Assembly: GCF_000786205.1 (NCBI RefSeq)
Contig: NZ_JROH01000007.1
Span: 1 to 64,000 of the forward strand
Direction: 5' to 3'
DNA: 64,000 nt
DNA from: Sphingomonas sp. 37zxx
GTDB lineage: Bacteria; Pseudomonadota; Alphaproteobacteria; Sphingomonadales; Sphingomonadaceae
In this document: positions 1 to 64,000 of the stretch, piece after piece
Layout: each line of letters opens with the position of its first letter
How positions within the stretch are numbered: position 1 is the first letter of the stretch
Program-made: the position numbers and the translations under genes
Notes under the pieces: model-generated
Databases searched by the model: none
The model's input: only the letters and a program-made list of their open reading frames with translations
Told to the model about the DNA's origin: nothing

Positions 1-167
1 AAGACTTGGTTCGCGTTCTTAACGCGGACCTAGTCGTAGCTGGGTGAGGGTGCCGCGGTCGCCCTTGCGACCGCGCGGCCCCACAGGGCCGCACCACCCT
101 CATCCAACCTCCGCTAGGCCGCTTCGCGACCAAGCTTCGGTATCCTTCTCCCGCCAGCGGGAGAAGG
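1..167. repeat. Dispersed palindromic intergenic repeat, copy A (cut by window edge)
   Basis: This stretch is nearly the same as 43199-43398. Shared blocks include AAGACTTGG, CTAGTCGTAGCTGGGTGAGG, the hairpin core GCGGTCGC/GCGACCGC, CACCACCCTCATCCAA and the terminal hairpin TTCTCCCGCCAGCGGGAGAA. It holds several nested inverted repeats and no plausible gene. The left terminus is missing because the window begins inside the element. Confidence 0.75.
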
Positions 168-206
168 TTTGTTGACGCCCTCATCACCCTTCCCCATTGC
201 TCCCCA

Positions 207-1208
207 ATGCGCTTCTTCTCCGACAACGCCGCCCCCGTTTGCCAGCCCGTGCTCGATGCGATGCTGGCGGCCAACACGCTCGATACCGCCTATGATGGCG
301 ACCGCTGGAGCAAACGGCTCGACGGCGCGATGTCCGATTTGTTCGAGACGCAGGTCGCCTGCCTGTGGGTACCCACCGGCACCGCCGCCAACGCGCTCGC
401 GCTCGCGGCGATGGTGCCACCGCACGGCGCGACGATCTGCCATGCCGAGGCGCATATCCAGGTCGACGAATGCGGCGCGCCCGAATTCTTCACCCACGGC
501 GCCAAATTGCTGCTGGTCGAGGGTGACGGGGCCAAGCTGACCCCCACGGCGCTTGCCGAAACGCTGGGCAACATCCGCGACGATGTTCATCAGGTCCAGC
601 CGCACGCGGTGTCGATCACCAACGCCACCGAATATGGCCGCGTCTATACCCCCGCCGAAGTCGCCGCGATCGCCGAGGTGATCCGCCCGCGCGGGCTGGG
701 CCTGCACATGGACGGCGCGCGCTTTGCCAATGCGGTCGCGCATCTGGGCTGTTCGCCCGCCGAGGTCACCTGGCGCGCGGGCGTCGATGCGCTGAGCTTC
801 GGCTTCGTCAAAAATGGCGGCATGGGGGCGGAGGCATTGATATTCTTCAACCCCGATCTTGCCGCCGCCACCCGCTATCGCCGCAAACGCGCAGGCCATT
901 TGCTGTCGAAGGGGCGGTTCCTGGCGGCGCAGATCCTGGCGATGCTCGAGGGCGATGTGTGGCTGGACAATGCCCGCGCCGCCAATGCCGGGGCGCAATT
1001 GCTGGCGCAGGCGGCGGGCGAGCGGCTGGTCCAGCCGGTCGAGGCGAATGAGGTGTTCCTGCGCCTCACCGCCGACGAAGCCGCCGGGCTTCGCGCGCAG
1101 GGCTTCGATTTCTATGATTGGGGGACCGGACAAGCACGGCTGGTCACCGCCTGGGACCAGGGGGCCGACATCGTTGCCCCGCTCGCGCAAGCGATCGCCG
1201 CGCTTTGA
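207..1208 (+). CDS. ltaE: Low-specificity L-threonine aldolase (PLP-dependent)
   Basis: Encodes 333 aa of the fold-type I PLP beta-eliminating lyase family, which cleaves L-threonine or allo-threonine to glycine and acetaldehyde in the cytoplasm. The N-terminal FFSDNAAPVCQPVLDAM and the LHMDGARFANAV segment (PLP-binding Asp) are typical of threonine aldolases. The PLP lysine is most likely K202 in FGFVKNGGMGAEA. Length is normal for the family. The next gene starts with a TTG inside this stop codon (TTGA), so the two are probably cotranscribed. A related PLP lyase acting on a beta-hydroxy amino acid remains possible. Confidence 0.88.
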   Translation: MRFFSDNAAPVCQPVLDAMLAANTLDTAYDGDRWSKRLDGAMSDLFETQVACLWVPTGTAANALALAAMVPPHGATICHAEAHIQVDECGAPEFFTHGAKLLLVEGDGAKLTPTALAETLGNIRDDVHQVQPHAVSITNATEYGRVYTPAEVAAIAEVIRPRGLGLHMDGARFANAVAHLGCSPAEVTWRAGVDALSFGFVKNGGMGAEALIFFNPDLAAATRYRRKRAGHLLSKGRFLAAQILAMLEGDVWLDNARAANAGAQLLAQAAGERLVQPVEANEVFLRLTADEAAGLRAQGFDFYDWGTGQARLVTAWDQGADIVAPLAQAIAAL

Positions 1209-2119
1209 ACGGACCCAAGCCGCAATCGACCCGGCTGACGGTCCTGATCCCGTTCGCGCTGGTCACCTTGATCTGGGGATCGACCTGGATCGTCATTCGC
1301 GGCCAATTGGGCGAGGTGCCGCCAAGCTGGTCGGTCGCCTATCGCTTCCTGATCGCGGGCGTCGTGATCCTGGGCTGGGCGGCGTTCCGGCGCGAGAAAT
1401 TGTCGCTCGACGCGCGCGGCTGGCGCTTTGCCGCCATGCTCGGGGTCATGCAGTTCGTGCTGAACTTCAACTTCGTCTATCGCGCTGAACAGCACATCAC
1501 CTCGGGGCTGGTCGCGGTGGTGTTCGCGCTGCTGCTGGTGCCCAATGCGATCCTGGGACGCATCTTCCTGGGGCAGATGCTCGGGCGGCAATTGCTGATC
1601 GGATCGGCGGTGGCGATCGGCGGCATCGCGATGTTGTTCACCCACGAAGCGCGGGTCGATCCCAATAATGGCAGCGAGGTGATGATCGGCATCGTCATCA
1701 CTTTGTGCGGCGTCCTTTCGGCCTCGGTCGCCAACATCATGCAGGGAACGCGCACCGCCAAGGCCTATCCGATGGCGACGATGCTTGGCCACGCAATGCT
1801 GATCGGCGCGGCGATCGACGCAAGCTTCGCCTGGATCACCACCGGCCCGCCGGTGTTCGACTGGTCGGCCAGCTACATCGCCGGCGTGCTGTATCTGGGT
1901 ATCGTCGCCTCCGCCGTCGCGTTCACGCTCTATTTCGGCGTGCTTCGGATCATCGGCCCCGCCAAGGCGGCCTATTCGGGAGTGATCGTGCCGGTGATCG
2001 CGATGGCGCTGTCGACCGCGTTCGAGGGCTATCGCTGGTCGTGGCTGGCGGCGAGCGGCGCGGCGCTGGCGCTGACCGGGCTGGTGATCGCGCTCAAGGC
2101 GCGCAGGCCGAACCGGTAA
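1205..2119 (+). CDS. EamA/DMT-family membrane transporter
   Basis: About 304 aa with ten predicted hydrophobic segments in two EamA repeats, as in drug/metabolite transporters such as RhaT, YdcZ and RarD relatives. The first segment has the family signature TLIWGSTWIVIRGQL. The second half ends FEGYRWSWLAASGAALALTG, typical of the last EamA helices. I chose the TTG at 1205 because it overlaps the aldolase stop and gives a short hydrophilic N-terminus; the in-frame ATG at 1118 would add a 29-residue Arg-rich tail lying inside ltaE. Substrate is unknown; an amino acid or metabolite exporter is a fair guess from the neighbour. The 3' end overlaps the convergent gene by 91 bp. Confidence 0.82.
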   Translation: MNGPKPQSTRLTVLIPFALVTLIWGSTWIVIRGQLGEVPPSWSVAYRFLIAGVVILGWAAFRREKLSLDARGWRFAAMLGVMQFVLNFNFVYRAEQHITSGLVAVVFALLLVPNAILGRIFLGQMLGRQLLIGSAVAIGGIAMLFTHEARVDPNNGSEVMIGIVITLCGVLSASVANIMQGTRTAKAYPMATMLGHAMLIGAAIDASFAWITTGPPVFDWSASYIAGVLYLGIVASAVAFTLYFGVLRIIGPAKAAYSGVIVPVIAMALSTAFEGYRWSWLAASGAALALTGLVIALKARRPNR

Positions 2120-2865
2120 TCGGGATAGGCCAGCCGCCAGCCGAGCACGCGCTTGGCCTTGCCATTGGCGACGCGGCGGTTCTCGGCATAGAAGCTGCGC
2201 CCCATCGCCGACAGGCTTTCGAGCGGTACAAAACCCGGCGGCGGCAGGTGCAGCAGCCGCGCGGCATGTTCGATCACTTCGTTCTGGCTGCACGGATAAT
2301 CGTCCGACAGGTTGTACGCGCCGGCGGGGGCATCGAAGCCAAGGGTCACCCCGCTGACGATGTCGTCGACATGGACCCGGCTGAACACCTGACCGGGCAA
2401 ATCGACGCGATGCGCCTCGCCCGATGCAACGCGGGTCAGCGGCGAGCGACCCGGCCCGTAAATGCCCGGCAAGCGAAACACGCGCGCGCCATGCGCCAGC
2501 CAATCGGCATCGGCCTGGTTGCGCGCGGGGCGGCGGCCAGTGCCGGCGGCGGTGGTTTCATCGACCCAGGCACCGGCTGCATCGCCATACACGCCGGTCG
2601 AGGAAAGATAGGCAAGCGTGGCGCGGCTGTTCGCCAGCGCCGCGCCGTAAGTGGTGAGCACAGGGTCGACACCCTCGGCGGGCGGCACCGACGACAGGAT
2701 ATGCGTCGCATTGGCGATCTCGAATCCCACCCGCTCGGTATCGGCAAAGCCAAGCGTGCCTTCACGCCCATCGCGCGTGGTACCCGCGACGCGCGCACCC
2801 TTGGCTTCGAGATGCGCCCGCAGCCGCGCGGCGGTGTAGCCCTGCCCAAAGATCAGCAGGCGCAT
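2029..2865 (-). CDS. SDR-family NAD(P)-binding epimerase-like protein (YeeZ-like)
   Basis: 278 aa with an extended-SDR Rossmann fold. The nucleotide motif is GQGYTAARL near residue 7, the degenerate GxGY form of YeeZ-like proteins rather than GxxGxxG. LSSTGVYGD, RLPGIYGPGRSP and FSRVHVDDIV follow, as in NAD-dependent epimerases. The YxxxK lysine is not evident after VYG, so classical SDR catalysis may be altered. The natural family end falls near YPDYRFGLRAL, which suggests that the last 20 or so residues, antisense to the EamA gene, are a C-terminal extension. Function is unassigned. Confidence 0.75.
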   Translation of the reverse strand: MRLLIFGQGYTAARLRAHLEAKGARVAGTTRDGREGTLGFADTERVGFEIANATHILSSVPPAEGVDPVLTTYGAALANSRATLAYLSSTGVYGDAAGAWVDETTAAGTGRRPARNQADADWLAHGARVFRLPGIYGPGRSPLTRVASGEAHRVDLPGQVFSRVHVDDIVSGVTLGFDAPAGAYNLSDDYPCSQNEVIEHAARLLHLPPPGFVPLESLSAMGRSFYAENRRVANGKAKRVLGWRLAYPDYRFGLRALSAITSPVSASAAPLAASHDQR

Positions 2866-2871
2866 ATCTTA

Positions 2872-2978
2872 CTCCCCTCCCTGGAAGGGAGGGGTTGGGG
2901 GTGGGTCGGCCCGTTGGCGAGGGCTTCGTTCAACAACGAACCTACCCACCCCCGGCCCCTCCCTTCCAGGGAGGGGAG
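2872..2978. repeat. Large inverted repeat between converging/diverging genes
   Basis: Two arms of about 36 bp, each containing CCCTCCCTGGAAGGGAGGGG, flank a loop of about 30 bp. The arms themselves hold the self-complementary CCCTCCCTGGAAGGGAGGG. It could act as a bidirectional transcription barrier, or be a non-autonomous repeat of the type common in sphingomonad intergenic DNA. Confidence 0.8.
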
Positions 2979-2998
2979 AAGCAGGACGTGACCCCTCT

Positions 2999-4594
2999 TC
3001 ATCGCGGGTTCCCATACAGCGTCCCAAAGAAATCGCCCTGGTTCCACACCGGCCTTGGCCCATCGGCCAGCGCGCGGGTCAGGGCGTAGTTCAGCCGCAC
3101 GAACCGCCGCGCCGCATCCCAGTCGAAGGGCAGTTTCATATCGTCCGAAGGCTGGTGGTAATGCCGCTCGATGAACGCAGCGGTCGCCGCCGCGCCCGGC
3201 CCCTTCGGCCCGGCGTCGATCGACACCGAGGGCACCCCCTGTTTGACGAAGCTGTAATGATCGGTCCGCACGAAATATGCTTCGTCGGGCGTCGGATCGG
3301 GCGTCAGCATCAGCCCCTGCGCCTTGGCCACGGCGCCAAGCACCGGGCCGATGCTCGACCGGTCAGCGCCATAAGCGACGATATCCTCGAACTTGTACGT
3401 CATGATCGGCATGTCGAGGTTGACGTTGGCGACCATGCTGCCGCGCGGCACCGTGGGATAGCGCGCGAAATAATCCGATCCGATCAGCCCGGCTTCCTCC
3501 GCCGTCACCGCGACGAACAGGATGCTGCGCTTAGGGGAAGTGCCCGAAGCGCGGAAGGATTTGGCGACTTCGAGCAGCGCCGCGATGCCCATCGCATTGT
3601 CCATCGCGCCATTGTTGATCGCATCGCCATTCACCGGATCGGTGACGCCGATATGATCGAGATGCGCGGTCAGCACGACATATTCGTCCTTGAGCAGCGG
3701 ATCGCTTCCCGCAAGCTTGCCGACCAGATTGGCGCTGAGGGTCTGCTGCAATTCGCTGGTCTGGCGAAAGGCGATGGTGCCGGTCAGCGGGCCGGTGGGC
3801 AGCGGTCGCTTGGCCTCATCGGCGGCGCGCACCTTTGCCCAACTAAGCTTCGATCCGGCGAACAACATCGCCGCGCCGCGCCCGCTGATCGCCGCAAGTT
3901 GCGGTGCCGCCTCGGCCTTTGCCGCGCCTTGGGGCGGCGTCCACGACATGGACGGCCCCGACCAGCTTTCGACGATCGCGGCAAAGTCGTAGCTCGCCCG
4001 CGTCGATCGCGATTCGATGAAGACGATCCCCGCCGCGCCGCGCTTGCCCGCCAGTTCCGCCTTCACGTCGCGATTGCCGTAATGCGCCGCGACTTCGCTG
4101 TTCATCCCCGGCGGGCCGCCATACATCACCGCGACGATCTTGCCGCGCACGTCGAGCCCGCGATAATCGTCGATGCCGCGGGTCGGATCGACCACGCCAT
4201 AGCCCGCGAACACCATCTCGCCGCTGACGGCGCGCTCGGCCTGGGTAAGGCTCGCGCGCCCGACGAAATCGGTGCCCAGCGCCAGCACCGTCTCGCGCCC
4301 GCCGCGCGTCAGCGTTGCGCTGGCGGTTAGCGGCCGCGACGCCACCAGAGGCACCTGCTGTCGCCAGCCGCCACGCTCGCCCGCGGGCGACAGCCCCGCC
4401 GCCTCCATCTGTGCGATCACATAATCGGCGGCGATGTCATATTCGGGGCTGCCGGCCTGCCGTCCTTTAAGCGAATCAGCGGCGAGGAAAGCGACATGCG
4501 CCTTCATCGCCGCCTGATCGGCGGGCAGCGTTTGCGCGGGCGCGGTGCCGGCGAGCGCGACCGCCGCCAGGACGGCGAAGCTGGTGCGGATCAC
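2999..4594 (-). CDS. Exported M28 family zinc peptidase (copy 2 of tandem pair)
   Basis: 531 aa. The start is the GTG at 4594, which overlaps the upstream M28 stop as GTGA. It gives a clean signal peptide (SFAVLAAVALAGTAPAQ, cleavage near APA/QT). A protease-associated-type region is followed by the M28 catalytic domain. The two-zinc ligand set is complete: His and Asp in LTAHLDHIG, Asp in NGAMDNAMG, Glu pair in TAEEAGLIGSDYF, Asp in NVNLDMP and His in RHYHQPSD. Likely a periplasmic or secreted aminopeptidase. It is a paralogue of the gene at 4591-6291 and shares its C-terminal NxGDFFGTLY motif. Confidence 0.88.
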   Translation of the reverse strand: MIRTSFAVLAAVALAGTAPAQTLPADQAAMKAHVAFLAADSLKGRQAGSPEYDIAADYVIAQMEAAGLSPAGERGGWRQQVPLVASRPLTASATLTRGGRETVLALGTDFVGRASLTQAERAVSGEMVFAGYGVVDPTRGIDDYRGLDVRGKIVAVMYGGPPGMNSEVAAHYGNRDVKAELAGKRGAAGIVFIESRSTRASYDFAAIVESWSGPSMSWTPPQGAAKAEAAPQLAAISGRGAAMLFAGSKLSWAKVRAADEAKRPLPTGPLTGTIAFRQTSELQQTLSANLVGKLAGSDPLLKDEYVVLTAHLDHIGVTDPVNGDAINNGAMDNAMGIAALLEVAKSFRASGTSPKRSILFVAVTAEEAGLIGSDYFARYPTVPRGSMVANVNLDMPIMTYKFEDIVAYGADRSSIGPVLGAVAKAQGLMLTPDPTPDEAYFVRTDHYSFVKQGVPSVSIDAGPKGPGAAATAAFIERHYHQPSDDMKLPFDWDAARRFVRLNYALTRALADGPRPVWNQGDFFGTLYGNPR

Positions 4595-6291
4595 TTCGCC
4601 CCATATCCTTCGTACAGGGTGCCAAAGAAATCGCCCCGATTCCATTTGGGCCGCTCGGGCGCGTCGGCGATTTCACGCGCGATCAGATAATTCGCCTCGA
4701 TAAAGCGCGTGCCCGATTCCCAATCGATCGCGGGCACCTGCCCCATCGAATCCGATGGCTGATGGTAATGCTTGGCAAAGAATTCATCGACCGCCGCCTT
4801 GCCCGGCCCCTTGGTGCCCGGCCACAGGAAGACCGCAGGGATGCCCTGCTGGACGAAGCGATAATGGTCGCTGCGCGTGAACAGCCCCTGATCGGGCATC
4901 GGATCGGGCGAGAAGGTGACGCCAAGCTTGGCAGCGGCTGCCTTCACATAGCCGCCCAACGTCGATCGCTCGGCACCAAAGGCGATCACGTCCTCGAACT
5001 TATAAGTGATGATCGGCATGTCGAGATTGACGTTGGCGACCATCCGATCCTTGGCGATCGAGGGATTGCGCGCGAAATAATCCGATCCCACCAGCCCCTT
5101 TTCCTCGGCGGTCACCGCCAGGAACAAAACGCTGCGTTTGGGCGGCGTGCCCGATGCCTTGAAGCGCTTGGCCTCCTCGATCATCGCCGCGATGCCGACG
5201 GCATTGTCCATCGCGCCGTTATAGATCGCATCGCCATTTTTGGGCGTGCCGACGCCGACATGGTCGAGATGCGCGGTCAGCACGACGACTTCGCTCTTGA
5301 CCGCAGGATCGCTGCCTTCGAGCATCCCGGCGACATTATAGCTGGTGACCGGGGTGATCGTCGTCGCCAGCTCGATCGCCAGCCGACCGGGCAATTCGAC
5401 CGGCTTGAACCGTGCCGCCGGAGTCTCGGCGGTCTTGACCACGCTTGCCCAGCTCGTGTGCGCGCCGGCGAACAGCTTGGCCGCCCCGGTCATGCTCACC
5501 GCCCCCAATGCCGGCACGTTCGCGGCGGCAAAGAAACCGCTGCCGTCGGGCCGCGCCCAGGTCATGCGCGCACTGTCATAGCTTTCGGCCAGCCGCGAGA
5601 AGGGCCGCACCTTGGCGCTGGTAGGTGATTCAAGCGTCAGGTAGCCGACCGCGCCCATCGCCTGCGCCGCCACCGCCTTGTTGGTGGCATTGCCGAAATG
5701 CGCGCGTTCTTCGCCGGGAAAGCTGGCGGGCGCGCCCGAGAAAAAGGCGACGATCTTGCCCTTCACATCGACACCGGCATAATCGTTGCGCTTGAACTGC
5801 GGCGCGTTGATGCCGTAACCGACGAACACGACCGGCGCATCGACGACGGTCTTGGCGCGCGAAGGATCGGGCGCGGGCAGATATTCCTCGCCGAACACCA
5901 ACGCCGCCGCGCTGCCGCCGCGCGGGGTGTAGCGGAAACTGCCCTTGTCCGCCGCCTTGTAGCTGACCAGCGGTACCGTCTGCAGATAGCCACCCTCGTC
6001 GCCCGCAGGCTTCAGCCCCGCCGAATAGAATTGCGACGCGACATATTGCGCGGCGACATTGTAGCTCTCAGTCCCCGCCTCGCGGCCCTGCATCGCGTCG
6101 GACGACAGGAACATCACATGCGCCTTCATCGCCGCCTGATCGGCGGGCAGCGGTGCATTCACCCGTGCATTGATCGTCGCGACGCTCTCGGCGGGCGACG
6201 CCGCGGGGGCCGGCGCAGGTGCAGGCGCGGTTTGGGCAAAAGCAATCGAACTCAGGGGCAGGGCAAGCAGCAGCGCGGCAGTTCGAAGCAT
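4591..6291 (-). CDS. Exported M28 family zinc peptidase (copy 1 of tandem pair)
   Basis: About 566 aa with a signal peptide (RTAALLLALPLSSIAFAQ), then an Ala/Pro-rich linker, a PA-like insert and the M28 domain. Zinc ligands are visible in LTAHLDHVG, NGAMDNAVG, TAEEKGLVGSDYF, NVNLDMP and KHYHQPSD. The ATG at 6291 is preceded by GAGG at good spacing; in-frame ATGs at 6297 and 6303 are alternatives. The stop overlaps the next paralogue's GTG, so the pair is translationally coupled. Probably an aminopeptidase acting on peptides in the periplasm; the exact specificity cannot be read. Confidence 0.88.
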   Translation of the reverse strand: MLRTAALLLALPLSSIAFAQTAPAPAPAPAASPAESVATINARVNAPLPADQAAMKAHVMFLSSDAMQGREAGTESYNVAAQYVASQFYSAGLKPAGDEGGYLQTVPLVSYKAADKGSFRYTPRGGSAAALVFGEEYLPAPDPSRAKTVVDAPVVFVGYGINAPQFKRNDYAGVDVKGKIVAFFSGAPASFPGEERAHFGNATNKAVAAQAMGAVGYLTLESPTSAKVRPFSRLAESYDSARMTWARPDGSGFFAAANVPALGAVSMTGAAKLFAGAHTSWASVVKTAETPAARFKPVELPGRLAIELATTITPVTSYNVAGMLEGSDPAVKSEVVVLTAHLDHVGVGTPKNGDAIYNGAMDNAVGIAAMIEEAKRFKASGTPPKRSVLFLAVTAEEKGLVGSDYFARNPSIAKDRMVANVNLDMPIITYKFEDVIAFGAERSTLGGYVKAAAAKLGVTFSPDPMPDQGLFTRSDHYRFVQQGIPAVFLWPGTKGPGKAAVDEFFAKHYHQPSDSMGQVPAIDWESGTRFIEANYLIAREIADAPERPKWNRGDFFGTLYEGYGAK

Positions 6292-6428
6292 CGGCATCCT
6301 CATGGTATCAATCGGTACGACAGTGCAGGCGTAGCAGTCTGCCCGCCAAGCGCCAATATTCGCCGTGAAGCTTTTGCGCCGGGTGATTTTCACTATGGCG
6401 TTGCCGCCCGCTCGATTAGGTCATCATC

Positions 6429-9023
6429 ATGCAAGACATATATGCCTCGCCCGCCCTGCCCCGCATTACCCGCCGCGCCAATTATGCCGCGCCCGACTGG
6501 CTGGTGCCCGACATCGCATTGGTGTTCGATCTCGATCCGGTGCGGACACAGGTGCGCGCGACGCTGACCGTCACCCGAAGCGGCGCGCATGACCGCCCGC
6601 TGCGGCTCGACGGCGACATGATCGAGCCGGTTGCCGTGCGGATCGACGGGGTCGAGGCGCAGGGCTGGACGCTGGCCGACGGCACCCTCGAAATCCCGCT
6701 GACCGGCGACAGCCACGTCATCGAAACGCAAGTGCTGCTCTCGCCCGAGCGCAACACCCAGTTGATGGGGCTCTATGCCTCGGGCGGGTTGCTTTGCACC
6801 CAGTGCGAGGCCGAAGGGTTTCGCCGCATCACCTTCTTCCCCGATCGCCCCGACGTGCTCAGCCGCTACAAGGTGCGGCTGATCGCCGACAAGGCGCGCT
6901 TTCCGGTGCTGCTCGCCAATGGCGATCCGGTGGGCAGCGGCGATCTGGAGGATGGCCGGCATTATGCCGATTGGGACGACCCCTTCCTCAAGCCCTGTTA
7001 TCTGTTCGCGCTGGTCGCGGGCGATCTGGTCGCCAATCGCACAACCTTCGTCACGCGATCGGGGCGCGAGGTGGCGCTGGCGATCTGGGTGCGCGCGCCC
7101 GATCTGGCCAAGACCGATCATGCGCTCCATGCGCTCAGCACCTCGATGCGCTGGGACGAGGATGTCTATGGCCGCGAATATGACCTCGACGTCTTCAACA
7201 TTGTCGCGGTCGATGATTTCAACTTCGGCGCGATGGAAAATAAGGGGCTGAACATCTTCAACAGCCGCTACATCCTCGCCGATCCCGACACCGCGACCGA
7301 TTACGACTATGACGCGGTAGCCGCCGTCGTCGCGCACGAATATTTCCACAATTGGTCGGGCAATCGCGTGACCTGCCGCGACTGGTTTCAGCTTTCGCTC
7401 AAGGAAGGCTTCACCGTCTATCGCGACCAGCAGTTCAGCGCCGACCAGGGTTCGGCGGCGGTCAAGCGGATCGAGGATGTCCGCACGCTGCGCGCGGCAC
7501 AATTCCCCGAGGATTCGGGGCCGCTGGCGCATCCGGTGCGCCCCGACGAATATCAGGAAATCTCGAACTTCTACACCGCGACGATCTACAACAAGGGGGC
7601 CGAAGTCATCCGCATGATCGCGACGATGCTCGGCCGGAACCGCTTCCGCGCCGGTTCGGACCTGTATTTCGACCGGCATGACGGCACCGCCGCCACCGTC
7701 GAGGATTTCGCCAAGGCGATGGAGGATGCAGGCGAGATCGACCTGGCGCAATTCCGGCTGTGGTATTCGCAGGCCGGCACCCCGCGCGTCACCGCCGAGC
7801 TGACCCACCATGCCGGCGAAGGTCGCGCGGTGCTGCGGTTGCGCCAGCACGTCCCCGCCACGCCCGGCCAACCGCTGAAAAAGCCGATGGTGCTGCCGCT
7901 TCGGATCAAGCTGTTCGGTGCCGACACCGGCCATGCACTGGGCGAGGAACGCCTGTTCCTGCTGCACGACGCCGCCGCCGAAATCGCGTTCGACACCGTG
8001 ACCGAAACCCCGGTGCTATCGATCAATCGCGGCTTTTCCGCGCCGGTGATCGTCGAGACCAACCGCACCGCCGCCGACCTCGCCTTCCTCAGCGCGCATG
8101 ACGACGATCCGTTCGCACGCTACGAAGCGATGCAGCAGCTGATGCTCGACACGCTGGTGACCGCGGTGACGCACCGATCGGCCGATCATCGCGCGGTGAT
8201 CGACGCGGTTCGCAATACGCTGACCGATCCCAGCCTCGACGCCGCCTTCATCGCCGAAGCCGTGCTGCTGCCCTCGGACAGCTTCATCGGCGACCAGTTG
8301 GCGATCGTCGATCCCGATGCGGTGTCGGCGGCGCGCGAGGCGCTTCGCCGCGACCTTGGCCGCGCGCTCGAAGCCGATTGGCGCGAAGCCTATGAACGCG
8401 CGCGCACCAATCGCTTCGAATATTCCCCCGCTGCCAAGGGCGCGCGCCGGCTGCGGACGGTGTCGCTCGGCTATATCGCCGCCAGCGGGGCCGCCGACGC
8501 TGCCGAACTGGCGTTCCTGCAATTCGAAAATGCCGACAACATGACCGATCGGCAGGGCGCGCTCACCACGCTGGTAAACTCGCATTCGGACAGCCGGGTC
8601 GCCGCGCTCGACATCTTCTACAATCGCTATTCGGACAATCCGCTGGTGCTCGACAAATGGTTCTCGACCCAGGCGCTGTCGTCGCGCGACGACACCCTCG
8701 CCAATGTCGAGGAACTGTCGCGCCACCGCGATTTCACCCTGGCCAACCCCAACCGCGCCCGCGCGCTGGTGGGGGCGTTCAGCGTCAACCAGCGCGCCTT
8801 CCACGCCGCCGACGGGCGCGGCTATCGCTTCGTCGCCGACCAGTTGATCGCGCTCGACAAGCTGAACCCGCAGACCGCCGCAAAGCTGGTCCCGCCGCTC
8901 GGCCGCTGGAAGCGCTTCGACGAAGCCCGCGCGGCGCTGATGCGCGGCGAACTGCAACGCATCCTGGCAACACCCGGCCTGAGCAAGGACATGGTCGAGC
9001 AAGTCGCCAAGAGCTTGGACTAG
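6429..9023 (+). CDS. pepN: Aminopeptidase N (M1 family)
   Basis: 864 aa, the usual length for proteobacterial PepN. It is a zinc gluzincin that removes N-terminal residues from peptides in the cytoplasm. The exopeptidase motif GAMEN is at 267-271. The zinc motif HEYFHNW begins at H303, with the third ligand E326 in LSLKEGF, exactly 18 residues after H307. A C-terminal superhelical domain follows, with the conserved VLDKWFSTQALSSR and NPNRARALVGAF segments. Transcribed divergently from the M28 pair across a 137-bp gap, so three peptidase genes cluster here. Confidence 0.97.
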   Translation: MQDIYASPALPRITRRANYAAPDWLVPDIALVFDLDPVRTQVRATLTVTRSGAHDRPLRLDGDMIEPVAVRIDGVEAQGWTLADGTLEIPLTGDSHVIETQVLLSPERNTQLMGLYASGGLLCTQCEAEGFRRITFFPDRPDVLSRYKVRLIADKARFPVLLANGDPVGSGDLEDGRHYADWDDPFLKPCYLFALVAGDLVANRTTFVTRSGREVALAIWVRAPDLAKTDHALHALSTSMRWDEDVYGREYDLDVFNIVAVDDFNFGAMENKGLNIFNSRYILADPDTATDYDYDAVAAVVAHEYFHNWSGNRVTCRDWFQLSLKEGFTVYRDQQFSADQGSAAVKRIEDVRTLRAAQFPEDSGPLAHPVRPDEYQEISNFYTATIYNKGAEVIRMIATMLGRNRFRAGSDLYFDRHDGTAATVEDFAKAMEDAGEIDLAQFRLWYSQAGTPRVTAELTHHAGEGRAVLRLRQHVPATPGQPLKKPMVLPLRIKLFGADTGHALGEERLFLLHDAAAEIAFDTVTETPVLSINRGFSAPVIVETNRTAADLAFLSAHDDDPFARYEAMQQLMLDTLVTAVTHRSADHRAVIDAVRNTLTDPSLDAAFIAEAVLLPSDSFIGDQLAIVDPDAVSAAREALRRDLGRALEADWREAYERARTNRFEYSPAAKGARRLRTVSLGYIAASGAADAAELAFLQFENADNMTDRQGALTTLVNSHSDSRVAALDIFYNRYSDNPLVLDKWFSTQALSSRDDTLANVEELSRHRDFTLANPNRARALVGAFSVNQRAFHAADGRGYRFVADQLIALDKLNPQTAAKLVPPLGRWKRFDEARAALMRGELQRILATPGLSKDMVEQVAKSLD

Positions 9024-9060
9024 ATCGGGATGACTTCCCGCTGATCCATCAATCGTCTCT

Positions 9061-9139
9061 TTCGTCATTCCCGCGCAGGCGGGAATCCATATTCCGGTGC
9101 AAGGGTTATGGATTCCCGCCTTCGCGGGAATGACGAAGG
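9061..9139. repeat. REP-type element with terminal inverted repeats (GTCATTCCCGC family)
   Basis: The 5' arm (TTCGTCATTCCCGCGCAGGC and on to GGAATCCAT) is mirrored by a 3' arm ending GGGAATGACGAA, about 30 bp each, around a 20-bp centre. The same family, in diverged form, appears at 45018-45103. It lies between the converging ends of pepN and phoD and could double as a terminator. Confidence 0.8.
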
Positions 9140-9168
9140 AATTACGTCAGCATCAGCTAGTCACACCC

Positions 9169-10797
9169 TCACCCCATCACATTGCGCCCACGCCGCACCG
9201 TCGCTGTATGCCCAACGCTCGCCGCCGGCGAACGCTGGCGCACGCCATCGACGAAGATCCATTCATTGGTCGCGCTATCGGGCGTCAGGCTCAGCGCCAT
9301 ATAGCCGCGCCGCGAGGTGTCGCACCATTTCAGCTCGGGGTTCGTCGCCACCAGCGCCGCCGCGACACGCTTGGGGTCGATGCCGATCGCACTTTCATAG
9401 CCGGGCGAGGTCACCCCCTGCCCCGCAAACTCGACTGCGGCTGGCTTGCCGTCCTGCGCCAGGTCATAGGCCCAGGCATTATGGCTGTCGCCGGCGATCA
9501 CGATCGTGCTGCCGCCGTGGCGCTGCGCCGATTTCAGGAAGCGTGCGCGCGCGGCGGGATAGCCGCCCCAATTGTCGAGATTGCTCGGCAGCCCCAGCTT
9601 GCTCGCTGCCACCCCGCCCTGGACATAGGCTTTGGTGCGCGCCGGCGCATCGGCCTTGATCCAGCCGAGCGCATCCTCGGGCGCGCGCGTCTGGCCCATG
9701 ATCGTGCCGAAGCCGACGACCTGCCAGCGCACCTGATCGCGCACCGATTGCGCCATCGCCGAATCGAGCCATGCCTCCTGCGTCGATCCCATCATCGTCA
9801 CCGCCGGATCCTGCCACGCGCCATCGCGGAACGCGGTGAGCGCCGCGATCGGATCGCCGCCGGTCATGAACAACGGCGCGAGTTCAGGCGGCTTGCTGCG
9901 TGCGAACAGCCGGGTTTCGGTGCGGAACAGCGTCGCCAGATTGCCCACCGCATAGCTGCCCCAGGGTTCGTCGCTGACGGGCAGCCATTCGCGATATGCC
10001 TGTACCGCCGCCGCGCGCCGTATTGCCCAATCGCCCTCGTCGGCCTGATGGTTCTGCGCGCCGCCTTCCCACGAATCATTGGCCGATTCATGGTCGTCCC
10101 ACTGCACCACCATCGCGTGGTTCTGGTGCAGCGCCTGCAGATCAGGATCGGCGCGATAGCTGGCATAGCGCAGGCGATAATCGGCAAGCGCGACGATTTC
10201 GTGCATCGGCTGCGGGATACGGTTGCCCACCAATTGCCCCGCCGCCGGATAATTGTCGGGCGCATACTCGTAAAAATAATCGCCGAGATGGATCGTCAGG
10301 TCGATGTCATCGCGCGGCGCGGCATGGGCATAGGCGTTGAAATAGCCGAACCCCAGGTTCGAGCATGAGAAGATCGCCGCTTTGAACGCGGGCGTATCGC
10401 CCATCGGCAGCGTCTTGGCGCGTCCTACGGGCGAAAAGCTGCCATCGGGCGCGATATAGCGATAATGATAGCGGGTGAAGGGCTTGAGGCCGGTGACGGT
10501 GATCTTGGCGGTATGATCGCGCCACGGCCCGGTCACCATTTCGCCACCGGCGACGACGCGCGCGAAATCGGCGCTTTCGGCAACTTCAACGCGAAGCTTG
10601 GCCGCGCCGCCATCGGCGGGGACATAGCGTGTCCAGAACAACATGCCATCGGCCGCAGGCTCGCCCGACGCCACCGCATGCGTGAAGCCGCGCGCGCCCA
10701 GCACATTGGCCACCTGTGCGAAACCCGGCAGCGCGAACGCCCCAAGGCCCAGCGTGCCGGTGAGCATGAAGGATCGGCGGTCGATGCGGATGGTCAT
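9169..10797 (-). CDS. phoD: Tat-exported alkaline phosphatase D (PhoD) family protein
   Basis: 542 aa. A twin-arginine signal begins IRIDRRSFMLTGTLGLGAF and ends near GFAQ. A Fibronectin-like PhoD N-terminal domain (HAVASGEPAADGMLFWTRY) precedes the metallophosphatase domain. Metal-site segments seen are IFSCSNLGFGYFNAY, IHLGDYFYEY, VVQWDDHESANDSW and VIAGDSHNAWAY. PhoD enzymes are Ca/Fe phosphomonoesterases or phosphodiesterases that release phosphate outside the cytoplasm. The ATG at 10797 has an AGGGGG ribosome site; the longer in-frame ATG would spoil the Tat signal. No Pho box was recognised in the 154-bp divergent gap. Confidence 0.92.
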   Translation of the reverse strand: MTIRIDRRSFMLTGTLGLGAFALPGFAQVANVLGARGFTHAVASGEPAADGMLFWTRYVPADGGAAKLRVEVAESADFARVVAGGEMVTGPWRDHTAKITVTGLKPFTRYHYRYIAPDGSFSPVGRAKTLPMGDTPAFKAAIFSCSNLGFGYFNAYAHAAPRDDIDLTIHLGDYFYEYAPDNYPAAGQLVGNRIPQPMHEIVALADYRLRYASYRADPDLQALHQNHAMVVQWDDHESANDSWEGGAQNHQADEGDWAIRRAAAVQAYREWLPVSDEPWGSYAVGNLATLFRTETRLFARSKPPELAPLFMTGGDPIAALTAFRDGAWQDPAVTMMGSTQEAWLDSAMAQSVRDQVRWQVVGFGTIMGQTRAPEDALGWIKADAPARTKAYVQGGVAASKLGLPSNLDNWGGYPAARARFLKSAQRHGGSTIVIAGDSHNAWAYDLAQDGKPAAVEFAGQGVTSPGYESAIGIDPKRVAAALVATNPELKWCDTSRRGYMALSLTPDSATNEWIFVDGVRQRSPAASVGHTATVRRGRNVMG

Positions 10798-10951
10798 AAT
10801 CGGTTCCCCCTTGGAAACCTTGTCCATGCGCGCCGGATATGGCGGCACGGTTACTCGGATGTGGCGCAACGGTTACAGTGTGCGGGCGGCCCGGCCTCGA
10901 TCGATCGCAAAGCCTCTCGACTTGGGCCGATACGAACGGGCAAGGGGGCGC

Positions 10952-12367
10952 ATGGCCCGCTTGTCGTCCCATTGGGTGCTGATCCTCGTCGCGGTGGCAT
11001 TCGCCCTGCTCGCGATGCTGCGCCCGGTCGATCACGACGAAAGCCAATATGTCGCCGCGACCATGCTGGCGTGGGGCGGACCGCCTTATCGCGACTTCGC
11101 CTATTTGCAGACCCCGCTGCAACCGCTGCTGCTGGCCCCCATCGCGGCGGCATTTGGCAGCTTCGCGTGGCCGGGGCTTCGCCTCGTCAATGCGGCGCTG
11201 AGCGCGGCGGCAGTCGCGTTCGTCTTTGCCGCCGCGCGCCGGGCGGGCGCGGGCGAGCGCACCGCGCTGGCGGCGGCGCTGGCGATGGCGGCGTGCGACA
11301 TCCTGTTGTTCGGCGCGGCGATGGCGCGCAACGATGCGCTGCCGACGGCGCTGCTGGCGGCGGCATTGTGGCTGGCGGCGGGGGGCACCAGCCGGCGATC
11401 AGCCTTCGCGATCGGCCTGTGCCTGTCCGCCGCCACCGCCGCCAAGATCAGCTTCGCGCTGCCCGCGCTCGCCTATGGCATCTGGACGTTGCTCGATCGC
11501 CGCCGATTGCCGCTTTGGGTGGCGATCGGCGCGGTGCCCGCGACGTTGCTGGTCGCGTTCACCTATGTCGCCGCTCCCGCCGATTTCATGTTCGGGGTGT
11601 TCGACTTTCCCGCGCGCGCGCCCGCCGAATATTATGCCGCACGCCCGTGGAAGCTTAGCTGGCCCGCCAAGGCGATCGACACGCTGAAGTTTCTCGCGCT
11701 CGGCCCCGCGCTGGTCGCTTTGGTCATAGTGGTGCGCGACCGGGGGCGTACCACCACGCGCTGGCTCGACCTGCTGATCGTCGCCGGGCTGGTCGCGGCA
11801 TTGCTGCCCTTCCCCACCTGGCGGCAATATCTCGCGCCGATGCTGCCGCCGCTGTTCGTCCGATTGGCACTGGCGTGGCAGCACGCCCCGCCGGCGCGCG
11901 CCACCCGCATCGCGATGGCGGTCTTTGTCGGCACCGGGCTTGCCCCGAGCGTCGAGGCGCTGGCCGCGAACCGCCCGGCGATGCTGGCGGCGATGCGCGA
12001 AGGCGCGGCAATCGGCGCGGCGCTGAATAGCGCGGGCGTCACCGGCCCGGTGGCGACGCTATCGCCGCAATTCCTGCCCGCTGCTCGCGCGGTACCCGAT
12101 CCGCGCTTCGCCGCCGGCCCCTTCGCCTGGCGCACCCGCGCCCTGCTCGCCGCCCCGGACCAGCCCGCCCGCCACATCATCACCCCTGCGACCCTCGGAT
12201 CGCAATTCGCCGCGCAGCCGCCCCAGGCCATCCTGCTGGGCGGCGAAGCGGCATGGAGCAGCGGCGACGTCGCGCTCGATCGACCGCTCGAAGCCTGGGC
12301 CATCGCCTCGGGCTGGCAGCGCCTGCCGATCCGAAGTACGCGCTTCCGGTTATACGTCCGGCGCTAA
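10952..12367 (+). CDS. Membrane glycosyltransferase, GT39/ArnT-like
   Basis: About 471 aa, polytopic. After the first membrane helix comes RPVDHDESQYVAATMLAW, matching the first periplasmic loop of GT39/ArnT-like enzymes, which carries acidic catalytic residues, followed by PPYRDFAYLQTPLQPLL. About ten hydrophobic segments and a soluble C-terminal part follow. Such enzymes transfer sugars from polyprenyl-phosphate donors to lipids or proteins at the periplasmic face. The ATG at 10952 has AGGGGG just upstream. The acceptor is unknown. Confidence 0.75.
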   Translation: MARLSSHWVLILVAVAFALLAMLRPVDHDESQYVAATMLAWGGPPYRDFAYLQTPLQPLLLAPIAAAFGSFAWPGLRLVNAALSAAAVAFVFAAARRAGAGERTALAAALAMAACDILLFGAAMARNDALPTALLAAALWLAAGGTSRRSAFAIGLCLSAATAAKISFALPALAYGIWTLLDRRRLPLWVAIGAVPATLLVAFTYVAAPADFMFGVFDFPARAPAEYYAARPWKLSWPAKAIDTLKFLALGPALVALVIVVRDRGRTTTRWLDLLIVAGLVAALLPFPTWRQYLAPMLPPLFVRLALAWQHAPPARATRIAMAVFVGTGLAPSVEALAANRPAMLAAMREGAAIGAALNSAGVTGPVATLSPQFLPAARAVPDPRFAAGPFAWRTRALLAAPDQPARHIITPATLGSQFAAQPPQAILLGGEAAWSSGDVALDRPLEAWAIASGWQRLPIRSTRFRLYVRR

Positions 12368-12389
12368 AACAGCGCCTGACAGTCTGTTT

Positions 12390-12524
12390 GCAAATGCACC
12401 ACGGCGCATTTTGCAGCACCGGCCCGCTTTCCCACCCGGCCACCCGACGGCGGTATTCTATCGGTGGCCGGGTGGGGGAGCGGGCCGGTACTGCCTTGAA
12501 ATTCGCGCTTTCGCGAATTTTCAA
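12390..12524. repeat. Three consecutive strong hairpins in a 400-bp gap
   Basis: Hairpin 1 pairs GCAAATGC with GCATTTTGC (12390-12414). Hairpin 2 pairs a 25-27 bp arm beginning CCGGCCCGCTTTCCCACCCG (12419-12445) with 12463-12487. Hairpin 3 pairs TTGAAATTCGCG with CGCGAATTTTCAA (12496-12524). They lie downstream of the glycosyltransferase stop and may form its terminator. The rest of the gap (12525-12771) is AT-richer, with TAATATAC-like stretches that could hold the promoter of the response-regulator operon; no clear -35/-10 pair was identified. Confidence 0.8.
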
Positions 12525-12771
12525 ACGGCCTCTGAGCGCGTCGTGTGACCTGCCCGATATCGCATCGCCTATAATGGTTGATACCGGTAGCGCTTCGCCG
12601 TACATTTTCACCTGTAAGAACATAACCAATGAACACGATTCTACCCGATTCAATATACCCCGTATAACTAATGTAGTATTTTTACCTATAGTGGTATTGG
12701 TCTTGGGTCATCATTCATGGTCGCAACGGCGCTTTTAGCCGTTTCCTCGACATTCGTGAGAAATCAACTGT

Positions 12772-13143
12772 ATGAGGGTGATCGTTGTCGAGGATGAGCG
12801 CCGGGTACGCGAGGAGCTGGTAGAGCTTTTCGGCCTTCGTGGTATTGCCGTCAAAGCGGTAGACAGCGTCCAGGCTGCTCTCAAGGCATTGCATGCGCTG
12901 CATTCACCGGTAATGCTATTGACTGACCTTCGCCTTTCGGACGGCAGCGGCCTCGACATCATTCGCGAAATTCAGCGCAACGAAAAGCTGGCGTCGAAAA
13001 TATTCGAAACTATTGTGATGACCGGGCATACCGACATCACCGAACAGATGCGGAAATCCCTGGAGGAGGCGGGGGCCACGATCCTGTTCAAGCCGGTCGA
13101 TATCCAGATGCTACTCGCGATGCTGGGGAGGGCACCGCAATGA
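12772..13143 (+). CDS. Stand-alone receiver-domain response regulator
   Basis: 123 aa, only a CheY-like receiver with no output domain. The acidic pocket is E7/D8, the phosphoacceptor is D52 (LLTDLRLSDGSG), the switch residue T84 is in VMTGHTD, and K107 is in LFKPVD. Its stop overlaps the following histidine kinase start by 4 bp. A single-domain receiver upstream of its kinase may act as a phosphorelay intermediate or allosteric partner. Function beyond that is unknown. Confidence 0.88.
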   Translation: MRVIVVEDERRVREELVELFGLRGIAVKAVDSVQAALKALHALHSPVMLLTDLRLSDGSGLDIIREIQRNEKLASKIFETIVMTGHTDITEQMRKSLEEAGATILFKPVDIQMLLAMLGRAPQ

Positions 13144-15443
13144 TGCCGCATTTCAGCCTGATCGATGGATTGTCGCCGGTTGCGATCAAACGGTGGAGCT
13201 TGCTGCTGCTGCTGTGCATTGGCGGGGTGGTGGCCAGCGCGTTCCGGCTGGTGCTGGCACCGGGCATCGAATTATATGTCGGCCCCTTGGTATATCTGAT
13301 CGCGTATCGCACCGGCGGAATACGCCTGGCACTGCCCGTAGCTATCATAGTGATGCTGCCATCTTGGTGGTGGTGGGGGCATTTCCTTTCGATCCTGATT
13401 GCAGTCGGGCACGTCCTGTTCATTCACGCCCTACGCAATCATCTACGCTCGCTGGCCGTATCGACCGTGGTGTATTTCGTGACGATTGCCACGGGCGCAG
13501 GTGCGGCATTTCTGCATTTCTGGTATGATGCACCCGCCGACATCATCGCGCTGGTCACCATTCGCAAGCTGTTGAACGATGTTCTGACCGCCGCCTTTGT
13601 CGATCTGTTATCCGCCTTGCTCGCCATCGACTTTCCGTCGGGGAGGATCGTCCGACGCCGGACGGTCAGGCTGGCCCAATTGCTACCGGCGATCGTCACC
13701 TTGGTCGTATCCACATCGGCGCTTCTGCTCTTTGCAGCGAATGTCGCGAGTTTTTCCAGCGATCTGGATCGCTACACCAGCGACATGCGGACCCGGATCG
13801 AACTTGAACTGCGCGGCGATTTGGCGGCTGGGCAGCGCATAGCCGGGCTGCATCGCGAGCATGACAATACCACGGCATTCTTCGTCTACCCGCTGGTGTC
13901 GGATCAAGGCCCAAGCGGGGCTACTGTACTGCGTGGACTCGACTGCGATCATATCGACGACGGCACCAATATTTCAGGGCCCAACGATCGTAACACGTTC
14001 GATTATTGGTTACGGGCGTGCGGTTCTGGTGCGATAAGCCTCGACGGCCGTCAGTATCGGTACACCTACCCGATTCGAAAAATAACCGACGATGTTTACA
14101 ATAGTATATTGTGGCAAATGATCATTCCCGGCGTCATCCTTGCGCTGGCAATACTACTCGACGTACTATTCAATCGAGCAATGGCCCGGTCGCTTCAGGT
14201 GTGGAATGGCGTACTAGACGGCCTGGGCAGCCAGACACCATTACCGGCGTCACGATTATTATTCACCGAATTTTCCTATCCCATTACCGCGATCGTCACC
14301 GCCAATAACCGATTCGTCGAGCTGGAAGAAGAACGCAACCAGCTGATCAACGCGGTGGATGAGTTGAGGCGAGAAATGGATTTGCGGCTGGTCGCCGACA
14401 TCCACTTCGATGACTCTAATGGATCACTCAGCTTCAGCGAGCTCGAGCTTGATCGCTCGCCGCATTATGAATCGATCAAGGTCCATCCCAATGATGGCGT
14501 GGCCTTTGCCGCGATGTCGAGCTCGCGCGAGGCCTTTGTCGAGTTTCGGACGATCGGCAAGACGTCGAGCGACTGGTTCCTGCTATCGGCACGCGATCTG
14601 GTGGCACCGGGGCAATGGCGCTCAGGGTGGATCGTGCGACTGCGCCAGTCGAAGCTGGCCCAAAACCGAATGTTGCAGCAAGCGCGCCTGGTCGAACTCG
14701 GCGGCATGGCCTCGGCGATCAGTCACGAGATCAAGCAACCGCTGTTCACGATCGCGCTGAGCGCCGAAAATGGGCGGCTGCTGATCGATCAGCAAACCCC
14801 CGAAGCCATCGCCCGCGCGCGCAGCAAGTTCGACGGCATCAGCGAACAGGTCAATCGCGCCAAGGACATTATCGGTCGCATCAGCCGCTACTCGCGGATC
14901 GAAGACGACGATGCCAAGCCGATCGACCTGGTGGAGATCGTCAATACCGCCTTCACCTTCATGCGCGCGCTGCTGGTCGAGCAGAATGTCAACGTGCAGA
15001 TTTGCCTGCCCGAAACCCCCGTCTGCATTTCGGTGCCCCGGGTCGGGCTGGAGCAGGTGTTCGTCAACGCGATTCAGAACGCGATCGACGCGATCGTCAC
15101 CCGGCGCGAGCGCGATACCGAATGTGTCGTAGGCGAAATCTGGGTGTCGGCCGCCGTTTCCGACAATGGGCTGCGGATCGAGTTCACGGACAACGGCACC
15201 GGGCTTGATGTCGGCCATCCTGAAACGATGTTCGAAGCCTTCATCACCACCAAAAGCGCCGACAAGGGCACTGGCCTGGGTCTGTACATCTGTCGCCAGA
15301 TCATTCTGGAGATCGGCGGCAGGATCGCGCTGGCGTGTCGCGGCCCCGACCAAAAGGGCGCGATCCTTACCATCGATCTGCCGTCATCGATGATCCGTGA
15401 CGAGCGCCAGCGCGATGCCGCGCCGATCGCGCGTCATGCGTAA
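13140..15443 (+). CDS. Membrane sensor histidine kinase with multi-pass N-terminus
   Basis: 767 aa. Residues 20-165 hold about five hydrophobic helices with a WWWWG patch, resembling integral-membrane sensor domains. Another helix near 185-205 leads into an extracytoplasmic stretch of about 120 aa, closed by a helix near 325-345. A coiled-coil and PAS-like region (about 390-500) precedes HisKA with phosphoacceptor H529 in ISHEIKQPL, the FixL/DctB-type H-box. The HATPase domain shows N647 in the N box, DNGTGLD (G1) and KGTGLGLYICRQI (G2), so it should be active. The N-terminal half is visibly lower in GC than its neighbours. The signal sensed is not known. Confidence 0.88.
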   Translation: MMPHFSLIDGLSPVAIKRWSLLLLLCIGGVVASAFRLVLAPGIELYVGPLVYLIAYRTGGIRLALPVAIIVMLPSWWWWGHFLSILIAVGHVLFIHALRNHLRSLAVSTVVYFVTIATGAGAAFLHFWYDAPADIIALVTIRKLLNDVLTAAFVDLLSALLAIDFPSGRIVRRRTVRLAQLLPAIVTLVVSTSALLLFAANVASFSSDLDRYTSDMRTRIELELRGDLAAGQRIAGLHREHDNTTAFFVYPLVSDQGPSGATVLRGLDCDHIDDGTNISGPNDRNTFDYWLRACGSGAISLDGRQYRYTYPIRKITDDVYNSILWQMIIPGVILALAILLDVLFNRAMARSLQVWNGVLDGLGSQTPLPASRLLFTEFSYPITAIVTANNRFVELEEERNQLINAVDELRREMDLRLVADIHFDDSNGSLSFSELELDRSPHYESIKVHPNDGVAFAAMSSSREAFVEFRTIGKTSSDWFLLSARDLVAPGQWRSGWIVRLRQSKLAQNRMLQQARLVELGGMASAISHEIKQPLFTIALSAENGRLLIDQQTPEAIARARSKFDGISEQVNRAKDIIGRISRYSRIEDDDAKPIDLVEIVNTAFTFMRALLVEQNVNVQICLPETPVCISVPRVGLEQVFVNAIQNAIDAIVTRRERDTECVVGEIWVSAAVSDNGLRIEFTDNGTGLDVGHPETMFEAFITTKSADKGTGLGLYICRQIILEIGGRIALACRGPDQKGAILTIDLPSSMIRDERQRDAAPIARHA

Positions 15444-16590
15444 AACCCGGGTCTTGATCGTCGACGATGACGAATCGGTTTGCCGGGAAATCGCCGACTG
15501 GCTGGTGCTCCACGGCATGGACGCATCCTGGTCTTCGTCGCTGGAGCCACATCGCATGCAGGCCGACGATACGCTGGACGTCGTCGTGCTCGACCTGGGG
15601 ATGCCGGGCACCGACGGGTTTCAGATCATCGACGCGCTGGCAGCGATCGACTATCCTCCGGCAGTGGTGGTCGCCAGCGGCCAGGATCAGCGGATCATCC
15701 GCGCCGCCGTGCAAAGCGCGGTCGCAGCGGGGCTGCCGGTGCTCGGGTCACTCGAAAAGCCCTTCCCCCCTGAAGCCTTGCTGGCACTGATCGGCAACCG
15801 CCAACGCCCGCTGCTTGCCAAAGCCATCGATCCGGTGGCGGCGGTCCGCATCCTGGCGGCGTCGGGACGGCTGATGGGCAATTTACGAACCGCCTTTCAA
15901 TCCAAGCGGCGTCTCGCCGACTCCGCCATCATCGGCTATGAAGCATTGCTGCGGCTGACGATCGGCAACGTGCCGATCAATCCCGAAATCGTGTTTTCCT
16001 CGGCGCTCGACTCGGCCACCCGGCTGATGGCGACCGGAGTCATCCTCAACGACGCGCTGCGCTTTGCCTCCCAGCTAAGCGATGCGGGGCGGCCGGTGCC
16101 GGTCGCGGTCAATTGCACCCCCAATATCCTGTGCGATCCTGCCTTTCACGCCATGGTCGAGGCGGCCCTGGCGACCTGGAAGTTGCCGCCCCGCACGCTG
16201 CTGATCGAGATCACCGAACATGAAACCGCAACTTCCTTTGCCGAGCTGGCGGCGGCGGCCAGTCGGCTGGCGATGCGCGACTGCGGCATCGGCGTCGACG
16301 ATTTCGGGCGCGGTGCCGCCAGCTTCGAACGCATGACCGAATTGCCACTGATCGAGCTCAAGATCGACAAGGCCGTATTCTGGCAATGCGTCGATGGCGA
16401 AGTGCCGATGGCGATGCTCGAACAGATCATTCAATATTGTCGCCAGCGCAATATCCTGTCGGTGATCGAGGGGATCGAAACCCAGACGCATCTCGATCGC
16501 GCGATCGCGGCGGGCGCGCAGGGGGGCCAGGGCTATTTCTGGGACCGCCCCGCGCTGGTGCCGCTGCAAGACGGAGTGTTGCCGACGTAA
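15436..16590 (+). CDS. Receiver-EAL domain response regulator (c-di-GMP phosphodiesterase-like)
   Basis: 384 aa starting at the ATG at 15436, 8 bp inside the kinase gene. The receiver has DDD at 10-12 and phosphoacceptor D53 (VVLDLGMPGTDG). The EAL domain (about 150-375) keeps YEALLRL, an Asn in VAVNCTPNIL, ITEHE, VDDFGRGAASFERM, LKIDKAVF, VIEGIET and the QGYFWDRP end. These cover the metal and general-base residues expected for hydrolysing c-di-GMP to pGpG. Placement after the kinase suggests that phosphorylation tunes c-di-GMP turnover. It could also be a degenerate effector, because DDFGTG reads DDFGRG. Confidence 0.88.
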   Translation: MRKTRVLIVDDDESVCREIADWLVLHGMDASWSSSLEPHRMQADDTLDVVVLDLGMPGTDGFQIIDALAAIDYPPAVVVASGQDQRIIRAAVQSAVAAGLPVLGSLEKPFPPEALLALIGNRQRPLLAKAIDPVAAVRILAASGRLMGNLRTAFQSKRRLADSAIIGYEALLRLTIGNVPINPEIVFSSALDSATRLMATGVILNDALRFASQLSDAGRPVPVAVNCTPNILCDPAFHAMVEAALATWKLPPRTLLIEITEHETATSFAELAAAASRLAMRDCGIGVDDFGRGAASFERMTELPLIELKIDKAVFWQCVDGEVPMAMLEQIIQYCRQRNILSVIEGIETQTHLDRAIAAGAQGGQGYFWDRPALVPLQDGVLPT

Positions 16591-16595
16591 AAGGC

Positions 16596-17216
16596 TCAGT
16601 CGGCTGGCATCAATCCGGCGGCAAAGGCGACCCTGAGCGCTTCGGACAAGCTGCGCACATCCAGCTTCTGCATCATGTTCGCGCGATAGATCTCCACCGT
16701 TCGCGGACTGATCCCCAGTTCATGCGCGATCACCTTGTTCGCGCGCCCCTCGACCAGACCGGTCAGCACGTCTTTCTCGCGCGCCGACAGCCCTTCAATG
16801 GCACTGCGCGCCCGTTCCGCCAGCAGCGCCGCCCGATGATCCTGCTCGATCGTCTGAAAGGTATTTTCGACAACCTGCAGCAAGGTCGCCGGATCGCACG
16901 GCTTTTCCAGGAAATCGAGCGCACCCAGTTTCCATGCCTGCACCGCGACCGACGTTGCCCCCTGCCCCGTCAAAATGATCACGCCGAATTTTCGCGGTAG
17001 TTTGCTGATCTGCCGCAAGACCTCCAGCCCATTCAGGCCCGGCATTTCATAGTCGAGCAGGATGCACCCTGGCGCATGCTCATCCACATGCGCCAGAAAT
17101 TCATCGCCCGAGCGGAACCCGAAAATCATCAAATTGGGCCGGGTGGATAGCAAGGATTGCAGCGCCGCGCGGATCGACTGATCGTCGTCGACGACATAGA
17201 TGCTGCGTGTCGTCAT
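16596..17216 (-). CDS. FixJ-family response regulator (receiver + LuxR HTH)
   Basis: 206 aa. The N-terminal receiver has VVDDDQS, phosphoacceptor D55 (ILLDYEMPGLNG) and K in LEKPCD. The C-terminal LuxR/GerE helix-turn-helix has LSAREKDVLTGLVEGRANK and ISPRTVEIYRANMMQKL. This is the FixJ/TodT/NodW architecture for a DNA-binding transcription activator. It faces the kinase operon tail to tail (5 bp between stops) and is the likely DNA-binding output of that kinase. AAGGGGG precedes the ATG. Confidence 0.92.
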   Translation of the reverse strand: MTTRSIYVVDDDQSIRAALQSLLSTRPNLMIFGFRSGDEFLAHVDEHAPGCILLDYEMPGLNGLEVLRQISKLPRKFGVIILTGQGATSVAVQAWKLGALDFLEKPCDPATLLQVVENTFQTIEQDHRAALLAERARSAIEGLSAREKDVLTGLVEGRANKVIAHELGISPRTVEIYRANMMQKLDVRSLSEALRVAFAAGLMPAD

Positions 17217-17234
17217 GAAAGCCCCCTTTTCAGT

Positions 17235-17668
17235 TCATTCTCTCTGCCGAACCCCAAATACCGCCCGGCCATCCGCGACATAATGATGCGAAAGACCGAG
17301 GATCTTGCGACACAAAGTATTATTCTGATTGGGCAATAGCGACACTTTATTCGCCTCACCGACCAGGAAGCCGAACCATGCCCTTTTGATGCATCGATCC
17401 GATGGCGCCTGATCTAACCGGTATGGCCCAAAGGCCGGTATCGTGAGTGCCGTGCGCTGGATCTCGCCGGTCTTCACGATGCTGCGATCGACTGACAACG
17501 GTCGTCGCAGGGTGATAAACGCATCGGCCGCCCATGCAGACATTCCATCCCAATGTGGGACGGCCTGGTTCGAGCGACCTCGATAAAGAAGCGATTATCA
17601 GTCAAGCCACAGACGTACCGCCGTTCATCCGGCAGCGTCAATGCGCGCAAGTTATAGACAGCGGCCAA
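17235..17668 (-). other. Non-coding or decayed region with two out-of-frame reading frames
   Basis: The 540-bp gap between the FixJ-like gene and the glycosyltransferase holds two overlapping reading frames on the minus strand (17474-17668 and 17235-17543). Neither has a ribosome site and both have ordinary-looking but unrecognised residues. The third-base GC falls below that of neighbours. A frameshifted remnant of a small protein fits, but chance frames cannot be excluded. No RNA gene or repeat was seen here. Confidence 0.25.
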
Positions 17669-17759
17669 AATTTTCTTTCACGCCGCCGCAGCTATGTTGT
17701 CGCTGGCTGGGACGGTACGAAACCGTTCGCTCCGTCCGCCAGCCGATCACACGGGTATT

Positions 17760-18992
17760 TCAGGGCAGCGGCTGGCGATCCAGACCGAAATCGCCTGCCA
17801 CCGACGCCGGCACCGCCCCCGAAGCGCGCCGCGCCGCGACCAGCGTTTCATAATAAGCGATCAGATCGCGGGCGTGATCCTCGTCGGTGCGGACATGGTC
17901 GGCTGCGCCCTGGGCCGCCGCGCGCAACGCCACCTGGTCGCGCGCGAACAGGCGGTGGATCGCATCGGTCGCCGATTTGGCATCGCGCGCGCGATAGGTT
18001 TCGGCAAAGGACGGCTCGGCCAGCTCGAAACAGCCGCCTTCATCGGGCACGATCATCGGCAGCCCCGATGCCAGCGCCTCGGCGGCGACCAGCCCGAACG
18101 GTTCGACGTCGGAACCGTGGATCAGCGCGTCGCAGCTTGCCAGCACGCGGGTGAAGCGGTCGCGGTCATAGATCGGGCGGAACAGCCGGATATGCGGGCT
18201 GTCGGCCACCCGCTTTGCCAGCGCGTTTCGTTCAGGCCCGTCACCCAGCAGCATCAGCCCCACCGGCAGATCGGCCCCAGCCCGCTCGACCGCGTCGATC
18301 ACCAGCGGCCAGCGTTTTTCGGGGTGGTGCCGCCCCAGCCCCACCAGCAAATGCCCCTCGGGCGGCAGCCCGCATTGCGCCAGCAACGCCGCGCGCAGCG
18401 CCGGATCGCGCAAGCTCGGCGAAAACGACCCGCGCTGAATCCCCAGCGGCATCGACGCATCGACGCGAAGCCCGCGCGCGCTGTAGCGCTTGGCGAGCGC
18501 CGGGCCATTGGTGACAAAGGCATCGTACAGCCGCAAAAACCGTTCATAGCGGCGGGTATACCAGTTGAAGGCGCGCTCGATTCGTTCGGGGCTAGCCATC
18601 CCTTCGAACCAGCGCAGCGGATAGGCCGCCATATTGTCGTTATGCGCGAAGAACACCTTCACCGCATCGCCCTGCCATTCGCCGACGAAGAAGGCGGGCC
18701 GCCAGGGCGAGCTGGTCTCGACCACATCAGGTTTCAGCTGATCGAGCAGCGGGATCACTGCGTCGCCGTCGCGATACATGCAATAATTGCGATCGAGCAG
18801 CAGTGGCACCGCCTTCACCCAGAAAATGCGCCCGCCGCCGGGGCGCTCCTCGACCCAATCCTCCTGCGCGGTGGGGGCGATGATGATCAGTTCATGGCCC
18901 ATCGCGGCCATGATCGCCATCTTGCGATCGAGATAGGTCCGGACCCCGCCGCCGGTGGGCGAGTAATATTCGTTGACGTCGATGACGCGCAT
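17760..18992 (-). CDS. GT4-family glycosyltransferase
   Basis: 410 aa with two Rossmann-like halves. The N-terminal YYSPTGGGVRTYLDRKM is the glycine-rich loop of GT4 enzymes. LVGLGRHHPEKRWPLVIDAV and the EPFGLVAAEALASGLP segment (E-x7-E motif) mark the nucleotide-sugar site. Cytoplasmic or membrane-associated glycosyl transfer to a lipid or polysaccharide precursor is expected; donor and acceptor are unknown. It is last in a minus-strand run with the DUF2141 and flippase-like genes, 8 bp after the DUF2141 stop. Confidence 0.88.
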   Translation of the reverse strand: MRVIDVNEYYSPTGGGVRTYLDRKMAIMAAMGHELIIIAPTAQEDWVEERPGGGRIFWVKAVPLLLDRNYCMYRDGDAVIPLLDQLKPDVVETSSPWRPAFFVGEWQGDAVKVFFAHNDNMAAYPLRWFEGMASPERIERAFNWYTRRYERFLRLYDAFVTNGPALAKRYSARGLRVDASMPLGIQRGSFSPSLRDPALRAALLAQCGLPPEGHLLVGLGRHHPEKRWPLVIDAVERAGADLPVGLMLLGDGPERNALAKRVADSPHIRLFRPIYDRDRFTRVLASCDALIHGSDVEPFGLVAAEALASGLPMIVPDEGGCFELAEPSFAETYRARDAKSATDAIHRLFARDQVALRAAAQGAADHVRTDEDHARDLIAYYETLVAARRASGAVPASVAGDFGLDRQPLP

Positions 18993-19000
18993 GGCCGGCC

Positions 19001-19525
19001 TTAGCTGTCGCTTGGGGCGAAGCCACCCAGCCCGCGCAGATATTGCACTCGGATATTGGTCGCGGTCACCCCGCCGCCGACATCGATCACCGCCTGGCTG
19101 ACGTTGGGCCGGCTGCGACCCAGCCGCTTGTTGCTGGGGAAGCCGGCACCGTCCTTCCAGAAATTGAACTTGTTCTTGCCGTCGCGGTCATGGGTGAACA
19201 GGATGGCATAGCGGCCCGGGCGCGGCGTGCGGATGCACAGGCTTACGGTGCCGCTGGCAGGTGTATCGGCCCATACCCGGCGAAACACCTTGCCCTGCGC
19301 CAATAGATCGCGATCGTCCTTCAGGAAATCGTCTTCATTGGCCGGATACAGCTCGAGCTTCAGCCGACCGGTGCGATCCTTCAGCCCGGTCACGTTCACG
19401 CGGATCGCCGGGCCGTCATTGCCGATGCAAGCATCGCGATCGGTGCCGAGCACTTCGGCCTGGGCAAAGGCCGGGCCAGCCCCGACGGTGGCGATCGCCG
19501 CTGCCAATAATGTCTTCGCGATCAT
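19001..19525 (-). CDS. DUF2141 exported protein
   Basis: 174 aa with a signal peptide (AKTLLAAAIATVGAGPAFAQ). The mature part reads IRVNVTGLKDRTGRLKLELY, then VSLCIRTPRPGRYAILFTHDRDGKNKFNFW, then GFPSNKRLGRSRP. This matches the DUF2141 pattern of a small beta-sandwich periplasmic or secreted protein. The ATG at 19525 has AGGAAA upstream and overlaps the stop of the preceding membrane protein (ATGA). Its role is unknown; the context suggests cell-envelope work. Confidence 0.82.
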   Translation of the reverse strand: MIAKTLLAAAIATVGAGPAFAQAEVLGTDRDACIGNDGPAIRVNVTGLKDRTGRLKLELYPANEDDFLKDDRDLLAQGKVFRRVWADTPASGTVSLCIRTPRPGRYAILFTHDRDGKNKFNFWKDGAGFPSNKRLGRSRPNVSQAVIDVGGGVTATNIRVQYLRGLGGFAPSDS

Positions 19526-20484
19526 CGCGGTTTCCTGATCAAAGCATGGATGCCGAACGCCCCGATCAACACGCCATGCAACAGCAACGCCATGGCGGCG
19601 GTCACCGCGATCAGTTCGGACAATGCCTCTCCTTGCCCGATCAGGAGGATCGCGAAATTGGCGAAAAGAAGGTCTTTGTTGGGCACCAGCGGCAATCGCG
19701 ACACCAGCAGCCGCCCGGCGGCCAGGAACAGCCACATGCCGACCGATACCTCGGGCATCGCAAAATGCCACGCGAGCGCGATCATCGTCGATCCCACCAG
19801 CAGACGCAGACAATGGATGCCGAACACCCACCAAAGCATCGGTCGCGGCAACGAAAAGACGCGGCGCGAGAACAACAGGAACGGCAGCGACATCGCCGCC
19901 ATCACCCCCGCCGACCCCAGCAGCGTCTCGAACTGGTTTTCGGTCAGCAGCGTCGCGCCGAACGGCAGCGCCAGCCCGATCATCAACAGCGTAATGCCAT
20001 TGCCCGCGATCGCCGACAGGATCGACACGTCCTTCACCGCGCCGAACGGGGCGGCAACCATCTTCATTCGCGCGCGCGCCCAGGCGTAAAAATATGCCTC
20101 GCCCGAATAACCGAACACCACTTCGTTGGCGATTCGCTTCTTGTGCAGCGCCATCAGCCCTTCGAGCGGGATGCCCCATAGCCGGCGAAAAATCAGGAAA
20201 TCGAAGGTCGGCGGCGACATGTAGAGAATCAGGAAAGCGATGTAGAAGCCCGGATGCGTCGGCACCGCGCGTTGCAGCGCCGCCAGCCCGTCGCCGAACA
20301 GCTCGAACCCCAGCCCGACGATCATCGCCAGGCTGAGCGCCGCGCCCAAGATGCGCGGCCAGCGCCGCTTGATCGTCTCGATCGGCTGCAGCGCGTCGAT
20401 TTCGGGCACCGCGATCAACGGTGGCTCGACCGCCGGCACGGCGGCTGCAAGGGACGACGAGGCGCCGTATTCAGAATGCTTCAC
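19522..20484 (-). CDS. Polytopic membrane protein, possibly lysylphosphatidylglycerol synthase/flippase-like
   Basis: 320 aa. A soluble N-terminal tail of about 40 residues is followed by about seven hydrophobic segments. The pattern (YIAFLILYMSPPTFDFLIFR, then the GYSGEAYFYAWARAR region, then paired helices to ALIRKPR) resembles the membrane domain of the LPG synthase TM (UPF0104) superfamily. I infer this from helix layout, not from a clear motif. It lies between glycosyltransferase genes, so a lipid or glycolipid translocation role is plausible. Confidence 0.5.
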   Translation of the reverse strand: MKHSEYGASSSLAAAVPAVEPPLIAVPEIDALQPIETIKRRWPRILGAALSLAMIVGLGFELFGDGLAALQRAVPTHPGFYIAFLILYMSPPTFDFLIFRRLWGIPLEGLMALHKKRIANEVVFGYSGEAYFYAWARARMKMVAAPFGAVKDVSILSAIAGNGITLLMIGLALPFGATLLTENQFETLLGSAGVMAAMSLPFLLFSRRVFSLPRPMLWWVFGIHCLRLLVGSTMIALAWHFAMPEVSVGMWLFLAAGRLLVSRLPLVPNKDLLFANFAILLIGQGEALSELIAVTAAMALLLHGVLIGAFGIHALIRKPR

Positions 20485-20644
20485 GTAAAGGGTGACCCGC
20501 GGCTCGAAAAAGAAAGTCCCATGCCGCTGGCCCTGTACAGGTCACCGGATATGCAGGCAAATGGCCAGGCCGAACCGACCTTTCCACCGCATGATGCGGT
20601 TTCATGATAGACGATTTGGGCAATCACAAGGCAGGACGCAAGCC

Positions 20645-21724
20645 ATGCCTATTTCGCGCCCCCTGCATATCGCCTCGTTCGTCCAGACCTTGCAGGGCGG
20701 CGGGGTCGAACGGGCGCTGCTCCGCATGGCCGATGGCTGGACCGCGCGCGGGCATCAAGTCACGCTGATCGCTGGCGATCTGTCGGGGCCGCTGCGCGCC
20801 GAACTGCCGGGCGCGGTCACGATAATCGCGGCGCGCGGTGCCGGCTATCGCGATCTGATGCGCGCCGCGCTCGGCATCGATTCGATCGCGCCCGACATTA
20901 TTTTCTGCCCCGGCAACCATTATACGGCGGTGGCGCTGGCGGCGCGGCCACGCGCGCGCGCGCCGATCGTCAGCAAATTGTCCAATGCATTGACCGGAAT
21001 TCACCGCCCGCCGATCGCCTGGGGCAATGCCGCCTGGCTTAGACTGCAACCGCGCTTCATCGACCATCTCGTGGCGATGACCCCGGCGATGGCGCTGGAG
21101 GCACGGCGCGCGATGCGAATGCCCGCCGATCGGATCACCGTGATCGCCAATCCCCCCGCGCGCACCCGCGACGATGCCCCGCCGGTGCCGCTTCCTGTCG
21201 GTCGCTTCGTGCTGGGGGTCGGGCGGCTCGCCCCGCAAAAGCGCTGGGACCGGCTGATCGCGGCGCTGCCCCGCCTGGCCGATCCGCACATCGCGCTGGT
21301 GATCCTGGGCGAAGGCCCGATGCGCGCCGCGCTGACCGAACAAGCCGCCCGGCTGGGCGTCGCGCACCGTGTCCACCTGCCCGGCCACGCCGCCGATCCG
21401 CTGCCCGCAATGGCGCGCGCCGCAGTGCTGGCGCTCACCTCAGACCATGAAGGCGTCCCCGGCGTATTGCGCGAAGCAATCGCCCAGGGGACGCCGGTAG
21501 TTTCAACCGATTCGAGCGTCGCCATCCCCGAACTCATCCCCGCGCCCACGATCGGCACGATCATCCCCCGCGAAGACGAAACCGCCCTCATCGCCGCGCT
21601 GGATCACTGGCTATCCCCCCAGGCAACCCGCCCGCCCCCCAGAGCGGCAGGCGAAGACGATCCGATCGGCGAGTATCTGGCGCTGTTCGACCGGCTGGTC
21701 GCGGCTAGGAATGGGTGTCTTTAA
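20645..21724 (+). CDS. GT4-family glycosyltransferase
   Basis: 359 aa. The N-terminus SFVQTLQGGGVERALLRMAD is the acceptor-side glycine-rich loop. LGVGRLAPQKRWDRLIAALP and SDHEGVPGVLREAIAQGTPV (E-x7-E) are classic GT4 signatures. The ATG at 20645 has AGGA 8 bp upstream. It is divergent from the neighbouring envelope genes across 160 bp and probably belongs to the same surface-glycan function. Specificity cannot be assigned. Confidence 0.87.
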   Translation: MPISRPLHIASFVQTLQGGGVERALLRMADGWTARGHQVTLIAGDLSGPLRAELPGAVTIIAARGAGYRDLMRAALGIDSIAPDIIFCPGNHYTAVALAARPRARAPIVSKLSNALTGIHRPPIAWGNAAWLRLQPRFIDHLVAMTPAMALEARRAMRMPADRITVIANPPARTRDDAPPVPLPVGRFVLGVGRLAPQKRWDRLIAALPRLADPHIALVILGEGPMRAALTEQAARLGVAHRVHLPGHAADPLPAMARAAVLALTSDHEGVPGVLREAIAQGTPVVSTDSSVAIPELIPAPTIGTIIPREDETALIAALDHWLSPQATRPPPRAAGEDDPIGEYLALFDRLVAARNGCL

Positions 21725-21771
21725 GACTGGCAGCTTCAAGGAGCGTTGGGCGCGATGGCGGACACAGCCGT

Positions 21772-22419
21772 TCAACCTTCTTCGTTGTATGTGTTGGCGG
21801 CGAAATCCCGCATAAAACTGGAGCCGACCGGGGCATTGATTAGGCTTAACCAGCTATCGTCGCGATTGAGCACCGCACCGATAGCAACATATTGCGGCTT
21901 ACGCGCATCCAGTTCTTCGTCAGTAGCGTCACCCATTCTTCCACGGATGCGCCATCCGCTGTCTGAGTGTTTATCACCTTCGTTCTGCATGTCGGGTTCT
22001 TCACGATAGATATATTCAACAGGTTCCGATCCGTCGAGAACACACTCGTCGACGAGGCAACGCTCCCAATATTCTCGGTATTCGTTGGGCGGCGGAGCGA
22101 TCTCCGGGTGGGCCCACCGAATTGATAGTATGTGGTGCCGCTGGAAGTGGATTACGTCGCCCGCCTTGAGCGACGATGTCTTCTCGAACGGCTGATTATC
22201 GAGAACGCCAACGAGATCAGCACCTTTGACCTCTTTCACAATGACCCACATGCGCTCTACGGCCCATTCTTCAGTCTCGTGATTATATTCGAACGTTAGC
22301 TTGACTAGATCACCTGTTCCAACTGCCGCAGCCTCGACAGGACTGGGAAGAAAAAAGGTGTAGCGCGCATTTGCTGCAATAGGGCGAGGGTCGCGCACGG
22401 TATATGTCAGAGCCGTCAT
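21772..22419 (-). CDS. DUF2314/DUF2185-like protein, possible orphan immunity protein
   Basis: 215 aa, soluble, acidic. The N-terminal half, with [29 protein letters not shown] and [15 protein letters not shown], looks like DUF2314. The C-terminal half, with [19 protein letters not shown] and [18 protein letters not shown], looks like DUF2185, a family used as immunity proteins against polymorphic toxins. Base composition is clearly lower in GC than flanking genes, which suggests recent transfer. No toxin gene or secretion signal is adjacent. Assignments rest on motif memory and should be confirmed with profiles. Confidence 0.6.
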
Positions 22420-22548
22420 CCCCGTACGATAACAAGCAAACGCTCGCGAACAAGCGGCTGCTTTCAGGTGCGCGCTTTCGGCGTGCTAACGGCGAGGAAT
22501 GGGGCGAAACCTGCCCCCTCAACCACTACACAACCTACAACGCCAACC

Positions 22549-23205
22549 CTACCCCGCAACCTGAACCCGCTCAGGATGCGCCGCCGCTACCGCCTCGATC
22601 GCCGTCAACGCCGCGTCGATCGCCACTAGCCGGGGATAGTCGGTCAGATCGGTCGCAAGCCGCCGTGCATTGTACATTTGCGGCACCAGACAGACATCGG
22701 CGATCCCCGGCGACTCGCCGCCCAGATAGCGCCCCTCGCCCGCCATCGCCTCCAGCGCGGCAAAGCCCTGTGCCACCCAATGGCGATACCATTCGTCGCG
22801 CGCGGCCTGATCGGCGTCGAGCGCGCTGCCCAGATACCGCAGCACGCGCAGATTGTTCAGCGGGTGGATGTCGCACGCGATCAGCAGCGCGCGCTCCATC
22901 GCCTGCGCGCGCGCGAACCGATCGGCGGGATACAGCGCGGGCGCGGGATGCGCGTGATCGAGCCATTCGATGATCGCCAGGCTCTGCCCCAGCATCCGCC
23001 CGTCGGGCAGTTCGAGTGCGGGGACGAAGCCTTGGGCGTTGCGCGCCAGATGCTCGGGGGACCGCTGGTCGCCATTCACCAGCGACACGTCGTGGCGGCG
23101 ATACGCCACCCCTTTCAGGTTCAGCGCGATGCGAACGCGATAGCTGGCCGACGACCGGAAATAATCATGCAGCACATAGGCCGCAGTGGTCGCCGCGCCC
23201 GTCAC
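22549..23205 (-). CDS. maiA: Maleylacetoacetate isomerase (zeta-class GST)
   Basis: 218 aa. The GSH-site signature appears as FRSSASYRVRIALNLKG near residue 20, and a thioredoxin-fold N-domain is followed by an all-helical C-domain with CDIHPLNNLRVLRYL, a hallmark of MaiA. It isomerises maleylacetoacetate to fumarylacetoacetate in tyrosine and homogentisate breakdown. The GTG at 23205 overlaps the lepB stop (GTGA). No hmgA or fahA is nearby, so physiological use is inferred; another GST zeta activity is possible. Confidence 0.85.
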   Translation of the reverse strand: MTGAATTAAYVLHDYFRSSASYRVRIALNLKGVAYRRHDVSLVNGDQRSPEHLARNAQGFVPALELPDGRMLGQSLAIIEWLDHAHPAPALYPADRFARAQAMERALLIACDIHPLNNLRVLRYLGSALDADQAARDEWYRHWVAQGFAALEAMAGEGRYLGGESPGIADVCLVPQMYNARRLATDLTDYPRLVAIDAALTAIEAVAAAHPERVQVAG

Positions 23206-24080
23206 TTCGCCGCTTCGCGATCGGGATGGAGCGACAGGCCGGTGCGGCCGGGGCGAACCGATCCCCACCAGCTAAGCGGGTTCAGCGTCGCGCTGCCGTC
23301 GAGCGAGAAGGTGATGAATTCGGCGCGCCCGCCGATATTCTCCCACGGCACCGCGCCGCCCAGCCCGTTTTCCTCGACACTGAAGCGGCTGTCGGCGCTG
23401 TTGTCGCGATTGTCGCCCATCAAAAAGACATGGCCGTCGGCGATCTCGACCGGCTCGAAATTGTCGCCGCGCGTATAGCCGCTGTCGATCGTGTCATAGC
23501 TGGCCCCGTTGGGCAGCGTTTCGCGGAAGATCGCGACTCGGCAATAATGCGCGCCATTGTCGCCGGTCACCAAAGCGTCGGGATAATGCATCGCGTCGCA
23601 CCTTGTATTGGCATCGACCGGGATCAGCCGGTTGCCCGCCGCCGCCCGCTGCACCGGCACGTCGTTCAGAAACACGGTGCCGCCGCGCACTTCGAGCACG
23701 TCGCCGGGCAGGCCGATCACCCGCTTGATATAATCGGTGCGCGATCCCGGCGGCGATACGATCACGACATCGCCGCGCTCGGGCATCGATCCGAACAGCC
23801 GACCGGGGATGAAGGGCAGCAAGTGAAAGGTCGGCGAGATGAACGAATAGCCATAGGGATATTTGGTCACGACCAGCCGGTCGCCCACCAGCAATCCCGG
23901 CATCATCGATTCGGACGGGATGTAGAATGGCTTGGCAAGCAGGCTGTGAAATCCCAGCACCACCAGGATCAGCCAGAATATGCCCTTGAGTTCACCCCAC
24001 CAATCGGTGCCGGTGCTGCGCTTCTCGGGGGTGGCCGCCGGCTCGCTTTTCGGGTCCAGCGCCAAATCTTCCGCCGCCAT
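23202..24080 (-). CDS. lepB: Signal peptidase I
   Basis: 292 aa. One N-terminal transmembrane helix (about 33-49) precedes the catalytic domain. The Ser/Lys dyad is S58 in PSESMMPGL and K119 in DYIKRVIGLPGD. GDNRDNSADSR closes the conserved boxes. It removes Sec and Tat signal peptides at the periplasmic face of the inner membrane. It overlaps acpS by 1 bp and is coupled to maiA downstream. Confidence 0.97.
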   Translation of the reverse strand: MAAEDLALDPKSEPAATPEKRSTGTDWWGELKGIFWLILVVLGFHSLLAKPFYIPSESMMPGLLVGDRLVVTKYPYGYSFISPTFHLLPFIPGRLFGSMPERGDVVIVSPPGSRTDYIKRVIGLPGDVLEVRGGTVFLNDVPVQRAAAGNRLIPVDANTRCDAMHYPDALVTGDNGAHYCRVAIFRETLPNGASYDTIDSGYTRGDNFEPVEIADGHVFLMGDNRDNSADSRFSVEENGLGGAVPWENIGGRAEFITFSLDGSATLNPLSWWGSVRPGRTGLSLHPDREAAK

Positions 24081-24493
24081 CAGTTCGTCTTCTCCGTGGG
24101 CACTGCTTCGATTACCACAAAAGCCTGCGCCCAGGGGTGGTCGTCGGTTAGTGTCAAATGCACGGCAGCGACGTGGCCTGCGGGGGTGATGGCGTCAAGT
24201 CTCGCGCGGGCACCGCCGGTCAGCGCCAGCGTCGGCGCGCCAGACGGTGCATTGATCACGCCGATGTCGCGCATGAACACGCCGCGCCGAAACCCGGTAC
24301 CCACCGCCTTGGAAAACGCCTCCTTGGCGGCAAAGCGCTTGGCCAGCGTGCCGGCGCGAGTCATCGGGCGCTGCGCTGCCTTGGCCTGTTCGGCCTCAGT
24401 GAATACGCGATCGAGGAATCGCTCGCCGAAACGACTGACCGAAGCCTCGATCCGCTCGATATTGCAAAGGTCGGAACCCAGGCCGATGATCAC
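24080..24493 (-). CDS. acpS: Holo-[acyl-carrier-protein] synthase
   Basis: 137 aa. It transfers 4'-phosphopantetheine from CoA to apo-[17 protein letters not shown] holds the metal-binding Asp, and [18 protein letters not shown] holds the conserved W/R-F-A-A-K-E-A box. The start is the GTG at 24493, directly preceding IIGLGSD. Its stop shares one base with the lepB ATG. A repeat element separates it from pdxJ upstream, while the pdxJ-acpS-lepB order is common in proteobacteria. Confidence 0.95.
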
Positions 24494-24497
24494 GCAA

Positions 24498-24639
24498 AAT
24501 CCTCCCCGAGCTTGCTCGGGGAGGGGGACCGCGCTCGCAGAGCGTGGTGGAGGGGCAAAGCCGCGAACGCCGAGCCTGCCGCGCTCCCCTCCACCATGCT
24601 GCGCATGGCCCCCCTCCCCGAGCAAGCTCGAGGAGGATT
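24498..24639. repeat. Palindromic repeat inside the pdxJ-acpS intergenic space
   Basis: The outer arms AATCCTCCCCGAGCTTGCTC and GAGCAAGCTCGAGGAGGATT are inverted copies around inner inverted blocks (GGTGGAGGGG and CCCCTCCACC). A half copy of the same family (CCTCCCCG, CGGGGAGGGGGACCGC, GCGGTGG) lies at 63720-63775. It sits within an operon, 5 bp upstream of acpS, and could modulate polarity or mRNA processing. Confidence 0.8.
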
Positions 24640-24650
24640 CGCCACCGGCC

Positions 24651-25379
24651 TCAACGCGCCTCGTCCATCAGCGCGCGCATCCGCTGCACCACCGCGCCCA
24701 TGCCATCGAAAATCGCCTCGCCGATCAGGAAATGGCCGATGTTCAGCTCGCGCACCTGCGGGATCGCCGCGATCGGGGTGACATTGTCATAGGTCAGGCC
24801 GTGGCCGGCATGGACTTCGATGCCGTTCTTGGCCGCCAGCGCCGCCGCATCGGCGATCCGCCGCAATTCGGCAACCTGCGCCTCGCCCGCCAGTTCGCAA
24901 TACAGCCCGGTATGCAGCTCGACCACCGGCACCCCCAGCCGAACCGCAGCCTCGATCTGGCGCGCTTCGGGCTCGATGAACAGCGATACGCGCGATCCGT
25001 TTGCGGTCAGCGCCGCGACCATCGGCGCGAGCAGCTCGTGCATCCCCGCCGCGTCCAGCCCGCCTTCGGTGGTGCGCTCTTCGCGCTTTTCGGGCACGAT
25101 GCACACCGCATGCGGACGGTGGCGAAGCGCGATCGCCAGCATTTCCTGCGTCGCGGCCATTTCCAGGTTCAGCGGCACCGTCAGTTCGGCGACCAGCCGT
25201 TCGATGTCGCCATCGGTGATATGCCGCCGGTCCTCACGCAGATGCGCGGTGATGCCGTCGGCCCCGGCCTTAGTCGCCACCAGCGCGGCGCGCACCGGAT
25301 CGGGATAGCCGCAGCCGCGCGCATTTCGCACGGTGGCGACATGATCGATATTGACACCCAGGCGAAGCATCTGGGTCAT
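24651..25379 (-). CDS. pdxJ: Pyridoxine 5'-phosphate synthase
   Basis: 242 aa TIM-barrel enzyme joining 3-amino-1-hydroxyacetone phosphate and deoxyxylulose 5-phosphate to PNP in vitamin B6 synthesis. Diagnostic segments are [66 protein letters not shown] and [14 protein letters not shown]. The ATG at 25379 overlaps the pyrE stop (ATGA). Confidence 0.97.
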
Positions 25380-25957
25380 GCGGCGCGACTGCCGGGCTTG
25401 ATCGCCGGGATCGCCGCAAGCTCGGGCGGCAGATCGGCCGGATCATAGCTTGGCACGTCAAGCCGGATCAGCGGAAAGAACGGCACGCCAAGCTCGGCTG
25501 CACCGTTCGAGCGATCGACCAACGACGCCGCCGCAATCACGTCGCCGCCGGCGCGCCGGATTGCCGCGATCGCCTCGCGCGAAGAAAGGCCGGTGGTGAC
25601 GACATCCTCCATCATCAGCACCCGCTGTCCGGGCTTCAGGCGAAACCCCCGCCGCAATTCGAACACACCTTCGGGTCGCTCGAGGAACAATGCCTCTACG
25701 CCAAGCGCCCGGCCCATCTCGTGCCCGGCGATCACGCCGCCCATTGCCGGCGATACCACGATTTCGATTCGCGACCAAACCTCCTCTGGCAGCGAACGTA
25801 CCAATGCTTCGGCAAGGCGTGCCCCACGCGATGGATCCATCAAAACGCGCGCGCATTGTAGATAGCGTGAGGATCGCAACCCGGACGAAAGGATGAAATG
25901 CCCTTCCAACAACGCCTCGGCAGCGCGGAACTCCGCCAGAATCTCGTCTTCGTTCAT
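25376..25957 (-). CDS. pyrE: Orotate phosphoribosyltransferase
   Basis: 193 aa. The type I PRT PRPP loop is [39 protein letters not shown] and [20 protein letters not shown] are typical of the shorter PyrE clade. It makes OMP from orotate and PRPP in pyrimidine synthesis. It is the first gene of the minus-strand pyrE-pdxJ-acpS-lepB-maiA operon, divergent from coxB over 187 bp. Confidence 0.96.
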
Positions 25958-26043
25958 GCTCGCCCCGGCCCAATTCAAGCTATAAAGAATAGGGTCGGGC
26001 GCACTGCATCGCAACCATGACCCAAAAACCGGGTGTGACAAGC

Positions 26044-26072
26044 TTGAGACAAGCGGCATCCATGGGTATAGG
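26044..26072 (+). promoter_or_regulatory. Candidate sigma-70-type promoter for the cox operon
   Basis: TTGAGA at 26044-26049 and TATAGG at 26067-26072 are separated by 17 bp, a good vegetative match. The start site would be near 26079, leaving a leader of about 66 nt before the coxB ATG. Confidence 0.5.
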
Positions 26073-26144
26073 CCAGCCGCAAACGACCGACGGATGGTCG
26101 CAACTGCGCGATTGGGCGCTGCTCGGCTAGGATGACCTGAGACA

Positions 26145-27248
26145 ATGCGGATGAACGGGTTCAAGACGATGATGGTAGCGGCAGGGCTGGCATTTGCCGG
26201 CACTGCTATTGCTCAGGAAGCGGCACCCCCCGCTTCGGCAACAACGCCCGTTGCGGCGCCGCTGACGAGCAAACCAGTGGCAAGCGAATCGACGGCGGCT
26301 GCTACACCCGCCGATCCGACGCTGGACGCGGCTGGCGCCCCTCGCCTGACGGCGACCGCAGGTATCGGCCAGCCGACCGACCGTTCGATCGGTATCCAGC
26401 ATCAGGCGACCGATCTCGGCGAAGACGCCGCCTGGTTCCACAACGCCATCCTGGTGCCGGTGATCACCGTCATCTCGCTGTTCGTGCTGGCGCTGCTGGC
26501 ATGGGTGGTGGTGCGCTATCGCCGCGCCGCCAATCCTGTGCCGTCAAAGACGTCGCACAACACGATGATCGAAATCGTGTGGACCGCGGCGCCGGTCATC
26601 ATCCTGGCGCTGATCGCGATCCCGTCGATCCGCCTGCTCGCCGCCCAATATGAACCCGCGCCTGCCAATGCGATCACGCTGAAGGCGATCGGCAATCAAT
26701 GGTATTGGAGCTACGAATACCCCGATCATGGCGGCGTATCGTTCACCGCGAACATGCTCAAGGAGGCCGATCAGGTTCCGACCGGCCAGCGCGCTCGCAC
26801 CGATGCCGACGGTCCTCGCCTGCTGGCAGTCGACAACCGCATCGTCCTGCCGGTGGGCACGCCGATCCGGCTGATCACTACCGCCAACGACGTGATCCAT
26901 AGCTGGGCTATGCCCGCCTTCTGGATCAAGATGGACGCGATCCCCGGCCGGTTGAACGAAACCAGCTTCACCATTCGCGAGCCCGGCCTGTATTTCGGTC
27001 AGTGTTCCGAACTTTGCGGCTCGCGCCACGCCTTCATGCCGATCGCGGTCGAGGCGGTTTCGCCTGACGTGTTCGCGCAGTGGATTCGTGCCAAGGGTGG
27101 CGAGATGCCCGGCGAAGCAGCCGCTGCTGCCGCCACGGCAACTCCTGCAATTGCAACCAGCCCTGCGGCGGACGCCGTCGCTCCGGCTTCGACGACGACC
27201 CCAGCAGCCGGCGGCACCGCCGGCAGCGCCGGCAATATGGACCAGTAA
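26145..27248 (+). CDS. coxB: Cytochrome c oxidase subunit II
   Basis: 367 aa. A signal peptide (GFKTMMVAAGLAFAGTAIAQ), then an Ala/Thr/Pro-rich linker, then two transmembrane helices (about 105-125 and 145-165), then the CuA cupredoxin domain. CuA ligands are in DVIHSWAMPAF and GQCSELCGSRHAFM (Cys-x3-Cys, His, Met), with the acidic Glu. The C-terminus adds about 45 residues of low-complexity Ala/Thr/Pro. It accepts electrons from cytochrome c and passes them to CoxA. First gene of the oxidase operon. Confidence 0.97.
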   Translation: MRMNGFKTMMVAAGLAFAGTAIAQEAAPPASATTPVAAPLTSKPVASESTAAATPADPTLDAAGAPRLTATAGIGQPTDRSIGIQHQATDLGEDAAWFHNAILVPVITVISLFVLALLAWVVVRYRRAANPVPSKTSHNTMIEIVWTAAPVIILALIAIPSIRLLAAQYEPAPANAITLKAIGNQWYWSYEYPDHGGVSFTANMLKEADQVPTGQRARTDADGPRLLAVDNRIVLPVGTPIRLITTANDVIHSWAMPAFWIKMDAIPGRLNETSFTIREPGLYFGQCSELCGSRHAFMPIAVEAVSPDVFAQWIRAKGGEMPGEAAAAAATATPAIATSPAADAVAPASTTTPAAGGTAGSAGNMDQ

Positions 27249-28922
<1,674 letters not shown>

Positions 28923-28931
28923 TGATCGCAC

Positions 28932-29025
28932 TCCCCCTCCCGCTCGCGGGAGGGGTCCGGAGAGCGCCTGTTCGAGGTCGCTCCCCAAATACCCTCCCCC
29001 TGCCCCTCCCCGAGTGGGAGGGGGG
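28932..29025. repeat. GC-rich hairpin pair between coxA and ctaB
   Basis: CCCCTCCCGCTCGCGGGAGGGG forms one stem near 28933-28955 and CCCCTCCCCGAGTGGGAGGGG another near 29003-29024, the same style as other intergenic repeats in the window. The purine-rich 3' arm sits about 10 bp before the ctaB start and may contribute to its ribosome site. Confidence 0.7.
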
Positions 29026-29034
29026 AAGAAAAAC

Positions 29035-29940
29035 ATGAACGCCGCAACCGTCACGACCCCGATCACCGCCGACTGGCGCGATTTTCTCGCGCTGACCAAA
29101 CCGCGCGTGTTGAGCCTGGTCGTCTATACGGGGCTTTGCGGCCTGCTCGCCGCCCCGGTTTCGGTGCATCCCGTCATCGGCTTCACCGCGATCCTGTGCA
29201 TCGCGCTCGCCGCCGGCGCGGCTGGCACGCTCAATCAATGGTATGAAGTCGATCTCGACTCGCGGATGAAGCGCACCGCCAAGCGCCCGCTGCCCGCCGG
29301 CCGGATGGACCGCGACACCGCGCTGCAATTCGGCGTCGGCCTCGCGATTTTCTCGGTCCTGCTGATGGGGCTGACGGTGAACTTGGTCGCCGCAGCGATC
29401 CTCGCGGTATCGATCCTGTTCTACGTCCTGGTCTACACCGTGTGGCTCAAGCGCCGCACGCCGCAGAACATCGTGATCGGCGGTGCCGCCGGTGCCTTCC
29501 CGCCGATGATCGGCTGGGCCGCAGCCACCGGCGACGTCACGCTGATGCCGATCCTGCTGTTCGCGATCATCTTTCTGTGGACGCCGCCACATTTCTGGGC
29601 GCTCGCGCTGTTTGTCGAGACCGATTACGCCAATGCCGGCGTGCCGATGCTCCCCGTCGTCGCGGGTGAGCGCGTGACCCGCCAGCATGTCGGACTGTAC
29701 ACGATTCCGATGGCAGCCGCAGTGATCGCGCCCTGGCCGCTTGGCCTGACCGATTGGATCTATGGCACCGTTGCGGTGGCGACCACTGCGATCTTCGCCG
29801 TGCTGGCGTTGATCGTGACGATGCGGCGCACCCAACCGGGCGATGCAATGACGCCAGAGAAAAAGCTGTTCAAATTCTCGATCCTCTATCTCTTCATCCT
29901 TTTCGGCGCGCTGGTCGTCGACGCGCAGGTATTGGCATGA
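29035..29940 (+). CDS. ctaB: Protoheme IX farnesyltransferase (heme O synthase)
   Basis: 301 aa UbiA-family prenyltransferase with about eight helices. Signatures are [14 protein letters not shown], the first Asp-rich motif [20 protein letters not shown], and the second region [14 protein letters not shown] with [14 protein letters not shown]. It converts heme B to heme O for the oxidase. The ATG at 29035 is taken because [17 protein letters not shown] leads directly into the conserved region. Confidence 0.96.
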
Positions 29941-30071
29941 CCCCCGACGACGAAAAGCTGATCCGCAAGCGCCAGCGTTCGCGCGCGCTCGTCCTGGCGC
30001 TCCTGCTCGGCGGCTTCGTCGTGCTGATGTATGCGATCAGCATCATCAAGATGGGCAACGCGACCTCATGA
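29937..30071 (+). CDS. Small single-pass membrane protein of the cox operon (CoxF-like)
   Basis: 44 aa starting with the ATG at 29937 that overlaps the ctaB stop (ATGA); its own stop overlaps ctaG in the same way. It has a charged N-terminus ([14 protein letters not shown]), then one helix ([20 protein letters not shown]). Small proteins of this type occupy the ctaB-ctaG gap in many alphaproteobacteria and are presumed oxidase assembly factors or accessory subunits. Confidence 0.8.
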
Positions 30072-30616
30072 TCGACCGCAACCTTCGCACCGCCTTGATC
30101 GCCGCCGCGGGCGTCGTCAGCATGACCGGCGTCGGCTTCGCCAGCGTGCCGCTGTATCGCATGTTCTGCCAGGCCACCGGCTTTGGCGGCACCACCCAGC
30201 GCGCCGATGCCGCGCCAGGGGCGATCCGGGGCGCAACCGGGCAGCAGATGACCGTCGCGTTCGACAGCAACACCAGCACCGCGCTGCCCTGGCGCTTCAC
30301 GCCCGACCAGCGCAGCATGAAGGTGTCGCTGGGCGAGCGCGAAATGGCGTTCTTCACCGCCCGGAATAATTCGGACAAGCCAGTCACCGGCACCGCGACG
30401 TTCAACGTCACGCCCGCACAGGCAGGCAAGTATTTCAGCAAGATACAATGTTTCTGCTTCACCGAGCAAACGTTGCAGCCGGGTGAGGAAATGCGGATGC
30501 CGGTGGTCTATTTCGTCGATCCGGCGATCGCTACCGATCCCGATGCCCGCACGGTGCAGGAAATCACGCTATCTTATACATTTTACCCGGTGGATTCCGC
30601 GAAGGCAGCAAGCTAG
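30068..30616 (+). CDS. ctaG: Cytochrome c oxidase assembly protein CtaG/Cox11
   Basis: 182 aa, one N-terminal membrane helix followed by an immunoglobulin-like periplasmic copper domain. VPLYRMFCQATGFGGTTQ and the copper-binding FSKIQCFCFTEQTLQPGE (Cys-x-Cys) are diagnostic. It delivers copper to the CuB site of CoxA. ATGA-coupled to the small gene upstream. Confidence 0.96.
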   Translation: MIDRNLRTALIAAAGVVSMTGVGFASVPLYRMFCQATGFGGTTQRADAAPGAIRGATGQQMTVAFDSNTSTALPWRFTPDQRSMKVSLGEREMAFFTARNNSDKPVTGTATFNVTPAQAGKYFSKIQCFCFTEQTLQPGEEMRMPVVYFVDPAIATDPDARTVQEITLSYTFYPVDSAKAAS

Positions 30617-30651
30617 AGCATTCGCAAAGACACGCCTGACAGGACGAAGAT

Positions 30652-31551
30652 ATGGCCGGCGCCAAGAACCACGATTATCATATCCTACCGCCCAGCATCT
30701 GGCCGATGGCCAGTTCGATGGCAGTGCTGCTGCTCGCTGCGGGCGGCATCATGTATATGCACGAGGCTGCCGGTGGCGGCTTCGTGCTGCTGGCGGGTCT
30801 CGCCGCGACGCTGTTCATGATGGGCAGCTGGTGGGTCGATGTCGTGCGCGAAGCGCATGCGGGCGATCACACCCCGGTCGTCCAGCTTCACCTGCGCTAT
30901 GGCATGATCCTGTTCATCGCTTCGGAAGTGATGTTCTTCGTCGGCTGGTTCTGGGCGTGGTTCGATTTCTCGTTCTTCCCCGTGCCGGTCGAATATGCCG
31001 ATGGCGTGGTCTCGGTTGCTGCCGATGCGATCGCGCAATGGCCGCCGCGTGGCCTGGAAGTGATCAGCGCGTTTGAATTTCCGCTGCTGAACACCTTCAT
31101 CCTGCTGCTGTCGGGCACCACCATCACCTGGTCGCACCATGCCCTGATCCACAATCAGCGCGGCGGTGCCAAAAAGGGCCTGTGGGGCCTGATGGGCGTC
31201 GGCGAAGACGATGGCGTGCTCAAGGGGCTGTGGGCCACGGTCATCCTCGGCCTGATCTTCAGCTGCGTCCAGGCATATGAATATATGCACGCGCCGTTCG
31301 CGTTCGGGCAGTCGAACTACAGCTCGGCCTTTTACATGGCGACCGGCTTTCACGGTTTCCACGTCCTGGTCGGCACCATCTTCCTGATGGTCAACCTGTT
31401 CCGCGCCTATCGCGGCGATTTCACCCCGCGCCAGCATTTCGGCTTCGAGGCCGCTGCCTGGTACTGGCATTTCGTTGACGTCGTCTGGTTGTTCCTGTTC
31501 GTCGTCATCTATGTCTGGGGCGGCTGGAACGCACCGATCCACGCCGGTTGA
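30652..31551 (+). CDS. coxC: Cytochrome c oxidase subunit III
   Basis: 299 aa with seven helices. Recognisable segments are YHILPPSIWPMASSMAVL, RYGMILFIASEVMFFVGWFW, NTFILLLSGTTITWSHHAL and GFHGFHVLVGTIFL, then a final AAAWYWHFVDVVWLFLFVVIY. It stabilises the aa3 core. AGGACGAAG precedes the ATG. Confidence 0.97.
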   Translation: MAGAKNHDYHILPPSIWPMASSMAVLLLAAGGIMYMHEAAGGGFVLLAGLAATLFMMGSWWVDVVREAHAGDHTPVVQLHLRYGMILFIASEVMFFVGWFWAWFDFSFFPVPVEYADGVVSVAADAIAQWPPRGLEVISAFEFPLLNTFILLLSGTTITWSHHALIHNQRGGAKKGLWGLMGVGEDDGVLKGLWATVILGLIFSCVQAYEYMHAPFAFGQSNYSSAFYMATGFHGFHVLVGTIFLMVNLFRAYRGDFTPRQHFGFEAAAWYWHFVDVVWLFLFVVIYVWGGWNAPIHAG

Positions 31552-31970
31552 CCCCTACCGAACCTGAGCAAGAGGCCGGCGCGCCGGGGGCACCGCTCCC
31601 TGCGTCGCCGGCCTCGCTGTATCGGCTGTCGATCACTGGCGGTTGCCCGCGTTGCGCCGAGCCTACCCTGTTCGCCGGGATGCTGCGCTTTGCCCCCAGA
31701 TGTTCGAATTGCGGCCTCGATTTTCTGCAATTCAACGTCGATGACGGCCCCGCCGCCTTTCTCACCTTCGGCGTCGGCACGCTCATCACCATCCTCGCGA
31801 TCGTCGTCGAACTCGCCTATTCGCCGCGATGGTGGGTGCATGTCGCGCTCTGGGTGCCGCTGACGATCATCGCGGTCATCGGATCGCTGCGGATCGCCAA
31901 GGTGACCTTGCTCGTCCTCGAATATCGCAACGCGGCGCGCGAGGGTCGCCAACGGATCGATCACCCATGA
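31548..31970 (+). CDS. DUF983 membrane protein
   Basis: 140 aa. A zinc-ribbon-like pair, GGCPRCAEPTLF and PRCSNCGLDF, precedes two membrane helices. The start is a TTG at 31548 that overlaps the coxC stop (TTGA). DUF983 genes lie routinely between coxC and SURF1 in sphingomonads and are thought to take part in oxidase biogenesis, though no mechanism is known. Confidence 0.87.
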   Translation: MTPTEPEQEAGAPGAPLPASPASLYRLSITGGCPRCAEPTLFAGMLRFAPRCSNCGLDFLQFNVDDGPAAFLTFGVGTLITILAIVVELAYSPRWWVHVALWVPLTIIAVIGSLRIAKVTLLVLEYRNAAREGRQRIDHP

Positions 31971-32623
31971 CCCAGCCCGCCGTCCCGCAACCGATCCTCA
32001 AGCGGCTGCCGATCGTCGCGACCGTCATCGTCGTGCTGGCAGCGGCGATCATGGTCACGCTCGGCTTCTGGCAGCTTCAGCGGCGCGACGGCAAGGAAGC
32101 GCTGCTGGCCAGCTTCGCGCAAAATGCCGACCTGCCCGTCATCGCCTTTCCCGATCCGCCGGTCGGCGAACGCTATCTGTTCCGCCGTGCCAGCGCCGAT
32201 TGCGTCAGCACCGGCACTATCGCACGCGCGGCGGGACGTTCGGCCGACGGGGCCAGCGGCTATCGCTACATCGCCGATTGCGCGCTGCCATCGGGCACCG
32301 CCTTTCAGGTCGAAATGGGGGTCGCTGCCGATCCGGGGTTCATGCCCGTCTGGCGCGGCGGCCCGGTCATCGGCCAGCTGACCTATGCTCCCAACAGCGC
32401 GCCGCTGCTGCAACGCTGGTTCGGCGGCGCCACCCCCGATCGGTTGATGCTGGTCGCACAGACCCCGCCGGTCCCCAGCCTGCTGCCCAGCCGCGCCCCC
32501 GATCCCTCGGGCGTGCCCAACAATCATCTGGCTTATGCCGTCCAATGGTTCGCCTTCGCTGCGATCGCCTTGGTGATCTATGGCCTGGCGGTCAGACGCC
32601 GGATGAAGCCGCCGCAAGGGTAA
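31967..32623 (+). CDS. SURF1 family oxidase assembly protein
   Basis: 218 aa with an N-terminal helix (VATVIVVLAAAIMVTLGFWQLQR, containing the family LGxWQxxR motif) and a C-terminal helix after NNHLAYAVQWFAFA. The extramembrane domain between them is typical. SURF1 (Shy1) helps heme A insertion into CoxA. The ATG at 31967 overlaps the DUF983 stop. The 251-bp gap that follows, up to thrC, contains only short imperfect inverted repeats and no recognised promoter or leader. Confidence 0.9.
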   Translation: MTQPAVPQPILKRLPIVATVIVVLAAAIMVTLGFWQLQRRDGKEALLASFAQNADLPVIAFPDPPVGERYLFRRASADCVSTGTIARAAGRSADGASGYRYIADCALPSGTAFQVEMGVAADPGFMPVWRGGPVIGQLTYAPNSAPLLQRWFGGATPDRLMLVAQTPPVPSLLPSRAPDPSGVPNNHLAYAVQWFAFAAIALVIYGLAVRRRMKPPQG

Positions 32624-32874
32624 GCGCGCTTTCCGGCACCCTCCCGCACGCCGCTGTCCTACAACGCCCCACCTTGCTACGCCCGTCGCATGCACCGCCC
32701 CTCGCCTCTTCCGACGGCTTCACGGTTCGGCATGCGGAAGGGGCGAATCCAGGGGGTACGTAGTGTAGCTTTTGTAGCTTTCCGAGCCATGGCCCGCCCC
32801 GAATCGCTGCCAATTGCCGACCCGTTCAGTGGGTGGATTGCCCCCGCCGCCCGAACCGCCTAATCGATCCGCCC

Positions 32875-34269
32875 ATGCGCTATATCAGCACCAGGGGGAA
32901 CGCGCCCGTCCTCGATTTCGAGGGCGTGACGCTGGCAGGACTTGCATCGGATGGCGGGCTGTATGTGCCCGAGACATGGCCGAGTTTCAGCCGCGACGAA
33001 ATTGCCGCCATGCAGGGGCTGTCCTATGTCGAAACCGCGGTGCGCGTCATGGCCCCCTTCGTCGCGGGCAGCCTGACCGAAGACGAACTGCGCGCGCTGT
33101 GCACCACTGCCTATGGCCGCTTCGCCCATGCCGCCGTCACGCCGCTGGTCCAGCTCGACCAGCGCCACTGGCTGCTCGAATTGTTCCACGGCCCGACGCT
33201 GGCGTTCAAGGACGTCGCGCTGCAACTGGTCGGGCTGCTGTTCGAACGGTTCCTGTCGGGGCGTCAGGGCCAGTTGACGGTGATCGGCGCAACCTCGGGC
33301 GATACCGGATCGGCGGCGATCGACGCGCTGGCGGGCCGCACCGGCGTCGACATCTTCATGCTCCACCCCGAGGGGAGGGTGAGCGACGTCCAGCGCCGCC
33401 AGATGACGACGGTGCTGGCACCCAATGTCTATAACATCGCGATTCGCGGCGATTTCGATACCGCGCAGGCGCTGGTAAAGGCGATGTTCCGCGATCCCGC
33501 CTTCTCGACCCGCTATGCGCTGTCAGCGGTCAATTCGATCAACTGGGCGCGGTTGATGGCGCAGGTGGTCTATTATTTCTACACCGCCGTCCGCCTGGGC
33601 GCCCCCGATCGCAAGGTCGCCTTTTCGGTTCCCACCGGCAATTTCGGCGATGTGTTCGCGGGCTATGTCGCGGCGCGCATGGGGCTGCCGATCGAACGGC
33701 TGATCGTCGCCACCAACGTCAACGACATCCTCCACCGCGCGCTGTCGTCGGGTGATTATTCCAGCGGGATCGTCACCCCCACCGCGACGCCATCGATGGA
33801 CATTCAGGTCAGCTCGAATTTCGAACGGCTGTTGTTTGAACTCGGCGAGCGCAGCGGTGCGGCACTGGCCGATCAGATGGCGGGATTCGAATCGACCCGC
33901 GCGATGATGCTCACCAACCGCCAGCGCGAGGGCGCGGCGGGTATCTTCAGCTCGGCCCGGATCGACGAAAACGGCATGGCACAGGCGCTGCGCTGGGCGC
34001 ACGAACATGGCGGCCAGGTGATCGATCCGCACACCGCGATCGGCCTTGCCGCCGCGCGCGCCGATGCCGGCGACACGCCGATGGTGACGCTGGCGACCGC
34101 GCACCCTGCCAAGTTCCGCGACGCCGTCGAACGTGCGACCGGCATCCGCCCCAGCCTGCCCGCCCGCATCGGTAATTTGTTCGACCGCGAGGAACGCTAC
34201 GACACGATCGACGCGACCTTCGACGCGGTCACCGCCTATATCGCGCAGCGGGCCACCCCGCGCGCATGA
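32875..34269 (+). CDS. thrC: Threonine synthase
   Basis: 464 aa, the long fold-type II PLP form. It converts O-phosphohomoserine to threonine. The N-terminus RYISTRGNAP is characteristic, the PLP lysine is K112 in PTLAFKDVALQL, and phosphate-binding loops appear at GATSGDTGSAA and SVPTGNFGDVFAGY. I start at the ATG at 32875 because it gives the canonical N-terminus; an in-frame ATG at 32833 would add 14 residues. The cox-thrC adjacency is typical for the order. Confidence 0.96.
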   Translation: MRYISTRGNAPVLDFEGVTLAGLASDGGLYVPETWPSFSRDEIAAMQGLSYVETAVRVMAPFVAGSLTEDELRALCTTAYGRFAHAAVTPLVQLDQRHWLLELFHGPTLAFKDVALQLVGLLFERFLSGRQGQLTVIGATSGDTGSAAIDALAGRTGVDIFMLHPEGRVSDVQRRQMTTVLAPNVYNIAIRGDFDTAQALVKAMFRDPAFSTRYALSAVNSINWARLMAQVVYYFYTAVRLGAPDRKVAFSVPTGNFGDVFAGYVAARMGLPIERLIVATNVNDILHRALSSGDYSSGIVTPTATPSMDIQVSSNFERLLFELGERSGAALADQMAGFESTRAMMLTNRQREGAAGIFSSARIDENGMAQALRWAHEHGGQVIDPHTAIGLAAARADAGDTPMVTLATAHPAKFRDAVERATGIRPSLPARIGNLFDREERYDTIDATFDAVTAYIAQRATPRA

Positions 34270-35138
34270 GCCTGATCACCCTCACCGGCGAAGCCTGGGC
34301 CGATTACGGGCTGATCGATTCGGGCAATGGCCGCAAGTTGGAGCGTTACGGCCAATATCGCTTCATCCGCCCCGAGCCACAGGCGATGTGGGCACCCGCC
34401 AACCCGGTATGGGAGGCCGATGGCGAGTTCATCCCGGCGTCGGACGACGAAGGCGGCGGGCGCTGGCATTATAACGGCCCGGTCCCGCGCGACGGCTGGC
34501 CGCTGGCCTGGCGCGAGGTCGCCTTCACCGCGCAGAACACCCCGTTCCGCCACCTCGGCTTCTTCCCCGACATGGCTCCGGTATGGGACTGGATGCGCGA
34601 TCGGCTGGCGGGCGCTGCCGATCCCGAGGCGCTGAACCTGTTCGGCTATACCGGGGTCGGCACGCTCGCGCTGGCGGCGGCGGGGGCGCGGATGGTGCAT
34701 GTCGATGCGTCGAAAAAGTCGGTCGAAGCGGCCAAGGCCAATGCCGCTTTGTCGGGCATGACCGAGTCACCGATCCGCTGGCTGGTCGAGGATGCGGGCA
34801 AATTCGCCGCGCGCGAAGTCCGCCGCGGCCGCCGCTATGACGGTATCATCCTCGATCCCCCCAAATGGGGCCGCGGCCCGGCGGGCGAAGTGTGGAAGCT
34901 CGAGGAAGGCCTCGCCCCGCTGATCGCCGATTGCCGCCGCTTGCTCGACGCCGATTCGCGCTTCCTGTTCCTCACGGTGTACGCCGTCCGCATGTCGGCG
35001 CTGGCGATCGGCGAACTACTTCGCCAGCATGTCGCCGATCTGGGCGGCACCGTCGAAGCGGGCGAACTGACGGTACGCGAGGAAGCACGCGGCCTCGAAC
35101 TACCAACCGCGATCTGGGCGCGCTGGTCGCGCGACTAG
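34266..35138 (+). CDS. SAM-dependent methyltransferase, RlmI/RlmK-like fold
   Basis: 290 aa, class I Rossmann. The SAM loop is [19 protein letters not shown], the acidic loop [17 protein letters not shown], and motif [14 protein letters not shown] (a DPPK form, seen in rRNA cytosine-C5 and related RNA methyltransferases of COG1092). The PUA domain of RlmI is absent. ATGA-coupled to thrC. Its substrate is probably RNA but unproven. The stop TAG overlaps the convergent stop as CTAG. Confidence 0.82.
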
Positions 35139-35500
35139 CCGCGCCGCGCCCGGCGGCGGGCGAACGCGACGCCCTCGGCAACCGCGACCGCGGGCAGCGA
35201 CAGGAAAAGCGCGAAGATAATGCCGACCGGCAGCAGCGGCCCGGTCCCCGCCGCCGCGATCATTACCGGCACTTGCGCGAGGATCAGGATAAGCGCCCAG
35301 AGCCAGGCCCGGCAGGGAAACACCCCGCCCAGCCCCGCACTAATCGCGAGCGCCGCCGGATAGGTCAACGACCAATAAAATGGCCCGTCCCAAGGCTCGC
35401 GCGTCCCGCCCAACCGGTTCGCCGCCAGCCAGAACAAGGTAGCGCCCACCGCCACCACCACCGCACGCAGCAGGTCGCGCTGCCACAAGCCACTCGTCAT
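35135..35500 (-). CDS. Small polytopic membrane protein of the ccm operon
   Basis: 121 aa with about three to four hydrophobic segments: [18 protein letters not shown], then [21 protein letters not shown], then two helices to [10 protein letters not shown]. Not recognised as CcmC or CcmD. It is ATGA-coupled to ccmB. An association with heme export is suggested only by position. Confidence 0.65.
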
Positions 35501-36132
35501 TCGCGCCCCACCTTCATCGCAGCGCCGGCCACGAACGGCGCGCCCGCCAGCAGCAACAGGCTGACCGCGCCGAGCAGCTTCACCGCCCCCGGCCCCTCGC
35601 CCGCGCCGAAGATCAGCAGCGGCAGCGCCAGCGGCAGCATCACCAGCCCGGCAATCGCCCCCGCCCCGCGCAAGCCAGCGGTCAGCGCGCTGGTCGCCAC
35701 CGCCAGCGCCGCCAGCCCCGGCGTGCCGATCGCCAGCGCCAGCGCGGTGCGGCCCAATTGCTCGCCCGACATGCCGAGCAGCCCCGCCGCGATCACCGTC
35801 GCGGCGATCAGCGGCGGCCCGAAGCCAAGCCAATGCCCCGCAATCTTGGCCAGCGCGATCAGCGGATCGCCGATCCCGCGCACCACCCATTGGTCGATCA
35901 CCCCGGCCTCCAGGTCCGGCCCCACCAGCCGCTCGACCGGCAGCAACGCCGCCAGCAACGCAGCCGACCACACCACACCGCCAGCAATCCGCCCCAACAA
36001 TGCGCCGTCCGGCCCTACCGCAAAGGGGAACAGGATCGTCACCAACAGGAAGAACGCGACCGGCAACAGCACCCCGCCGCTGGTCCAGGCGCGCCGCACC
36101 TCACGCCAGGCAATCGCGGCGAACGCGCTCAA
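35497..36132 (-). CDS. ccmB: Heme exporter membrane subunit CcmB
   Basis: 211 aa with six helices. The N-terminal [24 protein letters not shown] and the [27 protein letters not shown]-type second helix are characteristic (the G-P motif is conserved). It forms the CcmAB ABC complex that drives holo-CcmE release in cytochrome c maturation. Overlaps ccmA and the following gene by 4 bp each. Confidence 0.93.
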
Positions 36133-36692
36133 AGCAGGATCTCGCGCGCGTCAGGCAACGCCACCGGAACATGCGTCGCCACCAGCACCGCGCCGCCGCC
36201 GGCACGGTGCGCCGCAATCGCCTCGCCCAGCCGCGCCACCGCCGCGACGTCGAGGCCGTTTGCCGGCTCGTCGAGCAGCCACAATACCGAATCGCTCGCG
36301 ATCACTCGCGCCAGCGCCGCGCGTCGCCGCTGCCCGGTCGACAGGAATCGCACCGGCACCTCGGCCAATTCGGCCATCGCCACCGCATCAAGCGCCGCCT
36401 CAACCCGGTCAGCGCGACCGTCGATCGCCGCCCAATAGCCCAGCGCCTGTCCCAGCGGGAGTTCGTGATCGAGCGCCATCCCCTCATGCATCAGCGCCAC
36501 CCGCTCGGGCCGCTCGATCCGCCCCGCGCTTGGCGGCACCAGCCCGGCCGCCAGCCGCACCAGGCTCGACTTGCCCACGCCATTCGGCCCACGCACCGCC
36601 AGCGCCTCGCCCGCAGCGACCGCGAACGACAGTCCCGCGAACAGCACCCGCCCGCCGCGCGTGCAGCTTACGTCGTGGAACGTCAGGCTCAC
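36129..36692 (-). CDS. ccmA: Heme exporter ATP-binding subunit CcmA
   Basis: 187 aa ABC ATPase, short as usual for CcmA. Walker A is [17 protein letters not shown], the signature [14 protein letters not shown] (LSxGQ) and Walker [13 protein letters not shown], with H-loop in VLVATHVPV. All catalytic residues are intact. No ccmC, ccmD, ccmE or ccmF is in the window, so the rest of the system must lie elsewhere. Confidence 0.95.
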
Positions 36693-37114
36693 GCCGCGCC
36701 GTCCTCCCCGGCAGTGTCTTCCAGCGCGTGCATATCGTCGTCGGACAGCCCGAAATGATGCCCCACCTCATGCACCACGACATGATGCACCAGCGCGTCG
36801 AGCGCGACGCCGGTCTCGATCCACTCCCACAGGATCGGCAAGCGGTACAGATGGATGCGATCGGGCAGCGCGCCGCTTTCGAAGCTCGATTTCTCGCCGA
36901 TCGGGCGGCCGTGATAGATGCCGGTCAGCGCGATCGGCTCGTCGATGCCCAGCGCATCGAGCGTCTCGTCATCGGCATAATCCTCGATCAACAGCACGAC
37001 GTCGGCCAGATGCTCGGCAAAGGGCGACGGGATTCGCGCCAGCGCCGCGCGCGCCATCGCCTCGATCGCGGCGGCGTCGGGAGCGGCTTGGCAAGCGGCA
37101 GTGGTTTCGGCCAT
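36689..37114 (-). CDS. Minimal zincin metallopeptidase-like protein (DUF1025/MPN-type)
   Basis: 141 aa. [21 protein letters not shown] contains HExxH with a downstream Asp, typical of the small zincin-like family found in many actinobacteria and proteobacteria. [12 protein letters not shown] and [16 protein letters not shown] match conserved family blocks. Substrate is unknown. The ATG at 37114 is used; an in-frame ATG at 37126 is equally possible. It leads the ccmAB operon and is divergent from phhB with only 24 bp between starts, so promoters must overlap coding sequence. Confidence 0.82.
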
Positions 37115-37138
37115 GACGCCGGGCATAGGAGACACAAG

Positions 37139-37429
37139 ATGATCGAGCAACTGAGCGAAGCCGAGCGAGTCGAAGCGCTCGAAGGTCTGCCCGAATGGGA
37201 TCACGACGAAGCCCGCGACGCGATCACCCGCAGTTTCGGCTTTGCCGATTTCGTCGAGGCATTCGGCTTCATGACCCGCGTCGCACTCCTGGCGGAAAAG
37301 GCCGACCATCACCCCGAATGGTCGAATGTGTATAACCGTGTGGAAATCCTGTTGACGACCCACGATGCTGGCGGACTGTCGGCGCGCGACATCGACATGG
37401 CGCAGGCAATCGACGCGCTGGTCGACTGA
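37139..37429 (+). CDS. phhB: 4a-hydroxytetrahydrobiopterin dehydratase (PCD)
   Basis: 96 aa. The signature [18 protein letters not shown] holds the catalytic HHP and W; the [15 protein letters not shown] end is typical. It recycles carbinolamine pterin after phenylalanine hydroxylation and may serve as a molybdopterin-related or regulatory dehydratase where no hydroxylase exists. AGGAGA lies 7 bp before the ATG. Confidence 0.94.
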
Positions 37430-37437
37430 CCGCCAAA

Positions 37438-37464
37438 ACCCCCTCCCCCCTGCGGGAGGGGGCT
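37438..37464. terminator. Short bidirectional hairpin between phhB and the SDR gene
   Basis: CCCCCTCCCCCCTGCGGGAGGGGG forms a GC-rich stem between two convergent stops. It lacks a clear U tract, so it may be rho-independent-like or another small REP relic. Confidence 0.5.
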
Positions 37465-37468
37465 AAGA

Positions 37469-38257
37469 TCACACCCCCCGCCCCATTTGCCGCCGCAACT
37501 TTTCGGGCATCCAGCGTGCGGCGAACTTCATCCGCTCGGCGGTCTTGCCCACTACCGTGTGCACCATATCCCCCTGCACCGCCGCCCACGCCGCCTCGGC
37601 AACGCGCTCGACCGGGGTGAACTCCAGCCCCGCCGCCGCCACGCGCTCGCGCACATTGGCGTTGGTGCCCGGCACCAGCGCGTCGAGCAGCGGCGTGTCG
37701 ATGAAGCTTGGCATCAGTGATCGGACCTTAATCCCGTCGGCGCGCCATTCGCCGTCCAGTGCCTCGGTCAGCCCGCGCACCGCGAACTTGGTCGCGCTAT
37801 AGATCGCCGCCCCCGCTGTGCCATAAATCCCCGCTGCCGATGCGGTGTTGAGCAGGCACGATCCCGGCGTTGCCTTCAAATAGCGGTGCGCCGCGTGCGC
37901 GCCGTGGACGACGCCGGTGAAGTTGATCGCGATACAGCGCTCCAGCGCGCTTGGGTCGGCATCGGCAAAGCCGCCGCTCGCCGCGATCCCGGCATTGTTG
38001 AAGACCACGTCGATTCGTCCATCGGGCGCGAAATCGGCCAGCGCCGCCGCCCATTGCGCCCGATCGCGCACGTCCATCACATGCGTGCTGGCGCGACCGG
38101 CGGGCAATTCGCGCTGGACCGCGACCAGCCCGGCCTCGTCGATATCGGCCAGCCCCACTTGCCAGCCGCGCTCGGCAAACAGCCGCGCCACCGCGCGTCC
38201 GATCCCCGATCCGCCGCCGGTGACGAACAATCGCCTGCGATGCATATCCTCACCCAT
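37469..38257 (-). CDS. SDR family oxidoreductase (classical short-chain dehydrogenase)
   Basis: 262 aa. Cofactor loop TGGGSGIGRAVARL, then VVFNNAGIAASG, catalytic Ser in NTASAAGIYG and the YSATKFAVRG Tyr/Lys pair: a complete classical SDR. NADH versus NADPH preference is uncertain (LADIDEAG suggests an acidic residue after strand 2, favouring NAD). The ATG at 38257 has AAAGGGG at good spacing; the ATG at 38245 is an alternative. Substrate unknown. Confidence 0.9.
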   Translation of the reverse strand: MGEDMHRRRLFVTGGGSGIGRAVARLFAERGWQVGLADIDEAGLVAVQRELPAGRASTHVMDVRDRAQWAAALADFAPDGRIDVVFNNAGIAASGGFADADPSALERCIAINFTGVVHGAHAAHRYLKATPGSCLLNTASAAGIYGTAGAAIYSATKFAVRGLTEALDGEWRADGIKVRSLMPSFIDTPLLDALVPGTNANVRERVAAAGLEFTPVERVAEAAWAAVQGDMVHTVVGKTAERMKFAARWMPEKLRRQMGRGV

Positions 38258-38309
38258 CCTCGCCCCTTTCTTTTGACCTTCGCACCATCCTTCCGCATGG
38301 CGTGACGCA

Positions 38310-39092
38310 ATGCCAGATGTTTCAGGCCCCAGCGTCGCCTTTGAAGGCGTGACCAAAACCTATCCGGGCGGGGTGGTCGCGGTGCGCGGGGTCGACCTGG
38401 TGATCGCCGGCGGCAGCTTCGTCGCGCTGGTCGGCACCTCGGGATCGGGCAAGTCGACCTTGCTCAAGACCGTCAACCGGCTGGTGGACCCCAGCAGCGG
38501 CCGCGTAATGATCGACAGCGCGCCGGTCGCCACCGGCCCCGCCCACGCGCTGCGCCGGCGGATGGGCTATGTCTTCCAGAATGTCGGGCTGTTCCCGCAT
38601 CTCAGCGTGGCTGAGAATATCGCGATCGGCTTGCGGATCGGGGATACCCCCTTCCCGAGAACCGATGCGCGCATCACCGAACTCCTCAGCCTGGTCGATC
38701 TTCCCGCCGACATCGCCAGCCGCGCGCCCGATGCGCTATCAGGCGGCCAGCGCCAGCGGGTCGGCGTCGCCCGCGCGCTCGCCACCCAGCCCAAATTGCT
38801 GCTGATGGACGAACCCTTTGGCGCGCTCGATCCGGTCACGCGAAGCGAGCTGGGCAAGGCGATCCGCGCGCTGCACGACCGGCTGCGCCTCACCACGATC
38901 CTGGTCACCCACGACATGGCCGAGGCGATGCTGCTCGCCGATCGCGTGCTGGTGATGGCCGATGGCGCGGTCGCCGCCGATGCCTCCCCCGCCGATCTGA
39001 TGGCGGGGCGCGCCGGGCCTGCCGCTGACGCGCTGGTCGCGGTGCCGCGCGAACAGGCGCATGCGCTGGCGGCGCTAGAGCGCGGCGTATGA
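38310..39092 (+). CDS. Osmoprotectant/betaine-type ABC transporter ATP-binding protein
   Basis: 260 aa. Walker A GTSGSGKSTLLKTVNRL, Q-loop FQNVGLFPHLSVAENIA, signature LSGGQRQRVGVARALA and Walker B LLLMDEPFGALDP are intact. TVNRLVDPSSGRVMID matches the OpuBA/OpuCA/OsmV branch, though no CBS domains follow. It energises the fused permease/binding protein encoded next, which overlaps by 4 bp. Confidence 0.9.
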   Translation: MPDVSGPSVAFEGVTKTYPGGVVAVRGVDLVIAGGSFVALVGTSGSGKSTLLKTVNRLVDPSSGRVMIDSAPVATGPAHALRRRMGYVFQNVGLFPHLSVAENIAIGLRIGDTPFPRTDARITELLSLVDLPADIASRAPDALSGGQRQRVGVARALATQPKLLLMDEPFGALDPVTRSELGKAIRALHDRLRLTTILVTHDMAEAMLLADRVLVMADGAVAADASPADLMAGRAGPAADALVAVPREQAHALAALERGV

Positions 39093-40612
39093 GCGAAGCC
39101 TTTGTCCGCGTGCCCGATCTGCTGGCGCAACATGTGCTGCTGGCGTTCAGCGCGCTGCTGCTCGGGCTGGCGATCGCACTGCCGCTGGCCGTGTGGTCGG
39201 CGCGCCGCCCCGCCGTCGCCCGCGTGGCGCTGGGGTTCGCCAGCCTGGTCCAGACCGTCCCCGCGCTCGCGCTGCTGGCGCTTTTCTATCCCGCCTTGTT
39301 GTGGCTTTCGGGCCTGGTCGGCGGCGGCATCCCCGCACTCGGCTTCCTGCCCGCCTTGCTAGCGCTGACGCTCTACGCGCTGCTGCCGATCCTGCGCAAC
39401 GGCGTCACCGGCCTCACCACGCTCGACCCGGCGATCCTCGAAGCTGCCGACGGCGTCGGCATGACCGCGTGGCAAAAGCTGCGGATCGTCGAGGCGCCAT
39501 TGGTCGCGCCGGTGCTGATGGCGGGCATCCGCACGGCGGCGGTGTGGACGATCGGCGCGGCGACGCTCGCCACCACCGTGGGCCAGCCCAGCCTTGGCGA
39601 CCTGATCTTTGCGGGCCTACAGACGCAGAATTGGAGCCTGGTGCTCGCCGGTTGCATCGGTGCCGCCGGCCTCGCGCTCACCGTCGATCTGCTGCTGGCA
39701 CTTGCCGAGCGCGGGATTCGCGCGCGGCGGCGGTTGCAGGTCTATGCCAGCCTCGGCGCGCTGCTGTTCGGGCTGCTCGCCGCGCTGGCCCCCGCTTTGC
39801 CCAGCGGCACGAAGACCGTCACCGTCGGCGCGAAAGGCTTTTCCGAGCAATATATCCTCGCCCGGCTGATCGGCGACCGGCTGACCGATGCGGGCTATGC
39901 GGTGCGCTATCGTGAAGGGTTGGGATCGGCGGTCGCGTTCGGCGCGCTCGCAGCTGGCGATATCGACGTCTATGTCGATTATTCGGGCACGATCTGGGCC
40001 AACGAAATGCGCCGCGACGACATCCCTTCGCGCGCCGCGATCGTGCGCGGTGTCGGCGATTGGGCGCGTGAGGTGCATGGCGTTCGGCTAGTCGGGCCGT
40101 TGGGGTTCGAAAACGCCTATGCCTTTGCCATGCGCGGAGCCGATGCCAAGCGGCTGGGGGTGACCTCGCTCACCGATCTGGCGCGCGTCGCACCACGGCT
40201 TCGCTTCGGCACCGATGTCGAGTTCCTCGAACGCCCCGAATGGCGCAACGTCCGCGACCGCTATGGCCTGCGCTTCGCGAGCCAGAACGCCTATCACCCA
40301 ACCTTCATGTACCGCGCGCTGGCCAGCGGTGCCGCCGACGTCATCCCCGCCTTCTCCTCCGACGGCCGAATCGCCGCCGATCGGCTGACGGTGCTGACCG
40401 ACCCCCGCCAAGCCATTCCCGGCTATGACGCGCTGCTGCTGGTCGCCCCCGCGCGCGCGCAGGACGACCGCTTCCTCGCCGCGATGGCGCCACTGGTGGG
40501 CCGGGTAAATGTCGAAGCAATGCGCGAAGCAAACTACCGCGTCGATCGTGACACCGATAAGGACACCCCCACCGAAGCGGCGACCTGGCTCGCCAAGCGG
40601 CTGGGGCTTTAG
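39089..40612 (+). CDS. Fused permease-substrate-binding protein of osmoprotectant ABC system
   Basis: 507 aa. Residues 1-235 hold about six helices of an OpuBB/OsmW-type permease, with the coupling loop EAADGVGMTAWQKLRIVEAPL. From about 250 comes an OpuAC-type binding domain: VGAKGFSEQYILARLIGDRL, DVYVDYSGTIW, GLRFASQNAYHPTFMYRALASG and VIPAFSSDGRI. Such fusions carry the binding domain in the periplasm tethered to the last helix. Likely ligands are quaternary amines (betaine, choline), inferred from family. Confidence 0.9.
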   Translation: MSEAFVRVPDLLAQHVLLAFSALLLGLAIALPLAVWSARRPAVARVALGFASLVQTVPALALLALFYPALLWLSGLVGGGIPALGFLPALLALTLYALLPILRNGVTGLTTLDPAILEAADGVGMTAWQKLRIVEAPLVAPVLMAGIRTAAVWTIGAATLATTVGQPSLGDLIFAGLQTQNWSLVLAGCIGAAGLALTVDLLLALAERGIRARRRLQVYASLGALLFGLLAALAPALPSGTKTVTVGAKGFSEQYILARLIGDRLTDAGYAVRYREGLGSAVAFGALAAGDIDVYVDYSGTIWANEMRRDDIPSRAAIVRGVGDWAREVHGVRLVGPLGFENAYAFAMRGADAKRLGVTSLTDLARVAPRLRFGTDVEFLERPEWRNVRDRYGLRFASQNAYHPTFMYRALASGAADVIPAFSSDGRIAADRLTVLTDPRQAIPGYDALLLVAPARAQDDRFLAAMAPLVGRVNVEAMREANYRVDRDTDKDTPTEAATWLAKRLGL

Positions 40613-40613
40613 C

Positions 40614-42074
40614 CTAGATCCGCCGCCGCACTCGTCCTCGCAGCCGCCGTGCACGATCGCGCACCCGGGTCGTCAGCCCGCGTCGCGAAGGTTCAAACGC
40701 GGCTTCGGGATGTTCGGGGTCGAGCGCCTGGGCATTGGCCATCACCCGCTGCCATTCGGCCTTTTCGGGCGGATCGAACGGTACCAGCGAACGCCCGCTG
40801 CCGCGCAGCCGCTCGACCGTCTCGATCAGCGATCCGGTCTTGGCCAGCGTCTGCTCGACCACTTCAGGCTCGACCCCCAGATGCTCGGCCATCAGCCCGG
40901 CGCGCAGGCCCGCGATCGTTGCGATCATCGCGTCGTCGGTCGCTTCGATGACGACATCACATTCGCTGTCGAGCCCCATCGAGCGGTTGTTCATATTGGC
41001 CGACCCCACGCGCAGCACGCGATCATCGGCGATCATCACCTTGGCATGGACATAGATGTCGGCCTCGCGATGCGTCACCGGGGTATAGATTTGTGCGCGG
41101 TGGTGGTTGGGATGTTCGCGCATCGCGTCGATCAATTCGGCGCGCGCCGCGCCCATCACTTCTTCCTCGAGCCAGCCATCGGCGACCTTGGGATTGACGA
41201 TCACGAACTCGGGTCCGTTTGCTTCGTCGAGCCGCTTGGTAATCGCCTCGGCGATCACTCGCGAGGCGAAATATTGTGTCTCGATATAGGCATAACGCTC
41301 GACCCGCTCGATCATCGCGACGAACAACGCCTCGATCTCGCGGATTTCCTCGACCTCGCCGTTCAGCCCGCGCGTGCGGCCGATCGTGACCTCGATATCT
41401 TCGAATTGCGGGCGAAGCGCGTCGGGCCAGGCGTTGCACGCCACCTGCGGCACCGGCAGGGGATCGCCGCCCGCAATTTCCCAGCGCTTGCGCGCCAGAT
41501 CGCCCAGCGCCCCCGCCACCGGCCCTTCGAGCGCCATCGATGCGTCGTGCCAGGGCATATAGCGCCGCTCGGTAAAGGGCCGCCGCCGCCGCTCGTCATT
41601 GTCGAGATGCTGGCGCGTGTCCCATCGCGACGCGGTCATGTCGATCCCGCCGCAAAACGCCATGCAATTGTCGATCACGATGATCTTTTGATGATGGCTA
41701 GCGCCAAAGGGGTGCGCGCCGTCGGTCTTGAAGGTGATTTGCTTGTGCTTCATCCAGCGCAGCAGCCGAAGCGCGGTGGTGCCGCGCCCCAGCAGCTTCA
41801 TCGTCACCACGCTCCACGCCAGGATATTGATCTGCAATCCCGGTCGATTATCGGCCAGCCAGCTCAGAAACGGCCCCAGCTCGGTCGGCGCGCCATCATC
41901 GGGGCGGCTGCGATCGAGGATGATCCGGCTGTCGAAATCCCAGCCGACCAGCATGATCTGCTCGGTCGCGCCCATCATCGCCTTGCGCGCATAGGCATAA
42001 TAATCGGCGGCATCGACCACCAGCGCGGCCCGGTCGGCATGTTCGGTGCGCCAGCCCAGTTCGTTCAGCTTCAA
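40614..42074 (-). CDS. Phospholipase D-family protein (two HKD motifs)
   Basis: About 486 aa. Two catalytic HxKx4D motifs are present: SHHQKIIVID and VHAKVMIADD, each followed by the GG or GSAN block. The N-terminus LVGWDFDSRIIL and interdomain RPFTERRYMPWHD resemble bacterial PLDs acting on phosphatidyl lipids, or cardiolipin-synthase-like enzymes. The start is a TTG at 42074 overlapping the hisZ stop (TTGA). The C-terminus is very Arg-rich. Confidence 0.88.
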   Translation of the reverse strand: MKLNELGWRTEHADRAALVVDAADYYAYARKAMMGATEQIMLVGWDFDSRIILDRSRPDDGAPTELGPFLSWLADNRPGLQINILAWSVVTMKLLGRGTTALRLLRWMKHKQITFKTDGAHPFGASHHQKIIVIDNCMAFCGGIDMTASRWDTRQHLDNDERRRRPFTERRYMPWHDASMALEGPVAGALGDLARKRWEIAGGDPLPVPQVACNAWPDALRPQFEDIEVTIGRTRGLNGEVEEIREIEALFVAMIERVERYAYIETQYFASRVIAEAITKRLDEANGPEFVIVNPKVADGWLEEEVMGAARAELIDAMREHPNHHRAQIYTPVTHREADIYVHAKVMIADDRVLRVGSANMNNRSMGLDSECDVVIEATDDAMIATIAGLRAGLMAEHLGVEPEVVEQTLAKTGSLIETVERLRGSGRSLVPFDPPEKAEWQRVMANAQALDPEHPEAAFEPSRRGLTTRVRDRARRLRGRVRRRI

Positions 42075-43153
42075 ATCGCCTCCGGTCCGTTGGACCCAAG
42101 CACATGGGTACATAATTGCGCGACCGCGTTGTCATCGGGCGTCAGCGCCGCGACCGTGACCCAGCCCTGCGCGCGCCATGTCGCGGCATCGGCTCCTTCG
42201 GGCACGAACAGCCGCCGCCGCTCGACCGCGATGCACCCGGCTTCGAGCACCGGGTCGGCATAGAGCGAGAACCCGACTGCCGCCTCTTCGGTGCCGCCGT
42301 CATGCATCACGGTATAGGTGCCGCCGCGCCCAATTTCGATCGGGATGCCAGTGGCAAAGATCGAAAAGCCAAGCCAGCTTTGATATTCAAAGCCATGCCG
42401 TTCGGTGGGGTCGAGCGTCAGCGCGACGTTCAGCGGCAACGCCTCGGCAATCGCCGCCAGCCCGTCGAGCCGGGTGGCGAGCGCCGCCCCATGCGCGCTG
42501 CCGCGCAGCTTGGCCAGCGCCTGGTCGAACGGCCCCGCCGCCTCGATCAGCGGCAGATAGGCGGGCGCGATCGCGGCCACCCCGGCGGCATCCTTGCCGT
42601 CGAGCGCGATCCGCAAGGGTTCGAGCTGCTCGGGCGGCAGATCGCCCAGCGTCTCGACCAGATCGGGCAAGGTGAAATCGATCGACAGGCCGGTGATGCC
42701 CGCAGCGGTCAGCGCCTCGACCGCGACGGTGACGATCTCGCGCGCCGCCGCGACACTGTCGAGCCCGATCAGTTCGCACCCGATCTGGCGCATCGCGCGC
42801 TCAGGGCGAAGCTGCGAGGCGCGCAGCTTCAGGATCGCGCCGGCATAGGAGAGGCGAACGGGGCGCGGGTGATGCGCCATCCGGGTGGCGGCAATGCGCC
42901 CCACCTGCGCGGTGATGTCGGGCCGGATCGCCAGCGTCGCCTGGCTCACCGGATCGACGAAGCGCACCGCATCGCTGGCACGTGCAGCCTTGAGCCGCGC
43001 ACCAAGCGCCGCTTCGAACTCGGCAAGCGGCGGATCGACCTGCTCATAGCCATAGCCATAAGCGGTATCGAGCACCCGCCGCTCCAGCCGCGACGCCGCA
43101 TCGGCGGCGGGCGGCAGGCGATCGTGGAAACCTTCGGGAAGCAGACCGGTCAT
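42071..43153 (-). CDS. hisZ: ATP phosphoribosyltransferase regulatory subunit
   Basis: 360 aa HisRS-like paralogue without the anticodon domain. The N-terminus LLPEGFHDRLPPAADAASRLE and the motif-2 region (RPDITAQVGRIA) are seen, along with QIGCELIGLDSVAAAREIV and IEIGRGGTYTVMHDGGTEEA. With short-form HisG it starts histidine synthesis; hisG is not in the window. Coupled to the PLD gene downstream. Confidence 0.9.
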   Translation of the reverse strand: MTGLLPEGFHDRLPPAADAASRLERRVLDTAYGYGYEQVDPPLAEFEAALGARLKAARASDAVRFVDPVSQATLAIRPDITAQVGRIAATRMAHHPRPVRLSYAGAILKLRASQLRPERAMRQIGCELIGLDSVAAAREIVTVAVEALTAAGITGLSIDFTLPDLVETLGDLPPEQLEPLRIALDGKDAAGVAAIAPAYLPLIEAAGPFDQALAKLRGSAHGAALATRLDGLAAIAEALPLNVALTLDPTERHGFEYQSWLGFSIFATGIPIEIGRGGTYTVMHDGGTEEAAVGFSLYADPVLEAGCIAVERRRLFVPEGADAATWRAQGWVTVAALTPDDNAVAQLCTHVLGSNGPEAI

Positions 43154-43198
43154 CGGCTGCCCAGATACTGATACGAAAAGCGTGTCACCAATTCCCCT

Positions 43199-43398
43199 TC
43201 ATCCTCTCCCGCTGGCGGGAGAGGGTTGCGAAGACTTGGGTCGCATTCTTCATGCGGCCCTAGTCGTAGCTGGGTGAGGGTGGTGCGGTCGCATTCGCGA
43301 CCGCGCGAAGCAGCGCTTCGCACCACCCTCATCCAATCTTCGCTAAGCCGCTGCGCGGCTAAGCTACGCTATCCTTCTCCCGCCAGCGGGAGAAGGTC
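43199..43398. repeat. Dispersed palindromic intergenic repeat, copy B (complete)
   Basis: Bounded by CCTCTCCCGCTGGCGGGAGA on the left and CTTCTCCCGCCAGCGGGAGA on the right. Inside are the TAGTCGTAGCTGGGTGAGGG block, a GCGGTCGC/GCGACCGC stem and CACCACCCTCATCCAA, which complements the earlier GGGTGAGGGTGGTG. The same element occurs at 1-167 with about 80 percent apparent identity by eye. No open gene fills this gap of 273 bp. Confidence 0.85.
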
Positions 43399-43426
43399 AC
43401 ATAGGGAAGCACTACAGCGCGGTCAC

Positions 43427-45004
43427 CTAAAACCGCAACGCCATCACCGTTCGCACGCCAGGCAGTGCGCGAACATTCGCGATCAACTCCGCCGTCACCG
43501 GCTCGTCGACCGACAGCAGCAACACGGCCTCCCCGCCTGCGGCCCGGCGGCCCAGATGGAAGGTGCCGATATTCACCCCGGCGGTGCCAAGCGTCGTACC
43601 GATCCGCCCGATGAACCCCGGCGTATCGTCGTTGACGACATACAGCATATGCCCCGCCAGATCGGCCTCGACCTTGATCCCGAACAGCTCGACCAGGCGC
43701 GGGGCCTGATCGCCGAACAGCGTGCCCGCCACCGAACGCTCACCTGCGTCGGTCTTCACCGATACGCGCAGCAGCGTGTGGTAATCGCCCTCGCGCTCGG
43801 TCCGCACTTCGCGCACTTCCATGCCGCGCTCCTTGGCCAGCACCGGCGCATTGACCATGTTCACCGTGTCGGTCTGCGTCCGCAGGAAACCTGCCAGCAC
43901 CGCCGACACCATCGGCTTCTGATTCAATTCAGCCGCTGCACCCTCGCTATGGATCGAAATCCGCCCGATCGCGCCATGCGTCAACTGGCCCACCAGCGAG
44001 CCCAGCTTTTCGGCCAGCGCCATATAGGGCTTGAGCCGCGGTGCTTCCTCGGCTGACAGGCTCGGCATGTTGAGCGCGTTGGTGACGCCGCCCGACATCA
44101 GGAAATCGGCCATCTGCTCGGCCACCTGGATCGCGACGTTGACCTGTGCTTCGCTGGTCGATGCGCCAAGATGCGGGGTCGACACGAAATTGGGGGTGCC
44201 GAACAAGGGCGACGCCTTTGCCGGTTCCTCAACGAACACGTCGAGCGCCGCGCCGCCGATATGCCCCGAATCGAGCCCGGCCTTGAGCGCCACCTCGTCG
44301 ATCAGCCCCCCGCGCGCACAATTGATGATGCGGACGCCCTTCTTGGTCTTGGCGAGATTTTCAGCGCTCAGGATGTTGCGGGTCTGGTCGGTCAGCGGGG
44401 TGTGCAGCGTGATGAAATCGGCGCGTGCCAGCAATTCGGTCAGCTCGACCTTCTCGACGCCGATCTCGATCGCGCGCTCGGGGCTGAGGAACGGATCGAA
44501 GGCGACGACCTTCATCTTCAGCCCCAGCGCACGATCGGCGACGATCGACCCGATATTGCCCGCGCCGATCAGCCCCAGCGTCTTCGACGTCAGCTCGACG
44601 CCCATGAAGCGGTTCTTCTCCCACTTGCCCGCCTGAGTCGATGCATCAGCCTCGGGCAATTGGCGCGCGAGCGCGAACATCAGCGCGATGGCGTGTTCGG
44701 CGGTGGTGATCGAATTGCCGAACGGGGTGTTCATCACCACCACGCCCTTGGCGCTGGCGGCGGGAATATCGACATTGTCGACGCCGATCCCGGCGCGCCC
44801 GACGACCTTAAGGTTGGTCGCGGCTTCGAGGATTTCCTTGGTCACCTTGGTCGAGCTGCGGATCGCCAGACCGTCATACTCGCCGATCATCGCGATCAGC
44901 TCGGCGGGCGTCTTGCCGGTGATTTCATCGACCTCGACCCCGCGCTGGCGGAAAATCTCGGCGGCTTTGGGATCCATTTTGTCGGAAATAAGGACTTTGG
45001 GCAT
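43427..45004 (-). CDS. serA: D-3-phosphoglycerate dehydrogenase
   Basis: 525 aa, the long SerA with catalytic, nucleotide-binding, intervening (ASB) and C-terminal ACT domains. NAD loop LGLIGAGNIGSIVADRA, the catalytic Arg in NCARGGLIDE, His in TPHLGASTSEAQ and ACT start MLYVVNDDTPGFIGRIGTTL. It oxidises 3-phosphoglycerate, the first step of serine synthesis, and is probably inhibited by serine through ACT. GGAGAA precedes the ATG at 45004. Downstream of serC across a REP element. Confidence 0.97.
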   Translation of the reverse strand: MPKVLISDKMDPKAAEIFRQRGVEVDEITGKTPAELIAMIGEYDGLAIRSSTKVTKEILEAATNLKVVGRAGIGVDNVDIPAASAKGVVVMNTPFGNSITTAEHAIALMFALARQLPEADASTQAGKWEKNRFMGVELTSKTLGLIGAGNIGSIVADRALGLKMKVVAFDPFLSPERAIEIGVEKVELTELLARADFITLHTPLTDQTRNILSAENLAKTKKGVRIINCARGGLIDEVALKAGLDSGHIGGAALDVFVEEPAKASPLFGTPNFVSTPHLGASTSEAQVNVAIQVAEQMADFLMSGGVTNALNMPSLSAEEAPRLKPYMALAEKLGSLVGQLTHGAIGRISIHSEGAAAELNQKPMVSAVLAGFLRTQTDTVNMVNAPVLAKERGMEVREVRTEREGDYHTLLRVSVKTDAGERSVAGTLFGDQAPRLVELFGIKVEADLAGHMLYVVNDDTPGFIGRIGTTLGTAGVNIGTFHLGRRAAGGEAVLLLSVDEPVTAELIANVRALPGVRTVMALRF

Positions 45005-45017
45005 TTGATTTCTCCAC

Positions 45018-45103
45018 CCGTCATTCCGGCGAAAGCCGGAACCCAGGGTTACAAAGGATGTCGCGTATGGCGCTGGATCCCGGCTTTCGCCGGGATGACG
45101 ATT
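45018..45103. repeat. REP-type element between serC and serA
   Basis: CGTCATTCCGGCGAAAGCCG at one end is mirrored by CGGCTTTCGCCGGGATGACG at the other around a 40-bp centre. It belongs to the family seen at 9061-9139. Located within a probable operon. Confidence 0.8.
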
Positions 45104-46259
45104 AAGAAGTGCGTGCCGTTGCCCAGGCCCAATCGAGCCACGGCCCCAGCGCCTCGACATCGGCGGTGTCGACCGTCGCGCCGCACCAGATGCGAAGCCC
45201 AGCGGGCGCATCGCGATAGCCCGCGATGTCGTACGCCGCATGTTCGGCCTCGAGCAGCGATGCCATCTTCTTGATCAACGCTTCATCGGCACCTTCGACA
45301 GTCAAACACACGCTGGTGTTCGAGCGAGTCGCCGGATCGACCGCGAGATAGCCCAGCCAATCGCGCGCCTGCACGATTCGGTCGAGCGCCGCCGCATTCG
45401 CCGCCGATCGCCCGATCAGCGCGTTCAGCCCGCCGATCGACTGCCCCCATTCGAGCGCAAAGATATAATCCTCGACCGCGAGCATCGACGGGGTGTTGAT
45501 CGTCTCGCCCTTGAACAATCCCTCGATCAGCTTGCCGCCTTTGGTCATGCGGAAAATCTTGGGCATCGGCCAGGCCGGGCTATAGCTTTCGAGCCGCTCG
45601 GCCGCGCGCGGCCCCAGGATCAGCACGCCGTGGCCGCCCTCGCCGCCCATCACCTTCTGCCAAGAGAAGGTGGTCACATCGAGCTTGTCCCACGGCATCT
45701 CCATCGCGAACACCGCGCTGGTGGCGTCGTTGAAGGTCAGCCCTTCGCGATCGTCCGAAATCCACTCGCCATTGGGGACGCGCACGCCGCTGGTGGTGCC
45801 GTTCCAGGTAAAGACGACATCATGGTCGTGCGGCACCCGCGTCAGGTCGACGATCTCGCCATAGGGCGCGGTCATCACCTGCGGGTCGATCTTGAGCTGC
45901 TTGACCGCGTCGGTCACCCAGCCTTCGCCGAAGCTTTCCCACGCCATCACCGTCACGGGCCGCTGCCCAAGCATCGACCACATCGCCATTTCGATCGCGC
46001 CGGTATCCGATGCGGGGACGATCGCGATGCGGTGGGTATCGGGAACCTGCAGCACCTGGCGCGTCAGGTCGATCGCGCGCTGCAACCGCGCCTTGCCCAG
46101 CTTCGAGCGGTGCGAGCGGCCGAGCACCAAAGTGTCGAGCTTGTCGGCCGACCAGCCCGGAGGCTTGGCGCAGGGGCCGCTGGAGAAATGGGGACGCGCC
46201 GGCTTGGTGGCGGGTTTGGTGGACGCAAATGTGGCGTCGGCAACGTGTAGATCAGTCAT
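45102..46259 (-). CDS. serC: Phosphoserine aminotransferase
   Basis: 385 aa fold-type I PLP enzyme of the alphaproteobacterial SerC clade. [14 protein letters not shown] is the substrate-binding N-terminus, and the PLP lysine is in [35 protein letters not shown] is also characteristic. It makes 3-phosphoserine from phosphohydroxypyruvate and glutamate. It is preceded by a structured leader and precedes serA. Confidence 0.96.
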
Positions 46260-46316
46260 GTCAGTCTCTCCTCACAGAGAGCACGCGCGGCGTTGGGACC
46301 GCGTGGCCCGTCGCCG
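46260..46316 (-). promoter_or_regulatory. Structured leader upstream of serC (candidate serC RNA motif)
   Basis: On the minus strand a stem CACGCGG/CCGCGCGTG with loop TCCCAACG (46282-46305) is followed by a second small hairpin whose 3' arm is GGAGAG (46266-46281), which covers the ribosome site 7-12 bp from the ATG. A conserved alphaproteobacterial serC leader motif is known from comparative genomics; identity with it is my inference from position and shape. Confidence 0.5.
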
Positions 46317-46344
46317 GCCCTAACGATGCCGGGCGGGGTGTCAA
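46317..46344 (-). promoter_or_regulatory. Candidate serC promoter
   Basis: A perfect -35 hexamer TTGACA occupies 46344-46339 on the minus strand. About 16 bp further is a weak TAGGGC -10. Transcription would begin just upstream of the leader hairpins. Confidence 0.4.
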
Positions 46345-46394
46345 GCGTGCTGAAGGTCGCTCGACACTCCGGCACCGTCCAGTGGGTCCAAACA

Positions 46395-46435
46395 AGACGG
46401 GCCGCGATCGCGCCATGCGCGGCTGCGGCCCGTCT
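46395..46435 (-). terminator. Hairpin terminator downstream of the TonB receptor gene
   Basis: Perfect 11-bp arms AGACGGGCCGC and GCGGCCCGTCT around a 19-nt loop, followed on the minus strand by TTGTTTGG. It lies 10 bp past the receptor stop. Confidence 0.65.
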
Positions 46436-46445
46436 CGCATGCCGA

Positions 46446-49400
46446 TCAGAACTTGGCGCGCACCCCGAAATTGACGGTGCGACCAAAAGTGTGGATTTCG
46501 GTAAACTCCTTGCGCGTTCCCGCGAACGATACCTGGCGTCCGTCGAGTACGTTCACCGCCTGCATGAACAATTCGACATTGGGGCGAAGCTGATAGCTGC
46601 CGCCCAGATCGAGGATGCCGAATCCGTCCTGATAAAAGGCGACGACGTCCTCGGTCGTCGGCAGCGACGTCACCACCGCACCCGCATCGGTCATATACTG
46701 GCTGCGATAGGTGTAGCTAAGGTTGAACTCGAACGGCCCGCTCTCGAAAAACGGCGTGATCGAATAGCTGATGTCCGACACCCCCTGAACGCCTGCCGAC
46801 TGGACGCCGACACCCGCCAGGTCGAGCTCAAGCTTCGACGTCGCAAAGGTCGCGGTCGCCGTCACGCCCAGGCCAAAGGCAAGGCGGTTGGTATAGCCGA
46901 ATTCGATGCCCGAGATCGTCGCATCGCCGACATTGGTCGGCGTCGCCACCAGCACGTCGACCGGCAGGGTCGATCCGTCGTTCACCGCAAAGGCAAGCGT
47001 GCGGGTTTCGAAATCCGACGCGATGTAATCGCTCACGTCCTTGTAAAAGGCAGCGGCGGTGAACGCGCCGAACTTGTCGAAATACCATTCGAACGACAGG
47101 TCGAGATTCCACGACGTATAAGGCCGCAAATTCGGATTGCCCGCCGTTGCGTTGAGGTTGAGCGTCTCATCCTCGAGCGCGGCCGCCCCCAGGTTGAAGA
47201 TGTTGGTCACCGTCACGCTGTTGGTGTTGATCGAGTTGCGAAGCTCGGCCAGCGACGGGCGGGTCATCGTCTTTGCCGCGCCCAACCGAAATTGGATGTT
47301 CTTGGCAATGCTGAAGTTCGCGTTCGCGCTCGGCAACCACTCCTGATAGCTGGCCGAGGTGGTGATCGGCGTCACCTGCGTCGTTACCCCGCCGGTCGCG
47401 GTGCGAACCGGCGACACCGTAGTGCCGTCGACATCGGTTGCGGTGCGGACATAGCGCAAGCCGACATTGCCGCTCACCGGCACCGTTCCCACGTCCGACG
47501 CGAAATCGATCCGGCCATAGCCGGCGACCACTTCCTCATCGATCCGATAGCTGTTCTGCCGATCGGCGGCGTTGGGCTCCAGATCATAGGCGCTGGGGTT
47601 CACCCCGTCGAACTCGCCCGCCAGCACATAGGATTGGTTGAACAGCCCCCAATCGACATTGGTCCAGGGCTGGAAGGTGCCGATCTGCTGGTCAAAGGCA
47701 TTGGACGGCACCGCCGCGCCCAGGAAATCGCCGGTGCGCGTGACGCCCGGACGCAACACCGTCGTGCTGCGGTCGCGCCGCTGATAGTCGCGATAGCGAT
47801 CCGAATATTGCCCGCCATAGGCGATCCTGGTGATCTTCAGGCCGCCCAGGTCGATCTCGGTGTCGCGCGACACGTTCAAGACCAAGGTCTGGTCCTCGTC
47901 GCGCGAATTGATCGGGCGCACCGCGAAGCTTTCGAACGGCATCACCGACGGGTCGGTCAGGTCGAGGCTGGTGAACAGCGAATTAACCTTGGCGCGATTG
48001 ACGACATCGCCGCGAAAATCAAAGGTCAGGTCGCCGCCGCGCGCATTGGCGGTGCGATATTGCACGCGCTGGATCGGCGTAACCAGGTCGCTCTTGGCCT
48101 GGGCATAGCTGAACCGCGGCTCGAACCGCCACCCGTCCAGATCAAGCCGCATCGTGGCGTTGAGCTGCAAATTGCGGTGCGACTGGTCGAGATATTCGGC
48201 ATAGTTACGGATACGTGCGCCGCGGATCGTGCCCGCCACCAGCCGGCCATCCTCGACCACCGCGGTCGTCGGGTCGAGCCGGGCGATCTGGCTGGGGATA
48301 TAATAGGTCAGGCGGCGCTCGACCGTCTCGTTGTTGAACTGCGAATACAGCCCGTCAATGTCGAATTCCAGGTTCGGCGCGGGGCGCCACTGGACGCCGA
48401 CGATCCCGCTGATCCGCTCGCGATCTTCCAGCTCGAGATAAGGCTGCGCGTCACCCGGCACGCGCAATTCGCCCAGGCCCGGCACTTGGACGTCGGACCA
48501 ACCCACGCGCAGCCGATCGAACTGCACCTGGCGCTTTGAATAGGCGATGCCGCCCAGCACGCCAAAACTGTTATCGGCATTGTGCCAGCCAGCCGACAGG
48601 CTGCCATTGGGGTTCAGCGTATCGGTGCGCTCGTCATAGCCGCCGAACAGATTGGCCGCGACGAACGAATCGCGATCGAGCGGATTGAGCAACCGGATGT
48701 CGACCGTCGATCCGATGCCGTTTTCCACCAGATCAGCAGTGGGCGATTTGATGACGACGATACTGTCGATCAGCGTTGCGGGCAGCACCTGCAAGCGGAA
48801 CTGACGGCCCGACTGGCCCGAATTGCGAATATTTTCGTTATACGCCAACGGCATGCCGTCAAAGGTGATCGCCTGAAAATTTGGCCCCAGCCCGCGCACG
48901 CTGATGAACTGGCCCTCGCCTGCTTCGCGCACGATCGTCACGCCGGGAACGCGCTGCAACGCCTCGGCGATGTTGAACGCCGGCAGCTTGCCGATGTCCG
49001 CCGCAACGATCGCGTCGGAGATCGAATCGGCGTTGCGCTTGACATCCAGCGAGCGAGCGACGCCCTCGGAGAATTTGGCGGTGATGACGATGTCGCGCTC
49101 AACGGCGGCTTCGTCGCTGTCGGCGGGCGTCGTCGCCGCTGGCGTTTGCTGGGCCGCCGCCGTCTGAGGGCGGACGATCAGCGCACCGGCGGCATCGCGC
49201 GTCACCGTCAGCGGCTGGCCCGCGATCAGCCGGCGCACGGCTGCCTCAGCCGCGAATTCGCCGCTGAGCGCAGGGGCGTTCAGCCGGGCGACGCTCGCGC
49301 GGGTGAACAGGATGTCGCTACCGCTCTGGCGCGCCAGTTGCTCGAGCGCGCGGTCCATCGGTTGCGCGGCAATGCTGAAGCGCACGCGGCGCTGATTGTC

Positions 49401-49508
49401 CTGCGCCTGCGCGGCCCCCGCCATCGCCAAGGTCGAAAGGGCGAGCGCAAGCGCCGCCGAACGGCCCAGCCCCTGCTTCAGGCCAGGCTGCCGCTTCAAA
49501 ATCGTCAT
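46446..49508 (-). CDS. TonB-dependent receptor with N-terminal STN signalling domain
   Basis: 1020 aa. Signal peptide (ALALALSTLAMAGAAQAQ), then an STN domain (about 40-112, with PMDRALEQLARQSGSDILF), linker, plug domain (NIAEALQRVPGVTIVREAG, FISVRGLGPNFQAITFDGMP) and a long beta-barrel ending in VNFGVRAKF with terminal Phe. The STN domain marks it as a transducer that contacts FecR in the periplasm. Its FecR and sigma genes lie directly upstream. The substrate is unknown; similar sphingomonad receptors take up glycans, siderophores or plant oligomers. Confidence 0.95.
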   Translation of the reverse strand: MTILKRQPGLKQGLGRSAALALALSTLAMAGAAQAQDNQRRVRFSIAAQPMDRALEQLARQSGSDILFTRASVARLNAPALSGEFAAEAAVRRLIAGQPLTVTRDAAGALIVRPQTAAAQQTPAATTPADSDEAAVERDIVITAKFSEGVARSLDVKRNADSISDAIVAADIGKLPAFNIAEALQRVPGVTIVREAGEGQFISVRGLGPNFQAITFDGMPLAYNENIRNSGQSGRQFRLQVLPATLIDSIVVIKSPTADLVENGIGSTVDIRLLNPLDRDSFVAANLFGGYDERTDTLNPNGSLSAGWHNADNSFGVLGGIAYSKRQVQFDRLRVGWSDVQVPGLGELRVPGDAQPYLELEDRERISGIVGVQWRPAPNLEFDIDGLYSQFNNETVERRLTYYIPSQIARLDPTTAVVEDGRLVAGTIRGARIRNYAEYLDQSHRNLQLNATMRLDLDGWRFEPRFSYAQAKSDLVTPIQRVQYRTANARGGDLTFDFRGDVVNRAKVNSLFTSLDLTDPSVMPFESFAVRPINSRDEDQTLVLNVSRDTEIDLGGLKITRIAYGGQYSDRYRDYQRRDRSTTVLRPGVTRTGDFLGAAVPSNAFDQQIGTFQPWTNVDWGLFNQSYVLAGEFDGVNPSAYDLEPNAADRQNSYRIDEEVVAGYGRIDFASDVGTVPVSGNVGLRYVRTATDVDGTTVSPVRTATGGVTTQVTPITTSASYQEWLPSANANFSIAKNIQFRLGAAKTMTRPSLAELRNSINTNSVTVTNIFNLGAAALEDETLNLNATAGNPNLRPYTSWNLDLSFEWYFDKFGAFTAAAFYKDVSDYIASDFETRTLAFAVNDGSTLPVDVLVATPTNVGDATISGIEFGYTNRLAFGLGVTATATFATSKLELDLAGVGVQSAGVQGVSDISYSITPFFESGPFEFNLSYTYRSQYMTDAGAVVTSLPTTEDVVAFYQDGFGILDLGGSYQLRPNVELFMQAVNVLDGRQVSFAGTRKEFTEIHTFGRTVNFGVRAKF

Positions 49509-49619
49509 CGAAATCCCCCGTCTCCCGCTCCCAACGAGCGTCCATCCCCCCGACGACGGGCGATGATTTTACCTCACCCCGCAGTGCGAAAAAAATCGGG
49601 GGCGGCGGGGTAAAGCGGC

Positions 49620-50552
49620 TCAGCTAACCGATGATATGCGGATCGTGTCGGCCCCCGCCTCGACGCGCACCGGCAGCAGCACCGCGAGCGAGCGGGCAAA
49701 TGCCTCGGGATCGCCCACCCGGTACATGCCGGTGAAGCGAAGCGCCGCCGCCTGCGGATCGGCGACCACCAATGGCCGCTGAGTATAGCGGTTCATCTCG
49801 GCGGCGGCCTGTGCCAGCGTTTCGTCGCGAAACGCCAGCCGCCCGGTCTGCCACGCGATCAGGTCTTCGAGTTCGGGGCGATCGACCCGGTCAGGGCTAC
49901 CCTGCGCCATCGCGATCCGCTCGCCGGGCACCAGCGGCAATGTGGCACCCGCCGCTTCGACCCGCGCGACCCCTTCGATCGCGGTCATCGCCGCGCGCGC
50001 ACCGTCGCGGCGCACGTCCAGTCGCCCGCGAAGCGCCAGCGCCCGCCGATCCCCCGCCAGGATCGCGAACGGGCGCGGATCGGCCGCGATCTGCAAATCG
50101 ACCCGCCCCGCCGACAGCGTCAGCGTCCGCAAGTCCGATCGGGTGCGAAACCGAATATTGGTGTCGGTGTCGAGCATCACCCGCGTGCCGTCTTCCAGCA
50201 CCAGCCGGCGCTGTTCGCCTACCCCGGTGCGATAGACCCCGGCGGTCGCCTCGCGCCAGCCCAGCACCGATCCGCCCGCGACCAGCAGCGCGCTGCCGCC
50301 CGCCATCACCGCACGCCGCGACAACATCGGCACGGGCGCGGCAGGAGGGCCGACGATGGGCGTGGTGGCGGCCAGGCCACCGACCGAATCCCACACGGCA
50401 GATGCGCGTTCAAAGGCATCGGCATGGCGCGGATCGGCATCGATCCAGGCGCGAAAGGCGGTTTGATCGGCGTCGGTGCGGTCGTCGGCGTGCAGTCTTG
50501 CCAGCCATGCTGCGGCCTGCCGGTTGGATGTTGCCGGCTCGCCGCGGATCAC
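49620..50552 (-). CDS. FecR-family anti-sigma/sensor protein
   Basis: 310 aa. An N-terminal DUF4880-type cytoplasmic helix bundle (AAAWLARLHADDRTDADQ, FRAWIDADPRHADAFE), then a membrane helix after SRRAVMAGG (about 80-97), then the FecR domain (GEQRRLVLEDGTRVMLDTDT) and a C-terminal STN-like DUF4974 part. It relays receptor occupancy to the sigma factor. Starts with a GTG one base beyond the sigma stop. Confidence 0.92.
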   Translation of the reverse strand: MIRGEPATSNRQAAAWLARLHADDRTDADQTAFRAWIDADPRHADAFERASAVWDSVGGLAATTPIVGPPAAPVPMLSRRAVMAGGSALLVAGGSVLGWREATAGVYRTGVGEQRRLVLEDGTRVMLDTDTNIRFRTRSDLRTLTLSAGRVDLQIAADPRPFAILAGDRRALALRGRLDVRRDGARAAMTAIEGVARVEAAGATLPLVPGERIAMAQGSPDRVDRPELEDLIAWQTGRLAFRDETLAQAAAEMNRYTQRPLVVADPQAAALRFTGMYRVGDPEAFARSLAVLLPVRVEAGADTIRISSVS

Positions 50553-50553
50553 G

Positions 50554-51054
50554 TCACCAACTCTCCATCCACTCGGTCAGATGCGTCATCGCCTTTGCGA
50601 TGTGCTTTTCGACGGCGCTCTGGCTGATCCCCAGTTCGTCCGCGATTTCGCGATACTTACGCCCCTCCAGCCGGTGCATCAAGAAAATCTGCCGGGTGCG
50701 CGGACTCAGCCGCTCGACGCCGCGGCGCAATCGCTCGAGCCGGTGCCGCGCGATCAGCGTTTCGTCCTGCAACGGATTGCGATCGGCCAGCGTATCGACG
50801 CTCAGTTCGATCGGCACGGCGGTGCCGGCGCGCCGTTCGCGGCGATAGGCGTCATGCCCGCGATTGGCGGCGGCGCGGGCAAGCAACGCCACCGGATTGT
50901 CGGCTACCACTTGCCGCTCGGCCAGCCCGATCCAGGCGTCGTGCAACAGATCCTCGGCATCGTCGCGCCTGGTCATCCGCGCGATCTGGTCGCGCAGCCG
51001 TCCCCAGCCCAATACCAGCCTGCCGCCGTGGATCGAAGCATCACCTGCCTGCAT
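50554..51054 (-). CDS. ECF sigma factor (FecI-like)
   Basis: 166 aa. Region 2 includes RRDDAEDLLHDAWIGLAER and region 4 LSPRTRQIFLMHRLEGRKYREIADELGISQSAVEKHIAKAM, as in FecI-type sigma-70 factors. It directs RNA polymerase to the receptor promoter when released by FecR. The order sigma-fecR-receptor is the standard cell-surface-signalling cassette. Confidence 0.94.
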   Translation of the reverse strand: MQAGDASIHGGRLVLGWGRLRDQIARMTRRDDAEDLLHDAWIGLAERQVVADNPVALLARAAANRGHDAYRRERRAGTAVPIELSVDTLADRNPLQDETLIARHRLERLRRGVERLSPRTRQIFLMHRLEGRKYREIADELGISQSAVEKHIAKAMTHLTEWMESW

Positions 51055-51123
51055 GTCCTGCCGGGTAGGGACGCTGCGATACGGTTTCGTGACGTTTCGA
51101 TTGCCGCATGATGACGGCGGCGT

Positions 51124-52542
51124 TCAATCGGTCAGATAAATGGGATTCCCGTAGAACCAGAGGTCTTGCCACGGGTCTTCGCCGGGCACGTCGGCCTCGG
51201 GTTCCCCCTGCTGCGTATTCGTCCCGCGCACGCGCAGATAGCCTGCACCAGCCGGGGCCGGCATGCGATGTTCGATCACCACATCCGCGCCCTCGCGCCG
51301 CCAGTCGCGCGCGGTGAAGCGGCGGAGCACGCGCGCGCTGGGGTTGCGATCGCCTACCGCGCTATCCGTCACCGCACCCGCGATCAGATCGACATGGTCG
51401 ACCTTGGGCACCGCGCCGCCCGCATTGGCGGCGCGCGCGGGGCGAAAGCGGATGGTGACCAGTATCTCCCCACCCGGCTTCGCCGCCAGCGTATCGCCCA
51501 TCATCGCGTGCGCGTCGCCGCTCGTCACCGTCACGTCGAGCCGATCGACCAGCCCGCCGGTCGCCACGAACACCCGCCCGCCGCGCAGTCCGCCCAGAAT
51601 GTCGGACGAGTCGGGCGCGGCGAATACCCAGGTCTTGGCATATTCGCCCGGCCAGAAATCGGCACCGCCCTCACGCCAATGGCCGTGCGAATCCGACGTG
51701 GCGGTGATCGTCCAGCGCAGCCCCTGCCCCAGCAAGGCGTCCCAGCCGCCGCCGATCGTCGCCGTCATCTGATCGAACCCGCCCATCGTCGGATAGCCTC
51801 CATATAGCCCGCGCGAACCGTGCGCGATGTCCAGGCCGGGCTTGGGCCGCGCCGCCTGATGCCCCGGCGCGCCCTCCATGCCGATCACCACGCGCGGCGC
51901 GGCGGCCTGCCAGGCGCGATATTCCTGCGGGCTATGCTGGCCCCAGCGGCCAAGGCCCGTCGCGGTGCGCGAGGGGTGGTTGCCGATCACCACCGGCGGC
52001 GCGCTCAGGCTGTTCATATAGCGCAGCGCCTCGATCATTCTGGGCTTGGTGTTGCGCGCCGGATCGGCGGGAAACGCCTCGCGCTTACCATAGCCGCGCT
52101 CGATATCGCGCAGCGTATCGCGCTCCTGCGGCCCGATCGGCAGGATCAGGCTGGCATGTTCGCCGCCGGGCACGTCAAACTCCATGCCATAGAATAATGT
52201 CAGTTCGGGCACCGCCAACCTGGCCGCAACCACATCGGGCCAGGCGCGGGCATGGTTCAGATCGGCATGGCGCGGCCCGCCATGATCGGTCGACACCATC
52301 CATGCCAGCCCATGCGCCTTTGCCATCCGGGCATTTTGCAGCACGCTATGCGCCGAATCGCCGCCGATGATCGGCGGTGGCGGCTGATCGGGGTGCGCCG
52401 GATCGGGCTGGTATTTGGCGCTGTAAATGCTGTGGACGTGATGGTCCCCCGCCAGCCAGCGGCGCTGCCCGGCCTCCTGCCCGGCGGCCGGCACCGCCAG
52501 CGTCGACCATAGGGCGCAAAACAATATCGATCGGCGAAACAT
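51124..52542 (-). CDS. Exported PHP-domain hydrolase (CehA/McbA-type)
   Basis: 472 aa with signal peptide (RSILFCALWSTLAVPAAGQ). GDHHVHSIYS, STDHGGPRHADLNHA, VVIGNHPSRT and ATSDSHGHW supply the His/Asp metal ligands of a PHP domain. CehA/McbA proteins include carbamate hydrolases and exported phosphoesterase-like enzymes. AGGAG precedes the ATG. It stands 69 bp ahead of the sigma gene on the same strand, so it may share its regulation; substrate unknown. Confidence 0.82.
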   Translation of the reverse strand: MFRRSILFCALWSTLAVPAAGQEAGQRRWLAGDHHVHSIYSAKYQPDPAHPDQPPPPIIGGDSAHSVLQNARMAKAHGLAWMVSTDHGGPRHADLNHARAWPDVVAARLAVPELTLFYGMEFDVPGGEHASLILPIGPQERDTLRDIERGYGKREAFPADPARNTKPRMIEALRYMNSLSAPPVVIGNHPSRTATGLGRWGQHSPQEYRAWQAAAPRVVIGMEGAPGHQAARPKPGLDIAHGSRGLYGGYPTMGGFDQMTATIGGGWDALLGQGLRWTITATSDSHGHWREGGADFWPGEYAKTWVFAAPDSSDILGGLRGGRVFVATGGLVDRLDVTVTSGDAHAMMGDTLAAKPGGEILVTIRFRPARAANAGGAVPKVDHVDLIAGAVTDSAVGDRNPSARVLRRFTARDWRREGADVVIEHRMPAPAGAGYLRVRGTNTQQGEPEADVPGEDPWQDLWFYGNPIYLTD

Positions 52543-52667
52543 GGCGGCTCCCTATGCAGCAATCCTCATCGATGCGACGCTTTCACGACAACAGCATGAC
52601 GGCGCAGCCCCGACGGCCGCTGCGCCCAAGGCTTCCTAACCTCCGCCGCCGCGCCTATGCCGATCGG

Positions 52668-53564
52668 GTGCAGCCGACGATCCGCCAGCTTCGTTTTCTT
52701 GTCGCGCTTGCCGACCATGGCAGCTTCACACGCGGAGCCGCTGCGGTCGACGTCACCCAGCCCAGCTTTTCGCAGCAGATTCAGTTGCTCGAGGCGATGT
52801 TGCAGGGCCGGGTCGCCGAACGCGGTAGCCGCACGATCCTGACCCCGCTGGGCCGCGACGCAGTGGCAGCGGCACGGCGGGTGCTGGCCGAGGTCGACAG
52901 CTTCGCCGCCTTGGCCGAACGGCATGTCGAGGCGCTGTCGGGCACCATCCGGCTCGGCGTGTCGCCGACGCTTGGCCCGTATATATTGCCGCAACTCGTC
53001 GCGCGTCTGCACGCCACCAACCCTACGCTGCGGGTGCATGTCCGCGAGGGCATGCCGGGGCCATTGCTCGAAATGCTGGCCGACGGCGCGCACGACGTGG
53101 TGCTGCTGCAACTGCCGATCGACGGGGCGGGCCTGCATGTCGAGCGGCTGTTTCGCGATCCCCTCTACCTGGCGATGGCCGCCGATGATCCGCTGCGCGA
53201 CCGCGCCGAGATCACCGCCGCCGATCTTGCCGGGCGAGGGCTGCTGACGCTCCAGCCGCAATATCGCATGAGCGATCAGGTGACCGCACTTGCCGAAGCC
53301 GCCGGCGCGCGCGTGCTTCGCGATTATGAAGGCACCAGCCTTGATGCCATTCGCCAGATGGCGGGGATGGGCATGGGCCTTGCCTTCCTGCCACAACTTT
53401 ATGTCCGCCAGGAGATTCGCAGCGGCGACGAAGTGATCGCGCGGCCCTTTAAGGGTGGCCTGCATTATCGTGAGATCGGGCTGGTCTGGCGCGCGGGCGC
53501 CGGGCGCGCACCGGCATTTGAAAAATTGGCAAACCTGTTGCGACAGGTTGCCGCCATAGGATAA
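52668..53564 (+). CDS. OxyR-like LysR regulator lacking both redox cysteines
   Basis: 298 aa from the GTG at 52668, which begins MQPTIRQLRFLVALADHGSF, the OxyR-type N-terminus; the in-frame ATG at 52596 would add 24 residues. A winged HTH (GAAAVDVTQPSFSQQIQLLE) precedes the effector domain. The sequence follows OxyR closely through LLTLQPQYRMSDQVTALA and GTSLDAIRQMAGMGMGLAFLP. The two peroxide-sensing cysteines (E. coli C199 and C208) are replaced by R200 and A209. It probably senses something other than H2O2, or acts constitutively. It lies immediately upstream of the export operon. Confidence 0.85.
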   Translation: MQPTIRQLRFLVALADHGSFTRGAAAVDVTQPSFSQQIQLLEAMLQGRVAERGSRTILTPLGRDAVAAARRVLAEVDSFAALAERHVEALSGTIRLGVSPTLGPYILPQLVARLHATNPTLRVHVREGMPGPLLEMLADGAHDVVLLQLPIDGAGLHVERLFRDPLYLAMAADDPLRDRAEITAADLAGRGLLTLQPQYRMSDQVTALAEAAGARVLRDYEGTSLDAIRQMAGMGMGLAFLPQLYVRQEIRSGDEVIARPFKGGLHYREIGLVWRAGAGRAPAFEKLANLLRQVAAIG

Positions 53565-53592
53565 TCCTATGACACTTATAGTGCCAGACCGG
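53556..53592 (+). promoter_or_regulatory. OxyR-type operator between the regulator and the export operon
   Basis: ATAG (53556-53559), 7 bp, CTAT (53567-53570), 7 bp, ATAG (53578-53581), 7 bp, then CCGG. The known OxyR site is ATAG-N7-CTAT-N7-ATAG-N7-CTAT; three of four tetrads match exactly with exact spacing. CATAGGAT/ATCCTATG is also a near-perfect palindrome (53555-53571). It overlaps the regulator's stop codon. Confidence 0.65.
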
Positions 53593-53619
53593 TTGGCCCG
53601 ATGGCTTGCTGCCTATAAT
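53593..53619 (+). promoter_or_regulatory. Candidate promoter of the export operon
   Basis: A perfect -10 TATAAT at 53614-53619 with a poor -35 (TTGGCC at 53593-53598, spacer 15). A weak -35 next to an upstream OxyR-like site is the usual arrangement for an activated promoter. Confidence 0.5.
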
Positions 53620-53644
53620 AGGTCGAGCATCTAAGGAGAATATG

Positions 53645-55336
53645 ATGGCGGCAAAGCGCGTAGGATTGCGGGCGTTCGGAGGCTGGATCGCGCTGGTGCT
53701 GGCGCCTGATGCCGCATTCGTGCGGCTGGCGATCGTCTATGGCATCGCGATTTCGCTGCTGTCGCTCGCAACGCCGATCTCAGTGCAGTTGCTGATCAAT
53801 TCGGTGGCGAACACCGCCCTCCCGGCACCCTTGTTCACCCTGGCGGGAATCCTGTTCCTGCTGCTCACCATCGCCGGCGTGCTCAGCGCGCTGCGAATCC
53901 ATCTAATGGCGGTATTCGAGCGGCGCTTGTTCGCGCGGATGGTCGCCGAAATCACGCTGCGCGCGGTGCATGCGCAAAACCCGTTCTTTGCCGATGCGCG
54001 CCGCGGCGACCTGTTCAACCGCTATTTCGACCTGATCACGGTGCAAAAGGCGGTGCCCAGCCTGCTGATCGGGGGCTTCACCATCGTGCTCCAGGGCGCG
54101 GTCGGCCTGATCGTCACCAGCTTCTATCACCCGTTTTTCCTCGCGTTCAACGGCGTGCTGGTCTTCACTTTGTTCGTGATCTGGCAGGTTTGGGCCTCGG
54201 GCGCGGTCCGCAGCGCGGTCGGCATGAGCCATGCCAAGCATCAAACGGCGCACTGGCTCGAAAGCGTCGGCGGGTCGAACGGCTTCTACAAATCCAGCCG
54301 CCATCTCGATTTCGCAATGGACCGGTCCGAAGCAATGACCGCGACCTATGTCAACGCGCATCGCCGGCATTTTCGCTACACCTTCGCGCAGACTTTGTGC
54401 CTGTTGTTCACCTATGCCTTTGCCAGCGCGACGTTGCTGGCGCTTGGCGGCTGGCTGATCATCCAGGGCGAATTGTCGATCGGCCAGTTGGTCGCTGCCG
54501 AACTGATCCTGTCGGGCGTATTCTATGGCATCGCGCAATTCGGCACCTATCTCGAATCGCTCTATGACCTCGCCGCCAGCCTCGAGGAACTGTCGCTATT
54601 CTGGGACATCGCGCAGGAAGAGCCGCGCGTCGGCACCAGCCATGGTCCCGCCAATGGCGCGATCCGGCTGCGCGGGGTGCGCCACGGCGGCCATGTCTTC
54701 GATTTTTCGGTCGACAGCGGCGAACAGCTCGCGGTCGTCGCCGCGCCGGGGGTCGAACGCACGATCGCTCGCTTGCTCAAGCGCCACGAACTGCCGTCGC
54801 GCGGGCTGGTGCTGGTGGGGGGCAGCGACATTGCCGGGTTCGACATGTATCGCCTTCGCGCCGATGTGATGGTGCATGAACGGCCAAGCTTCGTCGAAAT
54901 GTCGATCCGCGAGTATCTGACGCTCGCTGCCTCGGGTGATGCCACCCGGATCATGGATGTGCTCGACATCGTCGGCCTCACCACCCGGATCGGGGCGCTC
55001 AACGACGGGCTCGATACGATCGTATCGAACTCGGGCTGGCCGTTTTCGGTGGGCGAAACGATGGCGCTCAAGCTCGCCGCATCCTTGCTCGCCTGCCCGC
55101 GCGTGCTGGTGCTGTCGCCGCTCTACGATCTGCTGCCCACCGCGCGGATCGACGCGGCGCTGGCGATATTGCGCGAAAGCGGCACCACCGTGTTGCAATT
55201 CACCCGCCGTCCGCAGGGGCTGACGCGCGACGGTCGGCTATGGGTCGGCAGCCAGGTACAACAGCGCTGCGCCAGCGAAGCCGAACTGATCGCGCTTGCC
55301 CGCGACGAAGGAGATACCGATGCCCTTCCGGCCTGA
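53645..55336 (+). CDS. ABC exporter-like protein with a degenerate nucleotide-binding domain
   Basis: 563 aa. Residues 1-310 form a six-helix exporter transmembrane domain, as in type I secretion ABC proteins; no C39 peptidase. From about 335 the NBD fold is recognisable in order, but its motifs are gone. Walker A reads APGVERT with R372 for the lysine. The Q-loop region reads VMVHERPSF. The signature is FSVGE (467-471), Walker B VLVLSPLYD (S491-P492 for Asp-Glu), and the H-loop FTRRP. ATP hydrolysis is not expected. The second of two adjacent ATGs (53645) has AGGAG 6 bp upstream. It overlaps the HlyD gene by 17 bp. No sign of frameshift, so this is a maintained protein. Confidence 0.85.
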   Translation: MAAKRVGLRAFGGWIALVLAPDAAFVRLAIVYGIAISLLSLATPISVQLLINSVANTALPAPLFTLAGILFLLLTIAGVLSALRIHLMAVFERRLFARMVAEITLRAVHAQNPFFADARRGDLFNRYFDLITVQKAVPSLLIGGFTIVLQGAVGLIVTSFYHPFFLAFNGVLVFTLFVIWQVWASGAVRSAVGMSHAKHQTAHWLESVGGSNGFYKSSRHLDFAMDRSEAMTATYVNAHRRHFRYTFAQTLCLLFTYAFASATLLALGGWLIIQGELSIGQLVAAELILSGVFYGIAQFGTYLESLYDLAASLEELSLFWDIAQEEPRVGTSHGPANGAIRLRGVRHGGHVFDFSVDSGEQLAVVAAPGVERTIARLLKRHELPSRGLVLVGGSDIAGFDMYRLRADVMVHERPSFVEMSIREYLTLAASGDATRIMDVLDIVGLTTRIGALNDGLDTIVSNSGWPFSVGETMALKLAASLLACPRVLVLSPLYDLLPTARIDAALAILRESGTTVLQFTRRPQGLTRDGRLWVGSQVQQRCASEAELIALARDEGDTDALPA

Positions 55337-56372
55337 TCACCTTACCCATTTTCCAACGCTCGCATCGATCCGTCCGCCTCGCGTCACCCGTGCAATCGCC
55401 TGGATGCTGATGATCAGCATCGGCGTCGTCACCGCGATCCTGTTCGGCGTGCCGTGGGTTCAGACCTCGCCCGGAGCCGGCCAGGTAGTCGCGCTCAACC
55501 CCGATGACCGCGTGCAATCGGTAACCGCATTGGTTCCTGGCCGCGTCGAGCGGTGGTTCGTCAACGACGGCGATCAGGTAAAGGCCGGCGATCCGATCGC
55601 CCGCGTGGTCGACAACGACCCCGACCTGCTCACCCGCCTGCGTGCCGAACGCGCACAAGTCGAAGCAGAGATCGCCGCCGCGCAACAGGCGATGACCGTG
55701 GCGCAGCTTGACGTCGGTCGCTCGCGCCAATTGCTCACCGAAGGGCTGATTGCCCGGCGCGATTACGAAGCGTCGCAGATTCGCGTCGCCGATCATGTCG
55801 CCAAGCTGGCCGAGGCGCGCGCCAAGCTCAGCCGGGTCGATGTCGGCCTCAATCGCCAATCGGCGCAGGTGGTGCGTGCCCCGCGCGAAGGCCGGATCCA
55901 GTCGATCAACGCCGCCGCCGGCGCGACGTTGGTCAGCCCCGGCGACATTCTGGCAACGCTCGCGCCCGATCGGCCGGTGCGCGTCGTCGAATTGCTGGTC
56001 GACGGGCGCGACGTTGCCCTGGTTCGCCCGGGCCGCCCGGTACGGCTGGCATTCGAAGGCTGGCCAGCGATTCAGTTCAGCGGCTGGCCGTCGATCGCCG
56101 AGGGGATGTTCGACGGTCGCGTGCGCTCGCTCGACCCTTCAGCGCAGGCGACCGGGTTGTTCCGGGTGTTGGTCGAGCCGATGCCGGGCCGCCCAAGCTG
56201 GCCCGACGACGATTATGTCCGGCTGGGTGCCAAGGTGCGCGGCTGGATCCAGATGGAAACCGTCAGCGTCGGCTATGAATTGTGGCGTCAGCTCAACGAC
56301 TTCCCGCTCGAGTTCCGCCGCCCCGCGCTAGAGGCCGAAGCCAGGAACAAAGCACAGGAGCAGACCAAGTGA
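55320..56372 (+). CDS. HlyD-family membrane-fusion (periplasmic adaptor) protein
   Basis: 350 aa. One membrane helix (about 28-46, WMLMISIGVVTAILFGVPWV), lipoyl halves (VTALVPGRVERWFVNDGDQVKAGDPIARV and VVRAPREGRIQSI) around a rather short coiled-coil hairpin (about 100-190), then beta-barrel domains. It links inner- and outer-membrane exporter parts. GAAGGAGA precedes the ATG at 55320. The downstream gene starts by GTGA overlap. Confidence 0.92.
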   Translation: MPFRPDHLTHFPTLASIRPPRVTRAIAWMLMISIGVVTAILFGVPWVQTSPGAGQVVALNPDDRVQSVTALVPGRVERWFVNDGDQVKAGDPIARVVDNDPDLLTRLRAERAQVEAEIAAAQQAMTVAQLDVGRSRQLLTEGLIARRDYEASQIRVADHVAKLAEARAKLSRVDVGLNRQSAQVVRAPREGRIQSINAAAGATLVSPGDILATLAPDRPVRVVELLVDGRDVALVRPGRPVRLAFEGWPAIQFSGWPSIAEGMFDGRVRSLDPSAQATGLFRVLVEPMPGRPSWPDDDYVRLGAKVRGWIQMETVSVGYELWRQLNDFPLEFRRPALEAEARNKAQEQTK

Positions 56373-57775
56373 GACGATTGGCGCTCGCGCTGCTCCTGCT
56401 GGTCACAGTGCCGGCAGGGGCAACCGCGCAGACGCAGAGCCAGACCCTGACGCTCGACGAAGTGCTTCGCTCCTCGGCGGTCAACGCGCCGGCCATCCTC
56501 GAAGCGATCACCCGCGAGCGTCAGGCCGATGGCCGCCGGCTTTCGGCTGAAGGCGCGTTCGACACCTTGTTCGAGGGCGACGCGCAATCGCGACTGCTGG
56601 GCTTTTACGACGGCACCGTGGTCGAGGGGCGCGCCAGCCGACCGTTCGTCAATAATGGCGGCGGCATCTATGGCGGTTACCGTATCTCGCGCGGCGACTT
56701 CCCGACCTATGAGAGTAAGGGGTTCACGAACCAGCTTGGTGAGGTGAAAGTCGGCGCGGTGTTCGCGCTGATGCGCGATCGCTTTGTCGACGAACGCCGC
56801 ACCCGGATTGATCTTACCAGCCGCGACATCGAACTTGCGCGCCTCGACCGCGAGATGGTGGCGATCGGGGTACAGCGCCGCGCGATCGATTCCTATCAGG
56901 TCTGGGTCGCGGCGGGCATGCGGGTTGCGGTCTATCGCGACCTGCTGGCGCTGGCCAGCGAGCGACAGACCTCGATCGAACGCCAGATCGCGCTCGGCGC
57001 ACGGCCCGATATTCTCAGCACCGAGAACCGGCAAAACATCGTGCGTCGGCAGACCTTGCTGATTCGCGCCGAACAGGAACTGGCCAGCGCCGCCAACGCG
57101 CTGTCTTTCTATCTTCGCGATGCCGATGGCGAGCCGGTCACCCCCGCACCCGCTCGCTTACCCAACAGCTTCCCCGCGCTTCGGCTACCACCATTGGGGC
57201 CTGATCTGGCGCAGCGGATCGAGCGGCCCGACCTCGACGCCATATTGGTTCGGCTCGACCAGGCAGCCGCTCGCCGCCAGCTCGCCGAAAACGACATGCA
57301 GCCCCGCCTCGATCTTCGCGCCGAAGCGGCCAAGGACATCGGCCCGGTCGGCCTGGCCGGTGCGGGCAGAACGCCGGCCGAGGGCATTGTCGGCCTGCGT
57401 TTTTCGCTGCCGCTCGAACGCCGCCAGGCGCGCGGTCGCATTGCCGAGGCGCGCGCCGAGGCCGATGGCCTTCGCCTGCGCCGCAAGCTGATCGAGGATC
57501 AAATCCTGGTCGAGGTAAACGGCCTGGCGATCCAGGTCGATGCCGCCGAGCGGCTGGTGGCGCTCGCCGGCGACGAAACCGCGCTTGCAACCCGCATGGC
57601 CGAGGCCGAGCGTCGGCGTTTCCAGCTTGGTGCCAGCGACTTCATCGTCGTCAATCTGCGCGAGGAATCAGCAGCCGATGCGCGGCTGCGCCAGCTCGAC
57701 GCCGAATTTCGCCGGTCGTCGGCGCGCGCCGAACTGGTCGCCGCCACCGTCGATCGCGCGCAACTCGGTCTGTAA
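56369..57775 (+). CDS. TolC-family outer-membrane efflux protein
   Basis: 468 aa. Signal peptide (LALALLLLVTVPAGATAQ), then two alpha-helical OEP repeats: LTLDEVLRSSAVNAPAILEA in the first; IDSYQVWVAAGMRVAVYRDLL and the LGASDFIVVNLREES segment typify the helices preceding the outer-membrane turns. It forms the exit duct. The GTG at 56369 overlaps the HlyD stop and has AGGAG upstream. Confidence 0.92.
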   Translation: MRRLALALLLLVTVPAGATAQTQSQTLTLDEVLRSSAVNAPAILEAITRERQADGRRLSAEGAFDTLFEGDAQSRLLGFYDGTVVEGRASRPFVNNGGGIYGGYRISRGDFPTYESKGFTNQLGEVKVGAVFALMRDRFVDERRTRIDLTSRDIELARLDREMVAIGVQRRAIDSYQVWVAAGMRVAVYRDLLALASERQTSIERQIALGARPDILSTENRQNIVRRQTLLIRAEQELASAANALSFYLRDADGEPVTPAPARLPNSFPALRLPPLGPDLAQRIERPDLDAILVRLDQAAARRQLAENDMQPRLDLRAEAAKDIGPVGLAGAGRTPAEGIVGLRFSLPLERRQARGRIAEARAEADGLRLRRKLIEDQILVEVNGLAIQVDAAERLVALAGDETALATRMAEAERRRFQLGASDFIVVNLREESAADARLRQLDAEFRRSSARAELVAATVDRAQLGL

Positions 57776-57782
57776 CCCCAAA

Positions 57783-57797
57783 GTTCTACATATGTTC
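57783..57797 (+). promoter_or_regulatory. LexA (SOS) box upstream of the endolysin gene
   Basis: GTTC (57783-57786), 7 bp (TACATAT), GTTC (57794-57797): an exact match to the direct-repeat LexA box of alphaproteobacteria, GTTC-N7-GTTC. It lies 54 bp before the endolysin start and overlaps the spacer of a likely promoter whose -10 is TACATT (57803-57808). LexA bound here would block polymerase. Confidence 0.7.
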
Positions 57798-57850
57798 TTT
57801 CCTACATTGTTCCATATGGGTTAGCCATCCCGCTGCAACAGGAGGCTATG

Positions 57851-58414
57851 ATGGACAGCAACACCCCTATCGAAGACCTGATCGACGACGTCATCGCGCG
57901 CGAAGGCGGCTATAGCGATCACCCCGCCGATCGCGGCGGCCCCACCCGCTGGGGCATCACCCAGGCGGTGGCGCGCGCCGATGGCTATACCGGCGATATG
58001 CGGCATTTCCTGCGCGAGCGCGCGGTCGCCATCTACACCCGTCTTTACTGGACCCGTCCGCGCTTCGACTTGGTGGCCAAGGCAGCGCCGCGAATCGCCG
58101 CGGAATTATTCGATACCGGCGTCAATATGGGGCCGAAAATCGCCGCGACCTTCCTCCAGCGCGCGCTCAACGCGCTCAATCGCAACGCCCGCGACTATCC
58201 CGACATCACCGCAGACGGTGTGGTGGGGCCGCAAACCGTTGCGGCACTTTCGGCCTTCATACGGGTGCGCGGGGATCGCGGCGAAACCGTGCTGCTGAAA
58301 GCGATCGAGGCGCTGCAAGGGGCGCGCTACCTCGACCTCGCCGAGCGCCGACCCGCCAACGAAGCCTTTCTCTACGGCTGGCTTGCGAACCGGATCGGTG
58401 AACCCGGCGGCTGA
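57851..58414 (+). CDS. Endolysin, glycoside hydrolase family 108 (gene-transfer-agent type)
   Basis: About 187 aa. The N-terminal REGGYSDHPADRGGPTRWG is the GH108 catalytic segment with E18 as the predicted acid; FDTGVNMGPKIAATFLQRAL and the peptidoglycan-binding-like ITADGVVGPQTVAAL follow. These muramidases lyse cells for phage and for gene transfer agents (the R. capsulatus GTA endolysin is of this kind). No signal peptide is evident, so holin-dependent release is expected. AGGAGG favours the second ATG (57851) over 57848. Confidence 0.9.
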   Translation: MDSNTPIEDLIDDVIAREGGYSDHPADRGGPTRWGITQAVARADGYTGDMRHFLRERAVAIYTRLYWTRPRFDLVAKAAPRIAAELFDTGVNMGPKIAATFLQRALNALNRNARDYPDITADGVVGPQTVAALSAFIRVRGDRGETVLLKAIEALQGARYLDLAERRPANEAFLYGWLANRIGEPGG

Positions 58415-58459
58415 CAACCACGTCGCCCGCATCGACCCATCGAAAAACGGAGCATCGTC

Positions 58460-58873
58460 ATGAGCATCCTCGACGGCCTGATCGGTCCGCTTGCCGGCCT
58501 GATCGACAAGATCATTCCCGACCCCAAGGCGCGCGACGCCGCCAAGCTGGAGCTGCTGAGGCTCGAAGGTAGCCAGGAGATCGAAGCGATGCGCGCGCGC
58601 CTGTCGGCGATCGTCGCCGAAGCGCAATCGGTCGATCCCTGGACCAGCCGCGCGCGCCCCAGCTTCCTCTATGTCATGTATGCGCTGTTCCTGTTCGCGA
58701 TCCCGATGGGCCTATTATCGGCGCTGTCGCCGCAAATGGCGCTGAGCATTTCGAACGGCATGACCGCGTATCTGCGGGGACTGCCCGAGGAACTCTATGC
58801 GCTGTTTGGCACCGGCTATCTTGGCTACACCGCCGCACGCCAGTGGGGAAAGGCCAAGGGGGCGGATCGCTAA
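58460..58873 (+). CDS. Holin of the GTA 3TM family
   Basis: 137 aa. The N-terminal half, [20 protein letters not shown], is amphipathic. [20 protein letters not shown] opens the first strong helix, and the C-terminus [19 protein letters not shown] matches the GTA-associated three-helix holin family. It would make membrane lesions letting the endolysin reach the wall. GGAG lies before the ATG. Directly downstream of the endolysin gene (45 bp), so probably one transcript. Confidence 0.85.
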
Positions 58874-58878
58874 GCCCC

Positions 58879-58908
58879 GATTGCACCCAAACCGTGCCTC
58901 CCCCATAT
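58879..58908 (+). promoter_or_regulatory. Candidate sigma-32 heat-shock promoter for hslVU
   Basis: CCCCATAT at 58901-58908 fits the RpoH -10 consensus exactly and GATTGCA at 58879-58885 is a partial -35, 15 bp apart. The start site would fall within a few bases of the hslV ATG at 58917, and no ribosome site is visible, so hslV may be translated from a near-leaderless message. Confidence 0.5.
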
Positions 58909-58916
58909 CCCGCGCC

Positions 58917-59468
58917 ATGAGCAAGAATATCACATGGCACGGCACTACCATCCTATCGGTCCGTCGCGGCGGTAAGGTCGTCATCGCCGGCGACGGCCAG
59001 GTCACCCAGGGGCAGACGGTGATGAAGCCCAATGCCCGCAAGGTCCGCCCGCTGGGCGACGGCAAGGTGATCGCCGGCTTCGCGGGTGCCACCGCCGACG
59101 CCTTCACCTTGTTCGAGCGGCTCGAATCCAAGCTCGAACGCCACCAGGGGCAATTGCTGCGTGCTGCGGTCGAGCTGGCCAAGGACTGGCGCACCGACAA
59201 ATTCCTGCGCAACCTGGAAGCGATGCTGATCGTTGCCGACAAGGACGTGACCCTGGTCGTTACCGGCAATGGCGACGTGCTTGAGCCCGAGGGCGGAATC
59301 GCCGCGATCGGATCGGGCGGCAATTTCGCCCTCGCCGCTGCCCGCGCATTGGTCGATTACGAAGCCGACGCCGAAGTGCTGGCGCGCAAGGCGATGGGAA
59401 TCGCGGGCGAATTATGCGTCTACACCAATGATCGGCTGACCGTGGAAATCCTCGACAGCGACACCTGA
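58917..59468 (+). CDS. hslV: ATP-dependent protease subunit HslV
   Basis: 183 aa. After the short propeptide MSKNITWHG comes the catalytic N-terminal Thr of [38 protein letters not shown] is also typical. It forms the two-ring peptidase core that works with HslU. Located just upstream of hslU. Confidence 0.97.
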
Positions 59469-59563
59469 CGGCGTTCCCCTCCGCCCGCAACAGGCGGCGG
59501 CGCAAGGCACCAAATCATCCCCCAGCTTGAACCCGCCCCCCGCAGGGCCATTTACGGGCGACC

Positions 59564-60856
59564 ATGCAAGACAACCTTACCCCAAAGCAGATCGTAGCCG
59601 CCCTCGACCAGCACATCATCGGCCAGAACGACGCCAAGCGCGCAGTTGCGGTCGCGATGCGCAACCGCTGGCGGCGCCAGCAGCTCGGCAGCGAGCTACG
59701 CGATGAAGTGACGCCGAAGAACATCCTGATGATCGGGCCGACCGGCTGCGGCAAGACCGAAATCAGCCGCCGCCTGGCCAAGCTGGCCGATGCGCCGTTC
59801 GTGAAGGTCGAAGCGACCAAGTTCACCGAGGTCGGCTATGTCGGCCGGGATGTCGAACAAATCGCCCGCGACCTGGTCGAAGAAGCGATCCGGCTGGAAA
59901 AGGAACGCCGCCGGATCGCGGTGAAGGACAAGGCAGAGGCGGCGGCGATGACCCGGCTGCTCGACGCGCTGACCGGCAAGGACAGCTCGCAGGCGACGCG
60001 CGAGGCGTTCCGCCTGCGCCTGAACGAAGGCCATCTCGACAATACCGAAATCGAGATCGAGCTGGAGGCCGCCCCAACGACGCCGTTCGAAGTGCCCGGC
60101 GGGATGCCGCAGATGATCAATCTGGGCGAAATGATGAAGGGCTTGAGCGGCCCTCAGCTCAAGCGCCGCAAGATGAACGTCCATGCCGCCTGGGAGAAAT
60201 TGGTCGAAGAAGAGGCCGACAAGCGGCTCGACCAGGACGAAGTCAGCCGCGCGGCGCTTGCTGACGCCGAAGCCAATGGCATCGTCTTCCTCGACGAGAT
60301 CGACAAGATCGCGGTGAGCGACGTGCGCGGCGGATCGGTGAGCCGCGAGGGCGTTCAGCGCGACCTGCTGCCGCTGATCGAGGGCACCACGGTCGCGACC
60401 AAATATGGCCCGATGAAGACCGACCATATCCTGTTCATCGCCAGCGGCGCGTTCCATGTCGCCAAGCCGAGCGACCTGCTGCCCGAACTACAGGGCCGCC
60501 TGCCGATCCGCGTCGAGCTGAAGGGGCTGACCGAGGCCGATTTCGTGGCGATCCTGTCGGACACCAAGGCGTCGTTGCCGGTGCAGTATAAGGCGCTGAT
60601 CGCGACCGAGGGGGTCGAGGTGAACTTCACCCCCAGCGGCATCGCCGCCATCGCGCGCATCGCCGCCGAAGTGAATGGCGAGGTCGAGAATATCGGCGCG
60701 CGGCGATTGCAGACGGTGATGGAAAAGCTGCTCGAGGAAGTCAGCTTCGAGGCCGAGGACCGCAAGGGAAGCGTGGTCGAAGTCGATGGTGCCTATGTCG
60801 ACGCGCAGCTCAAGGAAATCGCGCGTAACACCGATCTCAGCCGCTACGTGCTCTGA
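59564..60856 (+). CDS. hslU: HslU ATPase subunit of the HslVU protease
   Basis: 430 aa AAA+ unfoldase. Walker A is [15 protein letters not shown], the pore-loop region [15 protein letters not shown], Walker [13 protein letters not shown], sensor-2 [16 protein letters not shown], and the C-terminal LSRYVL tail docks into HslV. The I-domain (about 110-240) is present. It abuts the convergent lipoprotein gene with no intervening base. Confidence 0.98.
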
Positions 60857-61264
60857 TTATTTGGCGGGCTTGCGGTAAGGCGTGAACATCCCGAGGCGGC
60901 AAAAGGCCGACGGGATGGTCACGCCGCCGCGTGGCAGCGTCTGGAACCGGTCGTTGCGGCACATCTGCCCGCCAAAGATTTCGGCGATGACGATCGAATC
61001 ATCGTCGAGCGAGGGGCATCCCTCGACGTTGGTGACCCACAGTTCCGCGCCGATCTGACGGTAGATCATCACGTCATTGCCGATGATCTGCGGCCCTTGC
61101 GGATTAAGGCTTGGCAGGCATTGCTGCGGTTCTCCCGCGACCAACCCTCGGGTAACCTTGGCGAACTGCGCGGCCGCCTGCGCTTCGCTGGCCGCCATTT
61201 GCTCGGGCGTCGCGGCACAGCCGAACAAGGCTAGCCCAAGCGAAGCTGCAACCAGCGCCCGCAT
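60857..61264 (-). CDS. Small lipoprotein, paralogue A
   Basis: 135 aa. A lipobox LALFGC (Cys16) follows a short signal, so the protein is lipid-anchored. The mature part has conserved-looking Cys residues (AGEPQQCLP, NVEGCPS, GGQMCRND, SAFCRLGMF). It resembles the next gene in order of motifs: (V/A)(A/P)GxPQxC, GC, xxCRxD, xxC.LG.F.PYR. Function unknown. Confidence 0.78.
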   Translation of the reverse strand: MRALVAASLGLALFGCAATPEQMAASEAQAAAQFAKVTRGLVAGEPQQCLPSLNPQGPQIIGNDVMIYRQIGAELWVTNVEGCPSLDDDSIVIAEIFGGQMCRNDRFQTLPRGGVTIPSAFCRLGMFTPYRKPAK

Positions 61265-61692
61265 CAGCTATCCCCCGATCGCGATGGCCGGCGATAGGGC
61301 ACGAAATCGCCCAGCGCGCACGATCCGGTGGGGAACCCGGTATTACGGTCGACCAACGTCACGATATCGCCGCGACATAATTGGCTGATCGGCGTCTGTG
61401 TCACCATGATATCGTTGAAGCCGATTCGGCAGCCGGGGCTGGTGTCGTTCCGATAAAACTGCCGGGTGCCGTGCTGGTACAGGATGGTCTGGCCATAGCT
61501 ATTGCTGCCGCGAATCTGGCTATACGGAACGCAGGATTGCGGCTTGCCGGGAACCAGGCCCGCCAATCGTTTTTCCAGTTTTCCGGCCTGCTCAGCTTCG
61601 GCAGCATCGGTGCGCGCGATCTCCTGCGGCGTGGCGGTGCAGCTCGCCAGCGCGACTGCGGCCAACAGCGAAAAAGCTATGCGATGCATCAT
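61264..61692 (-). CDS. Small lipoprotein, paralogue B
   Basis: 142 aa with lipobox LAAVALASC (Cys18). The mature region contains VPGKPQSCVP, SPGCRIG, LCRGDIV and GSCALGDFVPYRRP, aligning with the four Cys positions of the neighbour. GGGAGA precedes the ATG. It overlaps paralogue A by 1 bp; the two probably arose by tandem duplication and are cotranscribed. Confidence 0.78.
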   Translation of the reverse strand: MMHRIAFSLLAAVALASCTATPQEIARTDAAEAEQAGKLEKRLAGLVPGKPQSCVPYSQIRGSNSYGQTILYQHGTRQFYRNDTSPGCRIGFNDIMVTQTPISQLCRGDIVTLVDRNTGFPTGSCALGDFVPYRRPSRSGDS

Positions 61693-61744
61693 GCGTCTCC
61701 CGGTTCGACCAACCATCGCCCAAATGCTGAGCGCATCAAAATGA

Positions 61745-62479
61745 CTAACCCCTGAACGCATCTTTGGCTGCACGCCGCTCCGCCAGTTGCGCCGCCGTTG
61801 CAGCCCGCAGAAACGGATTGGTCGCAAGCTCGAGCGCGATCGTCGTCGGCACCGTCGGCTCGCCCGCCGCGCGCTGGCGCTCGACCGTCTCAAGCCGCTT
61901 GGCGATCGCCGCATTGCCCGGCTCGGCGACACGCGCGTAACGCCCGTTCGACAGGGTATATTCGTGCGCGCAATAGACCACCGTCTCAGGCGGCAAGGCG
62001 GCAAGGCGCTGCATATTGCCGAACATCTGCCCGGCATCACCCTCGAACAACCGCCCGCAGCCCATCGCGAACAAGGTGTCGCCGACAAAGACGCTCGCAT
62101 CGTCGGCGAAGTGAAAGGCGATATGGCCGGCGGTATGCCCCGGCGTTTCGATTACCGTGGCGACATGGCCGCCCAGTGCAACGCTATCCCCCTCGCCCAC
62201 CAGCCGATCGGCAGTGGGGATCTTCGCCGCCTCTGCGGCAGGCGCGATCACCACCGCACCATGCGCCGCCTTGATCGCGGCATTGCCGCCGGTGTGATCG
62301 GGATGCCAATGCGTGTTCCAGATCGCCCCGATCCGCCAGCCGCGCGCGTCGGCCTCAGCCAACACCGGCGCGGCCTCGGCGGGGTCAACCACCATCGTCT
62401 CGCCTGATTGGACATCATGCACCAGCCAGACATAATTGTCCGACAGTGCAGCGATGCGGACGACTTCCAGCGCCGCCAT
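61745..62479 (-). CDS. gloB: Hydroxyacylglutathione hydrolase (glyoxalase II)
   Basis: 244 aa metallo-beta-lactamase fold. The metal motif NTHWHPDHTGG, then TPGHTAGHIAFHF, then VFVGDTLFAMGCGRLFEG and CAHEYTLSN are diagnostic of GloB. It hydrolyses S-lactoylglutathione to lactate and GSH. Start candidates are the ATG at 62479, the GTG at 62482 (overlapping the gloA stop) and the ATG at 62485. Confidence 0.95.
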   Translation of the reverse strand: MAALEVVRIAALSDNYVWLVHDVQSGETMVVDPAEAAPVLAEADARGWRIGAIWNTHWHPDHTGGNAAIKAAHGAVVIAPAAEAAKIPTADRLVGEGDSVALGGHVATVIETPGHTAGHIAFHFADDASVFVGDTLFAMGCGRLFEGDAGQMFGNMQRLAALPPETVVYCAHEYTLSNGRYARVAEPGNAAIAKRLETVERQRAAGEPTVPTTIALELATNPFLRAATAAQLAERRAAKDAFRG

Positions 62480-62937
62480 CACCATTCGCCGATATTGGGA
62501 GCCGACTGCCAAGGCTCGGCAGGGGCAAGTGCCGGGCCATCCTGCAGCAGTTCGATCGAAATGCCGTCGGGGGTCCGCACGAACGCCATATTGCCGTCGC
62601 GCGGCGGGCGGTTGATCACCACCCCGGCATCGGCGAAGCGCTGGCAGGTCGCGTAGATGTCGTCGACATAATAGGCCAGATGCCCGAAATTGCGCCCGCC
62701 GGTATAGGCCTCGGGCGGCGTACCGTCTTCGGCGGGCCAGTTATAGGTCAACTCGACCTCGGCATCGGCGCGCTCGCCCGGCCCGCGCATCGCATCGGGG
62801 GTGGCGAGGAAGATCAGCGTGAAGCGCCCCGCGCTGTTCTCCATCCGGCGCACTTCCTTGAGGCCCAGCAACTCGAAGAACGCGATCGTCGCGTCGGGAT
62901 CGCTGACGCGAATCATCGTGTGAAGATATTTGGTCAT
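62479..62937 (-). CDS. gloA: Lactoylglutathione lyase (glyoxalase I)
   Basis: 152 aa VOC-fold enzyme. Metal ligands are expected in [28 protein letters not shown] and [10 protein letters not shown]. It converts the hemithioacetal of methylglyoxal and GSH to S-lactoylglutathione. It is coupled to gloB, giving a full glyoxalase pathway operon. Confidence 0.92.
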
Positions 62938-63002
62938 GGCGGCGCGGCTCCGTTGGGCTTAATCTGTTGGCAGTAGCCGAATATCGGTTCGGGGGATGGG
63001 CG

Positions 63003-63713
63003 ATGGAAGAGCGGGTGGCGACGAATCGTTCGATATGGCTGCTGGCGGCGGCATTGGTGCTCGCGATCGGGATGATCGTCGGCGGCTATCTGCTGGGCAA
63101 CGGGCTGGTACGCGCGCGGCTGGCCGATCGCTCGGTCACGGTACGCGGCCTTGCCGAGCGCGACGTCAATGCCGACCTGGCGGTGTGGACGCTGAACTAT
63201 CAAAAGGTCGGCACCGACACCAACACGGTACGCACCGAAATCGCTGCCGACACCGCACGCATCCGCGCCTTTTTCGCCAGCCTTGGCTTTCCCGCCGATG
63301 CGCTGGCACCTGCGGGCACCGGCGTCAGCCAATATAGCAATAACGGCGTGATGACGGTGACGATCAACCAGCGGATGCAGCTACGCACCACCGACATCAA
63401 GCGCGCACAGGCCGCGGTCGCTCGCCAGTTCGACCTGGTGAGCCAGGGCGTGCTGCTGCAGGAAGGATCGGGGATTTCGTACAGCTTCACCAAGCTCAAC
63501 GACATCAAGCCGCCGATGGTCGCCGCCGCCACCCGCGACGCGCGCGCCGCCGCCGAACAATTCGCCAAGGACAGCGACACCGCGGTCGGCGGCATCAAAA
63601 GTGCGACCCAGGGCTATTTCTCGATCGAAGCGCGCGACGGGGCCGATGGCGGCAACGACACCCCGTTCAAGAAGGTGCGCGTGGTGACGACGGTGGATTT
63701 CTATTTGAAGTAA
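63003..63713 (+). CDS. SIMPL domain (DUF541) membrane-anchored protein
   Basis: 236 aa. One helix (SIWLLAAALVLAIGMIVGGYLLG) anchors a SIMPL domain beginning VRGLAERDVNADLAVWTLN. The family (periplasmic or surface oligomers, DUF541) has unknown function in bacteria; BP26-like members make channel-like assemblies. The ATG at 63003 puts a short basic tail before the helix. Confidence 0.85.
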   Translation: MEERVATNRSIWLLAAALVLAIGMIVGGYLLGNGLVRARLADRSVTVRGLAERDVNADLAVWTLNYQKVGTDTNTVRTEIAADTARIRAFFASLGFPADALAPAGTGVSQYSNNGVMTVTINQRMQLRTTDIKRAQAAVARQFDLVSQGVLLQEGSGISYSFTKLNDIKPPMVAAATRDARAAAEQFAKDSDTAVGGIKSATQGYFSIEARDGADGGNDTPFKKVRVVTTVDFYLK

Positions 63714-63719
63714 TCCTCA

Positions 63720-63775
63720 AATCCTCCCCGACACGGGGAGGGGGACCGCCGCGAAGCGGTGGTAGAGGGGGCGTG
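63720..63775. repeat. Half copy of the CCTCCCCG/CGGGGAGG repeat family
   Basis: AATCCTCCCCGACACGGGGA, GGGGACCGC and CGCGAAGCGGTGGTAGAGGG correspond to the first half of 24498-24639. The rest of the gap up to 63836 has no recognisable gene. Confidence 0.65.
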
Positions 63776-63836
63776 CCGCGAATGCAGCACCGGTGGATAG
63801 CCCCTTCCATCAGCCCAGCGGGTTGCCGCCTGGCCC

Positions 63837-64000
63837 TTATGCAAACCCCTCGACCACCCGAATAATCGCAGCGATGTCCTGCTCGCGCGACAGCCGGTGG
63901 TCGCCATTCTTGAGCAAGGTCAGCGACACATCGTCGCCCGCCAGCAATTCCATCAGCCGGATCGCCCGCGCGCTGGGCACTTCGGCGTCATGGGTGCCGT
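63837..64000 (-). CDS. Alpha/beta hydrolase, C-terminal part (cut by window edge)
   Basis: The last 53 residues before a TAA on the minus strand read GTHDAEVPSARAIRLMELLA, then a gap, then LKNGDHRLSREQDIAAI. GTHDAEVP is the acidic loop and GDHRLSR holds the catalytic His of ABHD10-like and related esterases. The N-terminus, with the nucleophile, is beyond the window. Confidence 0.75.
   Translation of the reverse strand, partial: GTHDAEVPSARAIRLMELLAGDDVSLTLLKNGDHRLSREQDIAAIIRVVEGFA

Follow-up and report, generated by a model that had tools for sequence, protein, structure and literature searches.

A conserved tripartite exporter family whose ABC subunit keeps a folded nucleotide-binding domain without the residues for nucleotide binding and hydrolysis

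The dABC cassette and its resemblance to known exporters

The first 64,000 nucleotides of contig NZ_JROH01000007.1 from Sphingomonas sp. 37zxx, here referred to as the window, contain a plus-strand reading frame of 563 amino acids (positions 53645-55336) for a protein that we term dABC. As the preliminary description of this DNA had it, the frame is uninterrupted; an alternative in-frame ATG is present at position 53642 behind the RBS-like sequence AAGGAG. Downstream follow genes for a membrane fusion protein (MFP) and an outer membrane factor (OMF), and a gene for a LysR-type regulator directly precedes dABC on the same strand. The features are:

52611..53564, plus strand: LysR-type regulator, exact start uncertain (best models OxyR and CynR, below cut-offs)
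53645..55336, plus strand: dABC, 563 aa, a type IV ABC-exporter half-transporter with a pseudo-NBD (frame, profiles, fold)
53645..54619, plus strand: transmembrane domain (TMD) of dABC, residues 1-325 (Pfam ABC_membrane, 32.3 bits; predicted helices)
54500..54502, plus strand: TM6 glutamate E286 (orthologue and family alignment)
54641..55324, plus strand: nucleotide-binding-domain (NBD) fold, residues 333-560, catalytic residues lost (pLDDT 87-96 in 341-550; match to the ComA NBD)
54734..54763, plus strand: Walker A position, residues 364-373, VVAAPGVERT (alignments)
54878..54883, plus strand: Q-loop position, residues 412-413 (orthologue alignment)
55043..55057, plus strand: signature position, residues 467-471, FSVGE (alignments)
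55103..55120, plus strand: Walker B position, residues 487-492, with Ser-Pro in place of Asp-Glu (alignments)
55202..55204, plus strand: H-loop position, T520 (orthologue alignment)
55320..56372, plus strand: membrane fusion protein of the HlyD/RND-adaptor type (17-base overlap between its start and the dABC stop; AAGGAG upstream)
56369..57775, plus strand: TolC-type OMF (likely GTG start overlaps the adaptor stop by 4 bases)

The overlapping starts and stops agree with the earlier statement that the operon is intact. The two partners named there are indeed kept: both genes lie downstream of dABC, and among 120 orthologue loci (117 distinct proteins, three genomes being represented twice) an adaptor gene is found in 118 and an OMF gene in 113, some of the misses being due to short contigs. 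The adaptor scores best with the RND_mfp model, just under its cut-off (85.9 versus 94.9); the adaptor motif R-x3-L-x6-S/T, recovered by a plain pattern in 26 of 73 adaptors, proved uninformative. For the regulator, the OxyR model yields 177 bits versus a cut-off of 329. A LysR gene resides within 2.3 kb upstream in 46 of the 80 named loci, 37 times on the same strand and nine times on the opposite one, and the other flanking genes differ between genera. The dABC-MFP-OMF arrangement recurs as a unit, often together with a LysR gene.

Further gene arrangements were seen in the window. Directly downstream of the cassette (57848-58873), a gene for a GH108 muramidase is followed by one for a GTA-type holin with three transmembrane segments, both assigned with Pfam, and the pair looks like the lysis pair of gene transfer agents. 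Upstream, genes for a TonB-dependent receptor, a FecR-like and a sigma-factor-like protein (46446-51054), recognised from their ORF translations, make up an apparent FecI/FecR-type signalling unit. Two adjacent small lipoprotein-like ORFs on the minus strand (60857-62100) fall into the same cluster in an ORF comparison and look like paralogues. On general annotation of the neighbouring genes, no gene for a secretion substrate was recognised beside the cassette.

With dABC, the Pfam model ABC_membrane scores above its cut-off of 28 bits and ABC_tran below its own (16.4 versus 25). The best curated models are HlyB/LssB-like, TIGR01846 reaching 93.8 bits (cut-off 725.55) and TIGR03375 91.6 bits (cut-off 693.1), with TIGR01842 at 34.5 (cut-off 510.15); HlyB is also the top PDB sequence match. 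With the type I exporters HlyB, PrtD and LssB, dABC shares the type IV exporter fold, the half-transporter organization and an operon with an adaptor and a TolC-like protein. Unlike them, it lacks a C39-like domain, has lost the catalytic NBD residues, scores far under the family cut-offs and has a LysR neighbour, and it differs from HlyB also by a TM6 glutamate (asparagine in HlyB). As the HlyB and LssB models stay far below their cut-offs and the Pfam scan found no C39-like domain, the label "RTX-type" given earlier can stand for a resemblance only, and identity with an RTX secretion system was rejected. dABC takes the position that an ABC exporter of type I secretion would have, yet it is not classed as one because it lacks the working NBD by which such exporters are defined. 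The cassette also shares its layout of inner-membrane pump, adaptor and TolC-type duct with the MacB, EmrB and RND tripartite pumps, but in the Pfam scan dABC matches no MacB-fold ABC, MFS or RND model.

The nucleotide-binding domain of dABC

The motifs of dABC were read against the canonical exporters of the same genome and against HlyB. In place of Walker A stands AAPGVERT, in which the GK column falls on V370-E371 and the S/T column on R372, so that the earlier identification of R372 with the Walker A lysine is about one residue off. The column of the Q-loop glutamine is taken by E412/R413 and that of the Walker B Asp-Glu by S491-P492 (one alignment has a gap there instead), the D-loop reads LLP, and T520 occupies the column of the H-loop histidine. 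The signature, FSVGE, is altered yet recognisable rather than erased; five of the six motifs originally listed as lost are thus replaced, namely Walker A, Q-loop, Walker B Asp-Glu, D-loop and H-loop, and the signature is modified. With Walker A gone, ATP binding by dABC should not occur, going by what is known of this motif.

That the NBD fold is retained, as first proposed, is borne out by an AlphaFold model built from 63 sequences (mean pLDDT 80.2, pTM 0.52), in which the NBD blocks of residues 341-550 reach pLDDT values of 87-96, with lower values in the TMD and weak stretches at 1-4, 111-128 and 322-329. The model superimposes on TM287/288 (6quz) with a Z of 23.9 and on HlyB (8dck) with a Z of 22.7 and an rmsd of 4.4 over 480 residues; its NBD matches the isolated NBD of ComA (3vx4) with a Z of 23.1 and an rmsd of 2.6 over 219 residues, and Foldseek returns PCAT1 at E 2.2e-19. 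A common fold, here a predicted one, is by itself no demonstration of function.

Noncanonical NBD residues on the same exporter fold are also found in the heterodimers TmrAB, TM287/288, BmrCD and TAP. The degenerate subunit of a TmrAB-type heterodimer keeps Walker A for nucleotide binding. In the literature consulted, degenerate sites appear as one member of an asymmetric pair, and the heterodimers named have one canonical site plus a degenerate one that still binds ATP. In dABC, by contrast, neither Walker A nor Walker B is left, and no dedicated partner gene was found, a neighbouring half-exporter occurring in only 16, all of them Xanthomonas, of the 120 orthologue loci. Judged by the sequence features tested, dABC is not a degenerate heterodimer subunit of the TmrAB type.

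Orthologues, selection and the wider family

The dABC gene is present in 52 of 397 sampled genomes of Sphingomonadaceae and in 17 of 96 genera, with a patchy occurrence (three of the 11 listed genomes of the same genus). A scan of genome contigs revealed at least 534 relatives, the best 80 loci of which were kept; these stem from Sphingomonas, Novosphingobium, Sphingobium, Croceicoccus, 16 Xanthomonas, a Caulobacter, a Methylobacterium and others. Plasmid-borne copies also exist, for example on pNL2 of N. aromaticivorans DSM 12444 (SARO_RS19820), in the record of which the protein is annotated as 'ABC transporter transmembrane domain-containing protein'. The Xanthomonas copies share 61-64% identity with the window protein, and L087, the only Xanthomonas copy in our TMD tree, nests among alphaproteobacterial sequences, which suggests transfer between bacterial classes.

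After removal of identical proteins and of one frameshifted copy (G036/L048), the orthologue set comprised 128 proteins including that of the window, mostly from Sphingomonadaceae and Xanthomonas. L097 (482 aa), the N-terminus of which is cut by a contig end, has a complete NBD and was counted. We searched this set for intact motifs in close relatives, a finding that would have pointed to a local pseudogene. None of the 128 unbroken orthologues has Walker A in place, and neither the Walker B Asp-Glu nor LSGG[QEKR] occurs in any of them. L045 has a lone lysine in the aligned Walker A column without a glycine-rich loop, and the Walker A patterns that 11 of the 128 show beyond residue 300 are confined to the linker or the C-terminal tail. 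As the same losses recur throughout the unbroken orthologues, they are not due to chance. Of the replacing residues, R413 is found in 128 of 128; residue 412 is Asp in 103, Asn in 19, Glu in five and Ala in one, and residue 520 is Thr in 103 and Ser in 25.

Selection was assessed by the Nei-Gojobori method for 47 pairs of 80-98.5% identity, each sequence being used once. The median dN/dS is 0.053 for the TMD, with values far below 1 in all 47 pairs, and 0.108 for the NBD (maximum 0.306), with values far below 1 in all 46 pairs that gave one, dS being saturated in the remaining pair. The NBD is constrained about half as tightly as the TMD, yet it is clearly maintained; the dead NBD is under purifying selection and not in a state of local decay.

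In a search of the phylum with dABC, 226 of 398 genomes gave a match at E 1e-20. The best eleven, at E 1e-101 or better, are set well apart from the others, which, judged as a group, look like ordinary ABC exporters. Searches around gammaproteobacterial genomes gave matches in 11 of 274 at 1e-50 and, within a single order, in 47 of 131; further relatives came from Bacteroidota plasmid records. Eight relatives from the gammaproteobacterial and Bacteroidota searches share 25-48% identity with the window protein. An adaptor-like gene accompanies the relatives' genes in 28 and an OMF-like gene in 26 of 28 loci with flanking DNA, a count that leaves out the outgroup L246 and also L191-L201 and most of L209-L228, the flanks of these last two groups being too short.

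Motif states were scored in 64 family members, among which are 14 orthologues of the window gene. The Walker A GK is present in 24, the Walker B Asp in 32, the catalytic Glu in 10, the H-loop His in eight and the Q-loop Gln in none; the four residues K, D, E and H occur together in two members (L234 and L235), and 25 members have none of the five. GK without Glu is seen in 17 of the 64 and Glu without GK in three. Motif loss in the family is thus graded, with the catalytic Glu tending to disappear ahead of Walker A; this order is inferred, the tree not being safely rooted. This TMD tree, computed by a quick method, has very long outgroup branches and unsure deep placements; it implies at least four changes of the Walker A GK, six of the Walker B Asp and seven of the Glu, not polarised into gain or loss. 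The clade containing the window protein comprises 22 rows, none with GK (SH-aLRT 100).

Two states of decay are found within a single order, that of G1358 (L209-L245): relatives with reading frames near 700 aa retain Walker A for the most part and carry Gly instead of the catalytic Glu (LLIVDGLLD), and in those near 560 aa Walker A is mostly lost. The most complete NBDs of the family are those of L234 and L235 (GRSGSGKT/S, LLILDE, His), which may show the ancestral ATP-driven state. Further ABC-like ORFs adjoin L234.

Possible modes of operation

The dABC family is probably powered, or used, in some way other than by ATP. Of the two options put forward at the outset, the data favour a role not driven by ATP, and an active ABC partner encoded elsewhere is the less favoured one. 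The reading that we put first, tentatively and at somewhat less than an even chance, is that dABC is an ATP-independent, secondary exporter of a small molecule driven by an ion gradient. Its membrane domain would export the molecule on the gradient without ATP and hand it via the adaptor into the TolC-like duct, while the pseudo-NBD would stay as a structural clamp coupling the two membrane halves. The clamp would act through the strongly conserved segments NRYFD (125-129) and SNGFYKS (211-217), which by analogy with exporter topology are taken to be coupling loops, and E286 would be a candidate ion-coupling residue. Such a machine would have to lose every nucleotide-binding motif rather than the catalytic Glu alone, since an ATP-bound, non-hydrolysing NBD would keep the membrane domain locked. 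The LysR neighbour suggests a small-molecule substrate and would suit efflux of such a compound better than protein secretion.

Glu occupies position 286 in 128 of 128 orthologues and in 69 of 69 aligned sequences from the wider family, while the same column reads S/L/S/N in four canonical exporters (Glu in 0 of 4). As it is also present in relatives keeping Walker A or Walker B, the TM6 Glu is a family trait that is not tied to NBD loss and alone is no proof of a switch. Taken together, the full loss of nucleotide motifs and the family-wide TM6 Glu fit an ion-driven exporter.

Membrane domains without a working NBD have been studied as MsbA-MD and LmrA-MD, for which ion-driven transport or ion conductance has been reported (PMC4979069, PMC6155054). 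These are engineered truncations; dABC, in contrast, is natural and keeps a folded NBD, and is known here from its sequence and a predicted structure. According to PMC4979069, NBD-less MsbA still effluxes ethidium, driven by a pH gradient, whereas full-length MsbA with the Walker A Lys deleted does not expel ethidium when the cells contain ATP; AMP-PNP is inhibitory to wild-type MsbA, and NBD-less MsbA is not affected. The TM6 glutamate E314 of LmrA is described as essential for proton-coupled transport (PMC6155054); the candidate residue E286 of dABC likewise lies in TM6. Two statements from the same papers count against an ion-driven dABC: ATP hydrolysis is called compulsory for ethidium transport by LmrA (PMC6155054), and NBD-less MsbA is less efficient than wild type (PMC4979069). 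Moreover, the partly kept signature, LSxGE in many orthologues, could complete the ATP site of a partner.

It is conceivable, albeit unlikely, that dABC forms a heterodimer with an intact ABC half-transporter encoded elsewhere, with hydrolysis of ATP at a single composite site made from the partner's Walker A and B and the LSxGE of dABC. Across the 128 orthologues the signature retains L/F in 128, S/T in 108, G in 72 and E in 107, but its third position is bulky (I, V, L, Y or F) in 121. Asymmetric heterodimers of the TmrAB type are well known (PMC8277102), and RtxB/RtxE of Vibrio illustrate that a single type I system can employ two ABC proteins (PMC3034196). No partner half-transporter is present in the window operon. 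At the 120 orthologue loci, of which 3-17 kb each were covered, Walker/LSGG patterns matched in 29. Sixteen of these are all of the Xanthomonas loci (L087, L089, L090, L094, L095, L098, L100, L102-L107, L118, L128 and L150), where an intact half-exporter lies about 2.9-3.5 kb upstream on the same strand; the one profiled (L106) is MsbA_rel, TIGR02204, with 865 bits, over the cut-off. The other 13, inspected by eye in part or in full, are nine UvrA, one ABC-F-like and one ClpA-like protein, one soluble ATPase of the Mla type and one meaningless frame. The LSGG pattern would miss proteins of the LSAGQ type, which are covered by an exporter-profile search of the same 120 loci; this found no further exporter, the other 104 loci being devoid of a second exporter-profile ORF save for the second piece of the frameshifted L048. 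The Xanthomonas half-exporter is the only recurring ABC-exporter neighbour at these loci. The host possesses four other ABC_membrane proteins, among them a TIGR02204 homologue (768.6 bits, just under the cut-off of 780.4) and a PrtD-type ABC protein over its cut-off, the remaining two being Atm1-like and PglK-like as named by eye. However, TIGR02204 is near-universal: of 119 sampled genomes of Sphingomonadaceae, 82 have a match above the cut-off and 112 have one with an E of 1e-221 or better. It thus does not track a cassette gene found in 52 of 397 genomes.

Alternatively, dABC could be a passive conduit, gate or scaffold that anchors the adaptor-TolC duct in the inner membrane and gates it, so that an already concentrated cytoplasmic or periplasmic substrate leaves downhill. 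The retained adaptor and OMF, the conserved presumed coupling segments and an operon with no visible energy source are in line with this, but we regard it as about as unlikely as a heterodimer, given that the very strong selection on the TMD and its polar and charged family-specific residues would seem to exceed the needs of a mere anchor. It is improbable to a still higher degree that the altered NBD serves as a regulatory domain with a new ligand, be it another kind of nucleotide, a lipid or a protein, bound via new conserved residues: R413-P414, G464-x-P466, D495 (invariant in the 128 orthologues) and R522-P523 show little or no variation among the orthologues and occur where the catalytic motifs used to be or next to these sites, but they could serve packing only. 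That dABC is a pseudogene, or a normal type I secretion ABC protein that has decayed locally, is hardly credible: the single frameshifted copy and the patchy occurrence, which would speak for it, are outweighed by the shared state of all unbroken orthologues, dN/dS far below 1 in every pair with a value and intact gene overlaps. This, like a sequencing artefact, is ruled out for the family.

Returning to an ion-driven dABC, it is possible, though we consider it less likely than not, that a natural ABC exporter lineage has turned into a secondary, ion-driven one by stepwise loss first of the catalytic Glu, next of Walker A and finally of the remaining nucleotide motifs, with fold, adaptor and duct kept, and that the graded relatives in Gammaproteobacteria and Bacteroidota record the route. 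ABC exporters are defined by ATP, and powering of their membrane domain by an ion gradient has so far been argued from engineered truncations. We found no description of the dABC family in the open PMC literature, where absence is not proof. If true, the ion-driven lineage would parallel, in natural form, the NBD-less LmrA and MsbA whose proton-driven transport is disputed. If dABC instead pairs with a housekeeping ABC protein, this would constitute a new kind of subunit sharing, and either outcome would matter to transporter specialists. An annotation as 'ABC transporter ATP-binding protein' can conceal a different machine, and a widespread, selected, naturally ATP-dead family with intact partners makes the ion-gradient question directly testable in a clean protein.
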